Shown piece by piece: positions 1 to 64,000 of a stretch of 64,000 nt of DNA; the stretch's first letter is position 1, and every line of letters starts with the position of its first letter. The notes under the pieces were generated by a model. It was given only the letters and a program-made list of their open reading frames with translations. It did not search any database and was not told the origin of the DNA. Source of the DNA: Planctomycetaceae bacterium (GTDB taxonomy: Bacteria; Planctomycetota; Planctomycetia; Planctomycetales; Planctomycetaceae); the NCBI GenBank assembly GCA_021732845.1, contig JAKFUF010000051.1:1-64000 (forward strand), written 5' to 3'. Position numbers and translations under genes: made by a program.

Positions 1-129
1 GGTCAATCATCTCCCGCTGCTCCCCACCCCGCCTCACGGCGACGCAGTTGCGGTCGACTACAGGATCAAACTTAAACCTCCTGGCTGGGACTTTCACCCG
101 CCGATTCAACAAACGTGCAAGCGCACGAG

Positions 130-149
130 GGCTCTGGTCTTCCAGAGCC
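130..149. repeat. Short stem-loop upstream of the first gene
   Basis: Two 8-nt arms (GGCTCTGG and CCAGAGCC) flank a TCTT loop. No T-run follows, so it is not a convincing terminator. The rest of positions 1-271 holds no gene that I can recognise. Confidence 0.4.
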
Positions 150-271
150 ACGAGCAACTCCCCATAACTGACAACTGACAACGAGCGCGCCGCGAATCTG
201 CGCGGGCAATCGGGTATGATCCGGGGGCGTGTTGGGAAGGGACAGGCACCGGTTCGAAATGTGGATGTGAA

Positions 272-1924
272 ATGATCCCGGCTATTCTTCAACGTGGGAC
301 TTCGCGATTCTGGTACGTCATCTGTCTGTCGTTGATTTCACTCTGTCTACCGCCGGCCGTCATGGCAGCGGATGACATGGCACCCCGGCAGGCTGAGATG
401 GCGGGGTACCTCCTCGTCCCGCATGGCAAAGTCGATGCACGGTACAACGCCGGGTTCTCGATGTATGTGGCGGCCTGGCCGCTGCTGAAGAACTATCCAG
501 GACAAGACTTTCAGAGTGGACTGTTCGGAACCTGGATGTTCGCCCGGCTCGATGGGCCAAAGCCGGAGAAAATCTACTCCGACATTGAGGGTGGCCTCGG
601 CTGGTGGCGGGATACCCGCTTCGCCACCGAGACGCCGAAGTTCATCATGGGCGGCGTGGCCCTGAATTTCGTCGAATGGGCGAACGGTCCCGGGGCCGGA
701 AAGGGTCGGAACTGGCAGAAGCCCGCCGGCCATTACGCCATCGCTCAACTCAGCCCGTGGGTCCTGTGGCCACCCGATGGCTTGAACCTGAAACAGGGAA
801 CGTCAGGTGAGCTGTTCGGATATGGCTACCTCCCCTTGCCCCTCACGTCGCCCAAGAAGACCACCACCGGAGCGGATGTGCCGACCGGCGACCAATGTTG
901 GACGCTGTTCCTGAACACCGGCAACTTCAAGGGACCGGTGACGTTCTTCATGCCGTACTTCTGGTCGCGGCCGACAATCGAGAAGCCCGAATTCGCCGGA
1001 CTGTTCCTCGACACGCGCCCGTCCGAGCCGAATAAAGCCATCCAGATGGAGACCCAGCATATCCCGGCCTACATCGGCCAGGACGCGAAAGGCGACACGT
1101 TTGCACGAGTCGCCCCGACACTCTTTCCGAGAACGGCGGACAGGGAAGCGCCGCTCATTCATCGCATTACGGCTTACAACAAGGCCGCGTTGTGGGACGG
1201 TGTGCAGGCGTGGTTCGAGGGTGGCAAAGAAGTGTCCGGCCGTATCGACGCACAGGCGGCCGCCGTTCACACGTTTGAGAGCAGGGGGGGCGCGACATGG
1301 CAAATCTACACGCCGAATACTTCGCGAGACAAAAAAGTTCCGCTCGCCTGGAGTTCTTTCGCCACCCCCGTCGCGCTCGATGACACCACATACGGCTACA
1401 AATGGGACACCACCTCGGTGTCGAACAATGCGACGACGATCACGCTCCCCGAGTACTACCGTTTGACCAGGGACGCCGGGAACAAGGAACGGTGGTTGGT
1501 CGTGGACCCGAAGGAAGTTCCGGCCGAAACCGGACTGGCCAAGGTGGAGTTCCCGAAGCGGCCCGGACCGGACCGAAGGCCGTATGTCACCCCCGACGAG
1601 GCCGACAGTTGCTGGAGGACACCCGGTCCGGCAGCCGGGCCGTTCGAGGCGAAGCTGGGTGATGGCAGCGTGGTCACATACAATTGGTATCGCTTCGCTG
1701 ACCAGCCGGCGCTGCTGAACGCCGACCTGACCGACGCCGAACGCGAGAGCCTTCAGAAGCGGGTGGAATTGCTCCACAAGCACTGGACCAGGGATCGGGA
1801 ATACCTGCCGCCGCCGACGGTTGGCAAGCTGGCCGATCTCGATCCGGCCGTGATCGTGGCTCCTCCAAAAGGTCTTGAGATCGGCTACGTGCCAATCGTC
1901 ACCCGGCAGGCAGCGCAAGAGTGA
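272..1924 (+). CDS. Secreted protein of unknown function
   Basis: This 550-residue protein has a clear Sec signal peptide: a hydrophobic stretch at residues 13-30 and a likely cleavage after AVMA at about 32. The mature part is rich in Trp, Tyr and Pro (for example LGWWRD and MPYFWSRP), which suggests a globular extracytoplasmic protein. No catalytic motif or known domain was recognised. The ATG at 272 lacks a strong ribosome binding site but gives the signal peptide directly. The gene ends inside the possible GTG start of the TspO gene (GTGA overlap at 1921-1924), so the two may be translationally coupled. Coding is supported by length and by the leader; the function is unknown. Confidence 0.75.
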
Positions 1925-1950
1925 TCACGAAACAGGCGGTGAAAGTGGTC

Positions 1951-2436
1951 ATGAATGAGCGGACTCGCTGGTTTGGCCTGGTCCTGTTCGTCTTGATCTG
2001 CCTGGGGGCAGGCGGGCTCGGAGCCAGCGCCACGACACCAGAGATCGATGGCTGGTATCGGACAATTGTCAAGCCGGAATGGAACCCACCGAACTGGGTC
2101 TTTGGACCGGTTTGGACAACACTGTTCGTCCTGATGGGGATCTCAGCCTGGTTGGTGTGGAAGCCAGCAGGTTTCAGGGCCGCAGCCACGCCGTTGGCGC
2201 TGTTTGCAGCGCAGTTGACGTTCAACGTGGCTTGGTCCTGGATCTTCTTCGGGATGCACCAGATCGGCTGGGCCGTGATCGAGATCCTCATCCTCTGGGC
2301 GGCGATTCTGGCGACAACCGTGGCGTTCTTTCGTCGCTCGAAGCCCGCGGGCTGGTTGCTGGTCCCGTACCTGGGCTGGGTGAGTTTCGCGACCATGCTC
2401 AACTTCGCGATCTGGCGGCTGAATGCCGGGCGATAA
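1951..2436 (+). CDS. tspO: TspO/MBR family membrane protein
   Basis: TspO proteins are five-helix membrane proteins that bind porphyrins and cholesterol-like ligands and act in tetrapyrrole or stress responses. This 161-residue product has about five hydrophobic segments. It carries the family's Trp-rich loop after helix 1 ([15 protein letters not shown], about residues 44-58) and the later [11 protein letters not shown] motif. The ATG at 1951 gives the usual family length. An in-frame GTG at 1921 overlaps the stop of the upstream gene and would add ten residues. The pairing with a secreted unknown protein is not a known TspO context. The family call is secure; the ligand is not known. Confidence 0.88.
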
Positions 2437-2470
2437 ACAATCAAAAACCTCGGGAAGAAATCAATCGATC

Positions 2471-4132
2471 ATGAGATGCATTCGATTCGTCTGGAAGCAG
2501 CCATTGATCGCGTTGTTTCTAGCCTTTGTGGCCCTGCCTCCCTTACAGGCAGATGATGAGACAACGGTGCGGGTCTTCATCTTCGCCGGCCAGTCCAACA
2601 TGGTTGGTTCCGACTCGAAGGTGCGGGATATTCAGCAATTCCCTCCATTTGTTGGCCTGGACGCTCCACAATCCCGTGTCCGCTACTCGTATTGTCTCGG
2701 GCGGGAAGACAAGACGACTTCGGATGGGTGGGTGAATCTACAACCGGTCGACAACGTGGTCGGTCCCGAACTGAGCTTTGCCCGGAGGGTGACGCAGAAC
2801 ATCACCGCCCCCATCGCGATCATCAAGATCGCCGCTGGCGGCACACATCTGGGTGGCGACTGGAATCCAGACGAACCGAGCGGCTTCAAGATGTACCCGC
2901 TGGCGCTCCAGTGGATTCAGAAGGCACTGGCCGATCTGGAGAAGCAAGGGATCAAGTATCGCCTGGAAGGATTCATGTGGCATCAGGGCGAGAACGACAT
3001 GTTCAATCAGGAGTACATGGACAACTATGGCCGGAACCTGAAAAACTTCCTCGCCAGTTGGCGGCGAGACTTGAAATCACCCGAATTGCGGTTCTACATC
3101 GGAGAACTCTGCACGAAGACCATTTGGGGAATGGACCTGCGTCCCCGCATGTACGCCATCAGCCTCGGTCAGAAACAAGTCACGGACAATGACCCCTTCG
3201 CGCAATACGTGCCCACTTCGCATGTCGGCGTGGAAATCGGCGGCGGAAGTGGGCTGCACTATCACTATGGTACGCTCGGCCAGTTGGAGCACGGGGTCAA
3301 CCATGCCGACATGTACCTGCGCAACATCGGTCAATTGAAGCCGGCAGCCCGTCCGCTCAAGGACTGGCCGTACGCCAAAGGTTCAACCGTGAAGCTCTTT
3401 GTCCTCGCGGGGCATCGAAACATGGAGGGGGAGACCGCCTTCGTGCAGCAGCTTGCCAACCTGGACCGCGGGACCGAACTGCTGCAGCACAATCAGGCAG
3501 TCGCGTACAAGTACAGCCTCGGCGGAGGCTACAAGGTCTCGGATGGCTGGGAGCCACTGGGACCGGCCGGGTTCTACGACACGTTCGGCCCGGAGCTGAG
3601 TTTCGGGGCCACGCTCCAGAAGAACGGTGTCTCCAACATCGCGATTGCCAAGTTCACACACAGCGGGTCGCAGATCATCGACTGGACTCCCGAGGGAAGC
3701 GAAGCCAAGTCACGGAATCTCTACTCGGCATTCATCGCATTCATCCAGAAGTCCGTCCAGGAATTGGAAGCCAAAGGCCATCGCGTTGAGCTTGCGGGAA
3801 TCTTCTATCACCTCGGGGAAAACGATATGTCCTGGGGACCATTCCGCCAGGGAGCCCCGCGACGACTGATGTCACTGGTCACACAGAGCCGCAGGGATCT
3901 CGGCCTGCCATCGCTCAAATGGTACGTCAGCCAGCAACCTCCGACAGTCGACAAGTCCGTGGACAACATTGACGTGACAGCCGAACTGCAAGAGGCGGTT
4001 GCATCGGACGGGCACCTGCTTCACATCAAGGTTTTCAACTTGCCGAAACAGGAGAAGCAGCTCGTCATCGACACTCGAGGCATTGTGTGGCTGGGGGAGG
4101 CGATCGCGAAGAAGTATCTGGATTCCCAGTAA
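2471..4132 (+). CDS. Secreted tandem sialate O-acetylesterase (SASA/CE6-like), second domain degenerate
   Basis: A signal peptide (residues 1-28, ending near PLQA) precedes two tandem copies of the SASA/DUF303 carbohydrate-esterase fold. Copy 1 (about 33-290) has the nucleophile motif AGQSNM with Ser42 and the WHQGEND motif at 170-176, both expected for an active SGNH-type acetylesterase. Copy 2 (about 308-550) aligns clearly but has AGHRNM, with Arg316 at the Ser position, and YHLGEND, with Leu in place of Gln. It is probably inactive, perhaps binding sugar or scaffolding. ATG at 2471 was chosen because it starts the leader and follows GGGAAG. The likely role is deacetylation of acetylated glycans outside the cytoplasm; the substrate is inferred only from the family. 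Confidence 0.85.
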   Translation: MRCIRFVWKQPLIALFLAFVALPPLQADDETTVRVFIFAGQSNMVGSDSKVRDIQQFPPFVGLDAPQSRVRYSYCLGREDKTTSDGWVNLQPVDNVVGPELSFARRVTQNITAPIAIIKIAAGGTHLGGDWNPDEPSGFKMYPLALQWIQKALADLEKQGIKYRLEGFMWHQGENDMFNQEYMDNYGRNLKNFLASWRRDLKSPELRFYIGELCTKTIWGMDLRPRMYAISLGQKQVTDNDPFAQYVPTSHVGVEIGGGSGLHYHYGTLGQLEHGVNHADMYLRNIGQLKPAARPLKDWPYAKGSTVKLFVLAGHRNMEGETAFVQQLANLDRGTELLQHNQAVAYKYSLGGGYKVSDGWEPLGPAGFYDTFGPELSFGATLQKNGVSNIAIAKFTHSGSQIIDWTPEGSEAKSRNLYSAFIAFIQKSVQELEAKGHRVELAGIFYHLGENDMSWGPFRQGAPRRLMSLVTQSRRDLGLPSLKWYVSQQPPTVDKSVDNIDVTAELQEAVASDGHLLHIKVFNLPKQEKQLVIDTRGIVWLGEAIAKKYLDSQ

Positions 4133-4429
4133 AGCCGTCGTCATTGCGGAGCTTCACGCCGCCCGCGCTGAAAAATGTCGGCGACGGCGTGGCGACGGAC
4201 AACAGAGTCATCGGCCCCAGCCATGGAATCTCAATGAAGGCCCGTTTCCAAAACCGACCGGGGCTTCGCCAGGTTCCGGCATTCAACTTGCACTCTTGCC
4301 GAGGTTTGCAACCGGCCACGGGCAGCCTTGCGGTACGCGCCACAGTTTGCACCTGTGCTGCTATGATGCCGGTTGGTGACATCAAGGTAGACGACGTGGA
4401 ACAGCACCGAGAAAGGTGGAACCTTCGCC

Positions 4430-6946
4430 ATGCATCAGTTTTTGACCCGGCCTTTACCCAAGGAACTGGACGGGCTGGCGGAGTTGTCGCTGGACATGCG
4501 GTGGACTTGGAGCCACGGTTCGGATGAATTGTGGCGGTGGCTCGACCCCGAGTTCTGGGAGCGAAGCCACAACCCCCGCTTGTTGCTGCAACTGATTCCG
4601 CAGCGCCGGCTGGACGAGGCGGCGCGCAGTCCCGAATTCAGGGCGACGCTGAAGCATTGGCTGCAAAAGCGGCAGAAGGATCTTGCGGAGCCCGGCTGGA
4701 TGGCGGCCGCGCATCCAAACTCGCCGCTTAAGAAAGTGGCTTACTTCAGTCTGGAATTTGGCCTCGGCGAGGCTCTGCCCATCTATTCCGGCGGGCTGGG
4801 AATTCTGGCGGGCGACCACCTCAAGACGACGAGCGACCTGGGTGTGCCGATGGTCGGGATCGGCCTGTTGTACCAGCAGGGCTATTTTCGGCAGGCGCTC
4901 GACCGGGATCTGAAGCAGTTGGAGGCTTACACCTACAACGACCCAGGCTCGATGCCGATCTCGCCGGTCACCAACGGTGATGGCAGTTGGCTGCGGGTGG
5001 GCCTTGACCTGCCGGGGCGGAAGCTGATGCTCCGCGTGTGGCTGGCCCAGGTGGGGCGGAACGCGCTGTACCTGCTCGACAGCAATGATCCGATGAATTC
5101 GCCCTACGACCGCTCGATCACCTCCAGCCTGTATGGCGGCGGACCAGAGCGGCGGCTGCTGCAGGAGATCGTGCTGGGGCTGGGGGGCTGGCGCACGCTC
5201 GAAAAGCTCGGAATCGACGTGAATGTCTGCCATCTCAATGAAGGACATGCGGCGCTCGCGGCGCTCGCGCGGGCAGAATCGTTCATGAAGCAGAACAACT
5301 GCTCGTTTCTGGTGGCAGTGCGGGCCTGCCGTGCGGGCAATGTGTTTACCACGCATACGTCGGTCGATGTGGCCTTCGACACGTTCGACCAGGCACACGT
5401 GGTCGCGCTGCTGCAACCCTGGATCAGCCAGTTGCAGGTGCCAGAGGCGTATCTGCTGGGATTGGGCCGCAAGAACCCGGACGAAACCCGCGAACCCTTC
5501 AGCATGGCGTGGCTCGCCATCAGGTGCAGCGGCTTTGTGAACGGCGTGAGCCGCATGCACGGCCGGATGAGCCGCAGGCTGTTTCAGGGGCTCTACCGTG
5601 ACTGGCCGGAGGCGGAAGTGCCGGTCACGCATGTCACCAACGGCGCGCACATGCCCTCCTGGGACTCCGCCGCCGCGGACGCCCTGTGGACGCGACACTG
5701 CGGACAACAGCGGTGGGTCGCGGGTCCAGACCACCTGTGCGATGGAATCAAGACGGCCACGGATGCGGAGCTGTGGGAATTTCGCGGAGCCTCGCGGCTG
5801 GCCTTGGTCGAAACCGTGCGAGACCGCCTGGTGCGGCAGGCGCAGAGCCACAGCGCTTCGGCGGACGCGATTGACCGGGCACGAAACGTCCTTGACGGCA
5901 AGACGTTGACCATCGGCTTTGCCCGCCGCTTCACGGCCTACAAGCGGCCGACGCTGATCCTTTCGTCGTTTCACCGGCTGCAGCGGCTGCTGTGCAATCC
6001 CGAGCGGCCGGTGCAGCTCATTGTCGCCGGCAAGGCGCACCCGCTGGACCACGAAGGAAAGGCGCTGGTGCAGGCGATGGCGAAGTTCGCCGCCCGCGGC
6101 GAAGTGGCTGACCGCGTCGTGTTCCTGGAAGATTACGACATGGATCTCGCCGAAGATCTGGTCGGCGGTGTCGACGTGTGGCTCAACACTCCCCGTCGCC
6201 CCTGGGAGGCCAGCGGAACCTCCGGCATGAAGGCGCTGGTCAACGGTGGCTTGAACCTGTCGACACTGGATGGCTGGTGGGACGAGGCGTATACCCCCGA
6301 GGTCGGCTGGGCGATCGGCGATGACCGCGATGCCGCCGACCCGGACCGCGACAACCGCGACGCCACCCACCTGTATGACCTGTTGGAACGCGAGGTGATT
6401 CCCGAGTTTTACACGCGCGATGAGAAGGGAATCCCGCAGGCCTGGACGAAGCGGATCCGCGCGAGCCTGAGCCAGTTGACACCGCGGTTCAGCAGCAACC
6501 GGATGACGCGCGAGTATGTGGAGTCGGCGTATCTGCCAGCAGCCACGCGCTACCACGCCCGCGCGGCAGACCGCGCGAAACTGGCCACGGAGCTGGAAGC
6601 GTGGAGCCAGTCGCTGGCGGCCCACTGGCGTTCCCTGCGTTTCGGGGAGGTCTCGATCTCGCGGCTGGCGAACGGCTGGCGGTATGAGGTTGTGGTCGAC
6701 CTGGCTGACATCAACGCGAACGCGGTTCAAATCGAACTGTATGCCGAACCGGAAACCCTGGGTGAACTGCCGCTGCGCGTGGCCCTCAAACGCACGGCGG
6801 CAGCCGGCACGGGAGGCAGCCAGCTTTACATGGGCGAAGTCGTCACTTCACGACCCGCCAACCATTTCACGCCGCGGATTGTTCCCTGTCATCCCGAGGC
6901 CCTGATCCCGCTGGAGGAAGGACACATCCACTGGCATCGGCCTTAG
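4430..6946 (+). CDS. glgP: Alpha-glucan (glycogen) phosphorylase
   Basis: This enzyme cleaves alpha-1,4-glucans with phosphate to give glucose 1-phosphate, using pyridoxal phosphate. The 838-residue product matches the bacterial/archaeal short phosphorylase type: an N-terminal DUF3417-like segment (residues 1-110, with DMRWTWSHG) and then the phosphorylase core ([24 protein letters not shown]). The PLP-site motif [15 protein letters not shown] contains Lys601. An AGGAAAGG-like site (GAAAGGTGGA) lies 9 nt before the ATG at 4430. The C-terminal 150 residues (about 690-838) form a beta-rich tail usual in this subtype. The gene stands alone, with no other glycogen gene nearby. The 297 nt upstream (4133-4429) show no further gene. 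Confidence 0.95.
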
Positions 6947-7089
6947 CCCGACTTAAGCCGTGCGGCGGATTGCGCGGGCCGCTTGAATCCGCGGGGTCGC
7001 CTGACGAAAATTGTCATTTCAACGCCGTCGGTGATTTGTCGCTGTGGGCGAATGTTTCTCAAACCCCGCCCAAAAAGAAGAACCGCTCA

Positions 7090-7674
7090 ATGTCCGCAGA
7101 GCCCACGAACCCGCCGGTCGACCTCCCCCGCATTGAACGCGCCGTGAAGGAAATCCTCGCGGCCGTCGGCGAGGATCCTGATCGGGAGGGGTTGCTGGAG
7201 ACCCCGGCACGCGTGGCTCGGATGTACGCCGAGCTGTTCGCGGGGCTGCGGGCCGACCCCGCGCGGCACCTGCACCGGGTGTTTCAAGAGACCTACGACG
7301 AACTCGTGCTGGTGCGGGACATTAGTTTTCACAGCATGTGCGAGCATCATCTGCTGCCATTTCTGGGCAAGGCGCATGTGGGCTACATTCCCAACGGGAA
7401 AGTTGCCGGTCTGAGCAAGCTGGCCCGCGTGGTGGATGAAATCGCCCGCAAACCACAGGTCCAGGAGCGAATGACCGATCAGGTCGCCGACCTGATGGCC
7501 ACCGAACTGGGGGCCAAGGGGGTCATCGTCGTCCTGGAGGCCGAACACACCTGCATGACGATCCGCGGCGTGCAAAAACCCGGTGCACTGACCATCACCA
7601 GCGCCGTTCGAGGCCTGTTCCGCACCAACATCTCCAGCCGCGCCGAAGTGATGGCGCTGATCAACGGACGTTGA
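7090..7674 (+). CDS. folE: GTP cyclohydrolase I
   Basis: FolE converts GTP to 7,8-dihydroneopterin triphosphate, the first step of folate and pterin synthesis. From ATG 7090 the product has 194 residues, a normal family length. An upstream in-frame extension to 6970 looks non-coding. Zinc and active-site residues are present: Cys84-Glu-His86-His87 in [11 protein letters not shown] and Cys155 in EHTCM. The family signature [20 protein letters not shown] lies about residues 96-115. A purine-rich AAAAAGAAGAA precedes the start. The gene is followed at 162 nt by prs on the same strand, so nucleotide and pterin precursor genes sit together, but no operon is proven. Confidence 0.96.
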
Positions 7675-7835
7675 TGCCGTTGCAGGACATTCTGATCGGT
7701 TGCGATCGATTGAAGCTGTCGGCGAAACATGGATGGATCGAAAGCCAGCCCCTGTCGAGCGGGCTTTGAGCTTCTCCGAAGCTCGACTATGATGCGGCTC
7801 CACTCCGGCCTCTCACAGTGTCCCCACGGTTCGCA

Positions 7836-8849
7836 ATGTCCAACTATCCCGCGTCAACCGCCCCCAATCCGTCGTTTGTTCAATTTCCCCAGGGCGATTT
7901 GGCAATTCTGGCGGGTTCAGCCAATCCTGAACTGGCAAAGAACATCGCGCGGGAGTTGGGAACGGTGCCGATCCCCTCGCAGGCCCAGTACTTCAGCGAG
8001 GGCAACGTCTTCGTCCGCGTGCTGGAGAACGTGCGCGGGCGGGACGTGTTTGTGGTGCAGGGGGTGCAGCACCCGGTCAACGACAATTTCGTGGAACTTT
8101 TGTTCTGGATCGACGCTCTAAAGCGGGCCAGCGCCCAGCAGGTGACGGCGGTCATCCCGTTTTTCAGCTATGCCAAGGGTGACAAGAAGGATGAGCCACG
8201 GGTGTCGATCCGGGCCCGTGTTTGTGCCGATGCGCTGGAGGCGGCGGGTTGTGACCGCGTCCTGACCATGGACCTGCACAGTCCGCAGATTCAGGGGTTC
8301 TTCCGCATCCCGGTGGACCACCTCTATGGCCGGCACGTGATCTGCGACTACATCCGCAGCATGAACATCCCCGACCTCGTGATCTGCAGCCCCGACATTG
8401 GCTTCGCCAAGGATGCGTCCGCCTACGCCAACCTGCTGGGCGTGCCGGTGGTGATCGGCAACAAATACCGGCCGGGACACAACGAGACCGTTGTGGCCCT
8501 GCAGGTGATCGGCGACGTGAAGGGGAAGAACGTCGTGCTGGTGGATGACTTCACCATCACGGGCAACACCCTGATGGCCATGGCCGAGATCTTGAAGGAC
8601 AGCGGGGCCAAGGACATTTATGCCGCGGTCACGCACGGTGTCTTGTCGAAGGGGGCCGCCGCGAAAATCGGCAAGAGCCTGATCAAGGAAATGATCATCA
8701 CCGACACCATCGAAAACCATTTCGATGCGTTCCCGCCCAACCTCAAAACCATCAGCGTGGCTCCGCTCTTCGCCATGGCCCTCCGCTCCGTGCACGACCG
8801 CACCAGCGTGAGCAATCTGTTTCCGGAGAAGGCACTGCCGAAGAAATAA
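7836..8849 (+). CDS. prs: Ribose-phosphate pyrophosphokinase (PRPP synthetase)
   Basis: Prs makes PRPP from ribose 5-phosphate and ATP for nucleotide, histidine and tryptophan synthesis. The 337-residue product keeps the N-terminal dimer and ATP region (FSEGNVFVRVLENVRG), the metal site MDLHSPQIQGFF and the flexible-loop Lys/Arg (NKYRPGHNET). The PRPP-binding loop is unusual: VDDFTITGNTL at residues 236-246, where the common form is VDDMIDTGGTL. The neighbouring motif reads SPDIGFAKDA where SPDVGGVxRA is usual. These changes suggest a diverged subgroup, still with both loop Asp residues (237, 238). ATG 7836 fits the usual family start; 18 nt of upstream frame are also open. Confidence 0.93.
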   Translation: MSNYPASTAPNPSFVQFPQGDLAILAGSANPELAKNIARELGTVPIPSQAQYFSEGNVFVRVLENVRGRDVFVVQGVQHPVNDNFVELLFWIDALKRASAQQVTAVIPFFSYAKGDKKDEPRVSIRARVCADALEAAGCDRVLTMDLHSPQIQGFFRIPVDHLYGRHVICDYIRSMNIPDLVICSPDIGFAKDASAYANLLGVPVVIGNKYRPGHNETVVALQVIGDVKGKNVVLVDDFTITGNTLMAMAEILKDSGAKDIYAAVTHGVLSKGAAAKIGKSLIKEMIITDTIENHFDAFPPNLKTISVAPLFAMALRSVHDRTSVSNLFPEKALPKK

Positions 8850-8958
8850 GGGCAACTCCCCGCCCCTCCGGAAAAGTTGGAGACAGGATTTACAGGATGC
8901 TGTGAGGAATCAGCGGCCTGTTGGCCCCAGTCACGCTGTCTGCGTTCTTCGTGATCCA

Positions 8959-11900
8959 CTACCGCGAAAGTTGCTGCTCCAACCGCTGGATGTCGGCTTC
9001 CACCGTATTGAAACGCGCCGGCCAGGAGGTCGAACGGAGCTTTTTCAGCGTGTCCTTCGCGGCGTCCAGACGGCGTTCGTGAATTTGCGCTCCGGCGAGG
9101 CCCAGGAGGCCGGTCGGTTCCAACTCCCGCAGCACGGCGACGCGCTGCCATTGGTCAATCGCTTCCGGCCACCGGTTCTGTTCCTGCCGCAGTTGTGCCA
9201 GCGCCTGGTGGCTCTCACTCTCGTTCGCCTGCATTTCGATCATCGAGGTCCAGGCCCGCTCGGCATTGAGCGGCTGTTCCAGGCTTTTGAACTTTTCACC
9301 GAGGGACCGGTACAAGTCCAGTTCCCGCGGCAGCAGACGAATCGCGGCGAGGGTCTGGCTGGCTGCCAGTTGGGGCTGCATCAGCGATTCGTAGCAGGCG
9401 ATCAGCTCCTTCTGCGATTCGATGTCGTTGGGCTCCAGCTCCGTCGCCAGTTTGTACTGCAGGACGGCCTCCGCCAGCTTGCCCCGCTCCTTCAGCACAC
9501 GGCCGAGAGTCTTGCGAACCAGCGGCCGATCGGCCTTGGTTGTGGCGACCTGCTGATCCAGGAAGGCCACATACGCAGTCAGATCGGGTGACTGTTCAAT
9601 GACATGCCGCAGGGCGTCGATGGCGGAACGCTGGTTGTGCTGGTCGCGGCCCCACGAGACGACCGCTCCCATTGCCGCGTCCACCGCTTCCGGAGTCCGC
9701 TGCAGCCCGGCATAGGCCGACGCCTGCTGTCCGTAGTAGCTGGAAAGTGTCCCATCGCCGATGCCACGGTTGGGTGCCGTCCGCTCACGCTCGCTGATCG
9801 CCTCCTTGAAGTAGGCCACGGACTGTTCATAAAGCTGAGTATGCAGGCAGACCGCGCCAAGCTCGGACATCGCCCCTTCGGTCCAGCGGTTCTCCAGGTG
9901 GAAATGGGCGTTGGTCTGGGTCAGCAACTCCTGCAGTTCCGCTTTGCGGTTGGTGTGGAACAGCGCTCTGAGCAATTGGACGCGGTACTGCATGGCGTCG
10001 GGGTTGGCGGCGATCAGCCGCTGCAGCAAGGCGACGGATTCTCCGTAGCGGGACTTGTCATGCAGAAAGGTCACCAGCCGCGACTGGCCGTCTGTATCGA
10101 GAATCTTCTGGCCGTCGGCGATGAACAGAATTTCGATGGCCCGGTCTTCGCGTGAAATGCCATGGAAGAAGTATTCGGCCAGGTACACCACGTGTGCCGC
10201 GGAGTTCTTTTTACGCGAATAGACCTCTTCGGCGGCCGCCGCGAAGTCCGCGGACTTGTTTTCCCAGTAGTAGCCGTAGTTGCGGCGGTAGATGTACGGG
10301 TTGTTGTATGTCCGCGATTCGAGGTCTTTTTTCATTTCACGGAGGACAATCTTCAGCAGGCGTCGTGACAGCTCCGTCGGCAGGGTCCATTTGGCCTCTT
10401 CCGATCCCCAGTAGGCCAGGCGGTAGGCGTTCTGCTGCCAGCCAGCCTGATGGCTCCACGCGAACCACCGTGGCTCCTGCTCGATCCGCGTGACGACGAA
10501 TTCCATCGCCGCGACCGCGCCCGAGATCGCCCGGATGGTTTCGGCAACGGTGCTGACCAGTGTGCTGTATTCATTGGTCTGGCGGAGCAGCACGCCCGGC
10601 AACAGCGTCTTGCTGAACTGGTCCAGATCGGCGGCCACACCCGGAAGATGCTTGCCGTGTGCGACGCGGAACAGATCACACAACTGCCGCACCACGGTGG
10701 CGCGGTGCCCATGATCGGGTGTGTCCAACTCCAACTCCATCTTGGCCAGCACCGCCTTGTAGAGCCCCTCTCCCGTACCCAGGGAAACGGTGCCACCATG
10801 GTCCACCGCCCGCTGATACAACGCGAACAGCCGCTGCATCGCCCAGTATTTCTGGTCTGGAACCAGTGGCTGCCGTTGCAACTCCAGCAGATAGCGTTCG
10901 CCGTCGGCAAAGTGCTGGCGGGCTTCGTAGTGTCCGATGAGGGCTTCAATCGCGAAGCGGGCGGTCCCCGACAGCAGCCCGCCGTTGTTCGCGGCATAAG
11001 TACTCAGAGATGTCACCAGCAGGTCGATGCCTTCCTGCCGGCGGTCGTAGTGGCCCAGTGCCCGGGCGAAGGCGACGGTCACTCCCAGGTGATCCACCGA
11101 GCCGACAGGCTCCGCCTTGTGCAGTTCGTCGAGTTCCCGCAACTGCTCCTGCGCCAGGGTGGGCTGCGAGATGCTGCCGAGGCTGGCCAACAGGTCGGCC
11201 ATCTGCCGTCGTTCGCCTTCAGACCACTCGCGGCGGTAGGCCCGCTGCATGGCGGCCAGCGCCTTGGCGGCATGCACACCGCCCTGGTTCTGAACTTCCG
11301 CCGCGCGGCGCTCGACAAGCGTTTCCAGCAGGTCCAGCGCACGCTGATTGACGTCCGTTCTCGCCTTGGAGCGGAGAGTGGCGATGTGAGCCACGAGCTG
11401 GTCGGCCGTGGCTTCTTCCCGCATCTCATTCAGCACGCTGCTGATGTTCTCCATCAACGGATACACCCTTCCTGCCGTGTGGCCGACCACGGCGTCGGCA
11501 AGACCGGTCAGCAGCCGGAAGTCGCGGGTCGATTGATACCAGTTCTGCAACAGGCTGGTGTAGCTGGCGGGGCTCTGGGATTTCTCCAGCAGCACGCCGA
11601 ACATCAGCAGGTCTTTGTCACTGACCTGAGTCGATGTGGGAACGGCATTTGGCGGCGGGTTCTGCAACTGGTACAGCCGCTGATGAAGCGCATTGTTCAG
11701 CGAGTACTCCTCGGCCACGGCCATCGCCTCAAGCTGGCTTTGGCGGGACTCGGGCTTCTTGTCAAGCACCAGATACCACGCCGCCAACGCTTGATGTTCG
11801 CGCGGACCGAGCAGTTCCCGTTCGCGGGCTGTTTCAAACAGCCGTACCGCATCTTCGAGCTTCCCCTGCTCCGCCAGCAGGTAACCCTGCATCGTCTGCC

Positions 11901-14900
11901 ATGTCTGCTCCGGATCATTCTGCATCCACTGACGCAGCACGGTCTCCAGTTCCTTCGGCTTGTCAAGCGCGATCAGCAACCGCACCTTCCATCCCTTCCA
12001 GTGGGCTGCATCGCCTTCGGCAGCCACGCCGGCATCAATGTATTTCTGCACGCGCTCCACCAGGGCCGGGTCGGCCTTGGGATGGGCGGCCAGCGCCGGC
12101 AGCAGGGCCAGCATCCGTTCCTGCAACAGCCGGGTGGCCCGGGCAGGCACTGTCTCAGGTGCGGGTTCGCCCGCCTTGCCGAACGGTTCTGCCGGGAGTT
12201 GTTCCCAGCACTCGCCCGCCAGTTTGTTCAGGTCACGCTGAAGCCGATATTCCAGCACCAGCCGCTCGGCGTTCATCCAAGCGGCAAGTGTCGCTTGCTC
12301 GGCGGCGGACAGGGCACGCTGTTCATTCAGCCGTTGAGCCACGCCATTGAGCGCGGTGGTCTGCCATTCCTTTTGCCTGTCCGCGAGCTGCGTTCGCGTC
12401 AGCCCATCCAAACGGCCGGCCGCCGTCTTGGCGACCTCGAAGCGGTCTTTCAACAGCTTGTCGACCAGCCTCAGCAACGCGGAGAGCCTCAGCCGAAGAT
12501 TCTCTTCAGTCAAAGTCGCGTTCTGGTGAGACAACTTGGGCAGCAGCTCGAACAACTCCTTCTCAATGGATTCGGACCATGTTTGCGAGAACAGGTGATC
12601 GTACAGTTCCTGCAGTGCCTGGCTGCGGTGCTGAGCGGAAGCGGTCTCCACCTGCAGGTGGTAGAACGCCGTGATCTCGACCGTTGGGCGGTAGTTCCGG
12701 ACCATCCAGCCATAGGTGCTTCCCAGTTGCCACTTCTCGTCGGGCTTGGCCGCCGCCTGCCAGCGGGCGCGAAGCTTCTGCATGACCCGGTTTCGCAGGT
12801 CTTCCGGCACGGTGTGATTGGAAAGCATCCAGCCCATAAATCGGTTCAGCACGGATGGGGACAGTGTGTCGACCTCCGCATCGACGACGCCGGTCGCCTG
12901 TTGGAGCAAAAACTGGTAGCCGTCAGTCTGTTCCAGCCGGCCGCTGGAGACTTGCTGTGCCAGCCATCCCCAGGATTCATTTCGCCCCAGCACCAGCGCG
13001 GCTTTCGCCAACGGCATGCCGAAACGCGGGTCGATGTACTGGCTGTACATGCCGTGCCCCTGACCCAGCGCCTGTTGCACTGCGGCGGACAGCTTCGCCG
13101 CCGCAGCGGTCGCTGGAGCGGGAAGATTCTTCGCGGCAGCCGGGTCGAGGGGCTGCGCTGGAGTGGCGGGAACCATCCAGTCGTCGATCGTCTTGTAGGC
13201 GACATCCAGCCGATCCAGCCGAACCAAGGCCGCGAGATACCGCGCATAGGCATCATTGTTTTCGGGGTTTCGCGCCATCCAGGCGGTCAGGTAGGTCACC
13301 TCATCGGCGTAGCGGCCTTCATTTTCCAGTTGTTGTGCCACCATGCTCCGAATCGCAGCCTCCTCGCTCGGCTCCCAAGCGGTTCCGCCTTGCAGCGCCC
13401 GCACACTCCAGGCGATTCCGGCAGGGCTGTCGCCAGCGTTGAACAGCGCCTGGCTGTACGCGATCTGCAGCGAGAGATCGGTGGGCTCACCCTCGGCCAT
13501 CTGCCTGGTGAGGGTGAGCGCCTGGTCAGGACGGTTGGCGGCGGCCAGCAAACCCGCTTGCGACTGCGTCCAGCTTCGCGGACCGCGAGCCACCGCGGGC
13601 TGGCGGTCGTAAACCGGCTTCAACACGGCATGCAGCCCCAACAGTTCCTGCGAGGTCATGACGGAGCCAGCCACGGCCCGGGTGGCATTGGCGAGGAACA
13701 GGTCGTCAACGACTGGCTGCGCGGCGAGTTGCTGGGCGTAGGCCGCGAGATCCGCTTTCAGCTCGGCATGCTGCCGGCCTTCTTTTTGCAGAGCCCGCCG
13801 GACCCAAGCGAGCCCGGGTTTGTCGCCAGCCAGTTTTTCGATCTTCGTCCATTCTTCAAAGACCCTGGCCCACTGCTGCCGCGATTCATACTTCAACAGC
13901 AGCAACACATGGTCAAGAACTTTTCCTTCGCCAGCGGCGGTGCGGCGCAGCGCGTCCGCCCATTCGGGAATCTCGTTCTCCCGAATGAGGAATGTCGTGT
14001 CGCGGAAGGCGAGCGTGTTTTTGAACGAGTTGGCGTACGCCGCGGCGTCCAGCGGATTGACCGACAGTTTCGTCAGCAACGTCCGGCGACCCTTGGCGTC
14101 AAGGACTTCCGTGCGTGTTGGCCACCAGCTTCCACCCGCCTCCACGAAATCGTTGAACGTCGTTTTGCCTGTTGTGACAGCGTTCACCCGCGTCTCGTGC
14201 TCCAACATCACGTGCCGCATCGTGTCGATGAGGAACAACATTTCCCAACCGGACTGATTGTCCTGCGTGATTGTCAAACGCACGCGGTCTGCCCCCAGTG
14301 GCTCAACCGCTGGCACCATGCTGGCATAAGTCACAGCCAGCGACGTCATGGAATTATCGGGCAGATCGAGCGGCGGTGCGGTGGTCTCCGCGGCAACGGA
14401 GGGGCGCACGCGTCCCAGGAGGTAGGCGAGCGACATGGCTCCGCGCTCCTGCGGATCGCACCACTCGACCAGCGATTGTTCGCCGGCGGTTGTGGTCTGT
14501 TTGGCCCACGACTTCTGAGCCACGAGGTATCGCGCAGTCGATTGATACGAGAGTTCGCCGCGCGGGGTGTAATGATCCGCGACGCGTGTCACTTCCAGGC
14601 CGCCCTGCAGATTGGCGAACGTCGGCACGCGGACCAGACTTGCAGTCAACGTCTGGATTTCCGCCGGCCAGGGCGACGGCAGGGGCACCGCTGCGGTTGC
14701 AGGGGTGACGGCCAGTGGCGGGAAATACTGGTCAACCCACGTTCCATACGGCTGTGCTTCATAGCCATACTGGTAGCGTCCCCGTCCCCTGGAGGGGCCA
14801 CCAAAACCTCCGCCACCGAAGCCTCCGCCGAGACCGCCAAACCGGCCACCGAGCCCGCCCATCGGCTTGCCCATGGGCATGTTGAGCCCGCGGCTGCCGA

Positions 14901-17900
14901 ACGACGGCATGACTCCGAAGTCTTCATACACGACGTAGTCACTCAAGTCTGACCGCTTCCGTTCCGCTTTCTCTGCCCGGAGTGCACCGTCCAATTCTCC
15001 TCCGCGAGAATTGAACACCTCGTCTTCGGCTGGCAGCCCGTCCAAGTTGTCCTTCGTGTCTTTGTCCGCCTCGAAGTCGGAGTCACGCCGACTGTCCGGT
15101 GCGGAATCCCACGCGGATTGTCTCGTGAGTTCGTCGCCGAGCGATTCAAACCGGTCGACCCGGCTGGTGTCGAAGAAATTTGAACCCGACCAGGATTGCG
15201 GTCCGCTCGCCGCAGAAACCTTCAATCGGCGTCCGAGAGCTGTCGCGCGACCGACTGGCGCGCTGGATTCGCCAAACGCCGGGTAGGCCCAGTTCGACTG
15301 GTTTCGGTTGAATTCAAACACGTCTGGGTTGCGGCCCAGCCCTTCAAATCCCCGCAACACCGACTGCCGCAGGTTGAGCCTCCATGCTCCGGCCTGCTGC
15401 ATTTGCTGCTGGACGAGGGCGAATGTCGCGTCGTCGCGACCATCCTGGAAGTACTTCTCGCCATCCCGCATGCGGAACCGCCGCTGCACCTTGAAGCGTT
15501 CGCGGTCGGCATCGGATTCCAACACCAGCAGCGAGGTGTACGGGGTGATGATGTTGAACTCTTCCGAGAGACTGATCACCTCGTCGCGGATGGCGGGGGC
15601 CTGCCCCTGCTCCAACAGGGAGTCCAAGTGCATGCGTGCCCACAGGCGGGGGATGAACTCGTTCCCCTGCTCCGCATCCTGGAACGACACCTTCGCCCGG
15701 AAGCGGACGGGGGTCGTGCCCTGCTTGGCCGTGACAATCACTTCGCCGGTCTGGTCCGCGCCCTGCGGCAGGTAACGGCCGAGGATGATCTGCTGTGAGC
15801 CCGGGGGCAGGTTTGGCAGGGTCCGTGGATAGACCCGCGCGGTGCGAATTCCCTGGAATTCGACCTGCATGTCCCGCAGGCCCGGACGTTCGAGTTCGTT
15901 CAACAGCTCAAACGCCGCCACCTGCGGGCCATGTTCCCCGTTCACATGCCGGACTGTGCCACCATTCAGTGCCGCCAGTGTCTGCAGGATTCCGGACTCG
16001 TAACTGCTGCCGACGGAGATCGTGTGGACCACCCCCTGCGGATTTCCGGCATAGAGCGCCCGCAAACGCTCGGCCGCCGCCTGGGGATTGGCGTCGCGCG
16101 TGGTGGGGATGCCATCGCCCACATAGACGATTTGCGGGACCGCACGAGTCGCCGCGGCCTTGTCCCTGGCCGCCGCCGGAGCATCGGTTGTGGCCTTGGC
16201 TTCGGCCACGGACTGCGTCATCCGGGCTGCCATCTTCAGCCCTTCACCCAGCGTCACATCCAGGTCGGTCCAACCCAGCGATGCCCGCTGTTCCAGCTTC
16301 TTCCGCGATTCGGCGACATTGTCCGAGGTGGCGCTGACGGGCGCGGAAAACGCCCATTCACACCCGACATCGCAGCAGCCGACATTGAACGTGTCCTGGG
16401 GCGTCAACGCACCCAGCAACCCTGCGACGACCTCACCCTGCTTTTCGCGGCTGGCGGCGTCCATCGACGCGGAGGTGTCGGCCAGGATGACCAGCGGCAG
16501 CGGCGTGCCGCCGTTCGGCAGGACATCCCGTTCCCACTGTGTCTCCGCGGGCGGAGTGACCTGCAGCAGAAAGTAGCCATCCTCACCCCGGCGATGCGGG
16601 ATCAGCACCAGGTCATTCTGGCGGCTTTGCTCGGTGTCAAGCTGCACACAAACTTCGAAGTCACGGGTTGGCGTGTAATCCTGCACGCTGTAATCGGCCT
16701 GGGCCGCGTGCGGCGTGGCTTGAATCCGCGCGGTATGTGTCGGACAGGTAAAGGTCTTCAGCGGCAGGGCCGACTGCACCTGGACCTGCACGCCCAGATC
16801 GCGCAACGGATGCTGCCGCAACAGTTCGCTTTGCAAGGCGTAGCTGTAGTGATAGCTGTTGCCCCGCAGCGGCAGGACCTGCGTGTACGTGATCCGGATC
16901 CGCTTCTCACTGTGGCCTTCGATGGGAAACACGCGGGCCTTGAAGATGTTGCCGCCGGTCCATTCCAGCAGGCCCGGATCGCGTTTCTCCCGCAGGATCG
17001 TCTCGTAGATTTCCCGCGCCCGCTGCTTCTCGACGACATCCGCCTCCACCAGATCGTTGCCGATCCACATCGCGAAACCAGAGATTGACGCATCCTGCGG
17101 CAGCGGGAAGTAAAACACCCCCTCCATCCGCGCCGGCGTGTGATTGATGAACGATTCTTCAACCACGGTCCGGGCAATCTGGTCGCGAATGTCGACCGTC
17201 ACCTTGTGATAGCCCACCGTCAGCGGCACCATCCGCGTGTCAGGTGTTCCCGGTTCGGCCGGTTTCGCGAGTAGCGATCCAAGGGACTCCTGAACCGCCG
17301 TCCCTTTGAATCCGGCCAGCCACTTCGCCTCGACAGCGGGATTCTCCAACTGCACCAGCTTCTCGTTCTGAACCGCATACACCGCGGACTTGACGGCCGA
17401 CAACTGTTCCTTGCCTGGACCAAACAGGCTGATGGGGGCCGCTTCTTCGGCCACGATCTCTGCCTGGCCGTAGTACAGGCGGATTTGATCGGGTTTGATC
17501 AATTCCACCAGTGATCCCGGTCCCACGGTCACGCTGGTGTTTTTGACCAGCTTGAGCCCGACGGCGTTCGCTCCGCGGGAGTCGGTCCGAACCTGGTCGC
17601 CAAGTCGCAACAGAGGCTTGCCTGTCACCGGCGTCCACCGGTCGTGGCTCATCGGACGCAAGGCCACCACGCCTTGCACATCGACAATTTTCCCGATCCG
17701 ACCGTCTTCCGTCAGCGTCTCTTTGACGACAAACTTGTTGCCGAAGGGTTCGTTCACAGCAACTTCTTCAGCCGCCTGCTTCTTGGCCTTTTGACCAACG
17801 CTGCTGTTCAGGGTGACCACCGTCTGCGTTCTGTACGGTGAAGCATACTGCTGCCTTGGCATGGGGTCGGCAACTTTTGGCGCTGTCACATATTTCTTGT

Positions 17901-19308
17901 TTTCTCCCGACTTCGCCTCGACTTCGGGCTGAGCCACCGCTGCGGCGGGCGCTGGAGGAGCCGGTGGCTCCTGATTTTGACGCGACTTTGTAAAATCTGT
18001 CCCGTAAGATTGGCGGTTCCGGGGGGGCTGCCCGACCTGCTGTGTGTTGGCATCGGGTTTGGCCTTGAGCGTTTTCGGGGAATTTTGCTCTGGTCCCGAC
18101 GCAGCCTTGACCTTTGACCGATCGTGCGTGTTCGCTCCCGCCCCCGATGTCACGCCATCGGCGGGGTCCGACTTCTTCACTACGGACTTATCCGTGGAAT
18201 CCTCGACCGTCGCAGTCCGGTTGTCGACCGCCCGTGTCTCTTTGGAAGCGACTTCCTTCATCTCGGCCTTGTCAACCGGCACGCCCGCCGCAGCACCGCC
18301 GGTTGGCCAGTCTCCGTTCTGTTTGTCCCTTTCTGGAGCGGGATAGGAGGGCGCGTCTTCAGCCACAGTTCTCGGAACTTCGAACTCCGCCAGGTAGCGG
18401 GTGACCACCCGCTGCAACGCCTTGGATTTCGGATCAACGGTGACCTGCAGTTCGACAGGCTGGTTGAAGGTGTTGACCTGCGTTTCATAGAGAAGTTGCG
18501 GGTTGCCCTGAGGGTCGTTGACCTGCTGCGGATAGGCCATCGCCAGTTGCTGCTTCTGCGCCAGCATTTCATGCGATGTCTCCGGCGGACATGCCAGGAC
18601 GCGCATGAAATTTGTCAGCGTGCCGTTGTCTGCCGGCAGCAGCGAGAGCTGCGCCGTGTTCCGCGCCTCGTTGATGTTCCAGAGGTTGTTTCCCAGCAGC
18701 AGTTGAACATCGCCGTTGGAATTCTCCACCCGCAGATTGCCATTGTAGGCAAAGATTTCTCGTTGAAGTCCGTTGTCCTCGGCCTGCAAATGGAGCGCCG
18801 CATCATTGGCCGCCAGTTCAAACACGGCGGCCAGCGGCGGGCCCAGTTTCGCGCTGCCACTTCCCGCAGCACCCCGCGAGTCGAGAGTTGTTCCGTCCAG
18901 CCGCGTGGAAGTCACCGACAACGCGTCAAACCGCACCAGGTCCGTGTTCGAGGCGGGAGGAAAGGGAGACTGCTGGAAAACCAGCATTGAAATCATGGCG
19001 AAGGCCAACATGGCGGCGCAGGTGCGGACGGCAAGCGGCAGCATGGGACGCTTCTCCAAGGCGAGACTGCTGGAGGTCGATACCGGTCGCGGAAGCGCCC
19101 TGGGGAATTCGCCGCCACCCGTCGCTGGGACTGGTTTGGGTGCAACTGGAAGGCCGGGCGGCATCTGCGCGGTGGCGAGGAATTCCTGAGTCGTGCGCTC
19201 TCGCAGGGCGTGGAGGAATTCCCGGTCGGTCGCCGGTTCAGACCGGCGCGCTGCGCCAAACAGCGCTGCAAACCGCTCGTCATCGCGATCAGGAATTTCA
19301 GGCGTCAT
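8959..19308 (-). CDS. Giant membrane-anchored FecR-like / VIT / von Willebrand A / TPR protein
   Basis: One uninterrupted frame encodes about 3,449 residues. In order: a cytosolic N-terminus of about 90 residues without zinc-binding Cys; a single transmembrane helix (about 90-113); a beta-rich region; a Pro/Ala/Lys-rich linker (about 370-530); a FecR-like domain (about 540-630, GKIVDVQGVVALR and LRLGDQVRTDSRG); a VIT domain (about 690-810); and a vWA domain (about 935-1110) with an intact MIDAS (DTSAS, with Thr in GWTDLD and Asp in VYVGDG). A Gly-rich strip (about 1475-1515) follows, then a lipoprotein-sorting-like segment (about 1600-1800) and a long alpha-helical TPR-like tail (about 1950-3449). 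The ECF sigma gene lies upstream on the same strand, so an anti-sigma or receptor role is inferred. ATG 19308 was chosen because earlier in-frame codons look non-coding. Confidence 0.85.
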   Translation of the reverse strand: MTPEIPDRDDERFAALFGAARRSEPATDREFLHALRERTTQEFLATAQMPPGLPVAPKPVPATGGGEFPRALPRPVSTSSSLALEKRPMLPLAVRTCAAMLAFAMISMLVFQQSPFPPASNTDLVRFDALSVTSTRLDGTTLDSRGAAGSGSAKLGPPLAAVFELAANDAALHLQAEDNGLQREIFAYNGNLRVENSNGDVQLLLGNNLWNINEARNTAQLSLLPADNGTLTNFMRVLACPPETSHEMLAQKQQLAMAYPQQVNDPQGNPQLLYETQVNTFNQPVELQVTVDPKSKALQRVVTRYLAEFEVPRTVAEDAPSYPAPERDKQNGDWPTGGAAAGVPVDKAEMKEVASKETRAVDNRTATVEDSTDKSVVKKSDPADGVTSGAGANTHDRSKVKAASGPEQNSPKTLKAKPDANTQQVGQPPRNRQSYGTDFTKSRQNQEPPAPPAPAAAVAQPEVEAKSGENKKYVTAPKVADPMPRQQYASPYRTQTVVTLNSSVGQKAKKQAAEEVAVNEPFGNKFVVKETLTEDGRIGKIVDVQGVVALRPMSHDRWTPVTGKPLLRLGDQVRTDSRGANAVGLKLVKNTSVTVGPGSLVELIKPDQIRLYYGQAEIVAEEAAPISLFGPGKEQLSAVKSAVYAVQNEKLVQLENPAVEAKWLAGFKGTAVQESLGSLLAKPAEPGTPDTRMVPLTVGYHKVTVDIRDQIARTVVEESFINHTPARMEGVFYFPLPQDASISGFAMWIGNDLVEADVVEKQRAREIYETILREKRDPGLLEWTGGNIFKARVFPIEGHSEKRIRITYTQVLPLRGNSYHYSYALQSELLRQHPLRDLGVQVQVQSALPLKTFTCPTHTARIQATPHAAQADYSVQDYTPTRDFEVCVQLDTEQSRQNDLVLIPHRRGEDGYFLLQVTPPAETQWERDVLPNGGTPLPLVILADTSASMDAASREKQGEVVAGLLGALTPQDTFNVGCCDVGCEWAFSAPVSATSDNVAESRKKLEQRASLGWTDLDVTLGEGLKMAARMTQSVAEAKATTDAPAAARDKAAATRAVPQIVYVGDGIPTTRDANPQAAAERLRALYAGNPQGVVHTISVGSSYESGILQTLAALNGGTVRHVNGEHGPQVAAFELLNELERPGLRDMQVEFQGIRTARVYPRTLPNLPPGSQQIILGRYLPQGADQTGEVIVTAKQGTTPVRFRAKVSFQDAEQGNEFIPRLWARMHLDSLLEQGQAPAIRDEVISLSEEFNIITPYTSLLVLESDADRERFKVQRRFRMRDGEKYFQDGRDDATFALVQQQMQQAGAWRLNLRQSVLRGFEGLGRNPDVFEFNRNQSNWAYPAFGESSAPVGRATALGRRLKVSAASGPQSWSGSNFFDTSRVDRFESLGDELTRQSAWDSAPDSRRDSDFEADKDTKDNLDGLPAEDEVFNSRGGELDGALRAEKAERKRSDLSDYVVYEDFGVMPSFGSRGLNMPMGKPMGGLGGRFGGLGGGFGGGGFGGPSRGRGRYQYGYEAQPYGTWVDQYFPPLAVTPATAAVPLPSPWPAEIQTLTASLVRVPTFANLQGGLEVTRVADHYTPRGELSYQSTARYLVAQKSWAKQTTTAGEQSLVEWCDPQERGAMSLAYLLGRVRPSVAAETTAPPLDLPDNSMTSLAVTYASMVPAVEPLGADRVRLTITQDNQSGWEMLFLIDTMRHVMLEHETRVNAVTTGKTTFNDFVEAGGSWWPTRTEVLDAKGRRTLLTKLSVNPLDAAAYANSFKNTLAFRDTTFLIRENEIPEWADALRRTAAGEGKVLDHVLLLLKYESRQQWARVFEEWTKIEKLAGDKPGLAWVRRALQKEGRQHAELKADLAAYAQQLAAQPVVDDLFLANATRAVAGSVMTSQELLGLHAVLKPVYDRQPAVARGPRSWTQSQAGLLAAANRPDQALTLTRQMAEGEPTDLSLQIAYSQALFNAGDSPAGIAWSVRALQGGTAWEPSEEAAIRSMVAQQLENEGRYADEVTYLTAWMARNPENNDAYARYLAALVRLDRLDVAYKTIDDWMVPATPAQPLDPAAAKNLPAPATAAAAKLSAAVQQALGQGHGMYSQYIDPRFGMPLAKAALVLGRNESWGWLAQQVSSGRLEQTDGYQFLLQQATGVVDAEVDTLSPSVLNRFMGWMLSNHTVPEDLRNRVMQKLRARWQAAAKPDEKWQLGSTYGWMVRNYRPTVEITAFYHLQVETASAQHRSQALQELYDHLFSQTWSESIEKELFELLPKLSHQNATLTEENLRLRLSALLRLVDKLLKDRFEVAKTAAGRLDGLTRTQLADRQKEWQTTALNGVAQRLNEQRALSAAEQATLAAWMNAERLVLEYRLQRDLNKLAGECWEQLPAEPFGKAGEPAPETVPARATRLLQERMLALLPALAAHPKADPALVERVQKYIDAGVAAEGDAAHWKGWKVRLLIALDKPKELETVLRQWMQNDPEQTWQTMQGYLLAEQGKLEDAVRLFETARERELLGPREHQALAAWYLVLDKKPESRQSQLEAMAVAEEYSLNNALHQRLYQLQNPPPNAVPTSTQVSDKDLLMFGVLLEKSQSPASYTSLLQNWYQSTRDFRLLTGLADAVVGHTAGRVYPLMENISSVLNEMREEATADQLVAHIATLRSKARTDVNQRALDLLETLVERRAAEVQNQGGVHAAKALAAMQRAYRREWSEGERRQMADLLASLGSISQPTLAQEQLRELDELHKAEPVGSVDHLGVTVAFARALGHYDRRQEGIDLLVTSLSTYAANNGGLLSGTARFAIEALIGHYEARQHFADGERYLLELQRQPLVPDQKYWAMQRLFALYQRAVDHGGTVSLGTGEGLYKAVLAKMELELDTPDHGHRATVVRQLCDLFRVAHGKHLPGVAADLDQFSKTLLPGVLLRQTNEYSTLVSTVAETIRAISGAVAAMEFVVTRIEQEPRWFAWSHQAGWQQNAYRLAYWGSEEAKWTLPTELSRRLLKIVLREMKKDLESRTYNNPYIYRRNYGYYWENKSADFAAAAEEVYSRKKNSAAHVVYLAEYFFHGISREDRAIEILFIADGQKILDTDGQSRLVTFLHDKSRYGESVALLQRLIAANPDAMQYRVQLLRALFHTNRKAELQELLTQTNAHFHLENRWTEGAMSELGAVCLHTQLYEQSVAYFKEAISERERTAPNRGIGDGTLSSYYGQQASAYAGLQRTPEAVDAAMGAVVSWGRDQHNQRSAIDALRHVIEQSPDLTAYVAFLDQQVATTKADRPLVRKTLGRVLKERGKLAEAVLQYKLATELEPNDIESQKELIACYESLMQPQLAASQTLAAIRLLPRELDLYRSLGEKFKSLEQPLNAERAWTSMIEMQANESESHQALAQLRQEQNRWPEAIDQWQRVAVLRELEPTGLLGLAGAQIHERRLDAAKDTLKKLRSTSWPARFNTVEADIQRLEQQLSR

Positions 19309-19335
19309 GGTCGAAGAACCAGTAGTGATCTGTGG

Positions 19336-19352
19336 GCCAGGCTCAGCCTGGC
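19336..19352. repeat. Short palindrome in the leader of the giant gene
   Basis: GCCAGGCTCAGCCTGGC is an 8-bp stem around a single central base, 28 nt before the ATG of the minus-strand giant gene. It could fold in the 5' leader or be an operator. No U-run follows. Confidence 0.4.
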
Positions 19353-19466
19353 GCGGGAATGGATCGATCAATGCAGAGGAACAGGGGCGACAAACGCAAA
19401 AGATTGCATCACATCAAAAACCGGCTCTTTTATGCGACAGCCGGCAAACAAAAAAGCCTTTTTTTG

Positions 19467-19612
19467 AACCACGAAAGGCACGAAGACCACGAAAGAAATC
19501 CTCCTCAGCGCCGAGTCTTTTCGAGAGCCATGTCACGGACTCTGGGGGATGCTTCAAGGACAAGTCATCGATCGATCCTTTTCACTTTCGTGTCCTTCGT
19601 GCTTTTCGTGGT
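19467..19612. repeat. Two-armed inverted repeat built of ACGAA 9-mers
   Basis: The left arm starts at 19467 and the right arm lies at 19585-19612. Reversed and complemented, the right arm matches 25 of 28 nt of the left. Each arm is three 9-nt units of the type CCACGAAAG / GCACGAAGA. The arms are separated by about 87 nt of unrelated sequence. It sits between the sigma factor gene and the giant gene. Similar arms occur at 22189-22338, 55488-55707 and 57554-57652. Confidence 0.8.
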
Positions 19613-19651
19613 AAAAATAAGCAACTTACTGTTCAAAGGATTGTTCGCGGC

Positions 19652-20284
19652 TCACTCGAGCTTGGGTTTCTCCGCTCCCGCCATCACCGCCTCTAAAATC
19701 TCGTCGGACATGCCCGCCAATGCCTCCCGAAAGGCCTGCCGGGCACGGGCCAGTTTGGATCGCACGGCAGTGATGGTCGTTCCCAAATTGAGCGACAAAT
19801 CCTCCACCGAGGTTCCATCCAGATACCGGCCAGCCAGCAGTTGTTCGTAATCGGCCGGCAGCCGGGTCAACACAACTCTCACAAACTCCGCGAGTTCGGC
19901 AGTTTCCAGCGCCTCCAACGGACTCTCGTGGTCACCTTCGAGCCACCGTTGCAGCCGGCCGTCGCCGGTCATCCGCACGCACTCGGCATGGCGTGCTGGT
20001 TCGTGCCGGTTCGCCCGGCGATAGTGCAGAGCCACGTGATTGCGGGCGATGCCACACAGCCAGATCCACAGGGAGCCTTTGTCGGGATCGTAGTTCGCGG
20101 CGGAACGGGCCGCGGCGAGAAAGGTTTCCTGAACGACATCCGCCACATCCGGGGCGTGCGCCCCCATCCGACGCGACACCCAGCGCCACAGTGGCTCCGC
20201 GTGCGCATCGTAAAACGCCCGCCAAGCCTCGGCCTGACCGATGCCCAGCCCGCGAGCGAGTTGTCGCTCCTGGTTGATGTCCAT
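19652..20284 (-). CDS. ECF-family RNA polymerase sigma factor
   Basis: The 210-residue product has sigma region 2 (about 25-90, with DVADVVQETFLAAAR and WLCGIARN) and region 4 (about 135-190, with LPADYEQLLAGRYLDG and a helix-turn-helix up to SKLARARQAFREAL). It lacks the long C-terminal extensions of some planctomycete sigma factors. ATG 20284 starts the normal domain order (MDINQERQLARGLG). The open frame continues upstream but looks non-coding. It would direct RNA polymerase to a dedicated regulon. The giant membrane protein gene follows 343 nt downstream on the same strand and is the obvious candidate partner or target. No classical zinc anti-sigma gene is adjacent. Confidence 0.92.
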   Translation of the reverse strand: MDINQERQLARGLGIGQAEAWRAFYDAHAEPLWRWVSRRMGAHAPDVADVVQETFLAAARSAANYDPDKGSLWIWLCGIARNHVALHYRRANRHEPARHAECVRMTGDGRLQRWLEGDHESPLEALETAELAEFVRVVLTRLPADYEQLLAGRYLDGTSVEDLSLNLGTTITAVRSKLARARQAFREALAGMSDEILEAVMAGAEKPKLE

Positions 20285-20567
20285 ACAGTTTTTGCTGCGA
20301 CGCGTGCTGTCGATTCGCTGCGATGTGTCAGTGATTTGCGCCACGCCGTCCGGGTGGATCGGCAAATTCTGGAAGTGGTTCCGGATTTCCGCCACGCCAC
20401 TGCGCTCCGCCGCGGCCTTCTCGCGATTCTCCGGCGATGCGGCATTTTTCCCGCCCGCCCGTCTCGGTGCAAGGATCCTGCGGTTCTTCCGGCTCAGATC
20501 CAGAAACTCGAGCTGGAGTTGGCTGAGGCTTATGGCGATTCTCGGTCTTTCCTCCAGGAAGATTCCA

Positions 20568-20678
20568 ATGCGAACTCGAATTGCGTTTGGTGTGGCTCTC
20601 GGCCTTGTCGGTGTCTTGCTGGTCGCCAATGTGCGGAGCAGCAATGCCAGTGGATGCATGTGTGGAAAAAAGCGATGA
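20568..20678 (+). CDS. Small putative secreted or membrane peptide, 36 residues
   Basis: A short frame opens at ATG 20568 after a good AGGAAG ribosome binding site (20556-20561, spacing 6). It encodes a basic start (MRTRIAF), a hydrophobic helix (residues 5-21) and a short tail ending SGCMCGKKR with a Cys-Met-Cys pair. The layout is that of a signal peptide or single-span micro-protein. It lies between the divergent sigma factor gene and bioA. I recognise no family. The remaining sequence from 20285 to 20567 shows no other gene. Confidence 0.45.
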   Translation: MRTRIAFGVALGLVGVLLVANVRSSNASGCMCGKKR

Positions 20679-20773
20679 GGTAGGCGTGGTCGTGGCTTCT
20701 GCCAGCCCACACCGGAAGATGAACAGGCGACGCTGTTCTTGCAGAAACCGCTGGCGGCGGCTATTCGTCCTGC

Positions 20774-22138
20774 ATGAACACAGCGCGACTGCAACAGCTT
20801 GACGTGGCCCATGTCTGGCACCCGTTCACTCCAATGCAGGAGTACGCCCGCGAGGCGACTCCGGTCATTGCCGCCGGTGATGGGTTTTACCTGTGGGATA
20901 CCGACGGCCGGCGATATCTGGACGGCGTGTCCTCCCTGTGGTGCAACATCCATGGACATTGGGTGCCAGAGATCGACGCGGCGATCCGGGCCCAACTGGA
21001 GCTGATCGCCCATAGCACGCTGTTGGGGTTGGGAAACATCCCGTCCATCGAACTCGCGCACGCCCTGGTTCAGCGGGCACCGCCGGGCCTGAACCGCGTC
21101 TTCTATTCGGACGATGGTTCAACCGCCGTCGAAGCCGCGCTCAAGCTGGCCTGGCAGTTTCACCGGCAAAAGTCTGCCGAGGGCAGCCAGCGGGACATTT
21201 TCATTGGCCTGTCGGGGGCCTACCACGGCGATACGGTCGGAGCGGTCAGCGTCGGGGGCATCGACCGGTTTCACGCCGCCTACCGGGGGATGCTGTTTCC
21301 CACCATGCAGATCCCTGCCCCGGTGACCTATCGAACACCCCCTGATCACACCGCCGTCTCGTACCTGCAGTTCTGCTTCGACGAACTGGAGCGGGTGTTT
21401 CGCGAGTGGGGCTCGCGGATCGCAGGGCTGGTGATTGAGCCCCTGGTGCAGGCGGCGGCGGGCATGCTGGTGCATCCATCCGGCTACCTGCGGCGGGCAC
21501 GGGAACTGACGGCAAAACATGGTGCGCTGCTCATTGCCGATGAGGTGGCGGTGGGGTTTGGGCGCACAGGAACGCTGTTCGCCTGCGAGCAGGAACAGGT
21601 GGCTCCCGACCTGCTCTGCCTCTCCAAGGGGTTGACGGGCGGCTACATGCCGCTGGCGGCAACGCTCGCCACCGAAGAGGTCTACGCGGAGTTTCTGGGC
21701 GAGCCTGCCGATCATCGAACGTTCTATCACGGGCACACCTACACGGGAAACCCGCTGGCGTGTGCCACGGCGCTGGCATCGCTGCACTTGTTCGAGAAGA
21801 ACAAACTGCTGGAGAATGTCGCCCGCTGCGAGGCGGTCTTGAAGGAGAAACTGCAAGGGCTGGCAAATCACCCGCATGTCGGCGAGGTACGACAAAAGGG
21901 GATCATCGTCGGCATCGAACTGGTGCGCGACCGGGTGACCAAGGAGCCATTTGCCGATGACCTGCGGCTGGGCCACAAGATTACGCTGGCCGCCCGAGAA
22001 CGCGGCGTGCTCATCCGTCCGATTGGCGATGTGATCGAGATTTTCCCCGCTCCCGCAATGCCACCGGAGCTGGTGGGGAAACTCTGTGATGTGGTGTTCG
22101 AGGCGATCGATGCCACGCTGGCCGCCATCAAGACGTAG
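20774..22138 (+). CDS. bioA: Adenosylmethionine-8-amino-7-oxononanoate aminotransferase
   Basis: BioA transfers the amino group of S-adenosylmethionine to KAPA to make DAPA in biotin synthesis, with PLP as cofactor. The 454-residue product begins with the BioA-typical [12 protein letters not shown]. It has [13 protein letters not shown] for substrate binding, the PLP contact Asp256 in [14 protein letters not shown], and the Schiff-base Lys285 in [13 protein letters not shown]. The length matches the family. No other biotin gene is in the window. The ATG at 20774 is the natural family start, although its ribosome binding site is weak. Confidence 0.96.
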
Positions 22139-22528
22139 ATCTTTAATCTCCACCCACTTCACAAACCGTCGGCAATCAGTTGCTTCTTCGTTACCTTCGT
22201 TTGCTTCTGTTCAACTTTTTTCTGAACGACGTGCCACTATGCCACTGGCAGCGTGCACCGCACAGGCGAAACGCCCTGTCTGAGGCCACGTTTTAAGAAT
22301 CGGATTTTGGAACAGACGGTAACGAAGGTAACAAAGAGTCTCCCGTAGGCCTGCTTCCGCCCCGCCTTACATCTGCGATTTGTGACAGGTGAGCCAGCAG
22401 TGCCAGGGATTGCAAAAATGGCTGCTGTCGACCGCCCCTCCGGGGACACCGTTGGGGCACGATTTGTGTATGATGTGGGAGTAAACCTCAGTCCCCTGTC
22501 GGGGCGTTGATTGACCGAGACGCTGTCG
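22139..22528. other. Spacer between bioA and the secreted esterase
   Basis: These 390 nt contain no supported gene. The main content is the inverted-repeat pair at 22189-22338. The last 60 nt before the esterase are less GC-rich and probably carry its promoter, but no clear boxes stand out. Confidence 0.5.
22189..22338. repeat. Two-armed inverted repeat, ACGAAGG type
   Basis: The arm at 22189-22212 is the reverse complement of the arm starting at 22310, with about 25 of 29 positions matching when both are extended. The core is GAACAG followed by AACGAAGGTAAC. The gap is about 97 nt. The architecture matches the element at 19467-19612, but the 9-nt unit differs slightly. A lone arm of the same subtype is at 53304-53325. 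Confidence 0.75.
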
Positions 22529-23491
22529 ATGCTGTTTCAAAACACTCTCCGCTGGTTCGTGCTGATTGCTGCGGTCTGTGCATTTTCAGAGTGCCTGCCT
22601 GCACAGGATAAAGCTGCGGAATCGGCACAGGTCCCGGCCGATGTGACAGTGACGTACAACATTCGCTACCGCGAAGGGGCCAGCAAATACTGGACGCTCG
22701 ACCTGGCCCGGCCCCGGGAATCGCCGCTGACCGCCCGGCCGTTGATCGTGGTGATTCACGGTGGGGGATGGATCCAAGGCGACAAGTCGAGCTTTTCGAC
22801 GCCGAAGAACCCGCCTCCGGGAAACATTCTGGACTTTGCCAAACTGGGCTTCGTCGCCGCCACGATCAACTATCGGTTGGCCGAGGAGGCCCCGTTTCCG
22901 GCAGGCATTCAAGACTGCAAGAATGCGGTGCGGTTTTTGCGAGCGCACGCTGGAGAGTATGGAATCGATCCCAAACGCATTGGTGCCTGGGGCAATTCCG
23001 CGGGCGGCCACCTGGCGCTGATGCTAGGGATGTCGGGCGCGGAGAAAAGCCTGGAGGGTGATGGTTCATGCCTCGAGCAGTCCAGCGTGGTGCAGGCGGT
23101 CGTGAGTGACAGCGGGCCAATCAACCTGGCGCATCAGTACGAACACAACCAGGTGCGCTACGCGGTCAACGCCTTTCTGGCCGGCCCCCCCGAAGGGGAC
23201 CGTATCAAGAACTACAAGCAGGCTTCGCCACGGACCTACGTTTCCCCGCAGACGCCACCGCTACTGCTCATCTACGGCGGCAATGACGAACAGGTGGGCG
23301 TCGAAACAGCCGACGAATTTGTGTTGGCCCTGAACAAGACCGGCGTCAAGGACATCAGCTACCATCGCTTCGGGCTCGTCGGCCACTGCCCGCACTCGCT
23401 CGTCCGCGTGCCGACGCTGCCGCCGATCGTGAATGAGTTTTTTGTGAGAACGCTGACACTGCAGACGAAGCAGGACGCAACCGCACCGTAG
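22529..23491 (+). CDS. Secreted alpha/beta-hydrolase esterase (BD-FAE / carboxylesterase-like)
   Basis: From ATG 22529 the product has 320 residues with a signal peptide (hydrophobic residues 8-20, cleavage near LPAQ at 26). A TTG start at 22511 would add six residues. The oxyanion loop HGGGW is at 77-81. The nucleophile elbow GNSAGGH carries Ser157. The likely acid is the Asp in YGGNDEQVG and the likely base the His in GLVGHCPHS. This layout is typical of secreted planctomycete esterases acting on acetylated or feruloylated polysaccharides, but the substrate is inference. It is followed by a short stem-loop and then argH. Confidence 0.87.
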   Translation: MLFQNTLRWFVLIAAVCAFSECLPAQDKAAESAQVPADVTVTYNIRYREGASKYWTLDLARPRESPLTARPLIVVIHGGGWIQGDKSSFSTPKNPPPGNILDFAKLGFVAATINYRLAEEAPFPAGIQDCKNAVRFLRAHAGEYGIDPKRIGAWGNSAGGHLALMLGMSGAEKSLEGDGSCLEQSSVVQAVVSDSGPINLAHQYEHNQVRYAVNAFLAGPPEGDRIKNYKQASPRTYVSPQTPPLLLIYGGNDEQVGVETADEFVLALNKTGVKDISYHRFGLVGHCPHSLVRVPTLPPIVNEFFVRTLTLQTKQDATAP

Positions 23492-23509
23492 CGTGGGCTT
23501 CAGCCCACG
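23492..23509. repeat. Stem-loop between esterase and argH
   Basis: CGTGGGCT and AGCCCACG form an 8-bp stem with a TC loop, starting one base after the esterase stop codon. No T-run follows, so it may be an attenuator, an mRNA-stabilising hairpin or a dispersed repeat rather than a terminator. Confidence 0.5.
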
Positions 23510-23570
23510 TGGAGCATTTGAAACGGTAGCAACAGAGCAATCGAGTCACGCTTAATCGAAGGAAGCCGAC

Positions 23571-24956
23571 GTGGGCAAGGCCTGGGGTGGACGGTTTGAA
23601 GGTGGCACGGATCCGCGGGTGGAGCGGTTCACGGAGTCGATCAGTTTTGATGCGCGGCTGGCGGAGGTCGACATCCGGGGCTCGATCGCCCATGCCACAA
23701 TGCTCGCTGAAGTCGGACTACTGACCGCCGCCGAGGCACAGTCAATCGCAGCCGCGCTGAAGGAGATTGGCCAGGAGATCGCCGCCGGCAAGATGGAGCA
23801 TCGGATCGACCTGGAAGACATCCACATGCATGTGGAGAGCGCGCTCATCGCGCGGCTTGGCGACGTCGGTCGCAAGCTGCATACCGGTCGCAGCCGCAAC
23901 GACCAGGTGGCCACCGACCTCAAGCTGTATGTCCGCCAGACCCTGGACGCCGTGGATGCGCTGCTCGCCGATGTACAGGGTGCCTTCGTTGAGCGTTGTG
24001 AGTTGGACGAAGGGGTGATCCTGCCGGGCTACACGCATTTGCAGAGGGCACAGCCTGTTCTCGCGGCCCACTACTGGCTGGCCTACTGCGAGAAGTTCCA
24101 GCGGGACCGCGAACGGCTGGCCGACTGCCGCAAGCGGGTGCAGATTTCGCCGCTGGGCGCGGCGGCACTCGCCGGCAGTTCACTGCCGATCAACCGGCAC
24201 CGCTCGGCCGAGCTGCTGGGCTTCGATGCGCCGGCGGCCAATAGCCTGGACGTCTCCAGCGACCGCGACTTCCTCATCGAGTTTGTGTTTGATCTGTCGC
24301 TCATCGCCGCGCACCTCAGCACCTGGGCCGAGGAATGGATCCTGTGGTCGACGACCGAGTTTGGCTTCCTCAAGCTGCCGGATGCCTACACCACCGGTTC
24401 CTCGATCATGCCACAGAAGCGGAACCCGGACGTGCTGGAACTAACCCGTGGCAAGGCAGCCCGGGTCATGGCCGATGTCTCGCAACTGCTGATCCTAGTC
24501 AAAGGGCTGCCCTTGGCCTACAACCGGGACCTGCAGGAAGACAAGGTCGCCCTGTTCGACGCCATTGACACCATCGTCGCCTGCCTGGAGTTGGCCCCCG
24601 CCGTCGTCGCCGGCGCGAGGCTCAACCGCGAACGGATCGCGGCGCGGCTGGAAGAGGGGTTTTTGGATGCCACTACGCTGATGGAGTATCTCATTTTGCG
24701 CGGCGTGCCGATGCGCACCGGCCATGAGACGGTGGGAAAACTCGTGCGACTCTGCGAAAGCCGTGGCTGCAAGCTGGCGGACCTGCCCCTCGCGGAGCTG
24801 CAGTCCGCCTGCCCGCAAATCGAAGCGGATGTCTCCAAGGTGCTGGGCACGACCAATGCGATCAACGCGTTCCAGAGCTATGGCTCCACAGGCCGGGCTC
24901 AGGTGGCTGAACAGGTGGAGGCATGGAGAAAAAGGCTGCAAATCTCCGATCATTGA
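23571..24956 (+). CDS. argH: Argininosuccinate lyase
   Basis: ArgH splits argininosuccinate into arginine and fumarate, the last step of arginine synthesis. The 461-residue product opens with the family start [14 protein letters not shown] and contains the substrate motif [13 protein letters not shown]. The THLQRAQPV helix bears the catalytic His. The fumarase/aspartase signature [12 protein letters not shown] is at about 276-287. The start is GTG 23571 behind a good AAGGAAG site. No other arginine gene is close. The EF-hand protein gene begins 53 nt downstream on the same strand. Confidence 0.97.
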
Positions 24957-25009
24957 CCGCGCCGTTAAACGGACGACCGCATGAGTGCCACAAGTTGGAA
25001 GGTTGACTC

Positions 25010-26593
25010 ATGAGCATTTCCACCCTCGTATTGTTGCTTCTCTGTCTTCAGGCGGCCTTTGTCGACTCTCCAGCAAAGCCGCCCGGCGGGCCGGTGAAGG
25101 GCGATGCCCAGGATCTGCTGATTCTGGCGGCGGAGCGGCCAATCCTGCTGAAGGTCCATCTGCAGGTCGACGGCCGGGGCTTCCGTGGTTTGCAGGACGA
25201 TTTTCTCAACCAGTTGTTTGGCAGCTTTGATGCCGACAAGGATGGTGTCTGGTCCGAAGCGGAAGCGGCCGTGGCTCAGGATTCCGGCAAGCTGGCACCG
25301 CTGGGCGAGAACGGCCGGGTCGATGGCCGGGCGGACCTCAACAAGAATGGCCGGTACGAGAAGGAAGAGGTCTTCGAGCATGCCCGCGGTGCGCTCGGTG
25401 AACCATTTCGCGTGCAGTTGGAATCGCAGTCTCCCTTTCGACAAACATCGATTCAGGACCGGCTCGACCGCAACGCCGACGGACGGGTGTCGATGGAAGA
25501 GTTGCGAAACGCCCGCCAGGCGCTCGGGAAGCTCGATCTGGACGATGACGAAATCTTGAGCGCCGAGGAACTGGTGATTCCGGATGAGTCTGGGCTTGGG
25601 CCGTCGCAAGTGTCCGTGGACCTGCCGATCCTGGCGCTGACATCGGCCACGCGAGTCCAGGCGGCCCAGGAACTATTGCGGCGGTATGGCACTGGCTCCG
25701 CGGCTTCACTGGATGTCGGCGTCCTGCAATGGCCAGCGGAGGTCGCGAAAGCCATCGACATAGATGCCAATGGGCTATTCAACGAGGCCGAACTGGTGCA
25801 GGGTCTTTCAGCACCAGTTCCGCAGGTTGAGTGGCTCGTCCAATTGCCGAAGGCGAGCGGACGGATCACGACGGTTCAGGTTTGGGAGCCACTGCAAGAA
25901 GGCAGTCGCAAACCAGCGGTTGCCGCCAGCATGCCGTTTGCGCTGGCTGGCTTTCGGGCCGACGTGCGGGGCATGACCACGCGGGCGGAGGTCAGCGACA
26001 ACCGCAACTTTTACGCGATCCAGTTCCTGCGGGCGGACGCCGACAAGAATCAGTACCTGAGTGAAAGCGAGTTTGGCTCCGTCGATCTGCGGGTGCCCTT
26101 TGCCCAGGTCGATCGCAACAAGGACGGGATGATCAAACGCGAGGAGCTGCTGGAGTATGTGAACTTGGATTCACAGTTGGTGGCGACCCGTGTCACGCTG
26201 CTCGTGGCCAACGACGGCAAGGGGTTGTTTGAACTGATGGACTCCAGCCTTGACGGTCGGATCACCGCGAGCGAATTTGCGTCCGCGGCGGACCGCTTGT
26301 CGGCGCGGGACGTCAATCGTGACGGGCAACTGGATGCGTCCGAATTGCTGGGACGCTATCGTTTGACCTTCGGACTGGAGAAGCCACGGCTCTTTCAACA
26401 GATGACCCGTGGCTCGCGCATGACGAGCCGGACGCCGCGGCGGCCGAAGGGAGGCCCCGCCTGGTTCAACAACATGGACCGCAACCGGGACGGCGAGGTC
26501 TCCGCCCGCGAGTTTCTCGGTCCGCCCGCCGCATTCCAAAAGCTCGATACTGATGCCAATGGCGTCCTGAGCGTGATCGAAGCTGTACAGTAA
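25010..26593 (+). CDS. Secreted multi-EF-hand calcium-binding protein
   Basis: The 527-residue product has a signal peptide (residues 1-16 hydrophobic, cleavage near AFVDS). It then carries about ten or eleven EF-hand-like loops of the DxDxDG type, spread over the whole length: FDADKDGVWSEAE, LNKNGRYEKEE, LDRNADGRVSMEE, LDLDDDEILSAEE, IDANGLFNEAE, ADKNQYLSESE, DRNKDGMIKREE, SSLDGRITASE, DVNRDGQLDASE, MDRNRDGEVSARE and DTDANGVLS. Several loops keep all the acidic ligands; others are degraded. A well-placed GGAAGG lies upstream of ATG 25010. Extracellular calcium binding and a structural or adhesive role are inferred. Confidence 0.87.
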   Translation: MSISTLVLLLLCLQAAFVDSPAKPPGGPVKGDAQDLLILAAERPILLKVHLQVDGRGFRGLQDDFLNQLFGSFDADKDGVWSEAEAAVAQDSGKLAPLGENGRVDGRADLNKNGRYEKEEVFEHARGALGEPFRVQLESQSPFRQTSIQDRLDRNADGRVSMEELRNARQALGKLDLDDDEILSAEELVIPDESGLGPSQVSVDLPILALTSATRVQAAQELLRRYGTGSAASLDVGVLQWPAEVAKAIDIDANGLFNEAELVQGLSAPVPQVEWLVQLPKASGRITTVQVWEPLQEGSRKPAVAASMPFALAGFRADVRGMTTRAEVSDNRNFYAIQFLRADADKNQYLSESEFGSVDLRVPFAQVDRNKDGMIKREELLEYVNLDSQLVATRVTLLVANDGKGLFELMDSSLDGRITASEFASAADRLSARDVNRDGQLDASELLGRYRLTFGLEKPRLFQQMTRGSRMTSRTPRRPKGGPAWFNNMDRNRDGEVSAREFLGPPAAFQKLDTDANGVLSVIEAVQ

Positions 26594-26746
26594 CTCAAAC
26601 ACAATTCGGCAATTCACCCGCGTGTGCGGGATTGAATGCCGATGGATCTCCGCGATAATCACGGCCTCTGATGCAGGATTCCGAACTCAAGGCTTTGCAG
26701 GAAGCCGCTCGGTGCCTGGAAATCCTTGTGAGATGCCCCGTCATCC

Positions 26747-28165
26747 ATGTCCCGCCGCGATCCCTCCCTGCGTGACTTCGAAAAGCGGTTGTCGGGAACC
26801 GCGACGCCACTGTTTTTGATTGATTCCCAGCGTGTCCTGCGAGGTTTCAATGCCGGATGCGAACTGCTGACAGGCTGGATGGCGGCGGAAGTGGTGGGGT
26901 TGGTGACGCATTACGCCAGTCTTGTGGATGTCTCCGGCGAACAGACACTGGCGGCCAGCCTTTGCCCGCCGCCGGACGCCTTCTCTGGGCGTGTGATGCA
27001 CCTTCCCGTGCGGATCGCTCACCGGGATGGCAGCACTCCCGAGACTTGGGTCCATTACCTTCCGCTGCATGACGCAGAGGGCAAGCAGACGGCGGTGCTG
27101 GGAGCCGTGGGAGCCACGCCCCAAACTTCGCCGAATGACGTCAGCGCCGCTTCATGGCATGCGGAACTCGCGGCACTGCGAGCGCGGTTGAAGACGCGCT
27201 TCGGTCCGCAGTCGCTGGTCTGCAATGGTCCGGCCATGCGGCGGACGCAGGCGCAGCTTGAATTGGCGCAAGGCTGCCGGGCAGCGGTCCTGCTTTCCGG
27301 AGAGTCCGGCAGCGGTCGGGAGCATCTGGCGCGGGTGATCCATTTCGGCAGCGCCATGAAGGCGCAGTGGTTCATCCCGCTGGATTGCAAGCAGTTGGGT
27401 GCGGATGAACTGACCGCTGTCTGGCACCGCCTGTTGGAGCGACACACGCCAGCGGCGCGGGCGGCGTTTTCTCCCCAGCCGGGAACGGTCTTCATGGCGG
27501 ATGTCGAACATCTGCCGCGCGACGTTCAAGGGACGTTGGCGCAGGCGTTTCTGCAGGCAGACGCGCCGCCGCCGTTGCGGCTGTTGAGTTCCACCAGCAT
27601 CGACATGACTCAGGCCGTGGCTGTGGGGTCGGTGCGGGCTGACTTTCTGTCACTCATCAGCACGCTGACAATTCCGGTGCCGCCATTGCGGGATCGGCTG
27701 GATGACCTGCCGCTGCTGACGGTACATTTCTTGGAAGAACTGAACCGGCGGGGAGAGAAACAGGTGGGCGGACTGGCTGAAGAGCTGTGGCCGCTGCTGC
27801 AGCGGTATCATTGGCCGGGCAATCTCGACGAACTGGCGATTGTGGTCCGCGAAGCGCACACGGTCTGTGAAAGCGCGCTGATTCAGCCGGCGGACCTGCC
27901 GTTCCGCTTCCGCAACGCCCTTGATGCGCGCGAACTCCCGCCCTTGGTGCGGCCGGACCTGCTGCCTCTGGACACCATGCTGACCCGGGTGGAAACGCGG
28001 CTGATTCAGATTGCCCTGGAGCGGACGCGGTACAACAAGAGCGATGCCGCCGACCTGCTCGGCATCAACCGCCCGCGCCTGTACCGCCGTATGGAGCAAC
28101 TGGGGATTCCGGACATGCCGACACGCGCGGAGATTCCGCCGACGGAAACACCTGGCGCGCATTGA
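26747..28165 (+). CDS. Degenerate sigma-54-activator-like regulator (PAS, AAA+, Fis-type HTH)
   Basis: The 472-residue product has a PAS-like sensor (about 15-120), an AAA+ domain of the NtrC type (about 150-375) and a Fis-type helix-turn-helix (about 410-455, ERTRYNKSDAADLLGINRPRLYRRM). The AAA+ part is damaged: Walker A reads GESGSGREH with Arg191 in place of the catalytic Lys, no GAFTGA loop is found, and the WPGN motif reads WPGNLDEL at 356. It therefore probably cannot remodel sigma-54 holoenzyme. It may act as a DNA-binding regulator controlled by its PAS domain. It converges with the DUF1501 gene, 16 nt away. Confidence 0.82.
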   Translation: MSRRDPSLRDFEKRLSGTATPLFLIDSQRVLRGFNAGCELLTGWMAAEVVGLVTHYASLVDVSGEQTLAASLCPPPDAFSGRVMHLPVRIAHRDGSTPETWVHYLPLHDAEGKQTAVLGAVGATPQTSPNDVSAASWHAELAALRARLKTRFGPQSLVCNGPAMRRTQAQLELAQGCRAAVLLSGESGSGREHLARVIHFGSAMKAQWFIPLDCKQLGADELTAVWHRLLERHTPAARAAFSPQPGTVFMADVEHLPRDVQGTLAQAFLQADAPPPLRLLSSTSIDMTQAVAVGSVRADFLSLISTLTIPVPPLRDRLDDLPLLTVHFLEELNRRGEKQVGGLAEELWPLLQRYHWPGNLDELAIVVREAHTVCESALIQPADLPFRFRNALDARELPPLVRPDLLPLDTMLTRVETRLIQIALERTRYNKSDAADLLGINRPRLYRRMEQLGIPDMPTRAEIPPTETPGAH

Positions 28166-28181
28166 GAATCTCTGACGAGTG

Positions 28182-29549
28182 TCACAGAAACAGACTGCGA
28201 ACTGGTTCTCCCTCACCCGCGCGGATGGGGCGGCCGAGCCGGTCGTAAATGAGTTCGGCGGGATCCAGTCCAAACCGCCAGAGAAGAGTGGCGGCGAGGT
28301 CACCCGTGGAGACAGGATCAGTTTCTGGGTAGGCGGCCCGCTTGTCGCTCGAGCCATGCACCAAGCCACCCTTCACGCCGCCGCCCGCCAGGACGATGCT
28401 GAAGCAGTCGGGCCAGTGGTCGCGGCCGCCGCCTTCGGCCTTCGTGATGGAAGGAGTGCGGCCAAACTCACCGAGCCACACGATCAGCGTGGACTCCAGC
28501 AGGCCGCGAAGATCGAGATCCTCAATGAGCGCCGAGAACGCCTGGTCGGTCTTGGGCAACAGGTCATCCCTGAGGATGCTGAAATTCTGATAGTGCGTGT
28601 CCCAGTCGTCGCCGCCGCCGATCTCGGGGTCACCGATTGAGTTGACGGTCACGAACCGCACACCGGCCTCCACCAACCGGCGGGCCAGCAGCAGGCTTTG
28701 CCCCGGCTTGTGCCGCCCGTAGCGGTCGCGCGTTGGGGCGTCTTCCTGGGCAATGTCGAAGGCGTGGCGCACTGTGTCAGAGCGCAGCAGGTCAAACGCC
28801 TTGTCGCGGAACTGGTCCACCGAACGCTGCGCTGCACTTGGTTGCGCGGCCTGTGCCTGCTGGTCGATCCGGCGCAGCAGGCTCCGGCGGTGTTCCAACC
28901 CTGCGAGCGTCATGCCGCCGTGGAGCGACAATTCGGGAACGCCAAAGTCCGTGGCATTTGGGTCACGCAGCAGTTGAAACGGACCGAAGCGGGCACCCAG
29001 GAAACCAGGTCCCTGACCCGGCAGTTTGCCACCGCGGCTCACGACCTGAGGCAGGGCAACATGGGGCGGCACTACGTCCCGCGCCGGCAGCAGGTGGCTC
29101 AACACCGAGCCGAGGCACGGGTGGCTGTTGGGGCCATCGTGGAAAATGACATCGCCTTCGGGCGGCGTATGGCCGCACAGCGTTTCGGTCGCCGCGGCGT
29201 TGTGGTCACGCATCCCGTGGCGCATGCTGCGGACTACGGCCAGCCGGTGAGCCACGCGGGCCAGTTGCGGCAGATGCTCACAGATTTGCAGGCCGGGCAC
29301 GCTTGTCGGGATGGCGTTGAATTCCCCCCGCACCTCGCGGGGAGCCTGGGGCTTGAGGTCCCAGGTATCCAACTGGCTTGGCCCGCCACTTTGAAACAGC
29401 AGGATGCAGGATTTGATTGGCGCGGCGGAACCAACAGCCAGGTCACCTGCCGCTGCGGACCGCAGCCACGACGGCAGATTCATCCCCAGAAAGCTTACGC
29501 TGCCGAGCCGCAGCAGGTCACGGCGATTCAGTCCGCGCGGGTTCGCCAT
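28182..29549 (-). CDS. DUF1501 family secreted protein
   Basis: The 455-residue product begins with a twin-arginine-like leader (LNRRDLLRLGSVSFLGMNLP). The DUF1501 hallmarks follow: LFQSGGPSQLDTWDLKP, the MRDHNAA region, [24 protein letters not shown] and LGEFGRTPSITKAEGGGRDHWP. The fold is related to alkaline-phosphatase/sulfatase-type enzymes. The family is abundant in Planctomycetes and often paired with DUF1549/DUF1553 cytochromes, but no such gene is adjacent here. Its activity is unknown. ATG 29549 follows GAAGGTGA. Confidence 0.92.
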   Translation of the reverse strand: MANPRGLNRRDLLRLGSVSFLGMNLPSWLRSAAAGDLAVGSAAPIKSCILLFQSGGPSQLDTWDLKPQAPREVRGEFNAIPTSVPGLQICEHLPQLARVAHRLAVVRSMRHGMRDHNAAATETLCGHTPPEGDVIFHDGPNSHPCLGSVLSHLLPARDVVPPHVALPQVVSRGGKLPGQGPGFLGARFGPFQLLRDPNATDFGVPELSLHGGMTLAGLEHRRSLLRRIDQQAQAAQPSAAQRSVDQFRDKAFDLLRSDTVRHAFDIAQEDAPTRDRYGRHKPGQSLLLARRLVEAGVRFVTVNSIGDPEIGGGDDWDTHYQNFSILRDDLLPKTDQAFSALIEDLDLRGLLESTLIVWLGEFGRTPSITKAEGGGRDHWPDCFSIVLAGGGVKGGLVHGSSDKRAAYPETDPVSTGDLAATLLWRFGLDPAELIYDRLGRPIRAGEGEPVRSLFL

Positions 29550-29586
29550 GGATCACCTTCTGACAGGGCCAATGCCGGCACGAGTG

Positions 29587-29961
29587 CTATCCCAAATCTT
29601 CGCGGCGGACTTCCTTCTGGGGATACCCAGCCCATTCCATCGCCTTGGCCGCCTTGTCGGTGTCGCCTTTCTCCAAAACCGCCAAGACCTGCCGCACGGT
29701 CTGGTTGGTGTGGACTTCACGAATGAGCCGCTGGAGCAGTTGATGAGCGATCATGTCGCCGCCAGCGGCGGGACCGCCCTCAATGAAGCCGCCCTTCTGG
29801 TCGAAGACGGCCCAGAAAATGGTGCGTGGGTGCTTTTTGACGTTGTCGCGGATCGTCACGGCGTTCGAGCCTTTGCCGCGGTTCCCGTTCACGCGGTACA
29901 GGTCCGGCCGCTCGAAGATGATGCCGATGATGTTCCAGTCTTTGCTGCCAAACCAGCCCAT
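29587..29961 (-). CDS. Small protein of unknown function
   Basis: A 124-residue soluble product begins MGWFGSKDWN and contains a short Gly-rich FIEGGPAAGGDMIAH stretch and a helical C-terminal half ending AGYPQKEVRREDLG. The start was chosen because GGAGA lies 6 nt upstream. The open frame extends to 30357 but overlaps the PQQ gene and looks non-coding there. No signal peptide or known motif is seen. It lies between the DUF1501 gene (37 nt downstream) and the propeller gene (88 nt upstream), all on the minus strand, so the three may be co-transcribed. Confidence 0.65.
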   Translation of the reverse strand: MGWFGSKDWNIIGIIFERPDLYRVNGNRGKGSNAVTIRDNVKKHPRTIFWAVFDQKGGFIEGGPAAGGDMIAHQLLQRLIREVHTNQTVRQVLAVLEKGDTDKAAKAMEWAGYPQKEVRREDLG

Positions 29962-30049
29962 AAAGGTCTCCGAATGTGCGGCGCGATGGCGATCCGCGGC
30001 GAGTATCCGACATCTGCCACAGTCCGGCAAGGGGCGGAAAACGCGAAAC

Positions 30050-31333
30050 TCATTGAGCGTTCTGTTCGACGCGCAGCAGATGATCCTCGGTGCGGATGAA
30101 CAGCGCGCCGTCGGCCACGGCGTAGGACGCCAGAGTGCGTTCGTTGACCGGATTTCTCGCCAGTTCCTTGAACTCTTTTCCCGCCTCGACGATCGTGGTG
30201 ACCCCTTCTTCGCTGAGGAAATAGATCCGGCCTTCCGCGGCGATCGGCGAGGAGGAATAGTCGCCTCCGAGCCGCTTCTGCCAGTGTTCCTTGCCGGTCT
30301 TCGCATCGACGCAGCAGGCGATGCCGTTGTCGCTGACGAAATAGAGTTCATCTCCAATCAGGATTGGAGAGGCGTTGCGGGGGGCACCGCGGGTGACAGT
30401 CCACTCGATGCTTGAGGCCGTCAGATCGCCGCTCTGGCTGCTGGCCCCAGGCCGGACAGCGAGCATCTTGGGGGTGTCATAGCCGGTCGACAGGTAGATC
30501 AGACCGTGCCCGTAGGCAGGCCGTGGCACCACCGAGTAGCCGCCGTCGTACAGGACATGCCACAATTCCTTTCCGTCGGCGGGATTGTAGGCTCCAACGG
30601 AACCGGCACCGACACTCACCACCTGTGGCTTGCCCTCCACGTCGATGATGATCGGCGTGCAGAAGGCGAACTTCTTTCTGGGGTTTTCCGGGCGGTTGGT
30701 CCGCCACACCTCCTTGCCGGTTTCCTGGTCGAGGCCCACGACGAAGGCGCTGTCGCCGCCATCACAACTGAAGATCACCTTGCCTTCAATGAGAACGGGT
30801 GAGCCACCGCTGCCGTGAACGGGGGCGTATTTCAGCGCTTCGGTTTTCCAGAGGATGTTGCCGTCGAGGTCGAGGCTGGCGGTGCCATGCGTGCCAAAGT
30901 GAACGAACAGCCGTTTGCCATCGGTGATCGGCGTGGGGCTGGCATGGCTGTTCTTGCCATGAATCCGCCCGAGTGGCTTGTGAAAGAGTTCGCGCTCCCA
31001 GATCTTCTCACCGGTTTTCAGATCCAGCGCGACCGCCTGCAGCGTCTGTGGCTCATCCGGCTTGGCATCCCCCGGAACGGCCGAGGTCAGGTAGATCCGC
31101 TGCCCCAGAATGATCGGCGACGACCAGCCCTTCCCGGCGACCGCCTTTTTCCACGTCACATGTTCCTTGTCCGTCCATTGAATCGGCAGCCCGCGTGCGT
31201 CGGACAGACCCTGGCCGGTTGAGCCTCGGAATTCGGTCCAGTCTCCGGCTTGGAGAGATGTCGCATACAGGACGAGTCCGACAAGTGGACAGCAGAGCAC
31301 GATGGAGCAGGCGAATGGGCGGCTAATCATCAT
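30050..31333 (-). CDS. Secreted PQQ-like beta-propeller protein
   Basis: From ATG 31333 the product has 427 residues with a signal peptide (residues 4-26, ending near SLQA). It begins DWTEFRGSTGQGLSDARG, a start typical of planctomycete outer-membrane-assembly (BamB)-like or PQQ-binding-like propellers. Repeated blades of the form xxxDxxTGKExW are visible (DLKTGEKIWE, DQETGKEVWR, NPADGKELWH, DAKTGKEHWQ). No dehydrogenase active-site Cys pair was recognised, so it is probably a non-enzymatic or uncharacterised propeller. A second ATG directly follows the first. The 13 nt ending with the start codon are shared with the esterase gene at 33956. Confidence 0.87.
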   Translation of the reverse strand: MMISRPFACSIVLCCPLVGLVLYATSLQAGDWTEFRGSTGQGLSDARGLPIQWTDKEHVTWKKAVAGKGWSSPIILGQRIYLTSAVPGDAKPDEPQTLQAVALDLKTGEKIWERELFHKPLGRIHGKNSHASPTPITDGKRLFVHFGTHGTASLDLDGNILWKTEALKYAPVHGSGGSPVLIEGKVIFSCDGGDSAFVVGLDQETGKEVWRTNRPENPRKKFAFCTPIIIDVEGKPQVVSVGAGSVGAYNPADGKELWHVLYDGGYSVVPRPAYGHGLIYLSTGYDTPKMLAVRPGASSQSGDLTASSIEWTVTRGAPRNASPILIGDELYFVSDNGIACCVDAKTGKEHWQKRLGGDYSSSPIAAEGRIYFLSEEGVTTIVEAGKEFKELARNPVNERTLASYAVADGALFIRTEDHLLRVEQNAQ

Positions 31334-31426
31334 GAGGCGATTCTCAATTGGCAGGGTGGAACGCACCGGAAGACTCGCTGAAGTTGTGTGACGTCGACAT
31401 TGATCCGCAGGTGGTGCGCACACCTG

Positions 31427-32263
31427 TCATTCGTTGTCCAATTCCTCTTCCCAAGCGACGAGCTGCCGGAGGTCGGCCTGAGCCAGCGCGGCGAGAATGT
31501 CTGGTCGACCAGCGGCGGTTGCCAACAAGCGGACTACCTTCTGCCGGGACTTACGAAGTTCCGCCTCGCGCCGGGTCAACTCCGCATCGCGCTCGGTCAA
31601 TGCCGCGTCGAGTTGGGTCAACTCCGCGTCGCGCTCGGCCAATGCCGCGTCGCGCTCGGCCAGCAGCTCACTCTTCTCCACTGAGACCCGCAACAACTCG
31701 CCGCGATGCCAAAACCGCGCGATGCCATCCTGCATGCCAACGGCCAGCTCAAGCTCGGGAATCAAGTGACGACCGCTGACAACTGTGGCCCGGCGATAGC
31801 GGCCATTTTTCCACTGATGGACTTTCAGTTCGGCGGTCTCAGGATCGACGAGGATGCAATATGGAACATGCAGATCCTTCTCATACTTCTTGAAGGAGTC
31901 GACATTGTCCTTCATCTTGGTATTGGGTGAAAGCACCTCGATCACGAGAAACACCGGCTGTGCCTCGTATTCCACCACGTAGCTGCTGCGGTCGGTCTGC
32001 TCGAATTCGTTCAGAATTACGAAAACGTCCGGAACCACCTGCACTGGACGGTCGCCGTCGCGGTATTGCACAAGCAGTTCATTGAAGACATGGACGCCTG
32101 GGATCCGCCGCTGAAGCTCCAAAAAGCTGTCTTCGGCGATGCGCTTTTGTCGGGAGTGTGGAGTTGACTCCATCAGATCCTCAAGCGTGAACTGATCCGC
32201 GAACTCATCGGCGGCTCGCTTGTACACCTCCAGCGGTAGTCGATCGCTGATGACTGTAGACAT
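31427..32263 (-). CDS. Uma2-family PD-(D/E)XK nuclease-fold protein with C-terminal coiled coil
   Basis: Residues 1-190 (of 278) match the Uma2/DUF820 family: VVPDVFVILNE, then PVFLVIEVLSPNTKMKD with the acidic pair of the nuclease fold, then YCILVDPETAELKVHQW. The family is common in Planctomycetes and Cyanobacteria; its target is unknown. The C-terminus (about 195-250) is a heptad repeat of the type AERDAAL, encoded by a 21-nt minisatellite (31575-31658), predicting a coiled coil. ATG 32263 has GGAGGA at ideal spacing. It is next to greA on the same strand. Confidence 0.85.
   Translation of the reverse strand: MSTVISDRLPLEVYKRAADEFADQFTLEDLMESTPHSRQKRIAEDSFLELQRRIPGVHVFNELLVQYRDGDRPVQVVPDVFVILNEFEQTDRSSYVVEYEAQPVFLVIEVLSPNTKMKDNVDSFKKYEKDLHVPYCILVDPETAELKVHQWKNGRYRRATVVSGRHLIPELELAVGMQDGIARFWHRGELLRVSVEKSELLAERDAALAERDAELTQLDAALTERDAELTRREAELRKSRQKVVRLLATAAGRPDILAALAQADLRQLVAWEEELDNE
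31575..31658. repeat. 21-nt minisatellite inside the Uma2 gene
   Basis: Four consecutive 21-nt units (starting 31575, 31596, 31617, 31638) differ by only a few bases. Each encodes one heptad of the coiled coil on the minus strand. Unit number is likely to vary between strains by slippage. Confidence 0.8.
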
Positions 32264-32298
32264 GGATCCTCCGCTCAGACTCAAATCACACGTTCGAC

Positions 32299-32778
32299 TT
32301 AGTCGTCGTCGACCTTGATCACTTCCAGCTTCTGGATCGTCTTGGGCAACTGGACTTCGACCTGGTCTCCCACCTTCTTGCCCAAGAGCGACTTGGCCAG
32401 CGGGCTGCTGGTGAGGATCTTCATGATCGGGCCGTTGTAGTCTTCGCCGCCGGGTCCCACGAACTCGTAGGTCTCCTCGTCGCCGTATTTCAGGTCGCGG
32501 ATCGTGACGCGCGAGCCAAAGGTCACAATCCCCTTGGGAAGCTGCGACTTGTCGACGATGTAGCTGTTGGCCAGTTTGTTCTTGAGCATGTTGATGCGGG
32601 CCTGCATCCGGCCCTGCTCTTCACGCTGGCCGTGGTACTCGGCGTTCTCGCTGAGGTCGCCTTCGGCACGGGCCTCGGCAATCCGTTCGGCAATCCGCGG
32701 CATCTCCTCGTCTTCAAGTTGCCGGATCTGTTCGCGCAGCTTGTCGTAGGCTTCACGCGAGGTGGGGTTAAGTTCCAT
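32299..32778 (-). CDS. greA: Transcription elongation factor GreA
   Basis: GreA rescues backtracked RNA polymerase by promoting transcript cleavage. From ATG 32778 the product has 159 residues, a normal length. The N-terminal coiled coil contains the tip motif [12 protein letters not shown] with the catalytic acidic pair. The C-terminal FKBP-like domain ends with [21 protein letters not shown]. The open frame continues far upstream but that part is not GreA-like. The Uma2-type gene begins 35 nt downstream on the same strand. Confidence 0.96.
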
Positions 32779-33176
32779 CACACGACTCCAGATACTCCGA
32801 CTCACTTCCGGCCCGCCACGGCGGTCTCGGCTAGGGGTGGAAACGCCGTCTGCAAACAGCAAGATTCGGGAAGCAGCCATCTGCCGCCAACCAGCCGGAA
32901 ATCTCCAGCCACTGACGAAAGTGTCCTGCTTTCCGAATCTCGCCTGTCTCTTTGATCGATCGCCCCGCACGAATTGCGGTTGTGGTATTATGCTCAGCGG
33001 TTCGACTGACGAAAAGCCCGCCGTCAGAAAACATTGGGCGCAACAATTGACGCAGACTTCCCAAACTGACACGCGGCCAATTTCAGGATTTCGGGGACTC
33101 TGGTCGTGGTTCCGCCGGCAATGCCGACTCCTGATCCACTGGCATACCCGAAATCTGTCTGTTGAGGTCGCCGGAG
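32779..33176. other. Spacer upstream of greA
   Basis: About 400 nt between greA and the secreted esterase, both on the minus strand. Open frames exist but none has family-like content or a good start. I see no clear promoter boxes, terminator or repeat. Confidence 0.4.
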
Positions 33177-33956
33177 TCAATCCGGCAACTTCTGAGAAAA
33201 CAGCCACGCCATCATCGCCGGATCGCTGTAGGCCTTGGCCCACGAGTTGTGGCCGACACCGGGGTACTCCGTATATTTGGGCTGACCGCCGGCGGCTTCC
33301 AGCGCCTTGATCATCCGGCGGGACCGCTCCGGTTTGACCACGGTGTCCTGGTCGCCATGGAATGCCCAAATCGGCACTTTGACGAGTTTGGCCGCCTGCT
33401 CCTCATCGGCCCCGCCACAGACGGGAACCGCCGCGGCAAACATGGCTGGCTGGCGCGAGACGGCGTCCCAAGTGCCATAGCCACCCATCGAGAGGCCGGT
33501 GATGTACAACCGCCGCGGATCGATGCTGAACTCCTTCTGCAGAGCCGCAATCAGGTTCAACGTGAGTTTCAGCGCGTCGGAAGGCTCGGCTGGAAGCTTG
33601 TGACGATCGCTGGACCAGTCGACATTCACCCACTTCGCCTCCCCCGGGCACTGTGGCGCAATCACAAAGCAGGGGTGCTTGCGGCGGTTTTCGTCCTTGG
33701 CGAAATCGTTCATGCCGTGCACGAGTTGAACCAGGTTGTCGTCTCCCCGTTCGCCCGCGCCATGCAGAAAGATCACCAGCGGATATTTTTGCTTCGCGTC
33801 GTAATCGGCGGGCCGCATCATGCGATAGGGGAGCCTGCCGTCGGCTTCGGCAAATGTGCGGGCCTCGAACACATCCTTGGCGTCGGCCGCCAGCGAGATG
33901 GCGGGAAACATCAGGAACGTGATGATCAGCAATTGGACGCGCGACGACACAGGCAT
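33177..33956 (-). CDS. Secreted phospholipase/carboxylesterase-type hydrolase
   Basis: The 259-residue product has a signal peptide (residues 8-23, ending SLAA). It is an alpha/beta hydrolase of the LpqC / phospholipase-carboxylesterase kind: oxyanion region [12 protein letters not shown], nucleophile elbow GLSMGGYG with Ser156, Asp in FHGDQDTVV and His in GVGHNSW. Such planctomycete enzymes are usually annotated as prolyl-oligopeptidase-like or feruloyl esterases; the substrate is unknown. ATG 33956 was chosen for the leader. Its upstream GAATCGCCTC is shared exactly with the PQQ propeller gene. Confidence 0.86.
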
Positions 33957-34379
33957 GAGGCGATTCCGAGGGGAGGAGTACGAGAGGATTAGGGTACGTG
34001 TCAAAGTGCCGCGCGACAAGTCGTTGCCGCGCGGGTTCCACGGTTGGCGGGTTCTTCAATCTGGGAGCGAACTGCGTGTGCCGGTGCCCGCAGGGAAATC
34101 GCGCTTTTGTATCTTGACGTTCCGACGAAAGCCAATTTCATTACCACAGTTAAATCATTGCCATAATCTTGTTAACAGTCTCCCGTCAATGAATGGCAAT
34201 TCTCCATTCGAAGGTTCAACTTGGCAGTTTGGCGCTGCAGGGACTTGAACAGGAATGAAACGATAAGACAGGATGTGCCTACCGGCGGGACCCGGGACCG
34301 CTCCCGTTGGCGGGCAAAGCCACCGCGCTTTCGCTAAAGTGGCAGATCAATATTCTCTCTCCCTGATAAGCATCTCGGC
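33957..34379. other. Divergent intergenic region between esterase and methyltransferase genes
   Basis: No gene is seen. A comparatively AT-rich patch at about 34125-34200 stands out from its surroundings and probably holds promoters for the plus-strand gene. A CATAAT at 34162-34167 is a possible -10 box without a good -35 partner. Confidence 0.4.
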
Positions 34380-35708
34380 ATGACGAAAAGCGTCCCTCGG
34401 CGTCCAGTTCCCGGTTCCGGCAAGGCCGCTCGGCCGAGCGTGCCTCCTTTGTCACTGCTTGGTCCGCGTCCGCTGGAGGCCGCGAAAACGCTTCCCGCCG
34501 TGCATCTGCGCTCGGTGACGACGCATCCGCTCATCTTTCGCAAGATGGTCGGCACTGTCGACGGCCATGCCCAGCCGGGCGATCTCGTCACGGTCTGGAC
34601 TCCGGAGGGGGCTTTGTGGGGACACGGTCTCTACAACCCCCGCGCCGAAATTGCCGTGCGGATGCTGAACCGTTCCCAGCCCGCACCCGATCTGGATTTC
34701 TGGACCAGCCGGCTGGACCGGGCCCTGCAGTTACGGAGGGAACTGCTGCGGTTGGACGACGTGACGGACGCCTGCCGACTCGTCCATTCCGAAGGCGACG
34801 GCCTCTCCGGACTCGTGGTTGATCGCTTCGGCGACGTGCTCTCCGCCGAGGTGTTCAGTCTCGCCATGTACCAGCGGACCCCCGCGCTGCTGCAGGTGCT
34901 GGCGGACCGGTTGGGCACAAGACACACCATCACCCGCATCGCTCCGCAGACCCACGGCCAGGAGGGGTTTCTGGCCGAGCCCGTTTCCTCGGCGGGTGCG
35001 CCGGCAGAGGTCGTCGTTCAAGAGCATGGCACGAAGTTTAAAGTGAACTTCGCCGATGGGCACAAAACCGGATTTTTCTGCGACCAACGGGAAAACCGCG
35101 CCCGGCTGGCCGAATTCTGTCGTGACAAGACCGTTCTGGACTTGTGCTGCTATTCCGGCGGTTTCGCGGTTCAGGCCCAGAAGCTCGGTCGGGCACGCGA
35201 GGTGACGGGTGTCGATCTCGACGAGGACGCGATCGCCCTCGCCAAGGAAAACGCCCGCCTGAACAATGCTCGCGTCCAGTTCACGCAGGCCGACGCCTTC
35301 GCCTATATGCGCGACATGCTGCAAAACGGACGACAATATGATGTCGTCATCCTCGATCCCCCCAAGTTGATCAAGTCCCGCCGTGAGGTCGATGAGGGCC
35401 GCAAAAAACACCTCGACTTGAACCGGCTGGCCGTGCAGTTGGTCAAGCCCGGTGGACTAATGCTCACCTGCTCCTGCTCGGGACTTCTGGACGATGTGGA
35501 ATTCACCAAAGTGGTTCTCACCGCAGCCCGGCAGGCCGGAGTCCCGCCTGCACCGGTCGGCGCTGCCGGAGCCAAACCGGCCCTCGCCCGGCCCGGCATC
35601 CCTGTTCAGATCATCGCCAAGACGGGTGCCGCCGCCGATCATCCCATTGCTGGTGACTGCCCGGAAACGGAATATCTGCACGCTGTCTGGCTGCGGGTCT
35701 GTGGCTGA
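34380..35708 (+). CDS. rlmI: RlmI-like class I rRNA (cytosine-5) methyltransferase
   Basis: The RlmI family methylates 23S rRNA at a cytosine (C1962 in E. coli) with S-adenosylmethionine. The 442-residue product has an N-terminal PUA RNA-binding domain (about 40-115), a middle domain, and a Rossmann methyltransferase core: motif I VLDLCCYSGGFAVQA at 252-266, the acidic VTGVDLDEDA, and DPPKL at 326-330. A Cys-rich TCSCSGLL motif follows. The first 45 residues are a basic, Pro-rich extension. The family call is secure; the exact target base is by homology. Confidence 0.9.
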   Translation: MTKSVPRRPVPGSGKAARPSVPPLSLLGPRPLEAAKTLPAVHLRSVTTHPLIFRKMVGTVDGHAQPGDLVTVWTPEGALWGHGLYNPRAEIAVRMLNRSQPAPDLDFWTSRLDRALQLRRELLRLDDVTDACRLVHSEGDGLSGLVVDRFGDVLSAEVFSLAMYQRTPALLQVLADRLGTRHTITRIAPQTHGQEGFLAEPVSSAGAPAEVVVQEHGTKFKVNFADGHKTGFFCDQRENRARLAEFCRDKTVLDLCCYSGGFAVQAQKLGRAREVTGVDLDEDAIALAKENARLNNARVQFTQADAFAYMRDMLQNGRQYDVVILDPPKLIKSRREVDEGRKKHLDLNRLAVQLVKPGGLMLTCSCSGLLDDVEFTKVVLTAARQAGVPPAPVGAAGAKPALARPGIPVQIIAKTGAAADHPIAGDCPETEYLHAVWLRVCG

Positions 35709-35889
35709 CCGATACAAAGGAAGAACTGGCGTTGGTGGACAAGACAGCCCGACAGTCCGACAGCCCGGCACATAAGTTGACTCTGATGGATCATTCCGGA
35801 TACCATCAAGTCATCCTGCAGCGCTCCCCGTGGCTCACTGGCCACGCTCATCGATCGTTTTGCGTTTCATACACGACGGAGATTTGGCC

Positions 35890-37347
35890 ATGCTCGTGAT
35901 CCCAGGGCAAAGAGGCAAAGACACTTGTGATGGTGTTTACTCTCGCCGCGAACTGCTGCGTGTCGGTGGCTCGTCGGTGCTCGGGTTGAGCCTCGCCAAT
36001 GTCCTGCAGTCTGAAGCCCGCGCCAATCAGCTCGCCACCGGACCTGGGTTTGGCAAAGCCAAACGGGTCATCCTCGTGTACCTGCAGGGTGGGCCGAGCC
36101 ACCTGGATCTGTGGGATCCGAAGCCTGATGTGCCGGACAATGTCCGCAGCATCTTCAAGCCGATCGACACCAAGCTGGCCGGCGTTAACTTCACGGAACT
36201 GATGCCCAAGCTGGCCACGGTGAACGACAAGTTCACCATGATCCGCTCCATGAGCTACACCCCGATCGGGCTGTTCAACCACACCGCCGCGATCTACCAG
36301 ATCCACACTGGCTACACGGCCGACAAAGTCAGTCCGTCGGGCCAGCTTGAGCCACCAAGCCCCGCGGACTACCCAACGATGGGGTCGAACATCATCCGGC
36401 TGAAGCCGCCGGAGACCCCGATGCTGCCGTTTGTGATGATGCCCCGCCCCCTGCAGGAGAGCAACATCATCGGCAAGGGCGGTTCGGCTGGGTTCCTGGG
36501 ACGGGCCTACGACCCGTACACCCTCTATCCCACCGGCGATGACATGGATCTGGCCAAGATGGACCGGATCAACATCGACGACCTGAAGCTTCGGTCCGAC
36601 ACATCCGTCGAACGGCTCACCCGCCGCGCCAAACTGCGGGATACGATCAACGCCAGCATGCCAGCCCTCGACAAGGCGGTCAGCAAGACGGCGATCAACG
36701 AGTACTACGGCAAGGCTCTGGGGCTGGTCCTGTCCGGCCGCGCCCGCGACGCATTTGACCTGACGAAAGAAACCGACGCGATGCGCGACCGCTATGGCCG
36801 CAACACGTTCGGCCAGTGCTGTCTGCTGGCCCGCCGCCTGGTGGAAGCCGGCACGCGGTTCGTCGAAGTCACGTGGCCAAAAGTCGCCAACTCCGACAAC
36901 CACTCGTGGGACGTGCATACGGGCCTCTCCACCCGCATGAAGGATCAGTCGGCCCCCATGCTTGATGGCGGCCTGTCGGCCCTCATCGCTGACTTGGACG
37001 AGAAGGGGATGCTGGAAGACACGCTTGTCGTCGCTCTCGGCGAATTCGGCCGCAGCCCGATCCGCGGCGTCAGCACCTCTGGCAATTCCAACTCCGACGA
37101 CGGCCGCGACCACTGGCCATACTGCTACACCGCCGTCATGGCGGGTGCCGGAACCAAGCGCGGCGTGATCCATGGCAAGTCGGACGCCACCGCTTCCGCC
37201 CCCAAGGAAACCCCGGTCCACCCGATCGAACTCGTGGCGACGATCTACCACAGCGTCGGCATCGACCCGTCGACGATTGTCTACAACCACCTCAAACAGC
37301 CGCGCGAAATGGTTCAGGCCGACCCGGTCACCAGCCTGTTCGCGTAA
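35890..37347 (+). CDS. DUF1501 family secreted protein
   Basis: The 485-residue product starts at ATG 35890 (GGAG upstream) and has a twin-arginine-like leader, [20 protein letters not shown]. Typical DUF1501 motifs are [39 protein letters not shown] and [12 protein letters not shown] followed by [11 protein letters not shown] strong terminator follows at 37371, so the gene is probably a single transcription unit. Its length and motifs differ enough from the other two copies in the window to suggest separate paralogue lineages. Confidence 0.92.
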
Positions 37348-37370
37348 ACGTGTGTTTTGACGCGGAATCC

Positions 37371-37404
37371 ACAGCCCGGTTGCAAATGCGACCGGGCTGT
37401 TTTC
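37371..37404 (+). terminator. Rho-independent terminator after DUF1501 gene
   Basis: ACAGCCCGGT and ACCGGGCTGT form a perfect 10-bp stem that can extend by about three more pairs to an AAAT loop, followed by a TTTT run. It lies 23 nt after the DUF1501 stop and before eno. Confidence 0.9.
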
Positions 37405-37440
37405 ATTGTCTGTGATGTTTCCGACGGGAATTCGCCGCTC

Positions 37441-38808
37441 ATGCCCAGTGCCAAAACACAGATCACCTCGGTCCATGCCCGCGAAGTGCTCGACAGCCGC
37501 GGCCGCCCCACGGTGGAAGTTGAGATCGGCTGCGACGGGGGTGGTGTCCGCAGTCGCGCGATCGTGCCCAGCGGGGCCAGCACCGGACGCCACGAGGCCT
37601 GCGAGCTGCGGGACGGCGGCGAGCGGCATGACGGTGCGGGGGTGCTCAACGCCGTCATGCACGTCAATCAGGTCTTCGGGCCAGCCATTCTGGGAATGGC
37701 GGCTGAAAAACAGGCTGAAATCGACCAGCGACTGTGCGAACTCGATGGCACCGCGCAAAAATCCCGGCTGGGGGCCAATGCCATTCTCGGCGTCTCCCTG
37801 GCCGCGGCCCATGCCGCCGCTGCCGCCAAAGGTGTCTTGCTGGCAGAACACCTGCATCAGCTTTGGCAAGCCACCCCATCCGCCCGCACCGGCAGAAGCG
37901 CCTTCGCCGCCCCGTTGGGCGAGGGGCTCGCCATCCCGCTGCCGATGGTGAACATGATCTCCGGCGGACTGCATGCCGGGCGAAACCTGGAGTTCCAGGA
38001 TTTTCTCATCATCCCCGTCGGGGCCGCCTCCTACAGCCAGGCCCTGGAATGGATTGTCCGCGTTTACCGCCGGCTGGGAACGCTGCTGAGGGAAACGGGC
38101 TATGAAGGTGTGCTTGTCGGCGACGAGGGTGGCTACGGCCCCAAACTGCGTGACAACGAGCAGGCGGTCCAACTGCTGGTGCAGGCGATCGAACGCGCCG
38201 ACCTGCGTCCGGGCGAGGACGTCGGCATCGCGCTCGACGTGGCCTCCACCCACTTCTGGGACGGCAGCCACTATGCGCTTGGCGAATCTGGCCAGGCCGC
38301 CCGCCCGCGCTCGGCGGCCGAGATGACGGATCTCTTGGCGAAGCTGGTTCAAAAGTACCCCATCGTGAGCATTGAAGACGGTCTGGGTGATGACGATTGG
38401 GAGGGCTGGAAACTGCTCACGGAACATTTGAACAGCGGCGTGCAACTGATCGGCGATGATCTGTTCGTCACCAACGTCCAGCGGCTCAAACTGGGGCTCG
38501 ACCGTGGGGTGGCCAACAGCGTCCTGATCAAGGTCAATCAGATCGGCAGCCTGACCGAGACGTTCCAAACCCTGCGCCTCGCGCTCGACCGTGGCTACAC
38601 CCCCGTGATTTCCGCCCGCAGCGGCGAAACCGAAGACGCCACCATCGCTGACCTCGCCGTCGCCACCGGCGCGGGCCAGATCAAAATCGGCTCCATCGCC
38701 CGCAGCGAGCGACTGGCAAAATACAACCAGCTCCTGCGGCTGGAAGAATCGCTGGGCGACAAGGCGGCGTGGTTCGGTGGTCGCTGTTTGAAACGGAGCA
38801 TTCGGTGA
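37441..38808 (+). CDS. eno: Enolase, divergent type
   Basis: Enolase interconverts 2-phosphoglycerate and phosphoenolpyruvate. The 455-residue product has the N-terminal VHAREVLDSRGRPTVEVEI, His178 in GGLHAG, Glu229 in VGDEGGYGP, Lys364 in VLIKVNQIG, and Arg393/Ser394 and Lys415. Two active-site positions differ from the canonical enzyme: the Glu of QEF (yeast Glu168) is Asp187, and the His of SHRSGETED (yeast His373) is Ala392. The spacings to the neighbouring catalytic residues are otherwise kept (9, 28 and 23 residues). A 20-residue loop follows about residue 140. It may be a functional subgroup or a second enolase. Confidence 0.92.
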   Translation: MPSAKTQITSVHAREVLDSRGRPTVEVEIGCDGGGVRSRAIVPSGASTGRHEACELRDGGERHDGAGVLNAVMHVNQVFGPAILGMAAEKQAEIDQRLCELDGTAQKSRLGANAILGVSLAAAHAAAAAKGVLLAEHLHQLWQATPSARTGRSAFAAPLGEGLAIPLPMVNMISGGLHAGRNLEFQDFLIIPVGAASYSQALEWIVRVYRRLGTLLRETGYEGVLVGDEGGYGPKLRDNEQAVQLLVQAIERADLRPGEDVGIALDVASTHFWDGSHYALGESGQAARPRSAAEMTDLLAKLVQKYPIVSIEDGLGDDDWEGWKLLTEHLNSGVQLIGDDLFVTNVQRLKLGLDRGVANSVLIKVNQIGSLTETFQTLRLALDRGYTPVISARSGETEDATIADLAVATGAGQIKIGSIARSERLAKYNQLLRLEESLGDKAAWFGGRCLKRSIR

Positions 38809-39321
38809 GGCACCCAGCGGTGAGCGTACTAACGCATTGCTCCAGTCCGCGAGATTTGCCCTGCGATGCCTCAGATTCAGTCTGCGTGTTGCCTTGCGGC
38901 GTCTCGACTCCTAGAATCCCGCTGTCAGGTTGACAGTCGCCATCGGAGTGCCAAACCGACTGACTCTGGCCATAGACGCCGTTTTGGCAGTCCTGCAATC
39001 ATGAGTTTCGTCTTGCGGAATGGAAATCCGAGCAACGAACCCCCAAACCGCCCACTTTTATGGCATATGCTTGGAAACTTCAGCACATTAGCTGACTGGA
39101 GTGTCTATAGCCCAGAAACTGTCCTCCAGCTTCGACAACGGCACAAAACCTGCAGCAGAACATCAGGAACGGGAAGCTTGTCCAACTTTCAGCGGTTCTT
39201 AAACCAAACTGCGGAAAGCTTTGATCTGAAAGCCAATGTGGTGGGGATGACCCCATCACGGTGGCCCTTGCAATCACAGGGGGAACTCGGTCAGGCGTGA
39301 TCGGGAACCGGGAGAAAACGC
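38809..39321. other. Spacer between eno and clpC
   Basis: 513 nt without a supported gene. An open frame at 38866-39300 lacks a ribosome binding site and any recognisable content. A small hairpin CTGTCA-GGT-TGACAG lies at 38922-38936 and includes a TTGACA, but no matching -10 box follows. The clpC leader probably starts further right. Confidence 0.4.
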
Positions 39322-41874
<2,553 letters not shown>

Positions 41875-41904
41875 GTCTGGCGTAGCTCAACATCCCAAAA
41901 CCAG

Positions 41905-41941
41905 CGGCCCGCGACTCCCTGAGGAATCGCGGGCCGTTTTT
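41905..41941 (+). terminator. Rho-independent terminator after clpC
   Basis: CGGCCCGCGACTCC (41905-41918) pairs with GGAATCGCGGGCCG (41923-41936), 14 bp with one G-T pair and a 4-nt loop, followed by TTTTT. It ends the clpC transcript. Confidence 0.92.
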
Positions 41942-41986
41942 CGTTTGACGGCAGTCTTGCGGTTTTGGGCACTTCGCCTATGGCGC

Positions 41987-42604
41987 TCAGGGAGCCGAGG
42001 GGGCTGTTGGCGCGGTGGGAGCCGTTGGTGCTCCGGGTCCATTAGACGCGGGCGAACCCATGGGCGAACTCATGCCGGGTGCCGACGTCGCAGCCGGTTG
42101 GAGCTTGGATTTGACGGTCATCTCCTTCCCGTCGCCCCGCACCAATGCATCAACAAAATCGTCATCGGCCGTGGTGGCGGTGTCCACGGCGAGGATCTTA
42201 TCGTCGCTGGAGAGCCGGACGCGCAGGTGGCTGCCGGTGAAACTGGGCCAGGAGAACCCGACGATCTTCCCCTTGGGCAGTGCCGAACTCCATTCATGCG
42301 GCATCAACATCAGGTTGCCGCGGATCTCCTCCATGGTCAATGAAGGCTTCACGACCGCCTTGGGAGGATTTTCGGCATCCCCGGGAACCTCGGTTACCCG
42401 GGAGGCGATCAGGGCTGCAAGCCGCTGGCGCGACATCTGGACGCCAGTCCGTCCCCAGGCTTCCACGCCCACCGCGAGCAGCGGCACGCCAATCAGGCTG
42501 ATGCGAAGGATCCAATGAATCGGGCCATGCCGCCGCTTTGGCGCCGGCGTGGCCTGGGGGGCGGCGGCATCGACTGGTGGCACATCAGCAGGGACTTGGG
42601 ACAT
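41987..42604 (-). CDS. Membrane-anchored protein with Pro-Thr-Ala tail
   Basis: From ATG 42604 (GGAG 6 nt upstream) the 205-residue product has a Pro/Ala-rich cytosolic start, a basic KRRH, one transmembrane helix (about 28-48) and an extracytoplasmic domain of about 120 residues with no recognised motif. It ends in a low-complexity PTAPTAPTAPSAP tail. An alternative ATG at 42646 adds 14 residues. It is the last of three minus-strand envelope genes behind the secretin gene, so a role in the same apparatus is possible but not shown. Confidence 0.7.
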   Translation of the reverse strand: MSQVPADVPPVDAAAPQATPAPKRRHGPIHWILRISLIGVPLLAVGVEAWGRTGVQMSRQRLAALIASRVTEVPGDAENPPKAVVKPSLTMEEIRGNLMLMPHEWSSALPKGKIVGFSWPSFTGSHLRVRLSSDDKILAVDTATTADDDFVDALVRGDGKEMTVKSKLQPAATSAPGMSSPMGSPASNGPGAPTAPTAPTAPSAP

Positions 42605-42719
42605 GGCGTCTCCGGGGACAGGCAGGTCGGATGAATGAGAATTCAACCGGCACTATACCCCGGCAAAATCGGGAAAAAAATCCCCTCGGCGTTGAATCCA
42701 TGCGACCCCGGCCAGTTTC

Positions 42720-43289
42720 CTAGAAGAAGCCACCCCCGGCACCGCCGGCATTGTTTCCGTTGCCGTTGTTGTTGCCGCCGCCGTTCCGCGAGTAGACGTA
42801 ACGGAAGTAGTCGACTTCGGATTCCTGCGAGCGCTGGCCGGGACCGTACGGTAGGCTGACAAAGGTGCGCTGGTCGGCGTCCGCATTGCCAAGGTTGCCG
42901 AGGACTGACGCCACGGCGTAGCGGCGTTCGGCATCCAGTTCGGGGTGCGAGTTGTTCTCGGACCGTTCGACGAGGACGGGGAACGGGGCGCCGCGCATGC
43001 GGGCGGCAATTTCCAGGATGTGGTCCTTGCCATCGGGCGTCAGCTCGATGGTGTCGTTGACGAATTCATGCCGATGCAGCACGAAGTCCGAGGCCTCGGC
43101 GTTCGTCTGCATCACATGGAAGTGTTCCCGCATCACGTTGCCGATGGGGTACCGGTCTGGAATGGCACCGGAGCGGTAGCGAAAGCAGCCGGGCATGACA
43201 AGCAGGCCGGCGGCCAGCAGGCCGGCGGTGAATGTGCCGCCCGATGGGAATTTTTTCGGGCCGGTCCAGTCGGGACGTTTCAGGGTCAT
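42720..43289 (-). CDS. OmpA-like lipoprotein, candidate secretin partner
   Basis: The 189-residue product has an N-terminal hydrophobic stretch and a lipobox-like VMPGC (Cys35), preceded by a long basic start. The body contains an OmpA-like pattern: HEFVNDTIELTPDGKDHI, then LDAERRYAVASVLGNLG with a conserved-looking AAR/LG helix. It ends in a Gly/Asn-rich tail. GGAGAG precedes ATG 43289. It lies 137 nt downstream of the CpaC-like secretin gene on the same strand. Peptidoglycan anchoring of a pilus or secretion pore is inferred, not shown. Confidence 0.72.
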   Translation of the reverse strand: MTLKRPDWTGPKKFPSGGTFTAGLLAAGLLVMPGCFRYRSGAIPDRYPIGNVMREHFHVMQTNAEASDFVLHRHEFVNDTIELTPDGKDHILEIAARMRGAPFPVLVERSENNSHPELDAERRYAVASVLGNLGNADADQRTFVSLPYGPGQRSQESEVDYFRYVYSRNGGGNNNGNGNNAGGAGGGFF

Positions 43290-43426
43290 GTCAATCTCTC
43301 CGCGGCGGGGCGGCTTGGGGAATCACGTCTGGCGGGAAGCGGCGTGAAACCCCTGCATGGATCCGGGACACCGGCTGAACCGATGCAAACTCGTTCTGAT
43401 TGCGTCGTCGACTGCTTGGTTCTCGG

Positions 43427-45355
43427 CTAGCGGCGTTGGTTGGCGGCCCGGCGGAAATTGGTGGGTGTGACCTGACCGTAGGCCTGCCTGCCGGCGTTTG
43501 GACCTGGCTGTACCTGGGCCTGCCGCCCTACTGGCGGCCGGACTGCGGTGGGCGTCGGAGGACGCGCGGTCGGTACATTGCTGTATCGGCCACCCTGCCC
43601 TGGCATCGTCGACCCATAGTTCGCCGTGCCATTATTTCCGTAGGGGTAAGTTTGATAGGGCTGTCCCGGCTGGCCCTGCTGGAAGGGTGTCTGAGCCGCT
43701 CCTGGCTGCCACGGCCCCTGAGGCTGGCCACTGGGACCTGGATGGTAATTGGGCTGGGAGGGTGCCGCGGTGAAGTGCGTGTAACCCACTTCGGCACCAT
43801 GCCCACCAGAGTTTCCATAAGGAGCAAGCTGGTAGACGGCCTGGTCCGGGGTGCCTTCCGTTCGGTTGTACCAATACAGGTCGTAGTCGTTAGGCGGCGT
43901 GACCTCATGCCCCGGGACCGGCGGAACCTCTTCGGCATCCATCGGCCGGACGAGTTCCGGGGTGACGAGAATCAAGAGTTCCGTTTCGTCCTCGCTGGCC
44001 TGCTTGGTATTGAACAGGACGCCGAGATAGGGGATCTCCCCCAGGAATGGCACACGGGCCACTTCGGTTCGCGTTTGATGGTCCAGCAAGCCGGCCAGAG
44101 CCACTGTCTGTCCTTCTCGCATCTCGACCGTGGTGGAAACTCGGCGGACATTCGTGCCAGGGACGCCGTTTGCACCGTTCTGGGAGTTGATCTGGCTGAA
44201 CTCGGGTTGAATCTGCATCCGGATGATGTCCTTGTTCATGACCGTGGGGGTCACGAACAGCGAAACACCGAAGCCACGGAAGGAGGTCTGTTGTCCGGCT
44301 GCTCCGCCCACGCCCACGATGGTGGGAACGGGAAACTCACCACCGGCCAGAAACTGGGCCTGGTGACCACTGAGGACCGTGATATTGGGCTCCGCCAGAA
44401 TCTTGGCGGTGCCGTTCGCCGCAAGGGCGTTGATGAGGACGTTGACGTCGCCGTTCTCGAATGTTCCCGAGACGGTGCTGCCGCCGCCGCCGAGGAGCGA
44501 TTGGATGGCCGTGTTGGGCAGGAGTGCCTGGAAGTTCACGCCCATCCTCCGCAGCATTTCCCGCTTGAGTTCGGCAACCCGCACGCGCATCTGGATCTGG
44601 AACTCGCCGGGCACTTCCAGCATGTTCACGATCAGCCCGGAATTCAGGTCGAAGCCGTTGTTGAAGAGCTGGCCATTGAGCGCCCCGCCGCCGCCGACTC
44701 CCCCGCCGCCGAGCGAACCGCCCGCGCCGAATCCGCCGACGACGTTGGCGTTGGGTCCGACCAGGCTGCCGTTTTGGTTCAGCACTTCACCGCGCACGAT
44801 GTTGAGGATGTTCGCGGCTTCTTCCTGATCCCGCGCCTGACCCTTCACGATGATCTTCGTGGAGAGCGGGATGAGGTAGACCTTGCTGTTGGGAAATGCC
44901 AGGGCAATCTTGCGTTCGAGCTTGCCGTAGTCCGCCCGCAGGCGATCCTCCAGACTCGGATCGCGAATGACTTCGATCAGGTAGACCAGCGGATCGGAGT
45001 CGCCCTCGAACCAGAAGGTGACCGTGGTGCTGCCGATTCCCAGGCCGATGACAGAGATCTCGTTGGGGCTGAACTGCACGACATCCAGCACCTGGGGGTC
45101 GGCGACCGCGGTCCGGCTGATGTTGCTTTTCCCGATGATCAACTGACTCCGGCGCTGGATGACCTTGAGCTTGGCCTCCACGTCCTGAATCTGGCTGATG
45201 TTGGGATGCAGCTTCTGCGAGTCTTCAGCCGGGGGCTCGGTGTCCTGGACATTGGGTACAAAGTAGTCCTGACCCACGCCAACTCGTACAGTTGCCGTGC
45301 AGTGGCTTCCAAGCAGTATGAAGCACAGCAGCTTGACGAATGACTTCCTTGTCAC
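43427..45355 (-). CDS. CpaC-like secretin (type II/III secretion family, Tad pilus type)
   Basis: The 642-residue product has a signal peptide (about 1-22) and a pilus-assembly N-terminal domain (about 60-140, ISVIGLGIGSTTVTFWFE). A BON-like domain follows (about 150-205, KVYLIPLSTKIIVKGQ). The secretin core (about 275-455) has RVRVAELKREMLRRMGVNF, AKILAEPNITVLSGHQAQF and VPFLGEIPYLGVLF. A Pro/Gln-rich tail occupies the last 160 residues. A Gly-rich loop occurs at about 215-235. It forms an outer-membrane pore. The usual Tad partners (TadA ATPase, TadB/C, flp pilin) are not in the window. Confidence 0.9.
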   Translation of the reverse strand: MTRKSFVKLLCFILLGSHCTATVRVGVGQDYFVPNVQDTEPPAEDSQKLHPNISQIQDVEAKLKVIQRRSQLIIGKSNISRTAVADPQVLDVVQFSPNEISVIGLGIGSTTVTFWFEGDSDPLVYLIEVIRDPSLEDRLRADYGKLERKIALAFPNSKVYLIPLSTKIIVKGQARDQEEAANILNIVRGEVLNQNGSLVGPNANVVGGFGAGGSLGGGGVGGGGALNGQLFNNGFDLNSGLIVNMLEVPGEFQIQMRVRVAELKREMLRRMGVNFQALLPNTAIQSLLGGGGSTVSGTFENGDVNVLINALAANGTAKILAEPNITVLSGHQAQFLAGGEFPVPTIVGVGGAAGQQTSFRGFGVSLFVTPTVMNKDIIRMQIQPEFSQINSQNGANGVPGTNVRRVSTTVEMREGQTVALAGLLDHQTRTEVARVPFLGEIPYLGVLFNTKQASEDETELLILVTPELVRPMDAEEVPPVPGHEVTPPNDYDLYWYNRTEGTPDQAVYQLAPYGNSGGHGAEVGYTHFTAAPSQPNYHPGPSGQPQGPWQPGAAQTPFQQGQPGQPYQTYPYGNNGTANYGSTMPGQGGRYSNVPTARPPTPTAVRPPVGRQAQVQPGPNAGRQAYGQVTPTNFRRAANQRR

Positions 45356-45648
45356 GTCACCACTCCTACAGAGTGTCCCGTCGTGCGCCGTTAGGCCCGA
45401 AGGCGCAACGATCGAGTTGACATCCGTGTGAACGCACTACCTTTCTGTATCGGAAGTACGGACTCGGGGACTTCCGGCCAAATTCCGGCAGATCCCTGAA
45501 ATCTTTCGGTTGAGCCGGGTGCAGGAATTTCCTGCCAAACCCCCTTGGATGCCGCAACCTTTCATGGGATATTCGGTTCTGACGTTTGTTGATGTTGCCA
45601 CCATATTCTTTGGATTCTCATTCAAGAATCACGACATTGGGAGCCACC

Positions 45649-46194
45649 GTGACTTGGCTGTTCGAAGATCCGTGGCCGCTGACATTCGCCTTTGGCTTCC
45701 TCGGGCTGCTGCTGGTGGTGGTCTGGTACTCACGGCCTCAAAAGGCACTGCTGACCGTGGGGGCCCTGCTGCTGGGCCTGATCCCGCTGGTGTGGCTCAT
45801 CGAATCCCTGGTCATCACCGATTCGGAACGGGTCGAAGAGCGCATCTTCGGCCTGGCACAGGCCTTCCAGCAGCAGGATACAGAGGCCACGCTGGCATTT
45901 GTGTCTCCGCAAAACCTGCCCCTGCGGTTGGCGTTGGGGGCGGCCGTGGCCCGCGTCAAGCTCGGTCCCGATCTGACAATCCGCGACATCTCCGTGAAGC
46001 GGATGAATCCCACGACCCTCCGCTCCCGCTTTCGCGCCAATGGCACAGTCACGCTGGATGCCTTCAACGCCGGCCGTCAGCCGTCGCGCTGGGATGTGGA
46101 CTGGAAAATGCTTGACGGAGACTGGCGCATCGTCCGGGTTGACCGGATCCATCCCATCAAAGATGAATCCATGGAGCTGTTTCAGCCCGAATGA
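45649..46194 (+). CDS. Small membrane protein of unknown function
   Basis: From GTG 45649 (GGGAG 7 nt upstream) the 181-residue product has two transmembrane helices (about 10-25 and 33-52) and an extracytoplasmic domain of about 125 residues with SnoaL/DUF4440-like features (a cone-shaped alpha+beta pattern, VDWKMLDGDWRIVRVD). No catalytic residues are recognised. An upstream in-frame start at 45586 lacks a ribosome binding site. It is divergent from the secretin gene and convergent with trpD. Confidence 0.72.
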   Translation: MTWLFEDPWPLTFAFGFLGLLLVVVWYSRPQKALLTVGALLLGLIPLVWLIESLVITDSERVEERIFGLAQAFQQQDTEATLAFVSPQNLPLRLALGAAVARVKLGPDLTIRDISVKRMNPTTLRSRFRANGTVTLDAFNAGRQPSRWDVDWKMLDGDWRIVRVDRIHPIKDESMELFQPE

Positions 46195-46221
46195 TTCCGG
46201 CTACCCCCGCGCGGCAGAGAG

Positions 46222-47295
46222 CTAACCGTGCGAAACTTCGGCCAGCCGGCACAGCGTGCGCGCGGCGCGACCGTCATCCAGGGCGGCTCCAGCTTGGGCC
46301 ACGGCCTCCTGAAGGTCCGTTCCCGACCGAGCCGCGTACAACGCCGCCGCGGCATTGGCCAGCACCATGTTGCGGGCCGGACCGTGTTCCCCAGAAAACA
46401 CCCTGCGGATGAGCGCGGCGCTCTCCTGCGGCGTCTTCACCACCAAGTCCGCGGCCCGGCACGGCTGCAGCCCGAAACTCTCGGCATTCCAAGTATGGCG
46501 GATCACCCGCGACCCCGCGTCTTCTTCTGGCCGCCCTGCGCGACCTGAGGTCGGGGAAGCTTGAGGGGAATTCCCGCTGATTTCGAAGACCGCAGTGGTG
46601 CCCCAGAGACAGACTTCGTCAATCTCGTCGGCCCCACAGACGACCAGGGCGTGCCGAGTGCCCAGCCGGGCCAAGGCGGCAGCCATCTTTTCGGCATTGG
46701 CGTTTCGGCCGGTCCCCACGAGTTGAAAAGCGGCCCCGGCGGGGTTGGTCAGCGGACCCAGCAGGTTGAAGATCGTCCGGAAGCCCAGTTGTTTGCGGAC
46801 AGGAACAGCATGCCGCATCGCCCCATGCAGCAATGGGGCGAAACAGAAGCCGATGCCGACCGTGTTGATGCACTTTGCCACGCCCTCTGGTGACAGCGAG
46901 ATGTTGACGCCGAGTTGCTCAAGCACCTCGGCGGAACCGCTGGAACTCGAGACCCCTCTGTTTCCATGCTTTGCGACAAAAATCCCCATGGAAGCGACGA
47001 GGAGGGCCGTTGCGGTGCTGATGTTAAAGGTGTGCAGGCCGTCGCCGCCCGTGCCACACGTGTCGAGGAGGTCATGTCCTGCTGCAGGAATCGGCGTGAC
47101 GCGTGCCCGCATCGCGCGGGCCGCCCCCACAATCTCGTCGACGGTTTCGCCCCGCACACGCAATGCGGTCAGCAGTGCGGCGATTTCCAGTTCACTCGCC
47201 TGCCCTTCCATCACCGCGGAAATTGCCGCCTCTGTTTCGGCTTCGGTGAGATCGTGACCTTCCACAAGCCGGTGAAGGTAGGGTGCGAGCGCCAT
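46222..47295 (-). CDS. trpD: Anthranilate phosphoribosyltransferase
   Basis: TrpD joins anthranilate to PRPP in tryptophan synthesis. The 357-residue product has LLDTCGTGGDGLHTFN (PRPP site), VAKHGNRGVSSSSGSAEVLEQLG and the GPLTNPAGA loop. A roughly 20-residue, Pro/Ser/Gly/Arg-rich insertion (about 238-260) sits between the AVFEIS strand and the WNAESFGL motif. Most family members have no residues there. ATG 47295 was chosen over 47307 because it starts the family-like ALAPYLHRLVEG. No other trp gene is present. Confidence 0.94.
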   Translation of the reverse strand: MALAPYLHRLVEGHDLTEAETEAAISAVMEGQASELEIAALLTALRVRGETVDEIVGAARAMRARVTPIPAAGHDLLDTCGTGGDGLHTFNISTATALLVASMGIFVAKHGNRGVSSSSGSAEVLEQLGVNISLSPEGVAKCINTVGIGFCFAPLLHGAMRHAVPVRKQLGFRTIFNLLGPLTNPAGAAFQLVGTGRNANAEKMAAALARLGTRHALVVCGADEIDEVCLWGTTAVFEISGNSPQASPTSGRAGRPEEDAGSRVIRHTWNAESFGLQPCRAADLVVKTPQESAALIRRVFSGEHGPARNMVLANAAAALYAARSGTDLQEAVAQAGAALDDGRAARTLCRLAEVSHG

Positions 47296-47391
47296 GGACG
47301 AGACCATCGTGGAGTTAAGACAAATGACAAAACTCGATGACCACCACACAGCCGGTCAGGCAGCCAGGTGGCAATGAGCACGTCATTCCGT

Positions 47392-48102
47392 TCAGTCATC
47401 GTCTCCGGGGTACAGGAGCCGTCCGCAGGTTTTGCAGAACAGCAACTGCCCGCTTTTGAGGACGACCAGCGTCTGCGGAGGAAGCTGGACATAACACGAG
47501 GAGCAGACCTTGTTGTTCACTTCCGCGAGGGCACCAGCACCGTGCGCACCAACAAGGCGGCGGTAAACGATCAACACGTCGCCAGGAAGGATCTTCTCTT
47601 CGACGGCGATTTTTCCTTCGAGGCTGGCTATGCTCGACTTGAGACCGGCCTGCTTCTGGGCCACCTCATTGGCGACGCGTGACTCCTCGGACTTGCACGT
47701 GGCCAGTTCCTGTTCCAGCGTCTTGATCGCCGTCTGCGAGGCATCGACCTGCTCCAGGGCATCAAGGATTTCATCCTCGAGCACGCTGTTGGCCATTTTG
47801 TCGGCCTGAATCTGCGAGCGGAAAATGTCGAACTCGCGGTTCGATGCCGCCTGATTCAGCTTGACACCCAGTTCGACAATTTTCGCCTCATTGGTCTTGA
47901 GATTGAGCGATTTTTTGTCGGCCGCCATCCTCAACTGTTTTTGCTTCTCGCGCTGGGCATCGAGTTCGGTCTGCTTTTGAAGCACGGCGTTCTGCCGCGC
48001 CTTGACCAGTTTCGGCCCGCGCTCAAGCTGCTGCTTGAGTTCATGCAACTGGAGGTGCAGTTGATGCAACGCCTTCAGATGAGTCTGAGGACTCGAATCC
48101 AT
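47392..48102 (-). CDS. C4 zinc-ribbon coiled-coil protein (CT398-like)
   Basis: The 236-residue product is almost wholly a long helical hairpin (about 1-170, rich in Lys, Glu and Gln, for example QLHELKQQLERG) and ends in a zinc ribbon with Cys200-x2-Cys203 and Cys223-x2-Cys226. This is the CT398/HP0958 (FlgZ-like) fold, whose members bind nucleic acid or RNA polymerase-associated partners. GGAGAG precedes ATG 48102. It lies upstream of trpD on the same strand. A precise role cannot be given. Confidence 0.88.
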   Translation of the reverse strand: MDSSPQTHLKALHQLHLQLHELKQQLERGPKLVKARQNAVLQKQTELDAQREKQKQLRMAADKKSLNLKTNEAKIVELGVKLNQAASNREFDIFRSQIQADKMANSVLEDEILDALEQVDASQTAIKTLEQELATCKSEESRVANEVAQKQAGLKSSIASLEGKIAVEEKILPGDVLIVYRRLVGAHGAGALAEVNNKVCSSCYVQLPPQTLVVLKSGQLLFCKTCGRLLYPGDDD

Positions 48103-48271
48103 GGTCTCTCCGTGAGCACGTTGCGCCGGGCCGCCCTGCGGCATCGGCAAGTCAATTTCTTTCCAGATTCTAGCAGGATTGCCAGAGAATAACGAATCCG
48201 AACGCCGTGGTGCGCGCAGTTCGTCCGAAGTCCGCGGCCGTCGCCAGTTCTGCCGCCTTGAGACCACACGG

Positions 48272-49459
48272 TTACAGCGAGAATCGTTCTGCCGTGGCGG
48301 CGATTTCCAGGTGATGGAGCGAATGACCTTCCGGCGTGACCCAGTCGGGAACGAAATCGCCGAAGGCGTTGGCCTCCAGGAGAAAGAAGCGGTGATACCC
48401 ACGTTCGAACAGCAGGTCAAAACCGACCATCGTCGTTTGATACAACGCCGCTGCCTCCGTGCAGGCGTCGAGTGCGTCGAGCCACAACCGCCGCGGGATC
48501 TCGCTCCGGCAACGGTCCGTGTCACCGCGCCGGCCACCCAGATGGAGGTTGGTCATGGGGTTGGAACTCAGCCGAAATATTGTTCCGGCCGGCCTGGTGT
48601 TGAGCGTGACGACGCGGACATCAAAATTCTGGCCGTCAATCTGGGCCATGCGAATCCCCTCCTGCACACAGGCTCCCTGGTTCAGAATGAAACCCAGGAC
48701 GGCGTGCAGTTCTTCTCCACGGACATGCCGCAGTCGCCTGGTATTGAAGAATTCGCCGCCACGCGCAAGCACCGATGTCGTCGCCTGGTACGTGCCAGGC
48801 CCCCCGCCGGCATGGACCATCGCGATGCCAGAGGCAGAGGATCCGTGGCGAAACTTGACGTAGTATGTGCCTTGCCCACGAGCGTCGGCATAAAGCTCGT
48901 CAAGCAACCGGGTGGGTGTCCATGGGACGGCGGAAGTGAGCAGGCGCGGAGTCGGCAGGCCGGCGGCGGCAAACTGCCGGCAGGTTTCCACCTTGTCAAA
49001 CATTCCCAACAAGTCTCGTGGCTCAGCTTCCAAGCGCAGCCACGGCCGCGCTGCGAACGAAGCTTGAAGACCGTGGAGTACCCGGCAAAACCCTTCGTGC
49101 AGCAATGCTGGCGCAGCCAGCCAGCCTTTGCGGTCTGGCAGGTTGAGCCACGGTTCTGGCGCCTCGCCGCGTGCGCGGGCTCCAACAGCCAGCAGCAGCC
49201 GGGCCACTCGGGTATTGCGACCGGGCGACTCCAACCGCACGACGCCCGGCCGGTCAAATGCCGAAAGGCCGTCGAGTTGCCCGTCTTGGGAAACGACTCG
49301 TTCCCAAGGAACGACGGCAATTGACGGGACAACGCCGCGGTTCGCCCAATACGCCTGAAGGTCGCGATGGTAAAACTGCCACCGGCGGCTCTCGGGGTTG
49401 GCGATGACAATATGACGAGGCTGCCCCCGCGCTCCCGCTGAACGTGTGTCATGTGCCAA
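48272..49459 (-). CDS. ATP-grasp protein resembling the STM4014 family
   Basis: The 395-residue product starts at TTG 49459, supported by GAAGG 6 nt upstream. There is no in-frame ATG before the conserved part. The N-terminal domain reads IVIANPESRRWQFYHRDLQ and later AVVPWERVV, as in STM4014-type proteins. The ATP-grasp part (about 150-380) has FDKVETCRQFAAAGLPTP, YVKFRHGSSASG and the C-terminal LLEANAFGDFVPDW. STM4014 proteins occur elsewhere with radical SAM proteins STM4011/4012 and hydrolase STM4013. None of these is adjacent here. It probably ligates an amino-acid-like substrate, which is inferred. Confidence 0.8.
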   Translation of the reverse strand: MAHDTRSAGARGQPRHIVIANPESRRWQFYHRDLQAYWANRGVVPSIAVVPWERVVSQDGQLDGLSAFDRPGVVRLESPGRNTRVARLLLAVGARARGEAPEPWLNLPDRKGWLAAPALLHEGFCRVLHGLQASFAARPWLRLEAEPRDLLGMFDKVETCRQFAAAGLPTPRLLTSAVPWTPTRLLDELYADARGQGTYYVKFRHGSSASGIAMVHAGGGPGTYQATTSVLARGGEFFNTRRLRHVRGEELHAVLGFILNQGACVQEGIRMAQIDGQNFDVRVVTLNTRPAGTIFRLSSNPMTNLHLGGRRGDTDRCRSEIPRRLWLDALDACTEAAALYQTTMVGFDLLFERGYHRFFLLEANAFGDFVPDWVTPEGHSLHHLEIAATAERFSL

Positions 49460-49659
49460 ATGGCACCTTCAATGTGAATTGGAACAAACCAGAACCCCGC
49501 TCCGCGCAGCCGATCGCCGCTGGGTGCGTGTGGCGACTCCAGCGGCGATGGACATTTGTGGATGACAGCGGTCGGCATCTCTCCCGGGAGGGCAGAGTTG
49601 TGTCGCCGAAGCCATTCATGAGTTGCCAGTTGTCTTCAGGAGCATCGGTTGTCGATCAA

Positions 49660-50094
49660 CTACAAAATGCTCACGATCTCCAGGGCCTTGGCAACCGATC
49701 CTGTCGCAGCCACGACCTGCCGTGCCTTGGCGAGTACGCCTTCGGCGTCACCCGACTGTTCGAGCAGCTCGATGGCGATGACCAGGGCACTCCGCGTCGA
49801 GACGGCGGCGGGTTGCTTTGCCACGCGCGGGCGGACGACGGCACCTGCCTGCTTGATCTTCCTGCCGCGTTTTTTCTTCCGTGTCGGCATCTCCGTACCG
49901 TTGGCCTTATGCAGCGATTTGCGGGCGACGATGATCTCGGCGGCAGGGTTCGTCCCCCAGCTAAAGCCCTCCCAGTTATCGGCGATCCACTGCTTCACGT
50001 CCGCGTTGGGGGCCGCGATTCCCAAGGAATTGAGTGCCTCGCGGATCGCCTCGGCCTTGTTCGTGTCCCCGGCAATAAAACTGCGCTTCGCCAT
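49660..50094 (-). CDS. Small basic protein of unknown function
   Basis: From ATG 50094 (AAAGG upstream) the 144-residue product has an N-terminal helical segment (MAKRSFIAGDTNKAEAIREA, about 1-60) that looks like a small winged-helix or HTH. A strongly basic linker with the AT-hook-like RKKKRGRK follows (about 71-78), then an Ala-rich C-terminal helix pair. A DNA-binding role is suggested but not proven. It is transcribed away from the GDPD-DUF885 gene. Confidence 0.6.
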   Translation of the reverse strand: MAKRSFIAGDTNKAEAIREALNSLGIAAPNADVKQWIADNWEGFSWGTNPAAEIIVARKSLHKANGTEMPTRKKKRGRKIKQAGAVVRPRVAKQPAAVSTRSALVIAIELLEQSGDAEGVLAKARQVVAATGSVAKALEIVSIL

Positions 50095-50476
50095 TGCGTC
50101 TAACCTTTCAGGAAGGAGTCTCACCGAATAACCAGCGAAAAATACGGAATTGAGAGAGTCAGATGAACTGTGGATGAATTTGAAGGCTCGGCCACGGATC
50201 CAGACCGCCTGAGTCGGCAGGATAGCACAGCTTCGACGCCTAGTGTTAACGTGAATTGCATAATTATGCGAACTTACTGCCTCATGTCATGAATGGACCG
50301 CGCGGACGAAAATAGCTAGTCTGCTAACGAATTTGCCACCCGCTTTCATAGGCAGGGTTTTCGACTCCAATTCTTGCGACTGTGACCGAGCAGGGCATCG
50401 TTGGCTCGTATTTAGCAGCCACGTTGGTCAAACTTCCTGCAAGCCCCAGCGTCGTCCCTCCGCGGAAAAGCGATTC
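50095..50476. other. Divergent intergenic region before the GDPD-DUF885 gene
   Basis: No gene is seen. An AT-rich patch contains the 12-nt palindrome GCATAATTATGC (50258-50269), which could be an operator or part of a promoter between the two divergent genes. Confidence 0.45.
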
Positions 50477-53197
50477 ATGAAAGTTCACGTTTTCGGACTC
50501 TGTGCGTTGTTGATGGTGGTCGGAATCGGGAGCGGCGGCATCTCCGCCTGCCATGGTGAAGATCTTCCCCGGGTGGCTGTCGTGGGCCACTGCGGCCTGA
50601 TCAGGCATGCGCCCGAGAACACGCTGGCGGCGTTTTGGGCCTGCGTGAACCTGAGGGTGGGTTTTGAACTTGATGTGCGGAAGTCACGTGAAGGCGAGTT
50701 GGTCTGCCTGCATGACGAGACAGTCGACCGCACGACGGACGGCCGCGGTGCTGTTGAGGATCGCTCACTGCCAGATCTCTTGGGGCTCGACGCCGGAGCG
50801 AAGTTTTCCCCGGCGTTTTGTGGTGAACGGATCCCGCGTTTGAAGTCTGCGTTTCAACTCCTCGGCAAACCCGACAGTGAGCGAGGAACCCCGACAGCGG
50901 ATGAGGAAGGTGGCGCAGCCACCCATCCGCGCCAGGGGTTCCGCAGCGAGCAAAAACTTACCAGTGAGCGAGGAACCCCGACAGCGGATAAAGAAGGGGG
51001 CGCAAGCCACCCATCCGCGCCAGGGGTTCCGCAGCGAGCAGAACTTTCCAGTGCCGGAGTGCTGGTTGCCGTCGACCTGAAGGCCGCAGGCATTGAAGCC
51101 GACGTTGTGGCCGTGGCTCAGCAGCAAGATTGTCTGCACCAATTGTTGTTCATCGGCAATGCCATTGGTGATGCCAAGGTGCGCGAGCAGTTGCGCAAAG
51201 CCGACCCGAAAGCTCACGTGGCTTGCCTGGCCAACACCTCCAGCGACCTGGCCGCGGCAATCGCCGACCGAAATTCAGACTGGGTCTATCTGCGCTTCAT
51301 CCCTCAACCGGATGAAGTGGAGCATTCGCACAAGGCAGGCAAGCGGGTCTTTATCGCCGGCCCCACCGTCGCGGGGTTGGAACGTGAGGCCTGGAAACGT
51401 GCCCTGGCGGCGGGGACGGACGGAATCTTGACAGACTATCCTCTTGAACTCGCGGCGGAAGTCCGCCTGCTTGCCAACCCTCAAACAGAGTCAAAGTCCA
51501 TGGATCAACTCTTGGAGAATCTGGTCGCCCGCTTTCTGGATCAATATCCCGGTCTGTCGCCGGTGGCGGCCACGGCCATGGGAGACCACCGTCTGGACGC
51601 TGAACTCGACGAGATCAGCGATGCGGCACGCAACCGCGAACGGGAATTTTTTCACCGCTATCTGGCCGAACTCGCCAAGATCGACCGCGCCAAACTCACC
51701 GCCCAGAACCAGGTCGACTGGCTTGTGCTGTCGCATCATTTGCAGAGCGAACTTTGGAGCCGCGACAAGCTTCAGGAATGGGCCTGGAATCCAGTGCAAT
51801 ACAGCCAACTGGGTGGTGGCGCAGTCTACAGCCTGATGCAGCGTGAGTTCGCGCCGGTTGAGCAACGCCTCCAAAGTGTCGCCGCGCGGCTGGAAAAATT
51901 CCCGCGACTGTATCAACAGATCCGCCAGACGCTCGTCCCGCAGCGCGTCCCTTTGGTCCATGCTGAGACGGCGTCCAAGCAAAACCGTGGCGTGTTGAGC
52001 ATCATCGACAACATGGTGAAGCCCCACTTGGACAAATTGAACGCGGGCCAGCGGGAGCGATTGCTGGCGGCGATCGCCACCGCCACGAAAACCGTGGAGG
52101 AGCACCAACAGTGGCTCGACAAGGAACTGCTGCCAAAGGCGGGTGGAAACTTCCGCATCGGGCCGGCATTGTTTGATGAGAAGCTGGCTTTCACGCTCGG
52201 CACGGACCTGGGCCGCAGCGAAATTCGTGCTCGCGCCGAGTCCGAACTGCGCCGCGTGCGCAGCGAAATGTATGGGCTCGCCCGGGGGCTGTTGGCCGGC
52301 CGGCTGCCGGCTGCTGAACTCCCCGAGGATCCCACACCCGAACAACAGCAGAAAGCCATCGAAGCCGCCCTCCGGCTGGCATCGGCAGAGGTGCCGCCGC
52401 GCGACGGCGTCGTGGCTGCGGCCGAGAACTCGATGAAGATCACCACCGACTTTGTCCGATCCCACGATTTGGCAACGATTCCGCCAGATCCTCTGGACAT
52501 CATTGTGATGCCCGAATTTCAGCGGGGAGTCTCGGTGGCGTATTGCGATTCGCCCGGTCCGCTGGAAGTGGGGCAGAAGACGTTCTATGCCGTCGCCCCG
52601 CTGCCCGCCGATTGGACCGACACGCAGTGCGACTCCTTCCTGCGGGAATACAACATCCGCTCGATTCACAACCTGACCGTTCACGAAGCGATGCCTGGCC
52701 ACTTCCTGCAGATCGCCCAGGCCAATCGGAGCCCAAACCGGTTGCGTTCGGTGTTGTCGTCTGGAGTGTTTGTCGAGGGGTGGGCCTGCTACACCGAGCA
52801 GATGATGTCGGAGGAGGGGTTTCTGGACCGCGATCCGCTGATGCGGTTGGTGACGCTGAAGTGGTATCTGCGAACGATTGCCAATGTCATCCTCGACCAG
52901 TCACTGCATGTGGACGGCATCGGCCGCGAGGATGCCATGCGGCTGATGATGCGGGACACCTTTCAGGAAGAGCGAGAAGCGGCGGGCAAGTGGACACGGG
53001 CGCAACTCACCTCAGCCCAGCTCTCCACGTACTTTGTCGGATTTCAAGAACACCATGACCTCCGGGAGGCCGCCAAGGCCGCCTGGGGGAAGGACTTTTC
53101 ACTGAAGCGCTATCACGATGGTGTCGTCTCGTTTGGCTCTCCCCCGACACGTTTCGTTCGGGCACTGCTGCTGAAGGAGCCGCTGCCGAAAAAGTGA
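50477..53197 (+). CDS. Fusion of glycerophosphodiesterase-like (GDPD) and DUF885 metallopeptidase-like domains
   Basis: The 906-residue product has a lipoprotein-type leader (ending GISAC, Cys25). The GDPD domain (about 32-330) has GHCGLIRHAPENT, ELDVRKS, CLHDETVDRTTDGRG and DGILTDYP. The usual HRG motif reads HCG (Cys39 for Arg), so activity may be altered. Residues 133-191 come from a tandem 87-nt repeat. The DUF885 domain (about 340-900) has the metal motif HEAMPGH (His736, Glu737, His742) and EGWACYTEQ with Glu767. ATG 50477 follows GGAAAAG. Phosphodiester hydrolysis and peptidase activity are inferred from the families. An alkaline phosphatase gene follows. Confidence 0.88.
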   Translation: MKVHVFGLCALLMVVGIGSGGISACHGEDLPRVAVVGHCGLIRHAPENTLAAFWACVNLRVGFELDVRKSREGELVCLHDETVDRTTDGRGAVEDRSLPDLLGLDAGAKFSPAFCGERIPRLKSAFQLLGKPDSERGTPTADEEGGAATHPRQGFRSEQKLTSERGTPTADKEGGASHPSAPGVPQRAELSSAGVLVAVDLKAAGIEADVVAVAQQQDCLHQLLFIGNAIGDAKVREQLRKADPKAHVACLANTSSDLAAAIADRNSDWVYLRFIPQPDEVEHSHKAGKRVFIAGPTVAGLEREAWKRALAAGTDGILTDYPLELAAEVRLLANPQTESKSMDQLLENLVARFLDQYPGLSPVAATAMGDHRLDAELDEISDAARNREREFFHRYLAELAKIDRAKLTAQNQVDWLVLSHHLQSELWSRDKLQEWAWNPVQYSQLGGGAVYSLMQREFAPVEQRLQSVAARLEKFPRLYQQIRQTLVPQRVPLVHAETASKQNRGVLSIIDNMVKPHLDKLNAGQRERLLAAIATATKTVEEHQQWLDKELLPKAGGNFRIGPALFDEKLAFTLGTDLGRSEIRARAESELRRVRSEMYGLARGLLAGRLPAAELPEDPTPEQQQKAIEAALRLASAEVPPRDGVVAAAENSMKITTDFVRSHDLATIPPDPLDIIVMPEFQRGVSVAYCDSPGPLEVGQKTFYAVAPLPADWTDTQCDSFLREYNIRSIHNLTVHEAMPGHFLQIAQANRSPNRLRSVLSSGVFVEGWACYTEQMMSEEGFLDRDPLMRLVTLKWYLRTIANVILDQSLHVDGIGREDAMRLMMRDTFQEEREAAGKWTRAQLTSAQLSTYFVGFQEHHDLREAAKAAWGKDFSLKRYHDGVVSFGSPPTRFVRALLLKEPLPKK
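50875..51048 (+). repeat. In-frame tandem duplication of an 87-nt palindromic unit
   Basis: Two copies (50875-50961, 50962-51048), nearly identical, each starting CAGTG. The next bases after copy 2 are again CAGTG (51049). Inside each copy GAGGAACCCC and GGGGTTCCGC, and GCGGATGA/CCATCCGC, form imperfect stems. Each copy is 29 codons and keeps the frame. No similar unit was seen elsewhere in the window. It looks like insertion then duplication of a small palindromic element. Confidence 0.85.
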
Positions 53198-53517
53198 AGG
53201 GGCGCTTGGTACGGACAGTGTGCGGGCTGATTGGTGGAGCAAACTCCAGCCATGGCGGACGCCGAGAATGCAGACGTATGCTCTGAGCGCGTCGTGATTT
53301 TTTGAACAGAAGGAAACGAAGGAAATGGCGGTGGATGAGGGCGGTTGCAAACAGCTCGACTCCGGTTGGCGAGCGTGAGGGGCGAGCGGATGAGCTGCGC
53401 CAACCACGAGCCGCCCGGACTCGCAGTGGCCGCCGTGGGGGAGTATCCTTTCCCCTTGGTGCAGTGCTGCAGTACCAAGGATGACTTCCTGGGATTTTGC
53501 GTCAGAGGTTTTCACGA
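53198..53517. other. Spacer between GDPD-DUF885 and alkaline phosphatase
   Basis: 320 nt without a gene. It contains a lone GAACAG...ACGAAGGAAA arm (53304-53325) and nothing else that stands out. The two genes are probably not tightly co-transcribed. Confidence 0.45.
53304..53325 (+). repeat. Single arm of the ACGAAGG repeat family
   Basis: GAACAGAAG followed by GAAACGAAGGAAA matches the arms at 22189-22338. No inverted partner was found within 200 nt. Confidence 0.6.
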
Positions 53518-55248
53518 ATGGTTTGCGTGATTCAAGGTTCAGGAGTTCGCGGCATCTGCCGGTGCGTCGGCATGATCATTGGTCTGGGCCTCATGGCGGT
53601 GGCTCAGCCCCAAGCTGCGCGAGCGGCTGATCCGTTGCGCGATTTCCAGGCCGCAGCCATCCTCGCTGGCAAATCCGAGGTCGCCCATTGGGGCGTGGAT
53701 CCCTCGAATTATGTGCTGTGGGGGACCCACTCCAACCGGCTGATCCCGGTCTACACCTTTGGCACGCTCGGTGCCGGTCCGGGCATCGACCTCACCAGCT
53801 ACACCGGTGAAAACAGTCCCTACCGCCAGGAAGGCAAGCTGCGACGGATTTATGGGTATCTGCCAACCCATTCCGTCTCACCGACGGCGGAGTATCTCGA
53901 TCAAACGAACATTTATGACCTTCAGTTGGCGGGAGTTGCCGCAGGCAAGAAACACATCTTTCTGGTGATCTTCGACGGCATGGACTGGAACACCACCCAG
54001 GCCGCCGCCATCTACAATACGAAAAGCGTGGCTTATCGCGAGGGCCGTGGGCGGGGCACGCATTTCCAGGAATACACCGCCGCTGGCACCACGCAATACG
54101 GCTATATGGTCACCAGCCCGCACAATGAGGGGACGGAGGTCGACGTCGACACGCAGTCTGTCAAGAACGTCGGCGGCACCATCCTCGGAGGTTACGATTC
54201 GACGCGCGGCGGACCAAACCCCTGGACGCCCGCTCCGGATCTGCCCTACCTGATCAGCCTCCCCACGGATGCCCCCGTGCGGCATGCCTACACCGACTCG
54301 TCCAGTTCGGCTGTCAGCATGACCGCCGGCATCAAGACCTACAACAATGTGGTGAACCGCGATGCCGCCGGCAACAAGGTGCCCACGATCGCCCACCGGC
54401 TGCAGCAGGAGGGTTACGCGGTGGGGGTGGTGACCAGCGTGCCGATCAGCCACGCCACGCCGGCAGCAGCCTACTCGCACAATGTGGACCGCGACGACTA
54501 TCAAGACCTGTCGCGCGACCTGCTGGGGCTGCCCTCGATCAGCCATCCCGAGAAACCGCTCCTGGGAATGGATGTGGTGATCGGTGCCGGAGCGGGAGTC
54601 AGCCTCAAAATCGACAAGGGACAGGGTAAGAATTTCGTCCCAGGCAACCGTTACCTGACGCGGATCATGGAGCAGGCGATCGATGTGAGCCACGGCGGAC
54701 CGTACATTGTTGCCAGACGGACTGCGGGCGTCGTGGGCAGCGAACGCCTGCGGCAGGCGGCCGAAGAGGCGGCGGCCACGGGCAAACGGCTGTTTGGGTT
54801 TTATGGCGCGGGTGACGGCCATGGCAACTTCAGTGGCAACCTGCCGATGCAGACGGCCGATGGCGATTACCAACCGGCACCCGGCCGGACGAAGGAAGCC
54901 ACGGTCTATAGTCCAGAGGATCTCAAGGAAAACCCGACACTGGCCCAGATGACGACGGCGGCCCTCACCGTGCTCGCCAAGAGGAATGAGAAGGGCTTCT
55001 GGCTGATGATGGAGGCGGGTGATGTCGACTGGGCCAATCACGACAACAATCTCGACACCTCCATCGGCGCGGTCAACAGCGGCGATGCCGCCGTCCGGGT
55101 GATCACCGACTGGGTCGAGAAGAACAGCAACTGGAAGGATTCACTGCTGATCGTCACCGCCGATCACGGCCATTATCTGGTGCTCGAAAAGCCCGAGATG
55201 CTGGCCGCCACGGCCGCCACGGCAGTGGCGGAGAAGGGCGGCAAGTAA
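53518..55248 (+). CDS. Alkaline phosphatase, secreted
   Basis: From ATG 53518 (AGAGG upstream) the 576-residue product has an N-terminal leader ending near RAA and an alkaline-phosphatase-superfamily core: FLVIFDGMDW (metal Asp), the nucleophile motif YTDSSSSAVSMTAG with Ser261 after Asp260, DVDWANHDNN (metal ligands) and ADHGHY near the end. A short in-frame extension to TTG 53497 is possible. It hydrolyses phosphomonoesters outside the cytoplasm. Its position after the GDPD-DUF885 gene suggests a pair that releases phosphate from glycerophosphodiesters. No PhoB box was recognised. Confidence 0.92.
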   Translation: MVCVIQGSGVRGICRCVGMIIGLGLMAVAQPQAARAADPLRDFQAAAILAGKSEVAHWGVDPSNYVLWGTHSNRLIPVYTFGTLGAGPGIDLTSYTGENSPYRQEGKLRRIYGYLPTHSVSPTAEYLDQTNIYDLQLAGVAAGKKHIFLVIFDGMDWNTTQAAAIYNTKSVAYREGRGRGTHFQEYTAAGTTQYGYMVTSPHNEGTEVDVDTQSVKNVGGTILGGYDSTRGGPNPWTPAPDLPYLISLPTDAPVRHAYTDSSSSAVSMTAGIKTYNNVVNRDAAGNKVPTIAHRLQQEGYAVGVVTSVPISHATPAAAYSHNVDRDDYQDLSRDLLGLPSISHPEKPLLGMDVVIGAGAGVSLKIDKGQGKNFVPGNRYLTRIMEQAIDVSHGGPYIVARRTAGVVGSERLRQAAEEAAATGKRLFGFYGAGDGHGNFSGNLPMQTADGDYQPAPGRTKEATVYSPEDLKENPTLAQMTTAALTVLAKRNEKGFWLMMEAGDVDWANHDNNLDTSIGAVNSGDAAVRVITDWVEKNSNWKDSLLIVTADHGHYLVLEKPEMLAATAATAVAEKGGK

Positions 55249-55487
55249 GCACGGCGCTGCGAGGTTTAGGCGGGTTTAGGCGTGCAGTTTGAAGAAAAAA
55301 TGGGATGTCGCGGCCCAGCGTCTGTACGATTTCACGGATGCCCAGCAAGCAGTCACCCGATTGAACGATGCCGTTCGGCAACATTGCGGGTGGACTAAAG
55401 GTTGGACTGATTCGCGGTTCGACCTTTCGTGCTTATTCCATACTCCTATGGAATGAGCCAGCGAGATTCCGGTCACTTCGTTCTCTT

Positions 55488-55707
55488 AACCACGAAAGGC
55501 ACGAAAAGCACGAAACTGTGTGCAGGACCACCGATGTTTGGCCGCGCCGATTCATATCGGCCGCGGATTTGCGAATCGATGACTGTGTGATTCAAAAGCG
55601 GTCATACGGAACGAAAAGAGAAACGACGAATGGATCGCATCACCCGCAATGCGAAACGGTTTGATGATTCGTAAAATTCGAAAGATTCGTGCGAATTCGT
55701 GGTTCAA
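55488..55707. repeat. Inverted-repeat pair of the ACGAA family
   Basis: The left arm (55488-55516) has three CACGAA units of 9 nt. The right region (about 55667-55707) holds several ATTCGT units and ends in CGTGGTTCA, the reverse complement of the GAACCACG arm start. The gap is about 150-170 nt, longer than in the related elements. Confidence 0.65.
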
Positions 55708-55983
55708 TGTCTGACCATCCGGGCCAGGCACCGTGTCGCCGAACCAGCAGACATGACAAGCAACTTCGGCGCTTGTCCTTGGCTGGGTTCGCGACTGACA
55801 ATGCTGGGAAATGTCACAGCTTGTTCCCGCGTTCCCAAGCAGATGAGTTTCGCATCGGGCTCAGGAATCTTCCCTCGAACTTACGGCATCCGTGGTTCGG
55901 CATGAGCCGCGCCTCCACCAGCCGGCCCAAGCTGCCCAAATATTCTTCAGACAAATCGCTTGCCATCTCCGCCCAACCGTATT

Positions 55984-55999
55984 ACTGTGTCGACACAGT
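55984..55999. repeat. 16-nt perfect palindrome
   Basis: ACTGTGTCGACACAGT is self-complementary. A palindrome of this length is expected about once by chance in a window of this size, so it is noted only as a possible operator. Confidence 0.35.
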
Positions 56000-56310
56000 G
56001 ACTCGCAAGGAGCGGTCATGCAAATCCAGCTTTCAGCCAGTGGCGTTTGGCTCCGCCGATGGCAGGGTACTCACTGAGGCCCTGGTGGCTCCGTGAAAAT
56101 GTGTCGATTGTTACAAATGCCGGAATTCGAAATCTCCGTTTGATCCGCATCTGCAGAAGCCGCGTTGTGGATTGGTGCATGGTCAACGGCGAGTTCCGCT
56201 CCGGTCGCGCCGTGGTTCATTGAGTTCCTGAAACCAAGCTGTCTGAAATCAGGTACTGCTGGATGCACCTGAAGGATTCGGCTGCCTCCAGACACGGCTT
56301 CTACATAACA

Positions 56311-56368
56311 TTGCGTGATTCCGGGACACCTGTCGCGGATCCGCTGGCGGCGTCCCGGAATCACGCAA
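56311..56368 (+). repeat. 17-bp perfect hairpin in the leader of the DUF6263-like gene
   Basis: TTGCGTGATTCCGGGAC (56311-56327) is the exact reverse complement of 56352-56368, separated by 24 nt that can also pair partly (CGCGGATCCG). It ends 42 nt before ATG 56411. No U-run follows, so it may be a 5' leader structure or a small mobile palindrome rather than a terminator. Confidence 0.8.
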
Positions 56369-56410
56369 GGCATTGAGTCGATCTCCCACTTTCATTCTTC
56401 AGGGTGCATC

Positions 56411-57349
56411 ATGCGATTGAAAAGTCTCGTCACAGGGTTCGGGATGGCGCTGCTGGCGGCCCTGCCGCAGCCAGCCCAGGCCCAGGTCAAGCTGGAGCTG
56501 AAGCACAAGGAAGGTGCGAAGCAGGTTGTCGCCTCCGAGCAGAAGACCGAACAGAAGTTGACGCTGAAAGTGGGCAATGTCGACCAGGAACTCGACACGA
56601 AGTCGCAGAGCTTTGAGACGGCGACCACGACGACCGGGAAGCGGGCGGACGACGGGACGCTCCGAGTCGAACGCAAGGTCGACAAACTGCAGACCGAAGT
56701 CAGCCTGCCCGGCGGCATGTCACTGCAGTTCGATTCCGGCGACCCTGACAAGAAGCCAGACAATCCCGCCCTCGAACCCCTGGTCACTGTGCTGCGGGCC
56801 ACGTTCAAACATCCCGTGACCGTTGTGCTCAACAAGGACAATTCGATCAAGGCCGTCGAATTTCCCGAGGCGGCCACCGAAGGCCTCCCCGATGCCTTCA
56901 AATCACAATTTGATGGCGAGAAACGCAAGAAGGCGATGCAGGCAGAATTGGATTTCCTGCCTGGCAAAGAGGTCAAGGCGGGTGACACCTGGGAACGGAC
57001 TTCGGAAGCCGATATTGGCGGCAATCAGATCATGGGCTTTACCATCGCCTATGAGTACACCGGAACCGTGGAGAAAGACGGAAAGACTCTGCATCAGATC
57101 AAGGCCAAGGCCAAGGATGTCAAATACCGGGTCGAGGACAATGCGATGCTGCAGGCGCGTGATGTCGACCTGAAGATCGCCGACAGCGACATCTCGCTGC
57201 TGATCGATTTGGAAACTGGGTCGGTCGTCGAACGGTCGTCCAAGATGCACATCGACGGGAAGATGACGCTGATCATCAACAACATGGAATTTCCCGGCAA
57301 GCTGGACCTGAAAATCGAGTCCAAGGCGGTACTCCAGCCGCCGGCTTGA
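56411..57349 (+). CDS. Secreted DUF6263-like protein
   Basis: The 312-residue product has a signal peptide (residues 1-24, ending AQA). The mature part is Lys/Glu-rich with beta-strand patterns such as LKHKEGAKQVVASEQKTEQ and GKEVKAGDTWERTSEADIG. It resembles the DUF6263 family of secreted proteins with unknown role. ATG 56411 follows AGGGTG. The gene sits behind a 17-bp hairpin and is closed by a terminator at 57397, so it is a single unit. Confidence 0.72.
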   Translation: MRLKSLVTGFGMALLAALPQPAQAQVKLELKHKEGAKQVVASEQKTEQKLTLKVGNVDQELDTKSQSFETATTTTGKRADDGTLRVERKVDKLQTEVSLPGGMSLQFDSGDPDKKPDNPALEPLVTVLRATFKHPVTVVLNKDNSIKAVEFPEAATEGLPDAFKSQFDGEKRKKAMQAELDFLPGKEVKAGDTWERTSEADIGGNQIMGFTIAYEYTGTVEKDGKTLHQIKAKAKDVKYRVEDNAMLQARDVDLKIADSDISLLIDLETGSVVERSSKMHIDGKMTLIINNMEFPGKLDLKIESKAVLQPPA

Positions 57350-57396
57350 CCAGTCTTGTGGCTCGTCGTCGCAGCGTCATGATTCCTCAAAGCAAG

Positions 57397-57430
57397 ATCT
57401 CCCGTGGCCGGTGAGCCACGGGAGATTTTT
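57397..57430 (+). terminator. Rho-independent terminator after DUF6263-like gene
   Basis: ATCTCCCGTGGC (57397-57408) pairs perfectly with GCCACGGGAGAT (57415-57426) around a CGGTGA loop, followed by a T-run. Confidence 0.92.
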
Positions 57431-57833
57431 GCATTGTTGGAGGCGCGATGCCCCAACGTGCGTGGCTTGGCAAGGGGATCTGCACGCCACACAGTTCGAT
57501 GCCGAGCGGCGTACAGCGACAGTTCCGGTGTGCGGGAATCGCAGGGTCAGAAAGTGAACCACGAATCATCAACCGGCATGGCTTCGCAGGCGATGGAATC
57601 CTGCTCGTTGCCATTTGTGACATTCGTCGTATTCGTGAAAATTTGTGATTCTCCCTGTTCGTTGCCTAAATCCGGCCTTGGGCGAGCAGCTTGAAGCGTG
57701 CTTTTATTCTTTGTTCCGAAGCGCGGAAACTGGTGGGTGAAGAGGAGTGCCAATCCAAGTTCGACCTGCCTCCCGGCTTTTGGTACGATGGCCAGCGCGC
57801 TCCAACGGAACTCCAAACCCCCGAGGAACTGAC
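57431..57833. other. Spacer between terminator and third DUF1501 gene
   Basis: No gene is seen. It contains one degenerate inverted-repeat pair of the ACGAA family (57554-57652). The promoter of the DUF1501 gene presumably lies in the last 150 nt, but no clear boxes are visible. Confidence 0.45.
57554..57652. repeat. Degenerate two-armed ACGAA repeat
   Basis: GTGAACCACGAATC at 57554 and the ATTCGTCGTATTCGTG...GTGATTCTC segment at 57621-57652 form a partial inverted pair with ACGAAT-type units. It is weaker than the other members. Confidence 0.5.
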
Positions 57834-59261
57834 ATGACTCAGAGGCTTCACCGACGTGACGCGATGCTTCGGCTGGGAACGGCCGCCGGTGGAGCACTGA
57901 CACTTCCGCACCTGTTGGACAATGGACGAGCGGCGGCAGAATCGGGTTCTGCGGCATCCTCCAAATCGGCGAAGTCGTGCATTTTCCTGTTCATGTGGGG
58001 CGGGCAGCCTCAGCAGGACATGTGGGATCTCAAACCGGAAGCTCCGATGGGTGTCCGGAGCCACTTCCAGCCGATCGACACCGCCGTTCCAGGGATCGTT
58101 GTCAGCGATCAGATGCCGCAGATCGCCCGGCAGACCGACAAGCTGTCGATCATCCGCACGCTGAATCACGGAGCCACCGATCACGGAGTTTCGGTCTATC
58201 ACGCCCTGACGGGGCGGGCGATGTCTCCCCCGCGGACCTTTCCGGGGAATGCCCGCCGGCGGACGGACTTTCCGTCGATTGGCTCGATGTTTTCCTATCT
58301 GGGGGAAAAGACCGAGCTTCCCGCCAGTTTTTCCATCCCCCGCCCCATCGGACACGACGGCTTGCGGTATGCCGGAACCCATGCGGGGTTCCTGGGGTCG
58401 GCGCATGATTCGATGGAACTGGGGCAGGTCTACAATCATGTCGAGACCGGGCCGCGCGTCGATGCTGGCCAGTCCACGATTCCGCTGGCACTGCCAGACG
58501 ACATTTCACTCGCCCGCCTCCAGGCTCGCCGTGGTTTGCTGGGAGTGCTGGAGGCTCAGGACCGCGCCGTGCAAAAGAGCGCGGGCACCGGGGCCTACGC
58601 GGCGATGCATGACGAAGCCTACCGCCTGCTGAGTTCGCCGGCGGTCAAGGTGGCCCTCGACTTGGAGCAGGAATCGCCCGCGATGCGCGACCGTTACGGC
58701 CGCAATGAATATGGCGAGAGTTTTCTCACCGCGCGGCGGTTGATCGAAGCTGGCATCCGGCTCGTCAGCGTCAACTGGATGTTCATCACACCCAGAGCCA
58801 AGGTCTACAACGTCTGGGACGCACACGGCGGACTGAACGATCTGGAACGCGGCGAGACCGGCTATGGCATGCTGACGGCACACTATTGCCTGCCAGCGTT
58901 TGACCAGGCGTTTGCCGCACTTTTGGGCGACCTGACTGACCGCGGTCTGCTCGACGAAACCCTTGTGGCCTGCGTGGGCGAGTTCGGCCGGACACCAAAG
59001 ATCAACGGCGTCAATGGCCGCGACCACTGGCCGTTCTGCTACTCGGGCGTGCTCGCTGGCGGCGGTATTCGCGGGGGAACCACCTACGGGGCCAGCGACA
59101 AACAGGCGGCCTACGTCAAAGAGAATCCAGTGTCACCGGGCGACTATCTGGCCACCGTCTGCGAAGCCTGCGGACTCGACTCCAGCCGAGAGATTCACGA
59201 TCTTGAGGGTCGGCCGTTCTCGATCTGCGACGGCCAGCCGATCGCTGCGGTGCTGAGCTAA
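57834..59261 (+). CDS. DUF1501 family secreted protein
   Basis: The 475-residue product starts at ATG 57834 with GAGGA upstream. The twin-arginine-like leader is LHRRDAMLRLGTAAGGALTL. DUF1501 motifs include [41 protein letters not shown] and CVGEFGRTPKINGVNGRDHWP. A protein of unknown function follows, then the DUF1549/DUF1553 gene on the same strand, so this copy could be part of the common DUF1501 plus DUF1553 pair. Confidence 0.92.
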   Translation: MTQRLHRRDAMLRLGTAAGGALTLPHLLDNGRAAAESGSAASSKSAKSCIFLFMWGGQPQQDMWDLKPEAPMGVRSHFQPIDTAVPGIVVSDQMPQIARQTDKLSIIRTLNHGATDHGVSVYHALTGRAMSPPRTFPGNARRRTDFPSIGSMFSYLGEKTELPASFSIPRPIGHDGLRYAGTHAGFLGSAHDSMELGQVYNHVETGPRVDAGQSTIPLALPDDISLARLQARRGLLGVLEAQDRAVQKSAGTGAYAAMHDEAYRLLSSPAVKVALDLEQESPAMRDRYGRNEYGESFLTARRLIEAGIRLVSVNWMFITPRAKVYNVWDAHGGLNDLERGETGYGMLTAHYCLPAFDQAFAALLGDLTDRGLLDETLVACVGEFGRTPKINGVNGRDHWPFCYSGVLAGGGIRGGTTYGASDKQAAYVKENPVSPGDYLATVCEACGLDSSREIHDLEGRPFSICDGQPIAAVLS

Positions 59262-59314
59262 TTCAACGTTCAGGTGGCGAGCCGGATCGCTTTTGGTGGG
59301 ATGCCACATTCACC

Positions 59315-60808
59315 ATGCAAACTCCGCAATCTGAGATTGACGGCCGCCGTCTGTTGGTGGAGCCGATTCTCGAAGAGCTGGACCGCCGCGAGCCCGGCGT
59401 CTTCACGTACGAATACCGCCGTCTCGCACCGCAAGGCGTCGAGGGCTTCATCATTCGAGCCTACGAGACGGCGGGCCATGCCACCCTGACACCCCGGTTC
59501 TGCGTCACCCGCGATAATGGGACGGTCTACTACACCTCCACTCAAATTCCTCCGGAGGATGAACCGTTTTGCAAAACCTCCTTTTCTGTCAGCCTGTATG
59601 GTGGTGAACCCTGGCAGGAGGGACAGCCCGATGACGACGACGATCAATTTTTAGCGGGTTCGGATGCCGCAGACCCGGAAGTGGCCATCCGCCGGCTCAT
59701 GAACTGGGCTTTGCCGCCCGCCACGCAGCTTACGCCACCAATCGAACCATCAATCGTCAAGTCACTGGGGGTCGTCTCTGCCGGTCTGCGTCAGCGGTGC
59801 CTGCTTGCCGCTGACGGGCTCCGCGACCAGCCAGACCCTGTGGGAGAAATCGGTGCCATACTGCAAGGGACCGGAATCGAACTGGAGCTGAACCCCGAGC
59901 TGGACGCGATGCTGTGCCCAGAATCGCAATCGGCGCTCGGTGCCGATCTCAGGCGTTTGAACCTCGGTCGGCTCCTGTGGAATTTCCCGATTCACCACGA
60001 TGGCCGCCTGCCCTTGGGCGAGACCGTTTTGCTCGCCAAGTACACCGCTGGCGGTCAGCTCCCGCGCGGCCGCGAACTGTGGCTCAGATTGGCCAGCCCA
60101 GCCCGGCGCAGAGATCCCCAAGTCTTGCGTCTCGGACTTGAGTTGCTGATCGGTGAGAATCATGGACATCGCTGGGACCGCGCACGCTGGATGTGGGACC
60201 AGCGACACGCGGCGGCCCTGACGGATGAACAACGCTGGGGCGTGGCAGGCATTCCGCTGGAGAAATTGAATGTGCTCCAGCGGCCAAATCAGATCAGCGC
60301 ACTGGAGAAAAAGCTCCAAGCAGGTGGACTTTCTGCGGGTGGTCGCGCGGCGCTGGCAGTTGTGCTGCAGGACGCCGGCAGGATAGAAGACGCATTCACG
60401 CTCTACGACATCAATTTGTGCGAGAGCATTCAGCGAATATTGGGCGCACAGGAAGTCTTCGGCGTCGATTGCGCCAACCAGGAACAATGGCCATCAGTGT
60501 TGCGCAGCCAGTTGCGGCGTTGTGCTCCGTGGCTCCTGCGACCGGGGTACCGGTCCGAACTGGAAAACGTGATTGCGAAAAAGAAACCACGATGCGGAGA
60601 ATTCCGCCTGTTCACTCTGCCTGGCCAGCACCATGCGCGAAAAGAGTCGGTGATGTTGACGGCCGATGACCGGGAAGGCACAAACCTGCGGCTGGTTCTG
60701 CAGGCGACTGCGTCCAACCGACTTTTCCCCTTCCGCTGCTGGCACCGCCCCGTGGAGATCGACCTCGTCCGGTTTGGCGTGCTGAGTCGCGATTTTCTGG
60801 CGGAGTGA
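59315..60808 (+). CDS. Protein of unknown function
   Basis: The 497-residue soluble product starts MQTPQSEIDGRRLLVEP. It has an N-terminal beta-rich part (about 1-110), an acidic DDDDDQF strip at about 108-114 and a mainly helical C-terminal half (about 290-420). No signal peptide, transmembrane segment or known motif was recognised. It may resemble the DnaK-neighbour proteins seen in Planctomycetes, but I cannot support that from the sequence. Coding is supported by length, GC-rich third positions and spacing. Confidence 0.65.
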   Translation: MQTPQSEIDGRRLLVEPILEELDRREPGVFTYEYRRLAPQGVEGFIIRAYETAGHATLTPRFCVTRDNGTVYYTSTQIPPEDEPFCKTSFSVSLYGGEPWQEGQPDDDDDQFLAGSDAADPEVAIRRLMNWALPPATQLTPPIEPSIVKSLGVVSAGLRQRCLLAADGLRDQPDPVGEIGAILQGTGIELELNPELDAMLCPESQSALGADLRRLNLGRLLWNFPIHHDGRLPLGETVLLAKYTAGGQLPRGRELWLRLASPARRRDPQVLRLGLELLIGENHGHRWDRARWMWDQRHAAALTDEQRWGVAGIPLEKLNVLQRPNQISALEKKLQAGGLSAGGRAALAVVLQDAGRIEDAFTLYDINLCESIQRILGAQEVFGVDCANQEQWPSVLRSQLRRCAPWLLRPGYRSELENVIAKKKPRCGEFRLFTLPGQHHARKESVMLTADDREGTNLRLVLQATASNRLFPFRCWHRPVEIDLVRFGVLSRDFLAE

Positions 60809-61001
60809 ATTTGCTGCACATCCCCGAGTTGCCTGCAACGCCACCCACCCCGGCACACGGCACTCCGCCACACTCGCCGAGTTCACGCGCTTGTGACACA
60901 ATAGTCGATGTTGATCCCACCCCTCGAATTCAACGATTCGGCAAGGTTGCGGCATCGTTCTCCACAGAACTTGTGCCGACCAGGCCGAACTGAGGTCCAT
61001 A

Positions 61002-64000
61002 GTGCTGCGCTCATTCTTCTGGACATCCCTCTGTCTGATTTCTGCGGCAATCAGTTCGGGCAGCACGCTGACAGCGGCGGAACCCGCTCCCGTGGACTTT
61101 GGCCGGCAGATTCAGCCACTGCTGTCGGAGAACTGTTTCTTCTGCCACGGGCCGGATGCGAAGAACCGCAAGGCGGACCTGCGGCTGGATACATTCGAAG
61201 GTGCGACGGCGGGGATGGCCGTAAAGCCCGGCGACAGCCAGGCCAGCGAACTTGTGGCGCGAATTCTCAGCACCGACCCTGAAGAGCAGATGCCGCCGCC
61301 CAGTTCCAACCGCAAGCTGACCGATGCCCAGAAGCAGTTGCTCAAGCGCTGGATCGACGAAGGGGCGAAGTACACCCGGCACTGGGCGTTTGTGGCTCCC
61401 GTCCGCCCGGCCGTTCCAGCCACGCTGGCCGGCGCGCGAATTCTCAATCCGATTGATGCCTTCCTTGTGTCGCGGTTGGTCGCCGAAGGGTTGCCGCAGG
61501 CGGCGGAAGCCGACAAGGGCCGGTTGTTGAGAAGGGTGTCGCTCGATTTGACGGGATTGCCTCCCACGCCGGAAGAGGTGGCGGCATTCGTCGCGGACCC
61601 GGCTGCCGATGCCTACACGCGGGCGGTCGACCGGTTGCTGGCGTCGCCACGATATGGCGAACGGATGGTTTGGGAGTGGCTCGATGCCGCGCGGTATGCC
61701 GACACCAACGGTTACCAGGGGGATCCGACGCGGGCGATGTGGTACTGGCGTGACTGGGCCATCGACGCCTTCAACCAGAACCTGCCGTATGACCAGTTCA
61801 CCATCCAGCAACTGGCGGGCGACCTGCTGCCCAACCCGACCCGCAGCCAACTGATTGCGACCGGTTTTCATCGCAACCACATGATCAACGGCGAGGGCGG
61901 CCGCATCGTCGAGGAGTCGCGGGTCGAATACGTTCAAGACCGCGTGGAGACGACCGGCACTGTCTGGATGGGCCTCACGCTCACCTGCTGCCGCTGCCAC
62001 GACCACAAGTACGACCCGTTCACACAGAAGCAGTACTATCAACTTGCGGCCTACTTCAACTCCATTGATGAGACCGGAGGCAACGACGCTGGCGGGCTGG
62101 CCAATCCTGTCTATTCTTTCCTGACGCCGGCACAAGAACAGCAGATTGCCCAAATCAAAATTCAAGAGCAGGAGGCCGAGAAGGAGCGCGCCGCGCTGCA
62201 AACCGAACTGCTGACCTCTCAACCGGCCTGGGACGCAAAATTTTCCACCAGTGAAGCGGTCAAAGATCCCGCCTGGCAAGTCTTGAAACCGGTGGAAGCC
62301 ACGTCGTCACAAGGAGCGACCCTCAAGCCGCTGGACGATGGCAGCCTGCTGGCCAGCGACAAGTCTCCCGAAAAGGACGAGTACACGCTGCAAGTCCCGT
62401 TCTCTATCGAAGCGTCACCAACTGCCGCCCCCGGAGAACAGGTATCCGTACCAGCCAAAATCACTGGGTTGCGGCTGGAAGCGTTGCCGGATGATAGTCT
62501 CAAGAATCGCGGTCCCGGCCGCGCTGCGGAAAACGGGAATTTCGTGTTGAACGAGTTGACGCTTCTAGCCAATGCTCAGCCTGTGGAACTTGCGTTCGTC
62601 AGCGCCGATTTTTCGCAGCAGGGCTGGGAGGCAGCGGGTGCGGTCGATGGCAAGCCGGAAACAGGTTGGGGTGTGCTCCCTGAGTTCGGGAAGCCACACG
62701 AGCTGTTGCTCGAGTTGAAGAATCCATTGACGGTGACCGACAAAGTCGACCTGACAGTGAAGCTGGCGTTCAATTTCGGCGGTCAACACACCCTTGGCCG
62801 GTATCGCGTCTCGGTCACGACGGATTCCAAAGAACGCCTGCGTCCTGCTCCGGCCAGTGTGCGGGCGGCACTTGCCAAGGCGAGCGACCAGCGGAGCGAA
62901 GCCGAAAAGAAAGAGCTGGCCGAATACTATTTGAACACTTTGCCAGAGCTGGTGAAGGCGCGGCAGAAACAAGATGGCCTGCGCAAGCAGCGTGAAGCGG
63001 TGGAGAAGCAGGCCGCGCGGACGATGGTGATGCGCGAGCGGGCGCAGCCACGGGAGACGTTCATCCTGGAAAAGGGGGCCTACAATGCTCCAGGGGAAAA
63101 GGTGGAACATGGGGTTCTTCCCCAGCTTCTGCAACACGCACCGGATCCACCAAAGAGCCGGCTGGCCCTCGCCACGTGGCTCACGTCCCCGGACCATCCG
63201 CTGACGGCGCGCGTGGCCGTCAACCGCATCTGGCAGCAGTTTTTTGGCGTTGGGCTGGTCAAAAGCAGCGAGGATTTCGGCGTGCAAGGCGACAAGCCAA
63301 GCCACCCCGAACTGCTCGATTGGCTGGCGGTGGAGTTTCGGGAATCGGGTTGGGATGTCAAACATCTCGTCCGGTTGATTGTGACCAGTGCGGCCTACCA
63401 GCAGTCGTCGAAAGTCGCTCCCGGCATGGCAGAACGCGACCCGCAAAACCGGCTGCTCTCCCGCGGACCCCGCCTGAGGCTGCCAAGCTGGATGCTGCGC
63501 GACCAGGCCCTGGCCGTCAGCGGGTTGCTCGTGGAAAAGACCGGCGGACCGCCCGTCAAGGGGTATCAGCCCGAGGGGATCTGGGAGGAAGCCACCTTCG
63601 GGAACATCAAATACGCGCAGGACCACGGCGAGGCCCTCTATCGCCGCAGCCTGTACATCTTCTGGCGGAGGATCGTGGCTCCCACCTTGTTCTTCGATGT
63701 GGCCAATCGCCAGAACTGTTCCGTCAAATCCAGCCCGACGAACACTCCGCTGCATGCGCTGGTCACGCTGAATGACATCACCTTCGTCGAGGCTGCTCGC
63801 GCCCTGGCTCAACGAACGCTGCTGTCGGCCGCGGCCACGGACGATGTCGGACGGATTGGCGAACTGTTTCTGCGCTGCACCGCTCGGCCGCCGCGGCAGG
63901 TCGAAGTCGATCGTCTCGCGGCACGTCTCGCCACCCTCCGCATGACCTACGCCACGACGCCGGAAGCCGCCCAAAAGCTGCTGACGGTGGGGGAGTCGAA
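61002..64000 (+). CDS. Planctomycete cytochrome c / DUF1549 / DUF1553 protein, partial at the window edge
   Basis: The frame starts at GTG 61002 with GAGG 6 nt upstream and stays open to the window end, 999 codons without a stop. It has a signal peptide, then the planctomycete cytochrome motif ENCFFCHG (Cys45, Cys48, His49) with LDTFEGATAG and MPPPSSNRKLT. DUF1549 follows (about 160-370, VSLDLTGLPPTPEE, DAARYADTNGYQGD and CRCHDHKYDPF), a middle segment, and DUF1553 (about 725-990, HPLTARVAVNRIWQQFFG and SEDFGVQGDKPSHPELL). The C-terminus is cut off by the window. Such proteins are extracytoplasmic, heme-binding and of unknown enzymatic role. Confidence 0.92.
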   Translation, partial: MLRSFFWTSLCLISAAISSGSTLTAAEPAPVDFGRQIQPLLSENCFFCHGPDAKNRKADLRLDTFEGATAGMAVKPGDSQASELVARILSTDPEEQMPPPSSNRKLTDAQKQLLKRWIDEGAKYTRHWAFVAPVRPAVPATLAGARILNPIDAFLVSRLVAEGLPQAAEADKGRLLRRVSLDLTGLPPTPEEVAAFVADPAADAYTRAVDRLLASPRYGERMVWEWLDAARYADTNGYQGDPTRAMWYWRDWAIDAFNQNLPYDQFTIQQLAGDLLPNPTRSQLIATGFHRNHMINGEGGRIVEESRVEYVQDRVETTGTVWMGLTLTCCRCHDHKYDPFTQKQYYQLAAYFNSIDETGGNDAGGLANPVYSFLTPAQEQQIAQIKIQEQEAEKERAALQTELLTSQPAWDAKFSTSEAVKDPAWQVLKPVEATSSQGATLKPLDDGSLLASDKSPEKDEYTLQVPFSIEASPTAAPGEQVSVPAKITGLRLEALPDDSLKNRGPGRAAENGNFVLNELTLLANAQPVELAFVSADFSQQGWEAAGAVDGKPETGWGVLPEFGKPHELLLELKNPLTVTDKVDLTVKLAFNFGGQHTLGRYRVSVTTDSKERLRPAPASVRAALAKASDQRSEAEKKELAEYYLNTLPELVKARQKQDGLRKQREAVEKQAARTMVMRERAQPRETFILEKGAYNAPGEKVEHGVLPQLLQHAPDPPKSRLALATWLTSPDHPLTARVAVNRIWQQFFGVGLVKSSEDFGVQGDKPSHPELLDWLAVEFRESGWDVKHLVRLIVTSAAYQQSSKVAPGMAERDPQNRLLSRGPRLRLPSWMLRDQALAVSGLLVEKTGGPPVKGYQPEGIWEEATFGNIKYAQDHGEALYRRSLYIFWRRIVAPTLFFDVANRQNCSVKSSPTNTPLHALVTLNDITFVEAARALAQRTLLSAAATDDVGRIGELFLRCTARPPRQVEVDRLAARLATLRMTYATTPEAAQKLLTVGES

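Follow-up and report, generated by a model that had tools for sequence, protein, structure and literature searches.

A giant membrane protein with VIT, vWA and TPR-like parts as a predicted FecR-type anti-sigma factor for a neighboring ECF sigma factor

In the 64 kb stretch of planctomycete DNA analyzed here (the window), the gene of an ECF sigma factor is followed on the same strand by that of a membrane protein of 3,449 residues, hereafter the giant (Table 1). We consider it likely that the giant serves the sigma factor encoded upstream of it as its dedicated receptor and membrane-bound anti-sigma factor. The sequence comparisons would best be explained by a membrane anti-sigma factor of the FecR type whose ectodomain is exceptionally large. 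This reading draws on the near-exclusive partnership of the two genes, the position of ECF genes directly upstream of giants with frequent overlaps, the gain and loss of the cytosolic head together with the sigma factor, the co-variation of the two, the FecR fold, a second type of head that also stands behind ECF genes, a conserved promoter-like motif, and the presence of site-2 protease (S2P) genes in the genome.

Table 1 Features of the sigma factor and giant genes in the window
Feature	Position	Strand	Description
Bipartite promoter-like motif, AGAATTTGCCGATCCA-N13-GCGCAAATC	20333..20370	-	Upstream of the sigma gene; matrix score 21.4
Sigma gene	19652..20284	-	ECF sigma factor, 210 aa; PF04542, PF08281 and PF07638 over cut-off
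Inverted repeat	19460..19620	.	36-nt arms, 83% complementary, 89 nt apart, inside the sigma–giant gap
Giant gene	8959..19308	-	Membrane protein, 3,449 aa; ATG start, single open frame, no internal stop
Cytosolic head, residues 1-88	19045..19308	-	Class A pattern D..L..LL...D.DAP.PD...L.RLR..S...F, from alignments; co-varies with sigma
Membrane helix, residues ~92-110	18979..19035	-	Hydropathy maximum 2.02 at residue 92
LolA/RseB-like domain, residues ~152-345	18274..18855	-	Between membrane helix and FecR-like part; second-look fold comparison
FecR-like domain, residues ~535-667	17308..17706	-	hhalign 93.4% to FecR domains; Z 9.5 PupR, Z 9.0 BDI_1681
VIT domain, residues 701-808	16885..17208	-	PF08487 E=1.8e-28
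vWA domain, residues 939-1119	15952..16494	-	MIDAS-type motif DTSAS; PF13768 E=0.0015, under cut-off; ITIH4 match
Second LolA-like part, residues ~1540-1765	14014..14691	-	PF17131 LolA_like in 10/18 members, best E=2.5e-4
TPR-like solenoid, residues ~1800-3449	8962..13911	-	Evidenced near C-terminus, predicted between

The gene pair and the parts of the giant

An earlier note on this DNA had described a sigma factor gene and, 343 nt downstream, one uninterrupted gene of about 3,450 residues, and both the gap and the absence of any stop within the 3,449 codons agree with that description. This layout is not due to chance, since homologous frames of ~3,000-3,400 codons with an upstream sigma gene recur in many genomes. 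The sigma factor has the regions 2 and 4 and the length of ~200 residues that define ECF sigma factors (Sigma70_r2 E=3e-14, Sigma70_r4_2 E=1.4e-8) and, as a profile, matches the SigW and RpoE structures over its full length. In the giant, a head of ~90 residues precedes the sole strong hydrophobic segment, in keeping with the short cytosolic N-terminus and single membrane helix noted earlier.

The VIT and MIDAS-bearing vWA parts that had been read from the sequence were also recovered, the VIT domain beyond doubt. The vWA match in Pfam is weak (19 bits against a cut-off of 27) and is backed by a phmmer match to ITIH4 that spans residues 700-1292 (E=7e-24) and by a DxSxS motif in all 79 homologous cores examined, 63 of which also carry a WT[DN] motif. 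The VIT-vWA core scores E=7.5e-54 with TIGR03788, at 183.2 bits, far short of the curated cut-off of 551.65. As to the very long TPR part, the claim holds clearly near the C-terminus (residues 3267-3297), where Pfam places TPR_11 at 3269-3297 and residues 3267-3398 match the TPRs of OGT (E=1.9e-15); elsewhere matches are scattered (TPR_12 at 3146-3210, TPR_19 at 1921-1961), and the stretch between them is a predicted solenoid.

The note had also proposed a FecR-like part, and it left room for this region to score as another fold. Pfam FecR has no match in the window protein, and Foldseek alone returned nothing at E<=0.001 (PupR E=0.23). The evidence for the FecR fold comes from hhalign (E=2.6e-7, where a control domain reached 0.3%) and from the second-look aligner, whose two matches, PupR and BDI_1681, are both FecR-fold anti-sigma proteins. 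Both comparisons support the assignment of this extracytoplasmic part to the FecR anti-sigma fold. Two LolA-like parts had been overlooked. The membrane-proximal one reaches Z 7.4 with LolA and Z 5.7 with RseB on a partly low-confidence model, with an rmsd of at least 4.3 for several matches, and these values may reflect just a common arrangement. PF17131, which marks the second one in relatives, has no match in the window member itself, and the two regions show no profile match to each other; nothing informative was matched in the PDB by the profiles of the LolA-like and FecR-like parts. If the giant is a single-pass inner-membrane protein, its ectodomain would lie in the periplasm, against the earlier placement at the surface.

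Conservation of the pair, the head and the promoter-like motif

The earlier note had made its reading depend on whether relatives keep the pair, and they do. Among 297 genomes of the class, in each of which the best 2 giant and best 10 sigma candidates were scored, the sigma subfamily (E<=1e-40) occurs in 34. The giant is present in 33 of these, and 33 of the 35 giant-bearing genomes hold the sigma factor. For 35 of the 37 sigma genes, a giant core follows on the same strand at a distance of 305-1928 nt. Among 80 loci from a named collection, an ECF gene stands directly upstream in 47, and the two genes overlap in 28 of the 46 measured pairs, 15 of these 46 having the identical 4-nt overlap. 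The pair is present in Zavarzinella formosa DSM 19928 (L085) and Thalassoglobus neptunius KOR42 (L134). These homologues came from an alignment-based scan; the window protein as query in a genome-contig scan found nothing. On the genomic evidence, the sigma factor and the giant are encoded in what appears to be a conserved operon, although co-transcription is less sure in the window itself because of the 343-nt gap with its inverted repeat. In a comparison of unannotated neighbors, which bears on whether a TonB-dependent transducer gene accompanies the pair, no neighbor family other than the sigma factor recurs at a fixed place.

The head follows the sigma factor. It measures 60-149 residues in 46 sigma-linked loci and at most 36 residues in 17 of the 18 sigma-less loci measured, the remaining one giving 63 in a doubtful frame (18 of 21 such loci were measurable, with L088 set apart and only Met codons within 170 residues of the helix counted). 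Giants without an adjacent sigma gene mostly begin with a plain signal peptide in place of the cytosolic head. On the core tree, sigma adjacency changes seven times, and in each of the six independent pairs that are informative the head changes along with it (p=0.031). For the tree, the presence of a head was assigned by hand from the sequences, including L136, L137 and L161, which have no ATG. The script assigned 24 of the 80 loci to the group with no adjacent sigma gene; L139 was reassigned to the sigma-linked loci, as its sigma match sits within an over-long giant frame. The tree omits L131 (broken frame), the head trait omits L152, and 10 loci with too short an upstream sequence stayed ungrouped. 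There are two exceptions: L088/G113 has a head and a sigma match of just 44 residues, and L042/G014 has a head and no sigma gene in the ~6 kb upstream.

Given the core, head and sigma factor co-vary (partial r 0.52, reached in 0 of 2000 permutations), and a LolA-like control domain gives -0.08. The set comprises 38 rows with near-duplicates kept; it leaves out the class B loci L140, L145, L148 and L156 and the partial sigma frames L087, L098, L106, L117 and L133. This co-variation supports the predicted binding and control of the sigma factor by the head, and it could also stem from joint transfer. A model of a relative's sigma factor and head, built from a 22-row alignment (a 60-row alignment was dropped because its heads were misplaced), gives two helices with block pLDDT of 72-86, which speaks to the helices and not to docking.

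A different type of head, class B, follows an ECF gene in L139, L140, L145, L148 and L156. FecR (PF04773) matches four of these five proteins, one over the cut-off (E=8.1e-9), and zf-HC2 matches two class B heads at E=0.0075 and 0.22. The class A and class B profiles do not match each other, neither type matches a solved anti-sigma domain in the PDB, and Pfam found nothing in five class A heads beyond one chance-level match. In G030, the sigma factor is kept with a small regulator that consists of head, helix and FecR-like part, with no VIT, vWA or TPR in Pfam. Conversely, the VIT-vWA module also occurs in giants that have no adjacent sigma gene and begin with a plain signal peptide.

The earlier note had suggested looking for a sigma promoter motif upstream of both genes; a bipartite promoter-like motif stands ahead of the sigma gene, so that one motif precedes the pair. 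With a matrix trained without the window, its score is reached by none of 1000 shuffles and is the highest over both strands of the 64 kb; the runner-up (17.8) lies within the giant gene. In leave-one-out scoring, which is partly dependent as the motif seed came from the same data, 32 of 37 loci have, before the sigma gene, a motif that scores above the 99% point of the shuffles. These 37 are drawn from 43 upstream regions, from which near-duplicates (L102, L103, L114, L115, L154) and one region that was too short (L133) were left out, with class B excluded. In its strict form, the motif occurs at 23 sites (21 genomes) in the 297 genomes, and its reversed control at 3. By our own reading, 7 of the 23 belong to sigma or giant loci: 4 adjoin intact sigma genes, 1 belongs to the small G030 regulator and 2 stand ahead of fragments of decayed giants. 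The remaining 16 showed no shared target, as judged from the next open frame alone. A search of the window's own genome at <=2 mismatches was uninformative (23 sites, 13 for the control), and neither search found a regulon outside the operon. In the favored reading, the operon would be autoregulated through this motif.

Competing readings and a possible mechanism

The same observations have to be weighed against other readings. An accidental neighborhood with mis-called domains might be suspected from the missing Pfam FecR match in the window protein, but it is refuted by the conserved pair, with 35 of the 37 subfamily sigma genes preceding a giant, and by the profile and fold matches, and we give it almost no credence. 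It is improbable, if less so, that the giant acts in the envelope or in adhesion and is expressed under the sigma factor as a target in the operon with no control over it. The core does have a function of its own, as it stands behind a plain signal peptide in sigma-less relatives, and a single motif ahead of both genes would suit a target. However, this reading leaves unexplained the cytosolic head that accompanies the sigma factor, the co-variation of the two, and the G030 regulator, which has dispensed with detectable VIT, vWA and TPR parts and yet keeps the sigma factor, head, helix and FecR-like part. Not every FecR-type regulator is a pure inhibitor, and some may act as activators or chaperones for their sigma factors. 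The linkage, co-variation and pairing in the genomes suit any direct partner, including an activator or chaperone required for sigma activity; the sequence itself decides neither way, but inhibitory membrane regulators are named as the most common mechanism (PMC8999054), and we regard a role as activator as very improbable.

If the giant is an anti-sigma factor and receptor, as we favor, its head would tether the sigma factor to the inner membrane until a signal reaches this membrane from outside. The VIT-vWA and TPR parts would perhaps collect this signal, and the membrane-proximal LolA/RseB-like and FecR-like domains would relay it. Release of the sigma factor would then follow, probably through regulated proteolysis within the membrane helix or close to it (S2P genes, Peptidase_M50, are present in the organism's own genome). 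Once free, the sigma factor could transcribe the operon that encodes it, starting at the motif, so that both sigma factor and receptor would be renewed. The one-protein sensing and anti-sigma system suggested in the earlier note is favored in its regulatory half by the conservation of the pair, the head–sigma link and the FecR fold; its surface adhesion input is not, given the occurrence of the VIT-vWA module in sigma-less relatives and its absence from the G030 regulator. We hold it doubtful that the giant is an outside-in adhesion receptor with an integrin-like logic, in which a ligand engaged by VIT-vWA (through the MIDAS) and the ~1,650-residue TPR-like arm would be passed on via the FecR-like and LolA-like domains to release the ECF sigma factor, the family having arisen through repeated capture, by a plain secreted giant, of heads that bind sigma and are unrelated to each other (class A and class B).

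If the preferred reading is right, the giant would be an exceptionally large one-protein transmembrane sigma regulator that combines a TPR arm with a VIT-vWA module bearing a MIDAS. The literature searched, which did not extend to the main ECF classification paper and a planctomycete ECF paper, held no report that links VIT-vWA or TPR parts to sigma control. Sigma-linked and sigma-less relatives offer natural controls, and the conserved promoter-like motif and the small G030 version make sigma control directly testable, also in the named strains (L085, L134).

Comparison with known regulators

The pair resembles the cell-surface signaling systems of the FecI/FecR and PupI/PupR type, in which an ECF sigma gene likewise lies beside that of a single-pass regulator whose cytosolic head is short and whose extracytoplasmic part has a FecR fold. 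The giant shares with FecR-type regulators the sigma gene upstream, the head with one helix, and the fold. However, its ectodomain has ~3,340 residues with LolA-like, VIT, vWA and TPR parts, no neighbor family except the sigma factor keeps a fixed place around it, and its head is unlike solved anti-sigma domains by sequence. The same kind of pairing is found in Leptospira, where the FecR-like LIC_12756 is paired with the ECF sigma factor LIC_12757 and its N-terminal domain is reported to be key for anti-sigma activity; the available portions of these reports do not mention VIT, vWA or TPR parts, and the likeness is one of description and not of aligned domain layouts (PMC12155086, PMC13118517).

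Similar to RseA/RseB with sigma-E, a LolA-fold domain would stand outside the membrane by the sigma regulator, the match to RseB being weak; in the giant, however, this domain is fused to the membrane regulator itself. The VIT and vWA core is common to the marine sortase target protein (TIGR03788) and the inter-alpha-trypsin inhibitor heavy chains, and no VIT-vWA protein of these types is known to be linked to a sigma factor. Finally, the RsgI-type anti-sigma factors of the sigmaI systems of clostridia have large sensor ectodomains and, as predicted for the giant, are modular membrane anti-sigma factors with binding modules outside, with a different sigma family and different sensor modules.

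Layout and folds of the sigma-giant pair

The earlier note described an ECF sigma factor gene (here sigma) followed by an uninterrupted gene for a giant membrane protein, and coordinates and reading frame confirmed this layout. The giant has one strong hydrophobic segment, from residue 92. The genome containing the window comprises 9.25 Mb in 262 contigs and also encodes two more VIT proteins (G000:C44:18744-19067 and G000:C48:2730-3062, in frames of 874 and 1,277 codons). Antisense to the giant gene runs a 1,500-codon open frame (window 10450-14952, +), probably a consequence of codon choice at high GC.

Coordinates of the paired genes and of the domains of the giant
Feature	Position	Strand	Details
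ECF sigma gene	20284-19652	-	210 aa; sigma regions 2 and 4 from Pfam and PDB matches
Giant ORF	19308-8959	-	3,449 codons, ATG start, single frame, 343 nt after sigma gene
VIT domain	giant residues 701-808		Pfam and PDB matches
vWA domain	giant residues 939-1119		weak in Pfam, within ITIH4 match at 700-1292
TPR	mainly close to giant's C-terminus		Pfam and PDB matches

A FecR-like part had also been proposed, and two comparisons agree on it, despite the fact that Pfam FecR does not match the window giant, PF04773 has no match in the genome at E<=0.001, and Foldseek alone, run on an AF2 model of residues 115-715, returned nothing at E<=0.001 (PupR, E=0.23). A profile of this region from nine orthologues matched, at 93.4% (E=2.6e-7; control domain 0.3%), a set of 17 FecR domains of the same phylum to which the FecR region of a giant with a class B head (see below) had been added. 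With a second-look aligner, FecR-fold anti-sigma structures came out top for the AF2 model (PupR, Z 9.5; BDI_1681, Z 9.0 and 8.8), in which a block over model residues 421-550 has pLDDT >90. The membrane-adjoining domain of the same model aligned with LolA (up to Z 7.4) and RseB (Z 5.7), which is only suggestive of a LolA-like domain. A second LolA-like region lies at about residues 1540-1765; of 18 members, 10 have a PF17131 match there, the window member not among them.

Conservation of the pair and a promoter-like motif

The pair proved to be kept in relatives. In the first set, eight orthologous loci had sequence upstream of the giant, two of them truncated by a contig end; in 7 of the 8, all but L042, an ECF gene lies directly upstream. 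Of 397 genomes searched across the class, 48 contain the VIT-vWA region of the giant (core) at E<=1e-150. The sigma subfamily occurs in 34 of 297 genomes (E<=1e-40), 33 of them with the giant; among the same 297, 33 of the 35 giant-bearing genomes have it. In the other two, an incomplete sigma frame adjoins the giant (G082, L087) or a sigma fragment is present (G113, L088). Thirty-five of the 37 sigma genes lie 305-1928 nt upstream of the core on the same strand; of the remaining two, that of G122 sits near the end of a different contig and that of G030 precedes a small regulator.

From a named genome collection, the best 80 of 125 relatives were kept, spanning, by their titles, Planctomycetota, Verrucomicrobiota, Kiritimatiellota, Lentisphaerota, Latescibacterota, and a few odd labels. 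Among these 80, an ECF gene lies directly upstream in 47 (46 called by script, with L139 added), was not found in 23, and was not assessable in 10. Taking the giant start as the first ATG at most 30 nt inside the sigma gene, the two genes overlap in 28 of the 46 pairs, by an identical 4 nt in 15; the 343-nt gap of the window exceeds all 46 measured pairs (largest 269). Within the available flanks, sigma (39 loci) is the only neighbour family recurring at a fixed place, followed in size by a cluster of 15 loci on the opposite strand at sigma's position, which we read as antisense frames of sigma, and one of 9 loci at scattered distances. Nine other loci (L043-L051) hold a second VIT-vWA family, with frames 1,900-2,640 codons long; the sigma subfamily was not found alongside, the single weak ECF match being near L043 (E=4e-6), and three of the nine had <700 nt upstream.

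The motif nGAATTCCGCGACACA-N13-GCGCAAATT recurs upstream of sigma genes. In leave-one-out scoring, 32 of 37 loci exceeded the 99th percentile of shuffled scores, and 24 of 37 scored higher than any of 1480 shuffles. The window site, directly upstream of sigma, is the best in the 64 kb (score 21.4 with a matrix trained without the window; 0/1000 shuffles as high). None of the 15 best sites of the 64 kb falls in the gap before the giant; this fits one autoregulated operon promoter, a putative one that sigma itself would use. No wider regulon was definable from motif site searches. The gap contains an inverted repeat with 36-nt arms (window 19460-19620) carrying CACGAAGGACACGAA-type units; the CACGAAGGACACGAA-type 15-mer has 5 exact copies in the genome (reversed control, 0). 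Elsewhere, G255 (L223/L241) and G291 (L224/L242) show the motif followed by short giant-like pieces with no sigma match, apparently operon remnants, and two loci of one genus, L230 (G254) and L231 (G081), carry identical motif copies in genomes with no giant match at E<=1e-150.

Gain, loss, and co-variation of the head with sigma

The part of the giant before the membrane helix (head) measures 60-149 residues in 46 sigma-linked loci (median 80.5). Without sigma, the protein mostly begins with a plain signal peptide near the core: even counted from the first ATG, heads are <=36 residues in 17 of 18 measured loci, the other being 63 residues in a doubtful long frame, and three further loci have no ATG. 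A tree built from 80 cores, those of 79 loci and of the window, has 7 changes in sigma adjacency (shuffled mean 18.9; 0/500 as low), and in independent pairs the head changes together with sigma in 6/6 informative cases (p=0.031). We attribute the one pair without a head difference to L088, where a head is present along with a sigma match of 44 residues. Within the clade of sigma-linked loci, the Planctomycetaceae giants L097 and L099 carry a signal peptide, and no sigma was found upstream of them; head and sigma appear to have been lost together.

There are two types of head. Class A has the consensus D..L..LL...D.DAP.PD...L.RLR..S...F; class B heads (L139, L140, L145, L148, and L156) precede a FecR region, which PF04773 matches in four of five, one over the cut-off. 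Compared with each other, the two classes gave no match. In 38 class A pairs, window included, head distances follow sigma distances after removal of core distances (partial r 0.52; 0/2000 permutations). In the 31 loci with the LolA-like domain, the value is 0.50, against -0.08 for this control domain, situated between the head and the core. Such co-variation would be expected from direct contact between head and sigma, and joint transfer of the two could also be its source.

Proposed mechanism and relation to FecR-type regulators

In the proposed mechanism, the head would hold sigma, the giant's ectodomain would do the sensing, and sigma would be freed, probably via cleavage. S2P-type genes are present in the genome, and RseP is reported to cleave E. 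coli FecR (PMC8144685). As far as sequence can tell, the giant may be either an inhibitor or an activator of sigma. A smaller version occurs in G030 (L240:13653-16866, -), where a sigma gene of this subfamily lies downstream of the motif and overlaps by 11 nt the gene that follows it, which encodes an 861-residue protein resembling the giant in the head (E=6e-4) and the FecR-like segment (E=8e-7). We read a putative helix and LolA-like region in this protein, and a Pfam scan of it gave no match to VIT, vWA, or TPR. This unit, together with the cores that lack sigma, points to a receptor of modular build, with VIT-vWA perhaps dispensable for sigma control.

Nothing like the giant's ectodomain appeared in the literature searched, which fell short of two key ECF papers, and this sigma may already have an ECF group number. 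Although a transducer neighbour was not established, the pair has the tested features of a FecR-type membrane regulator and is predicted to work likewise.
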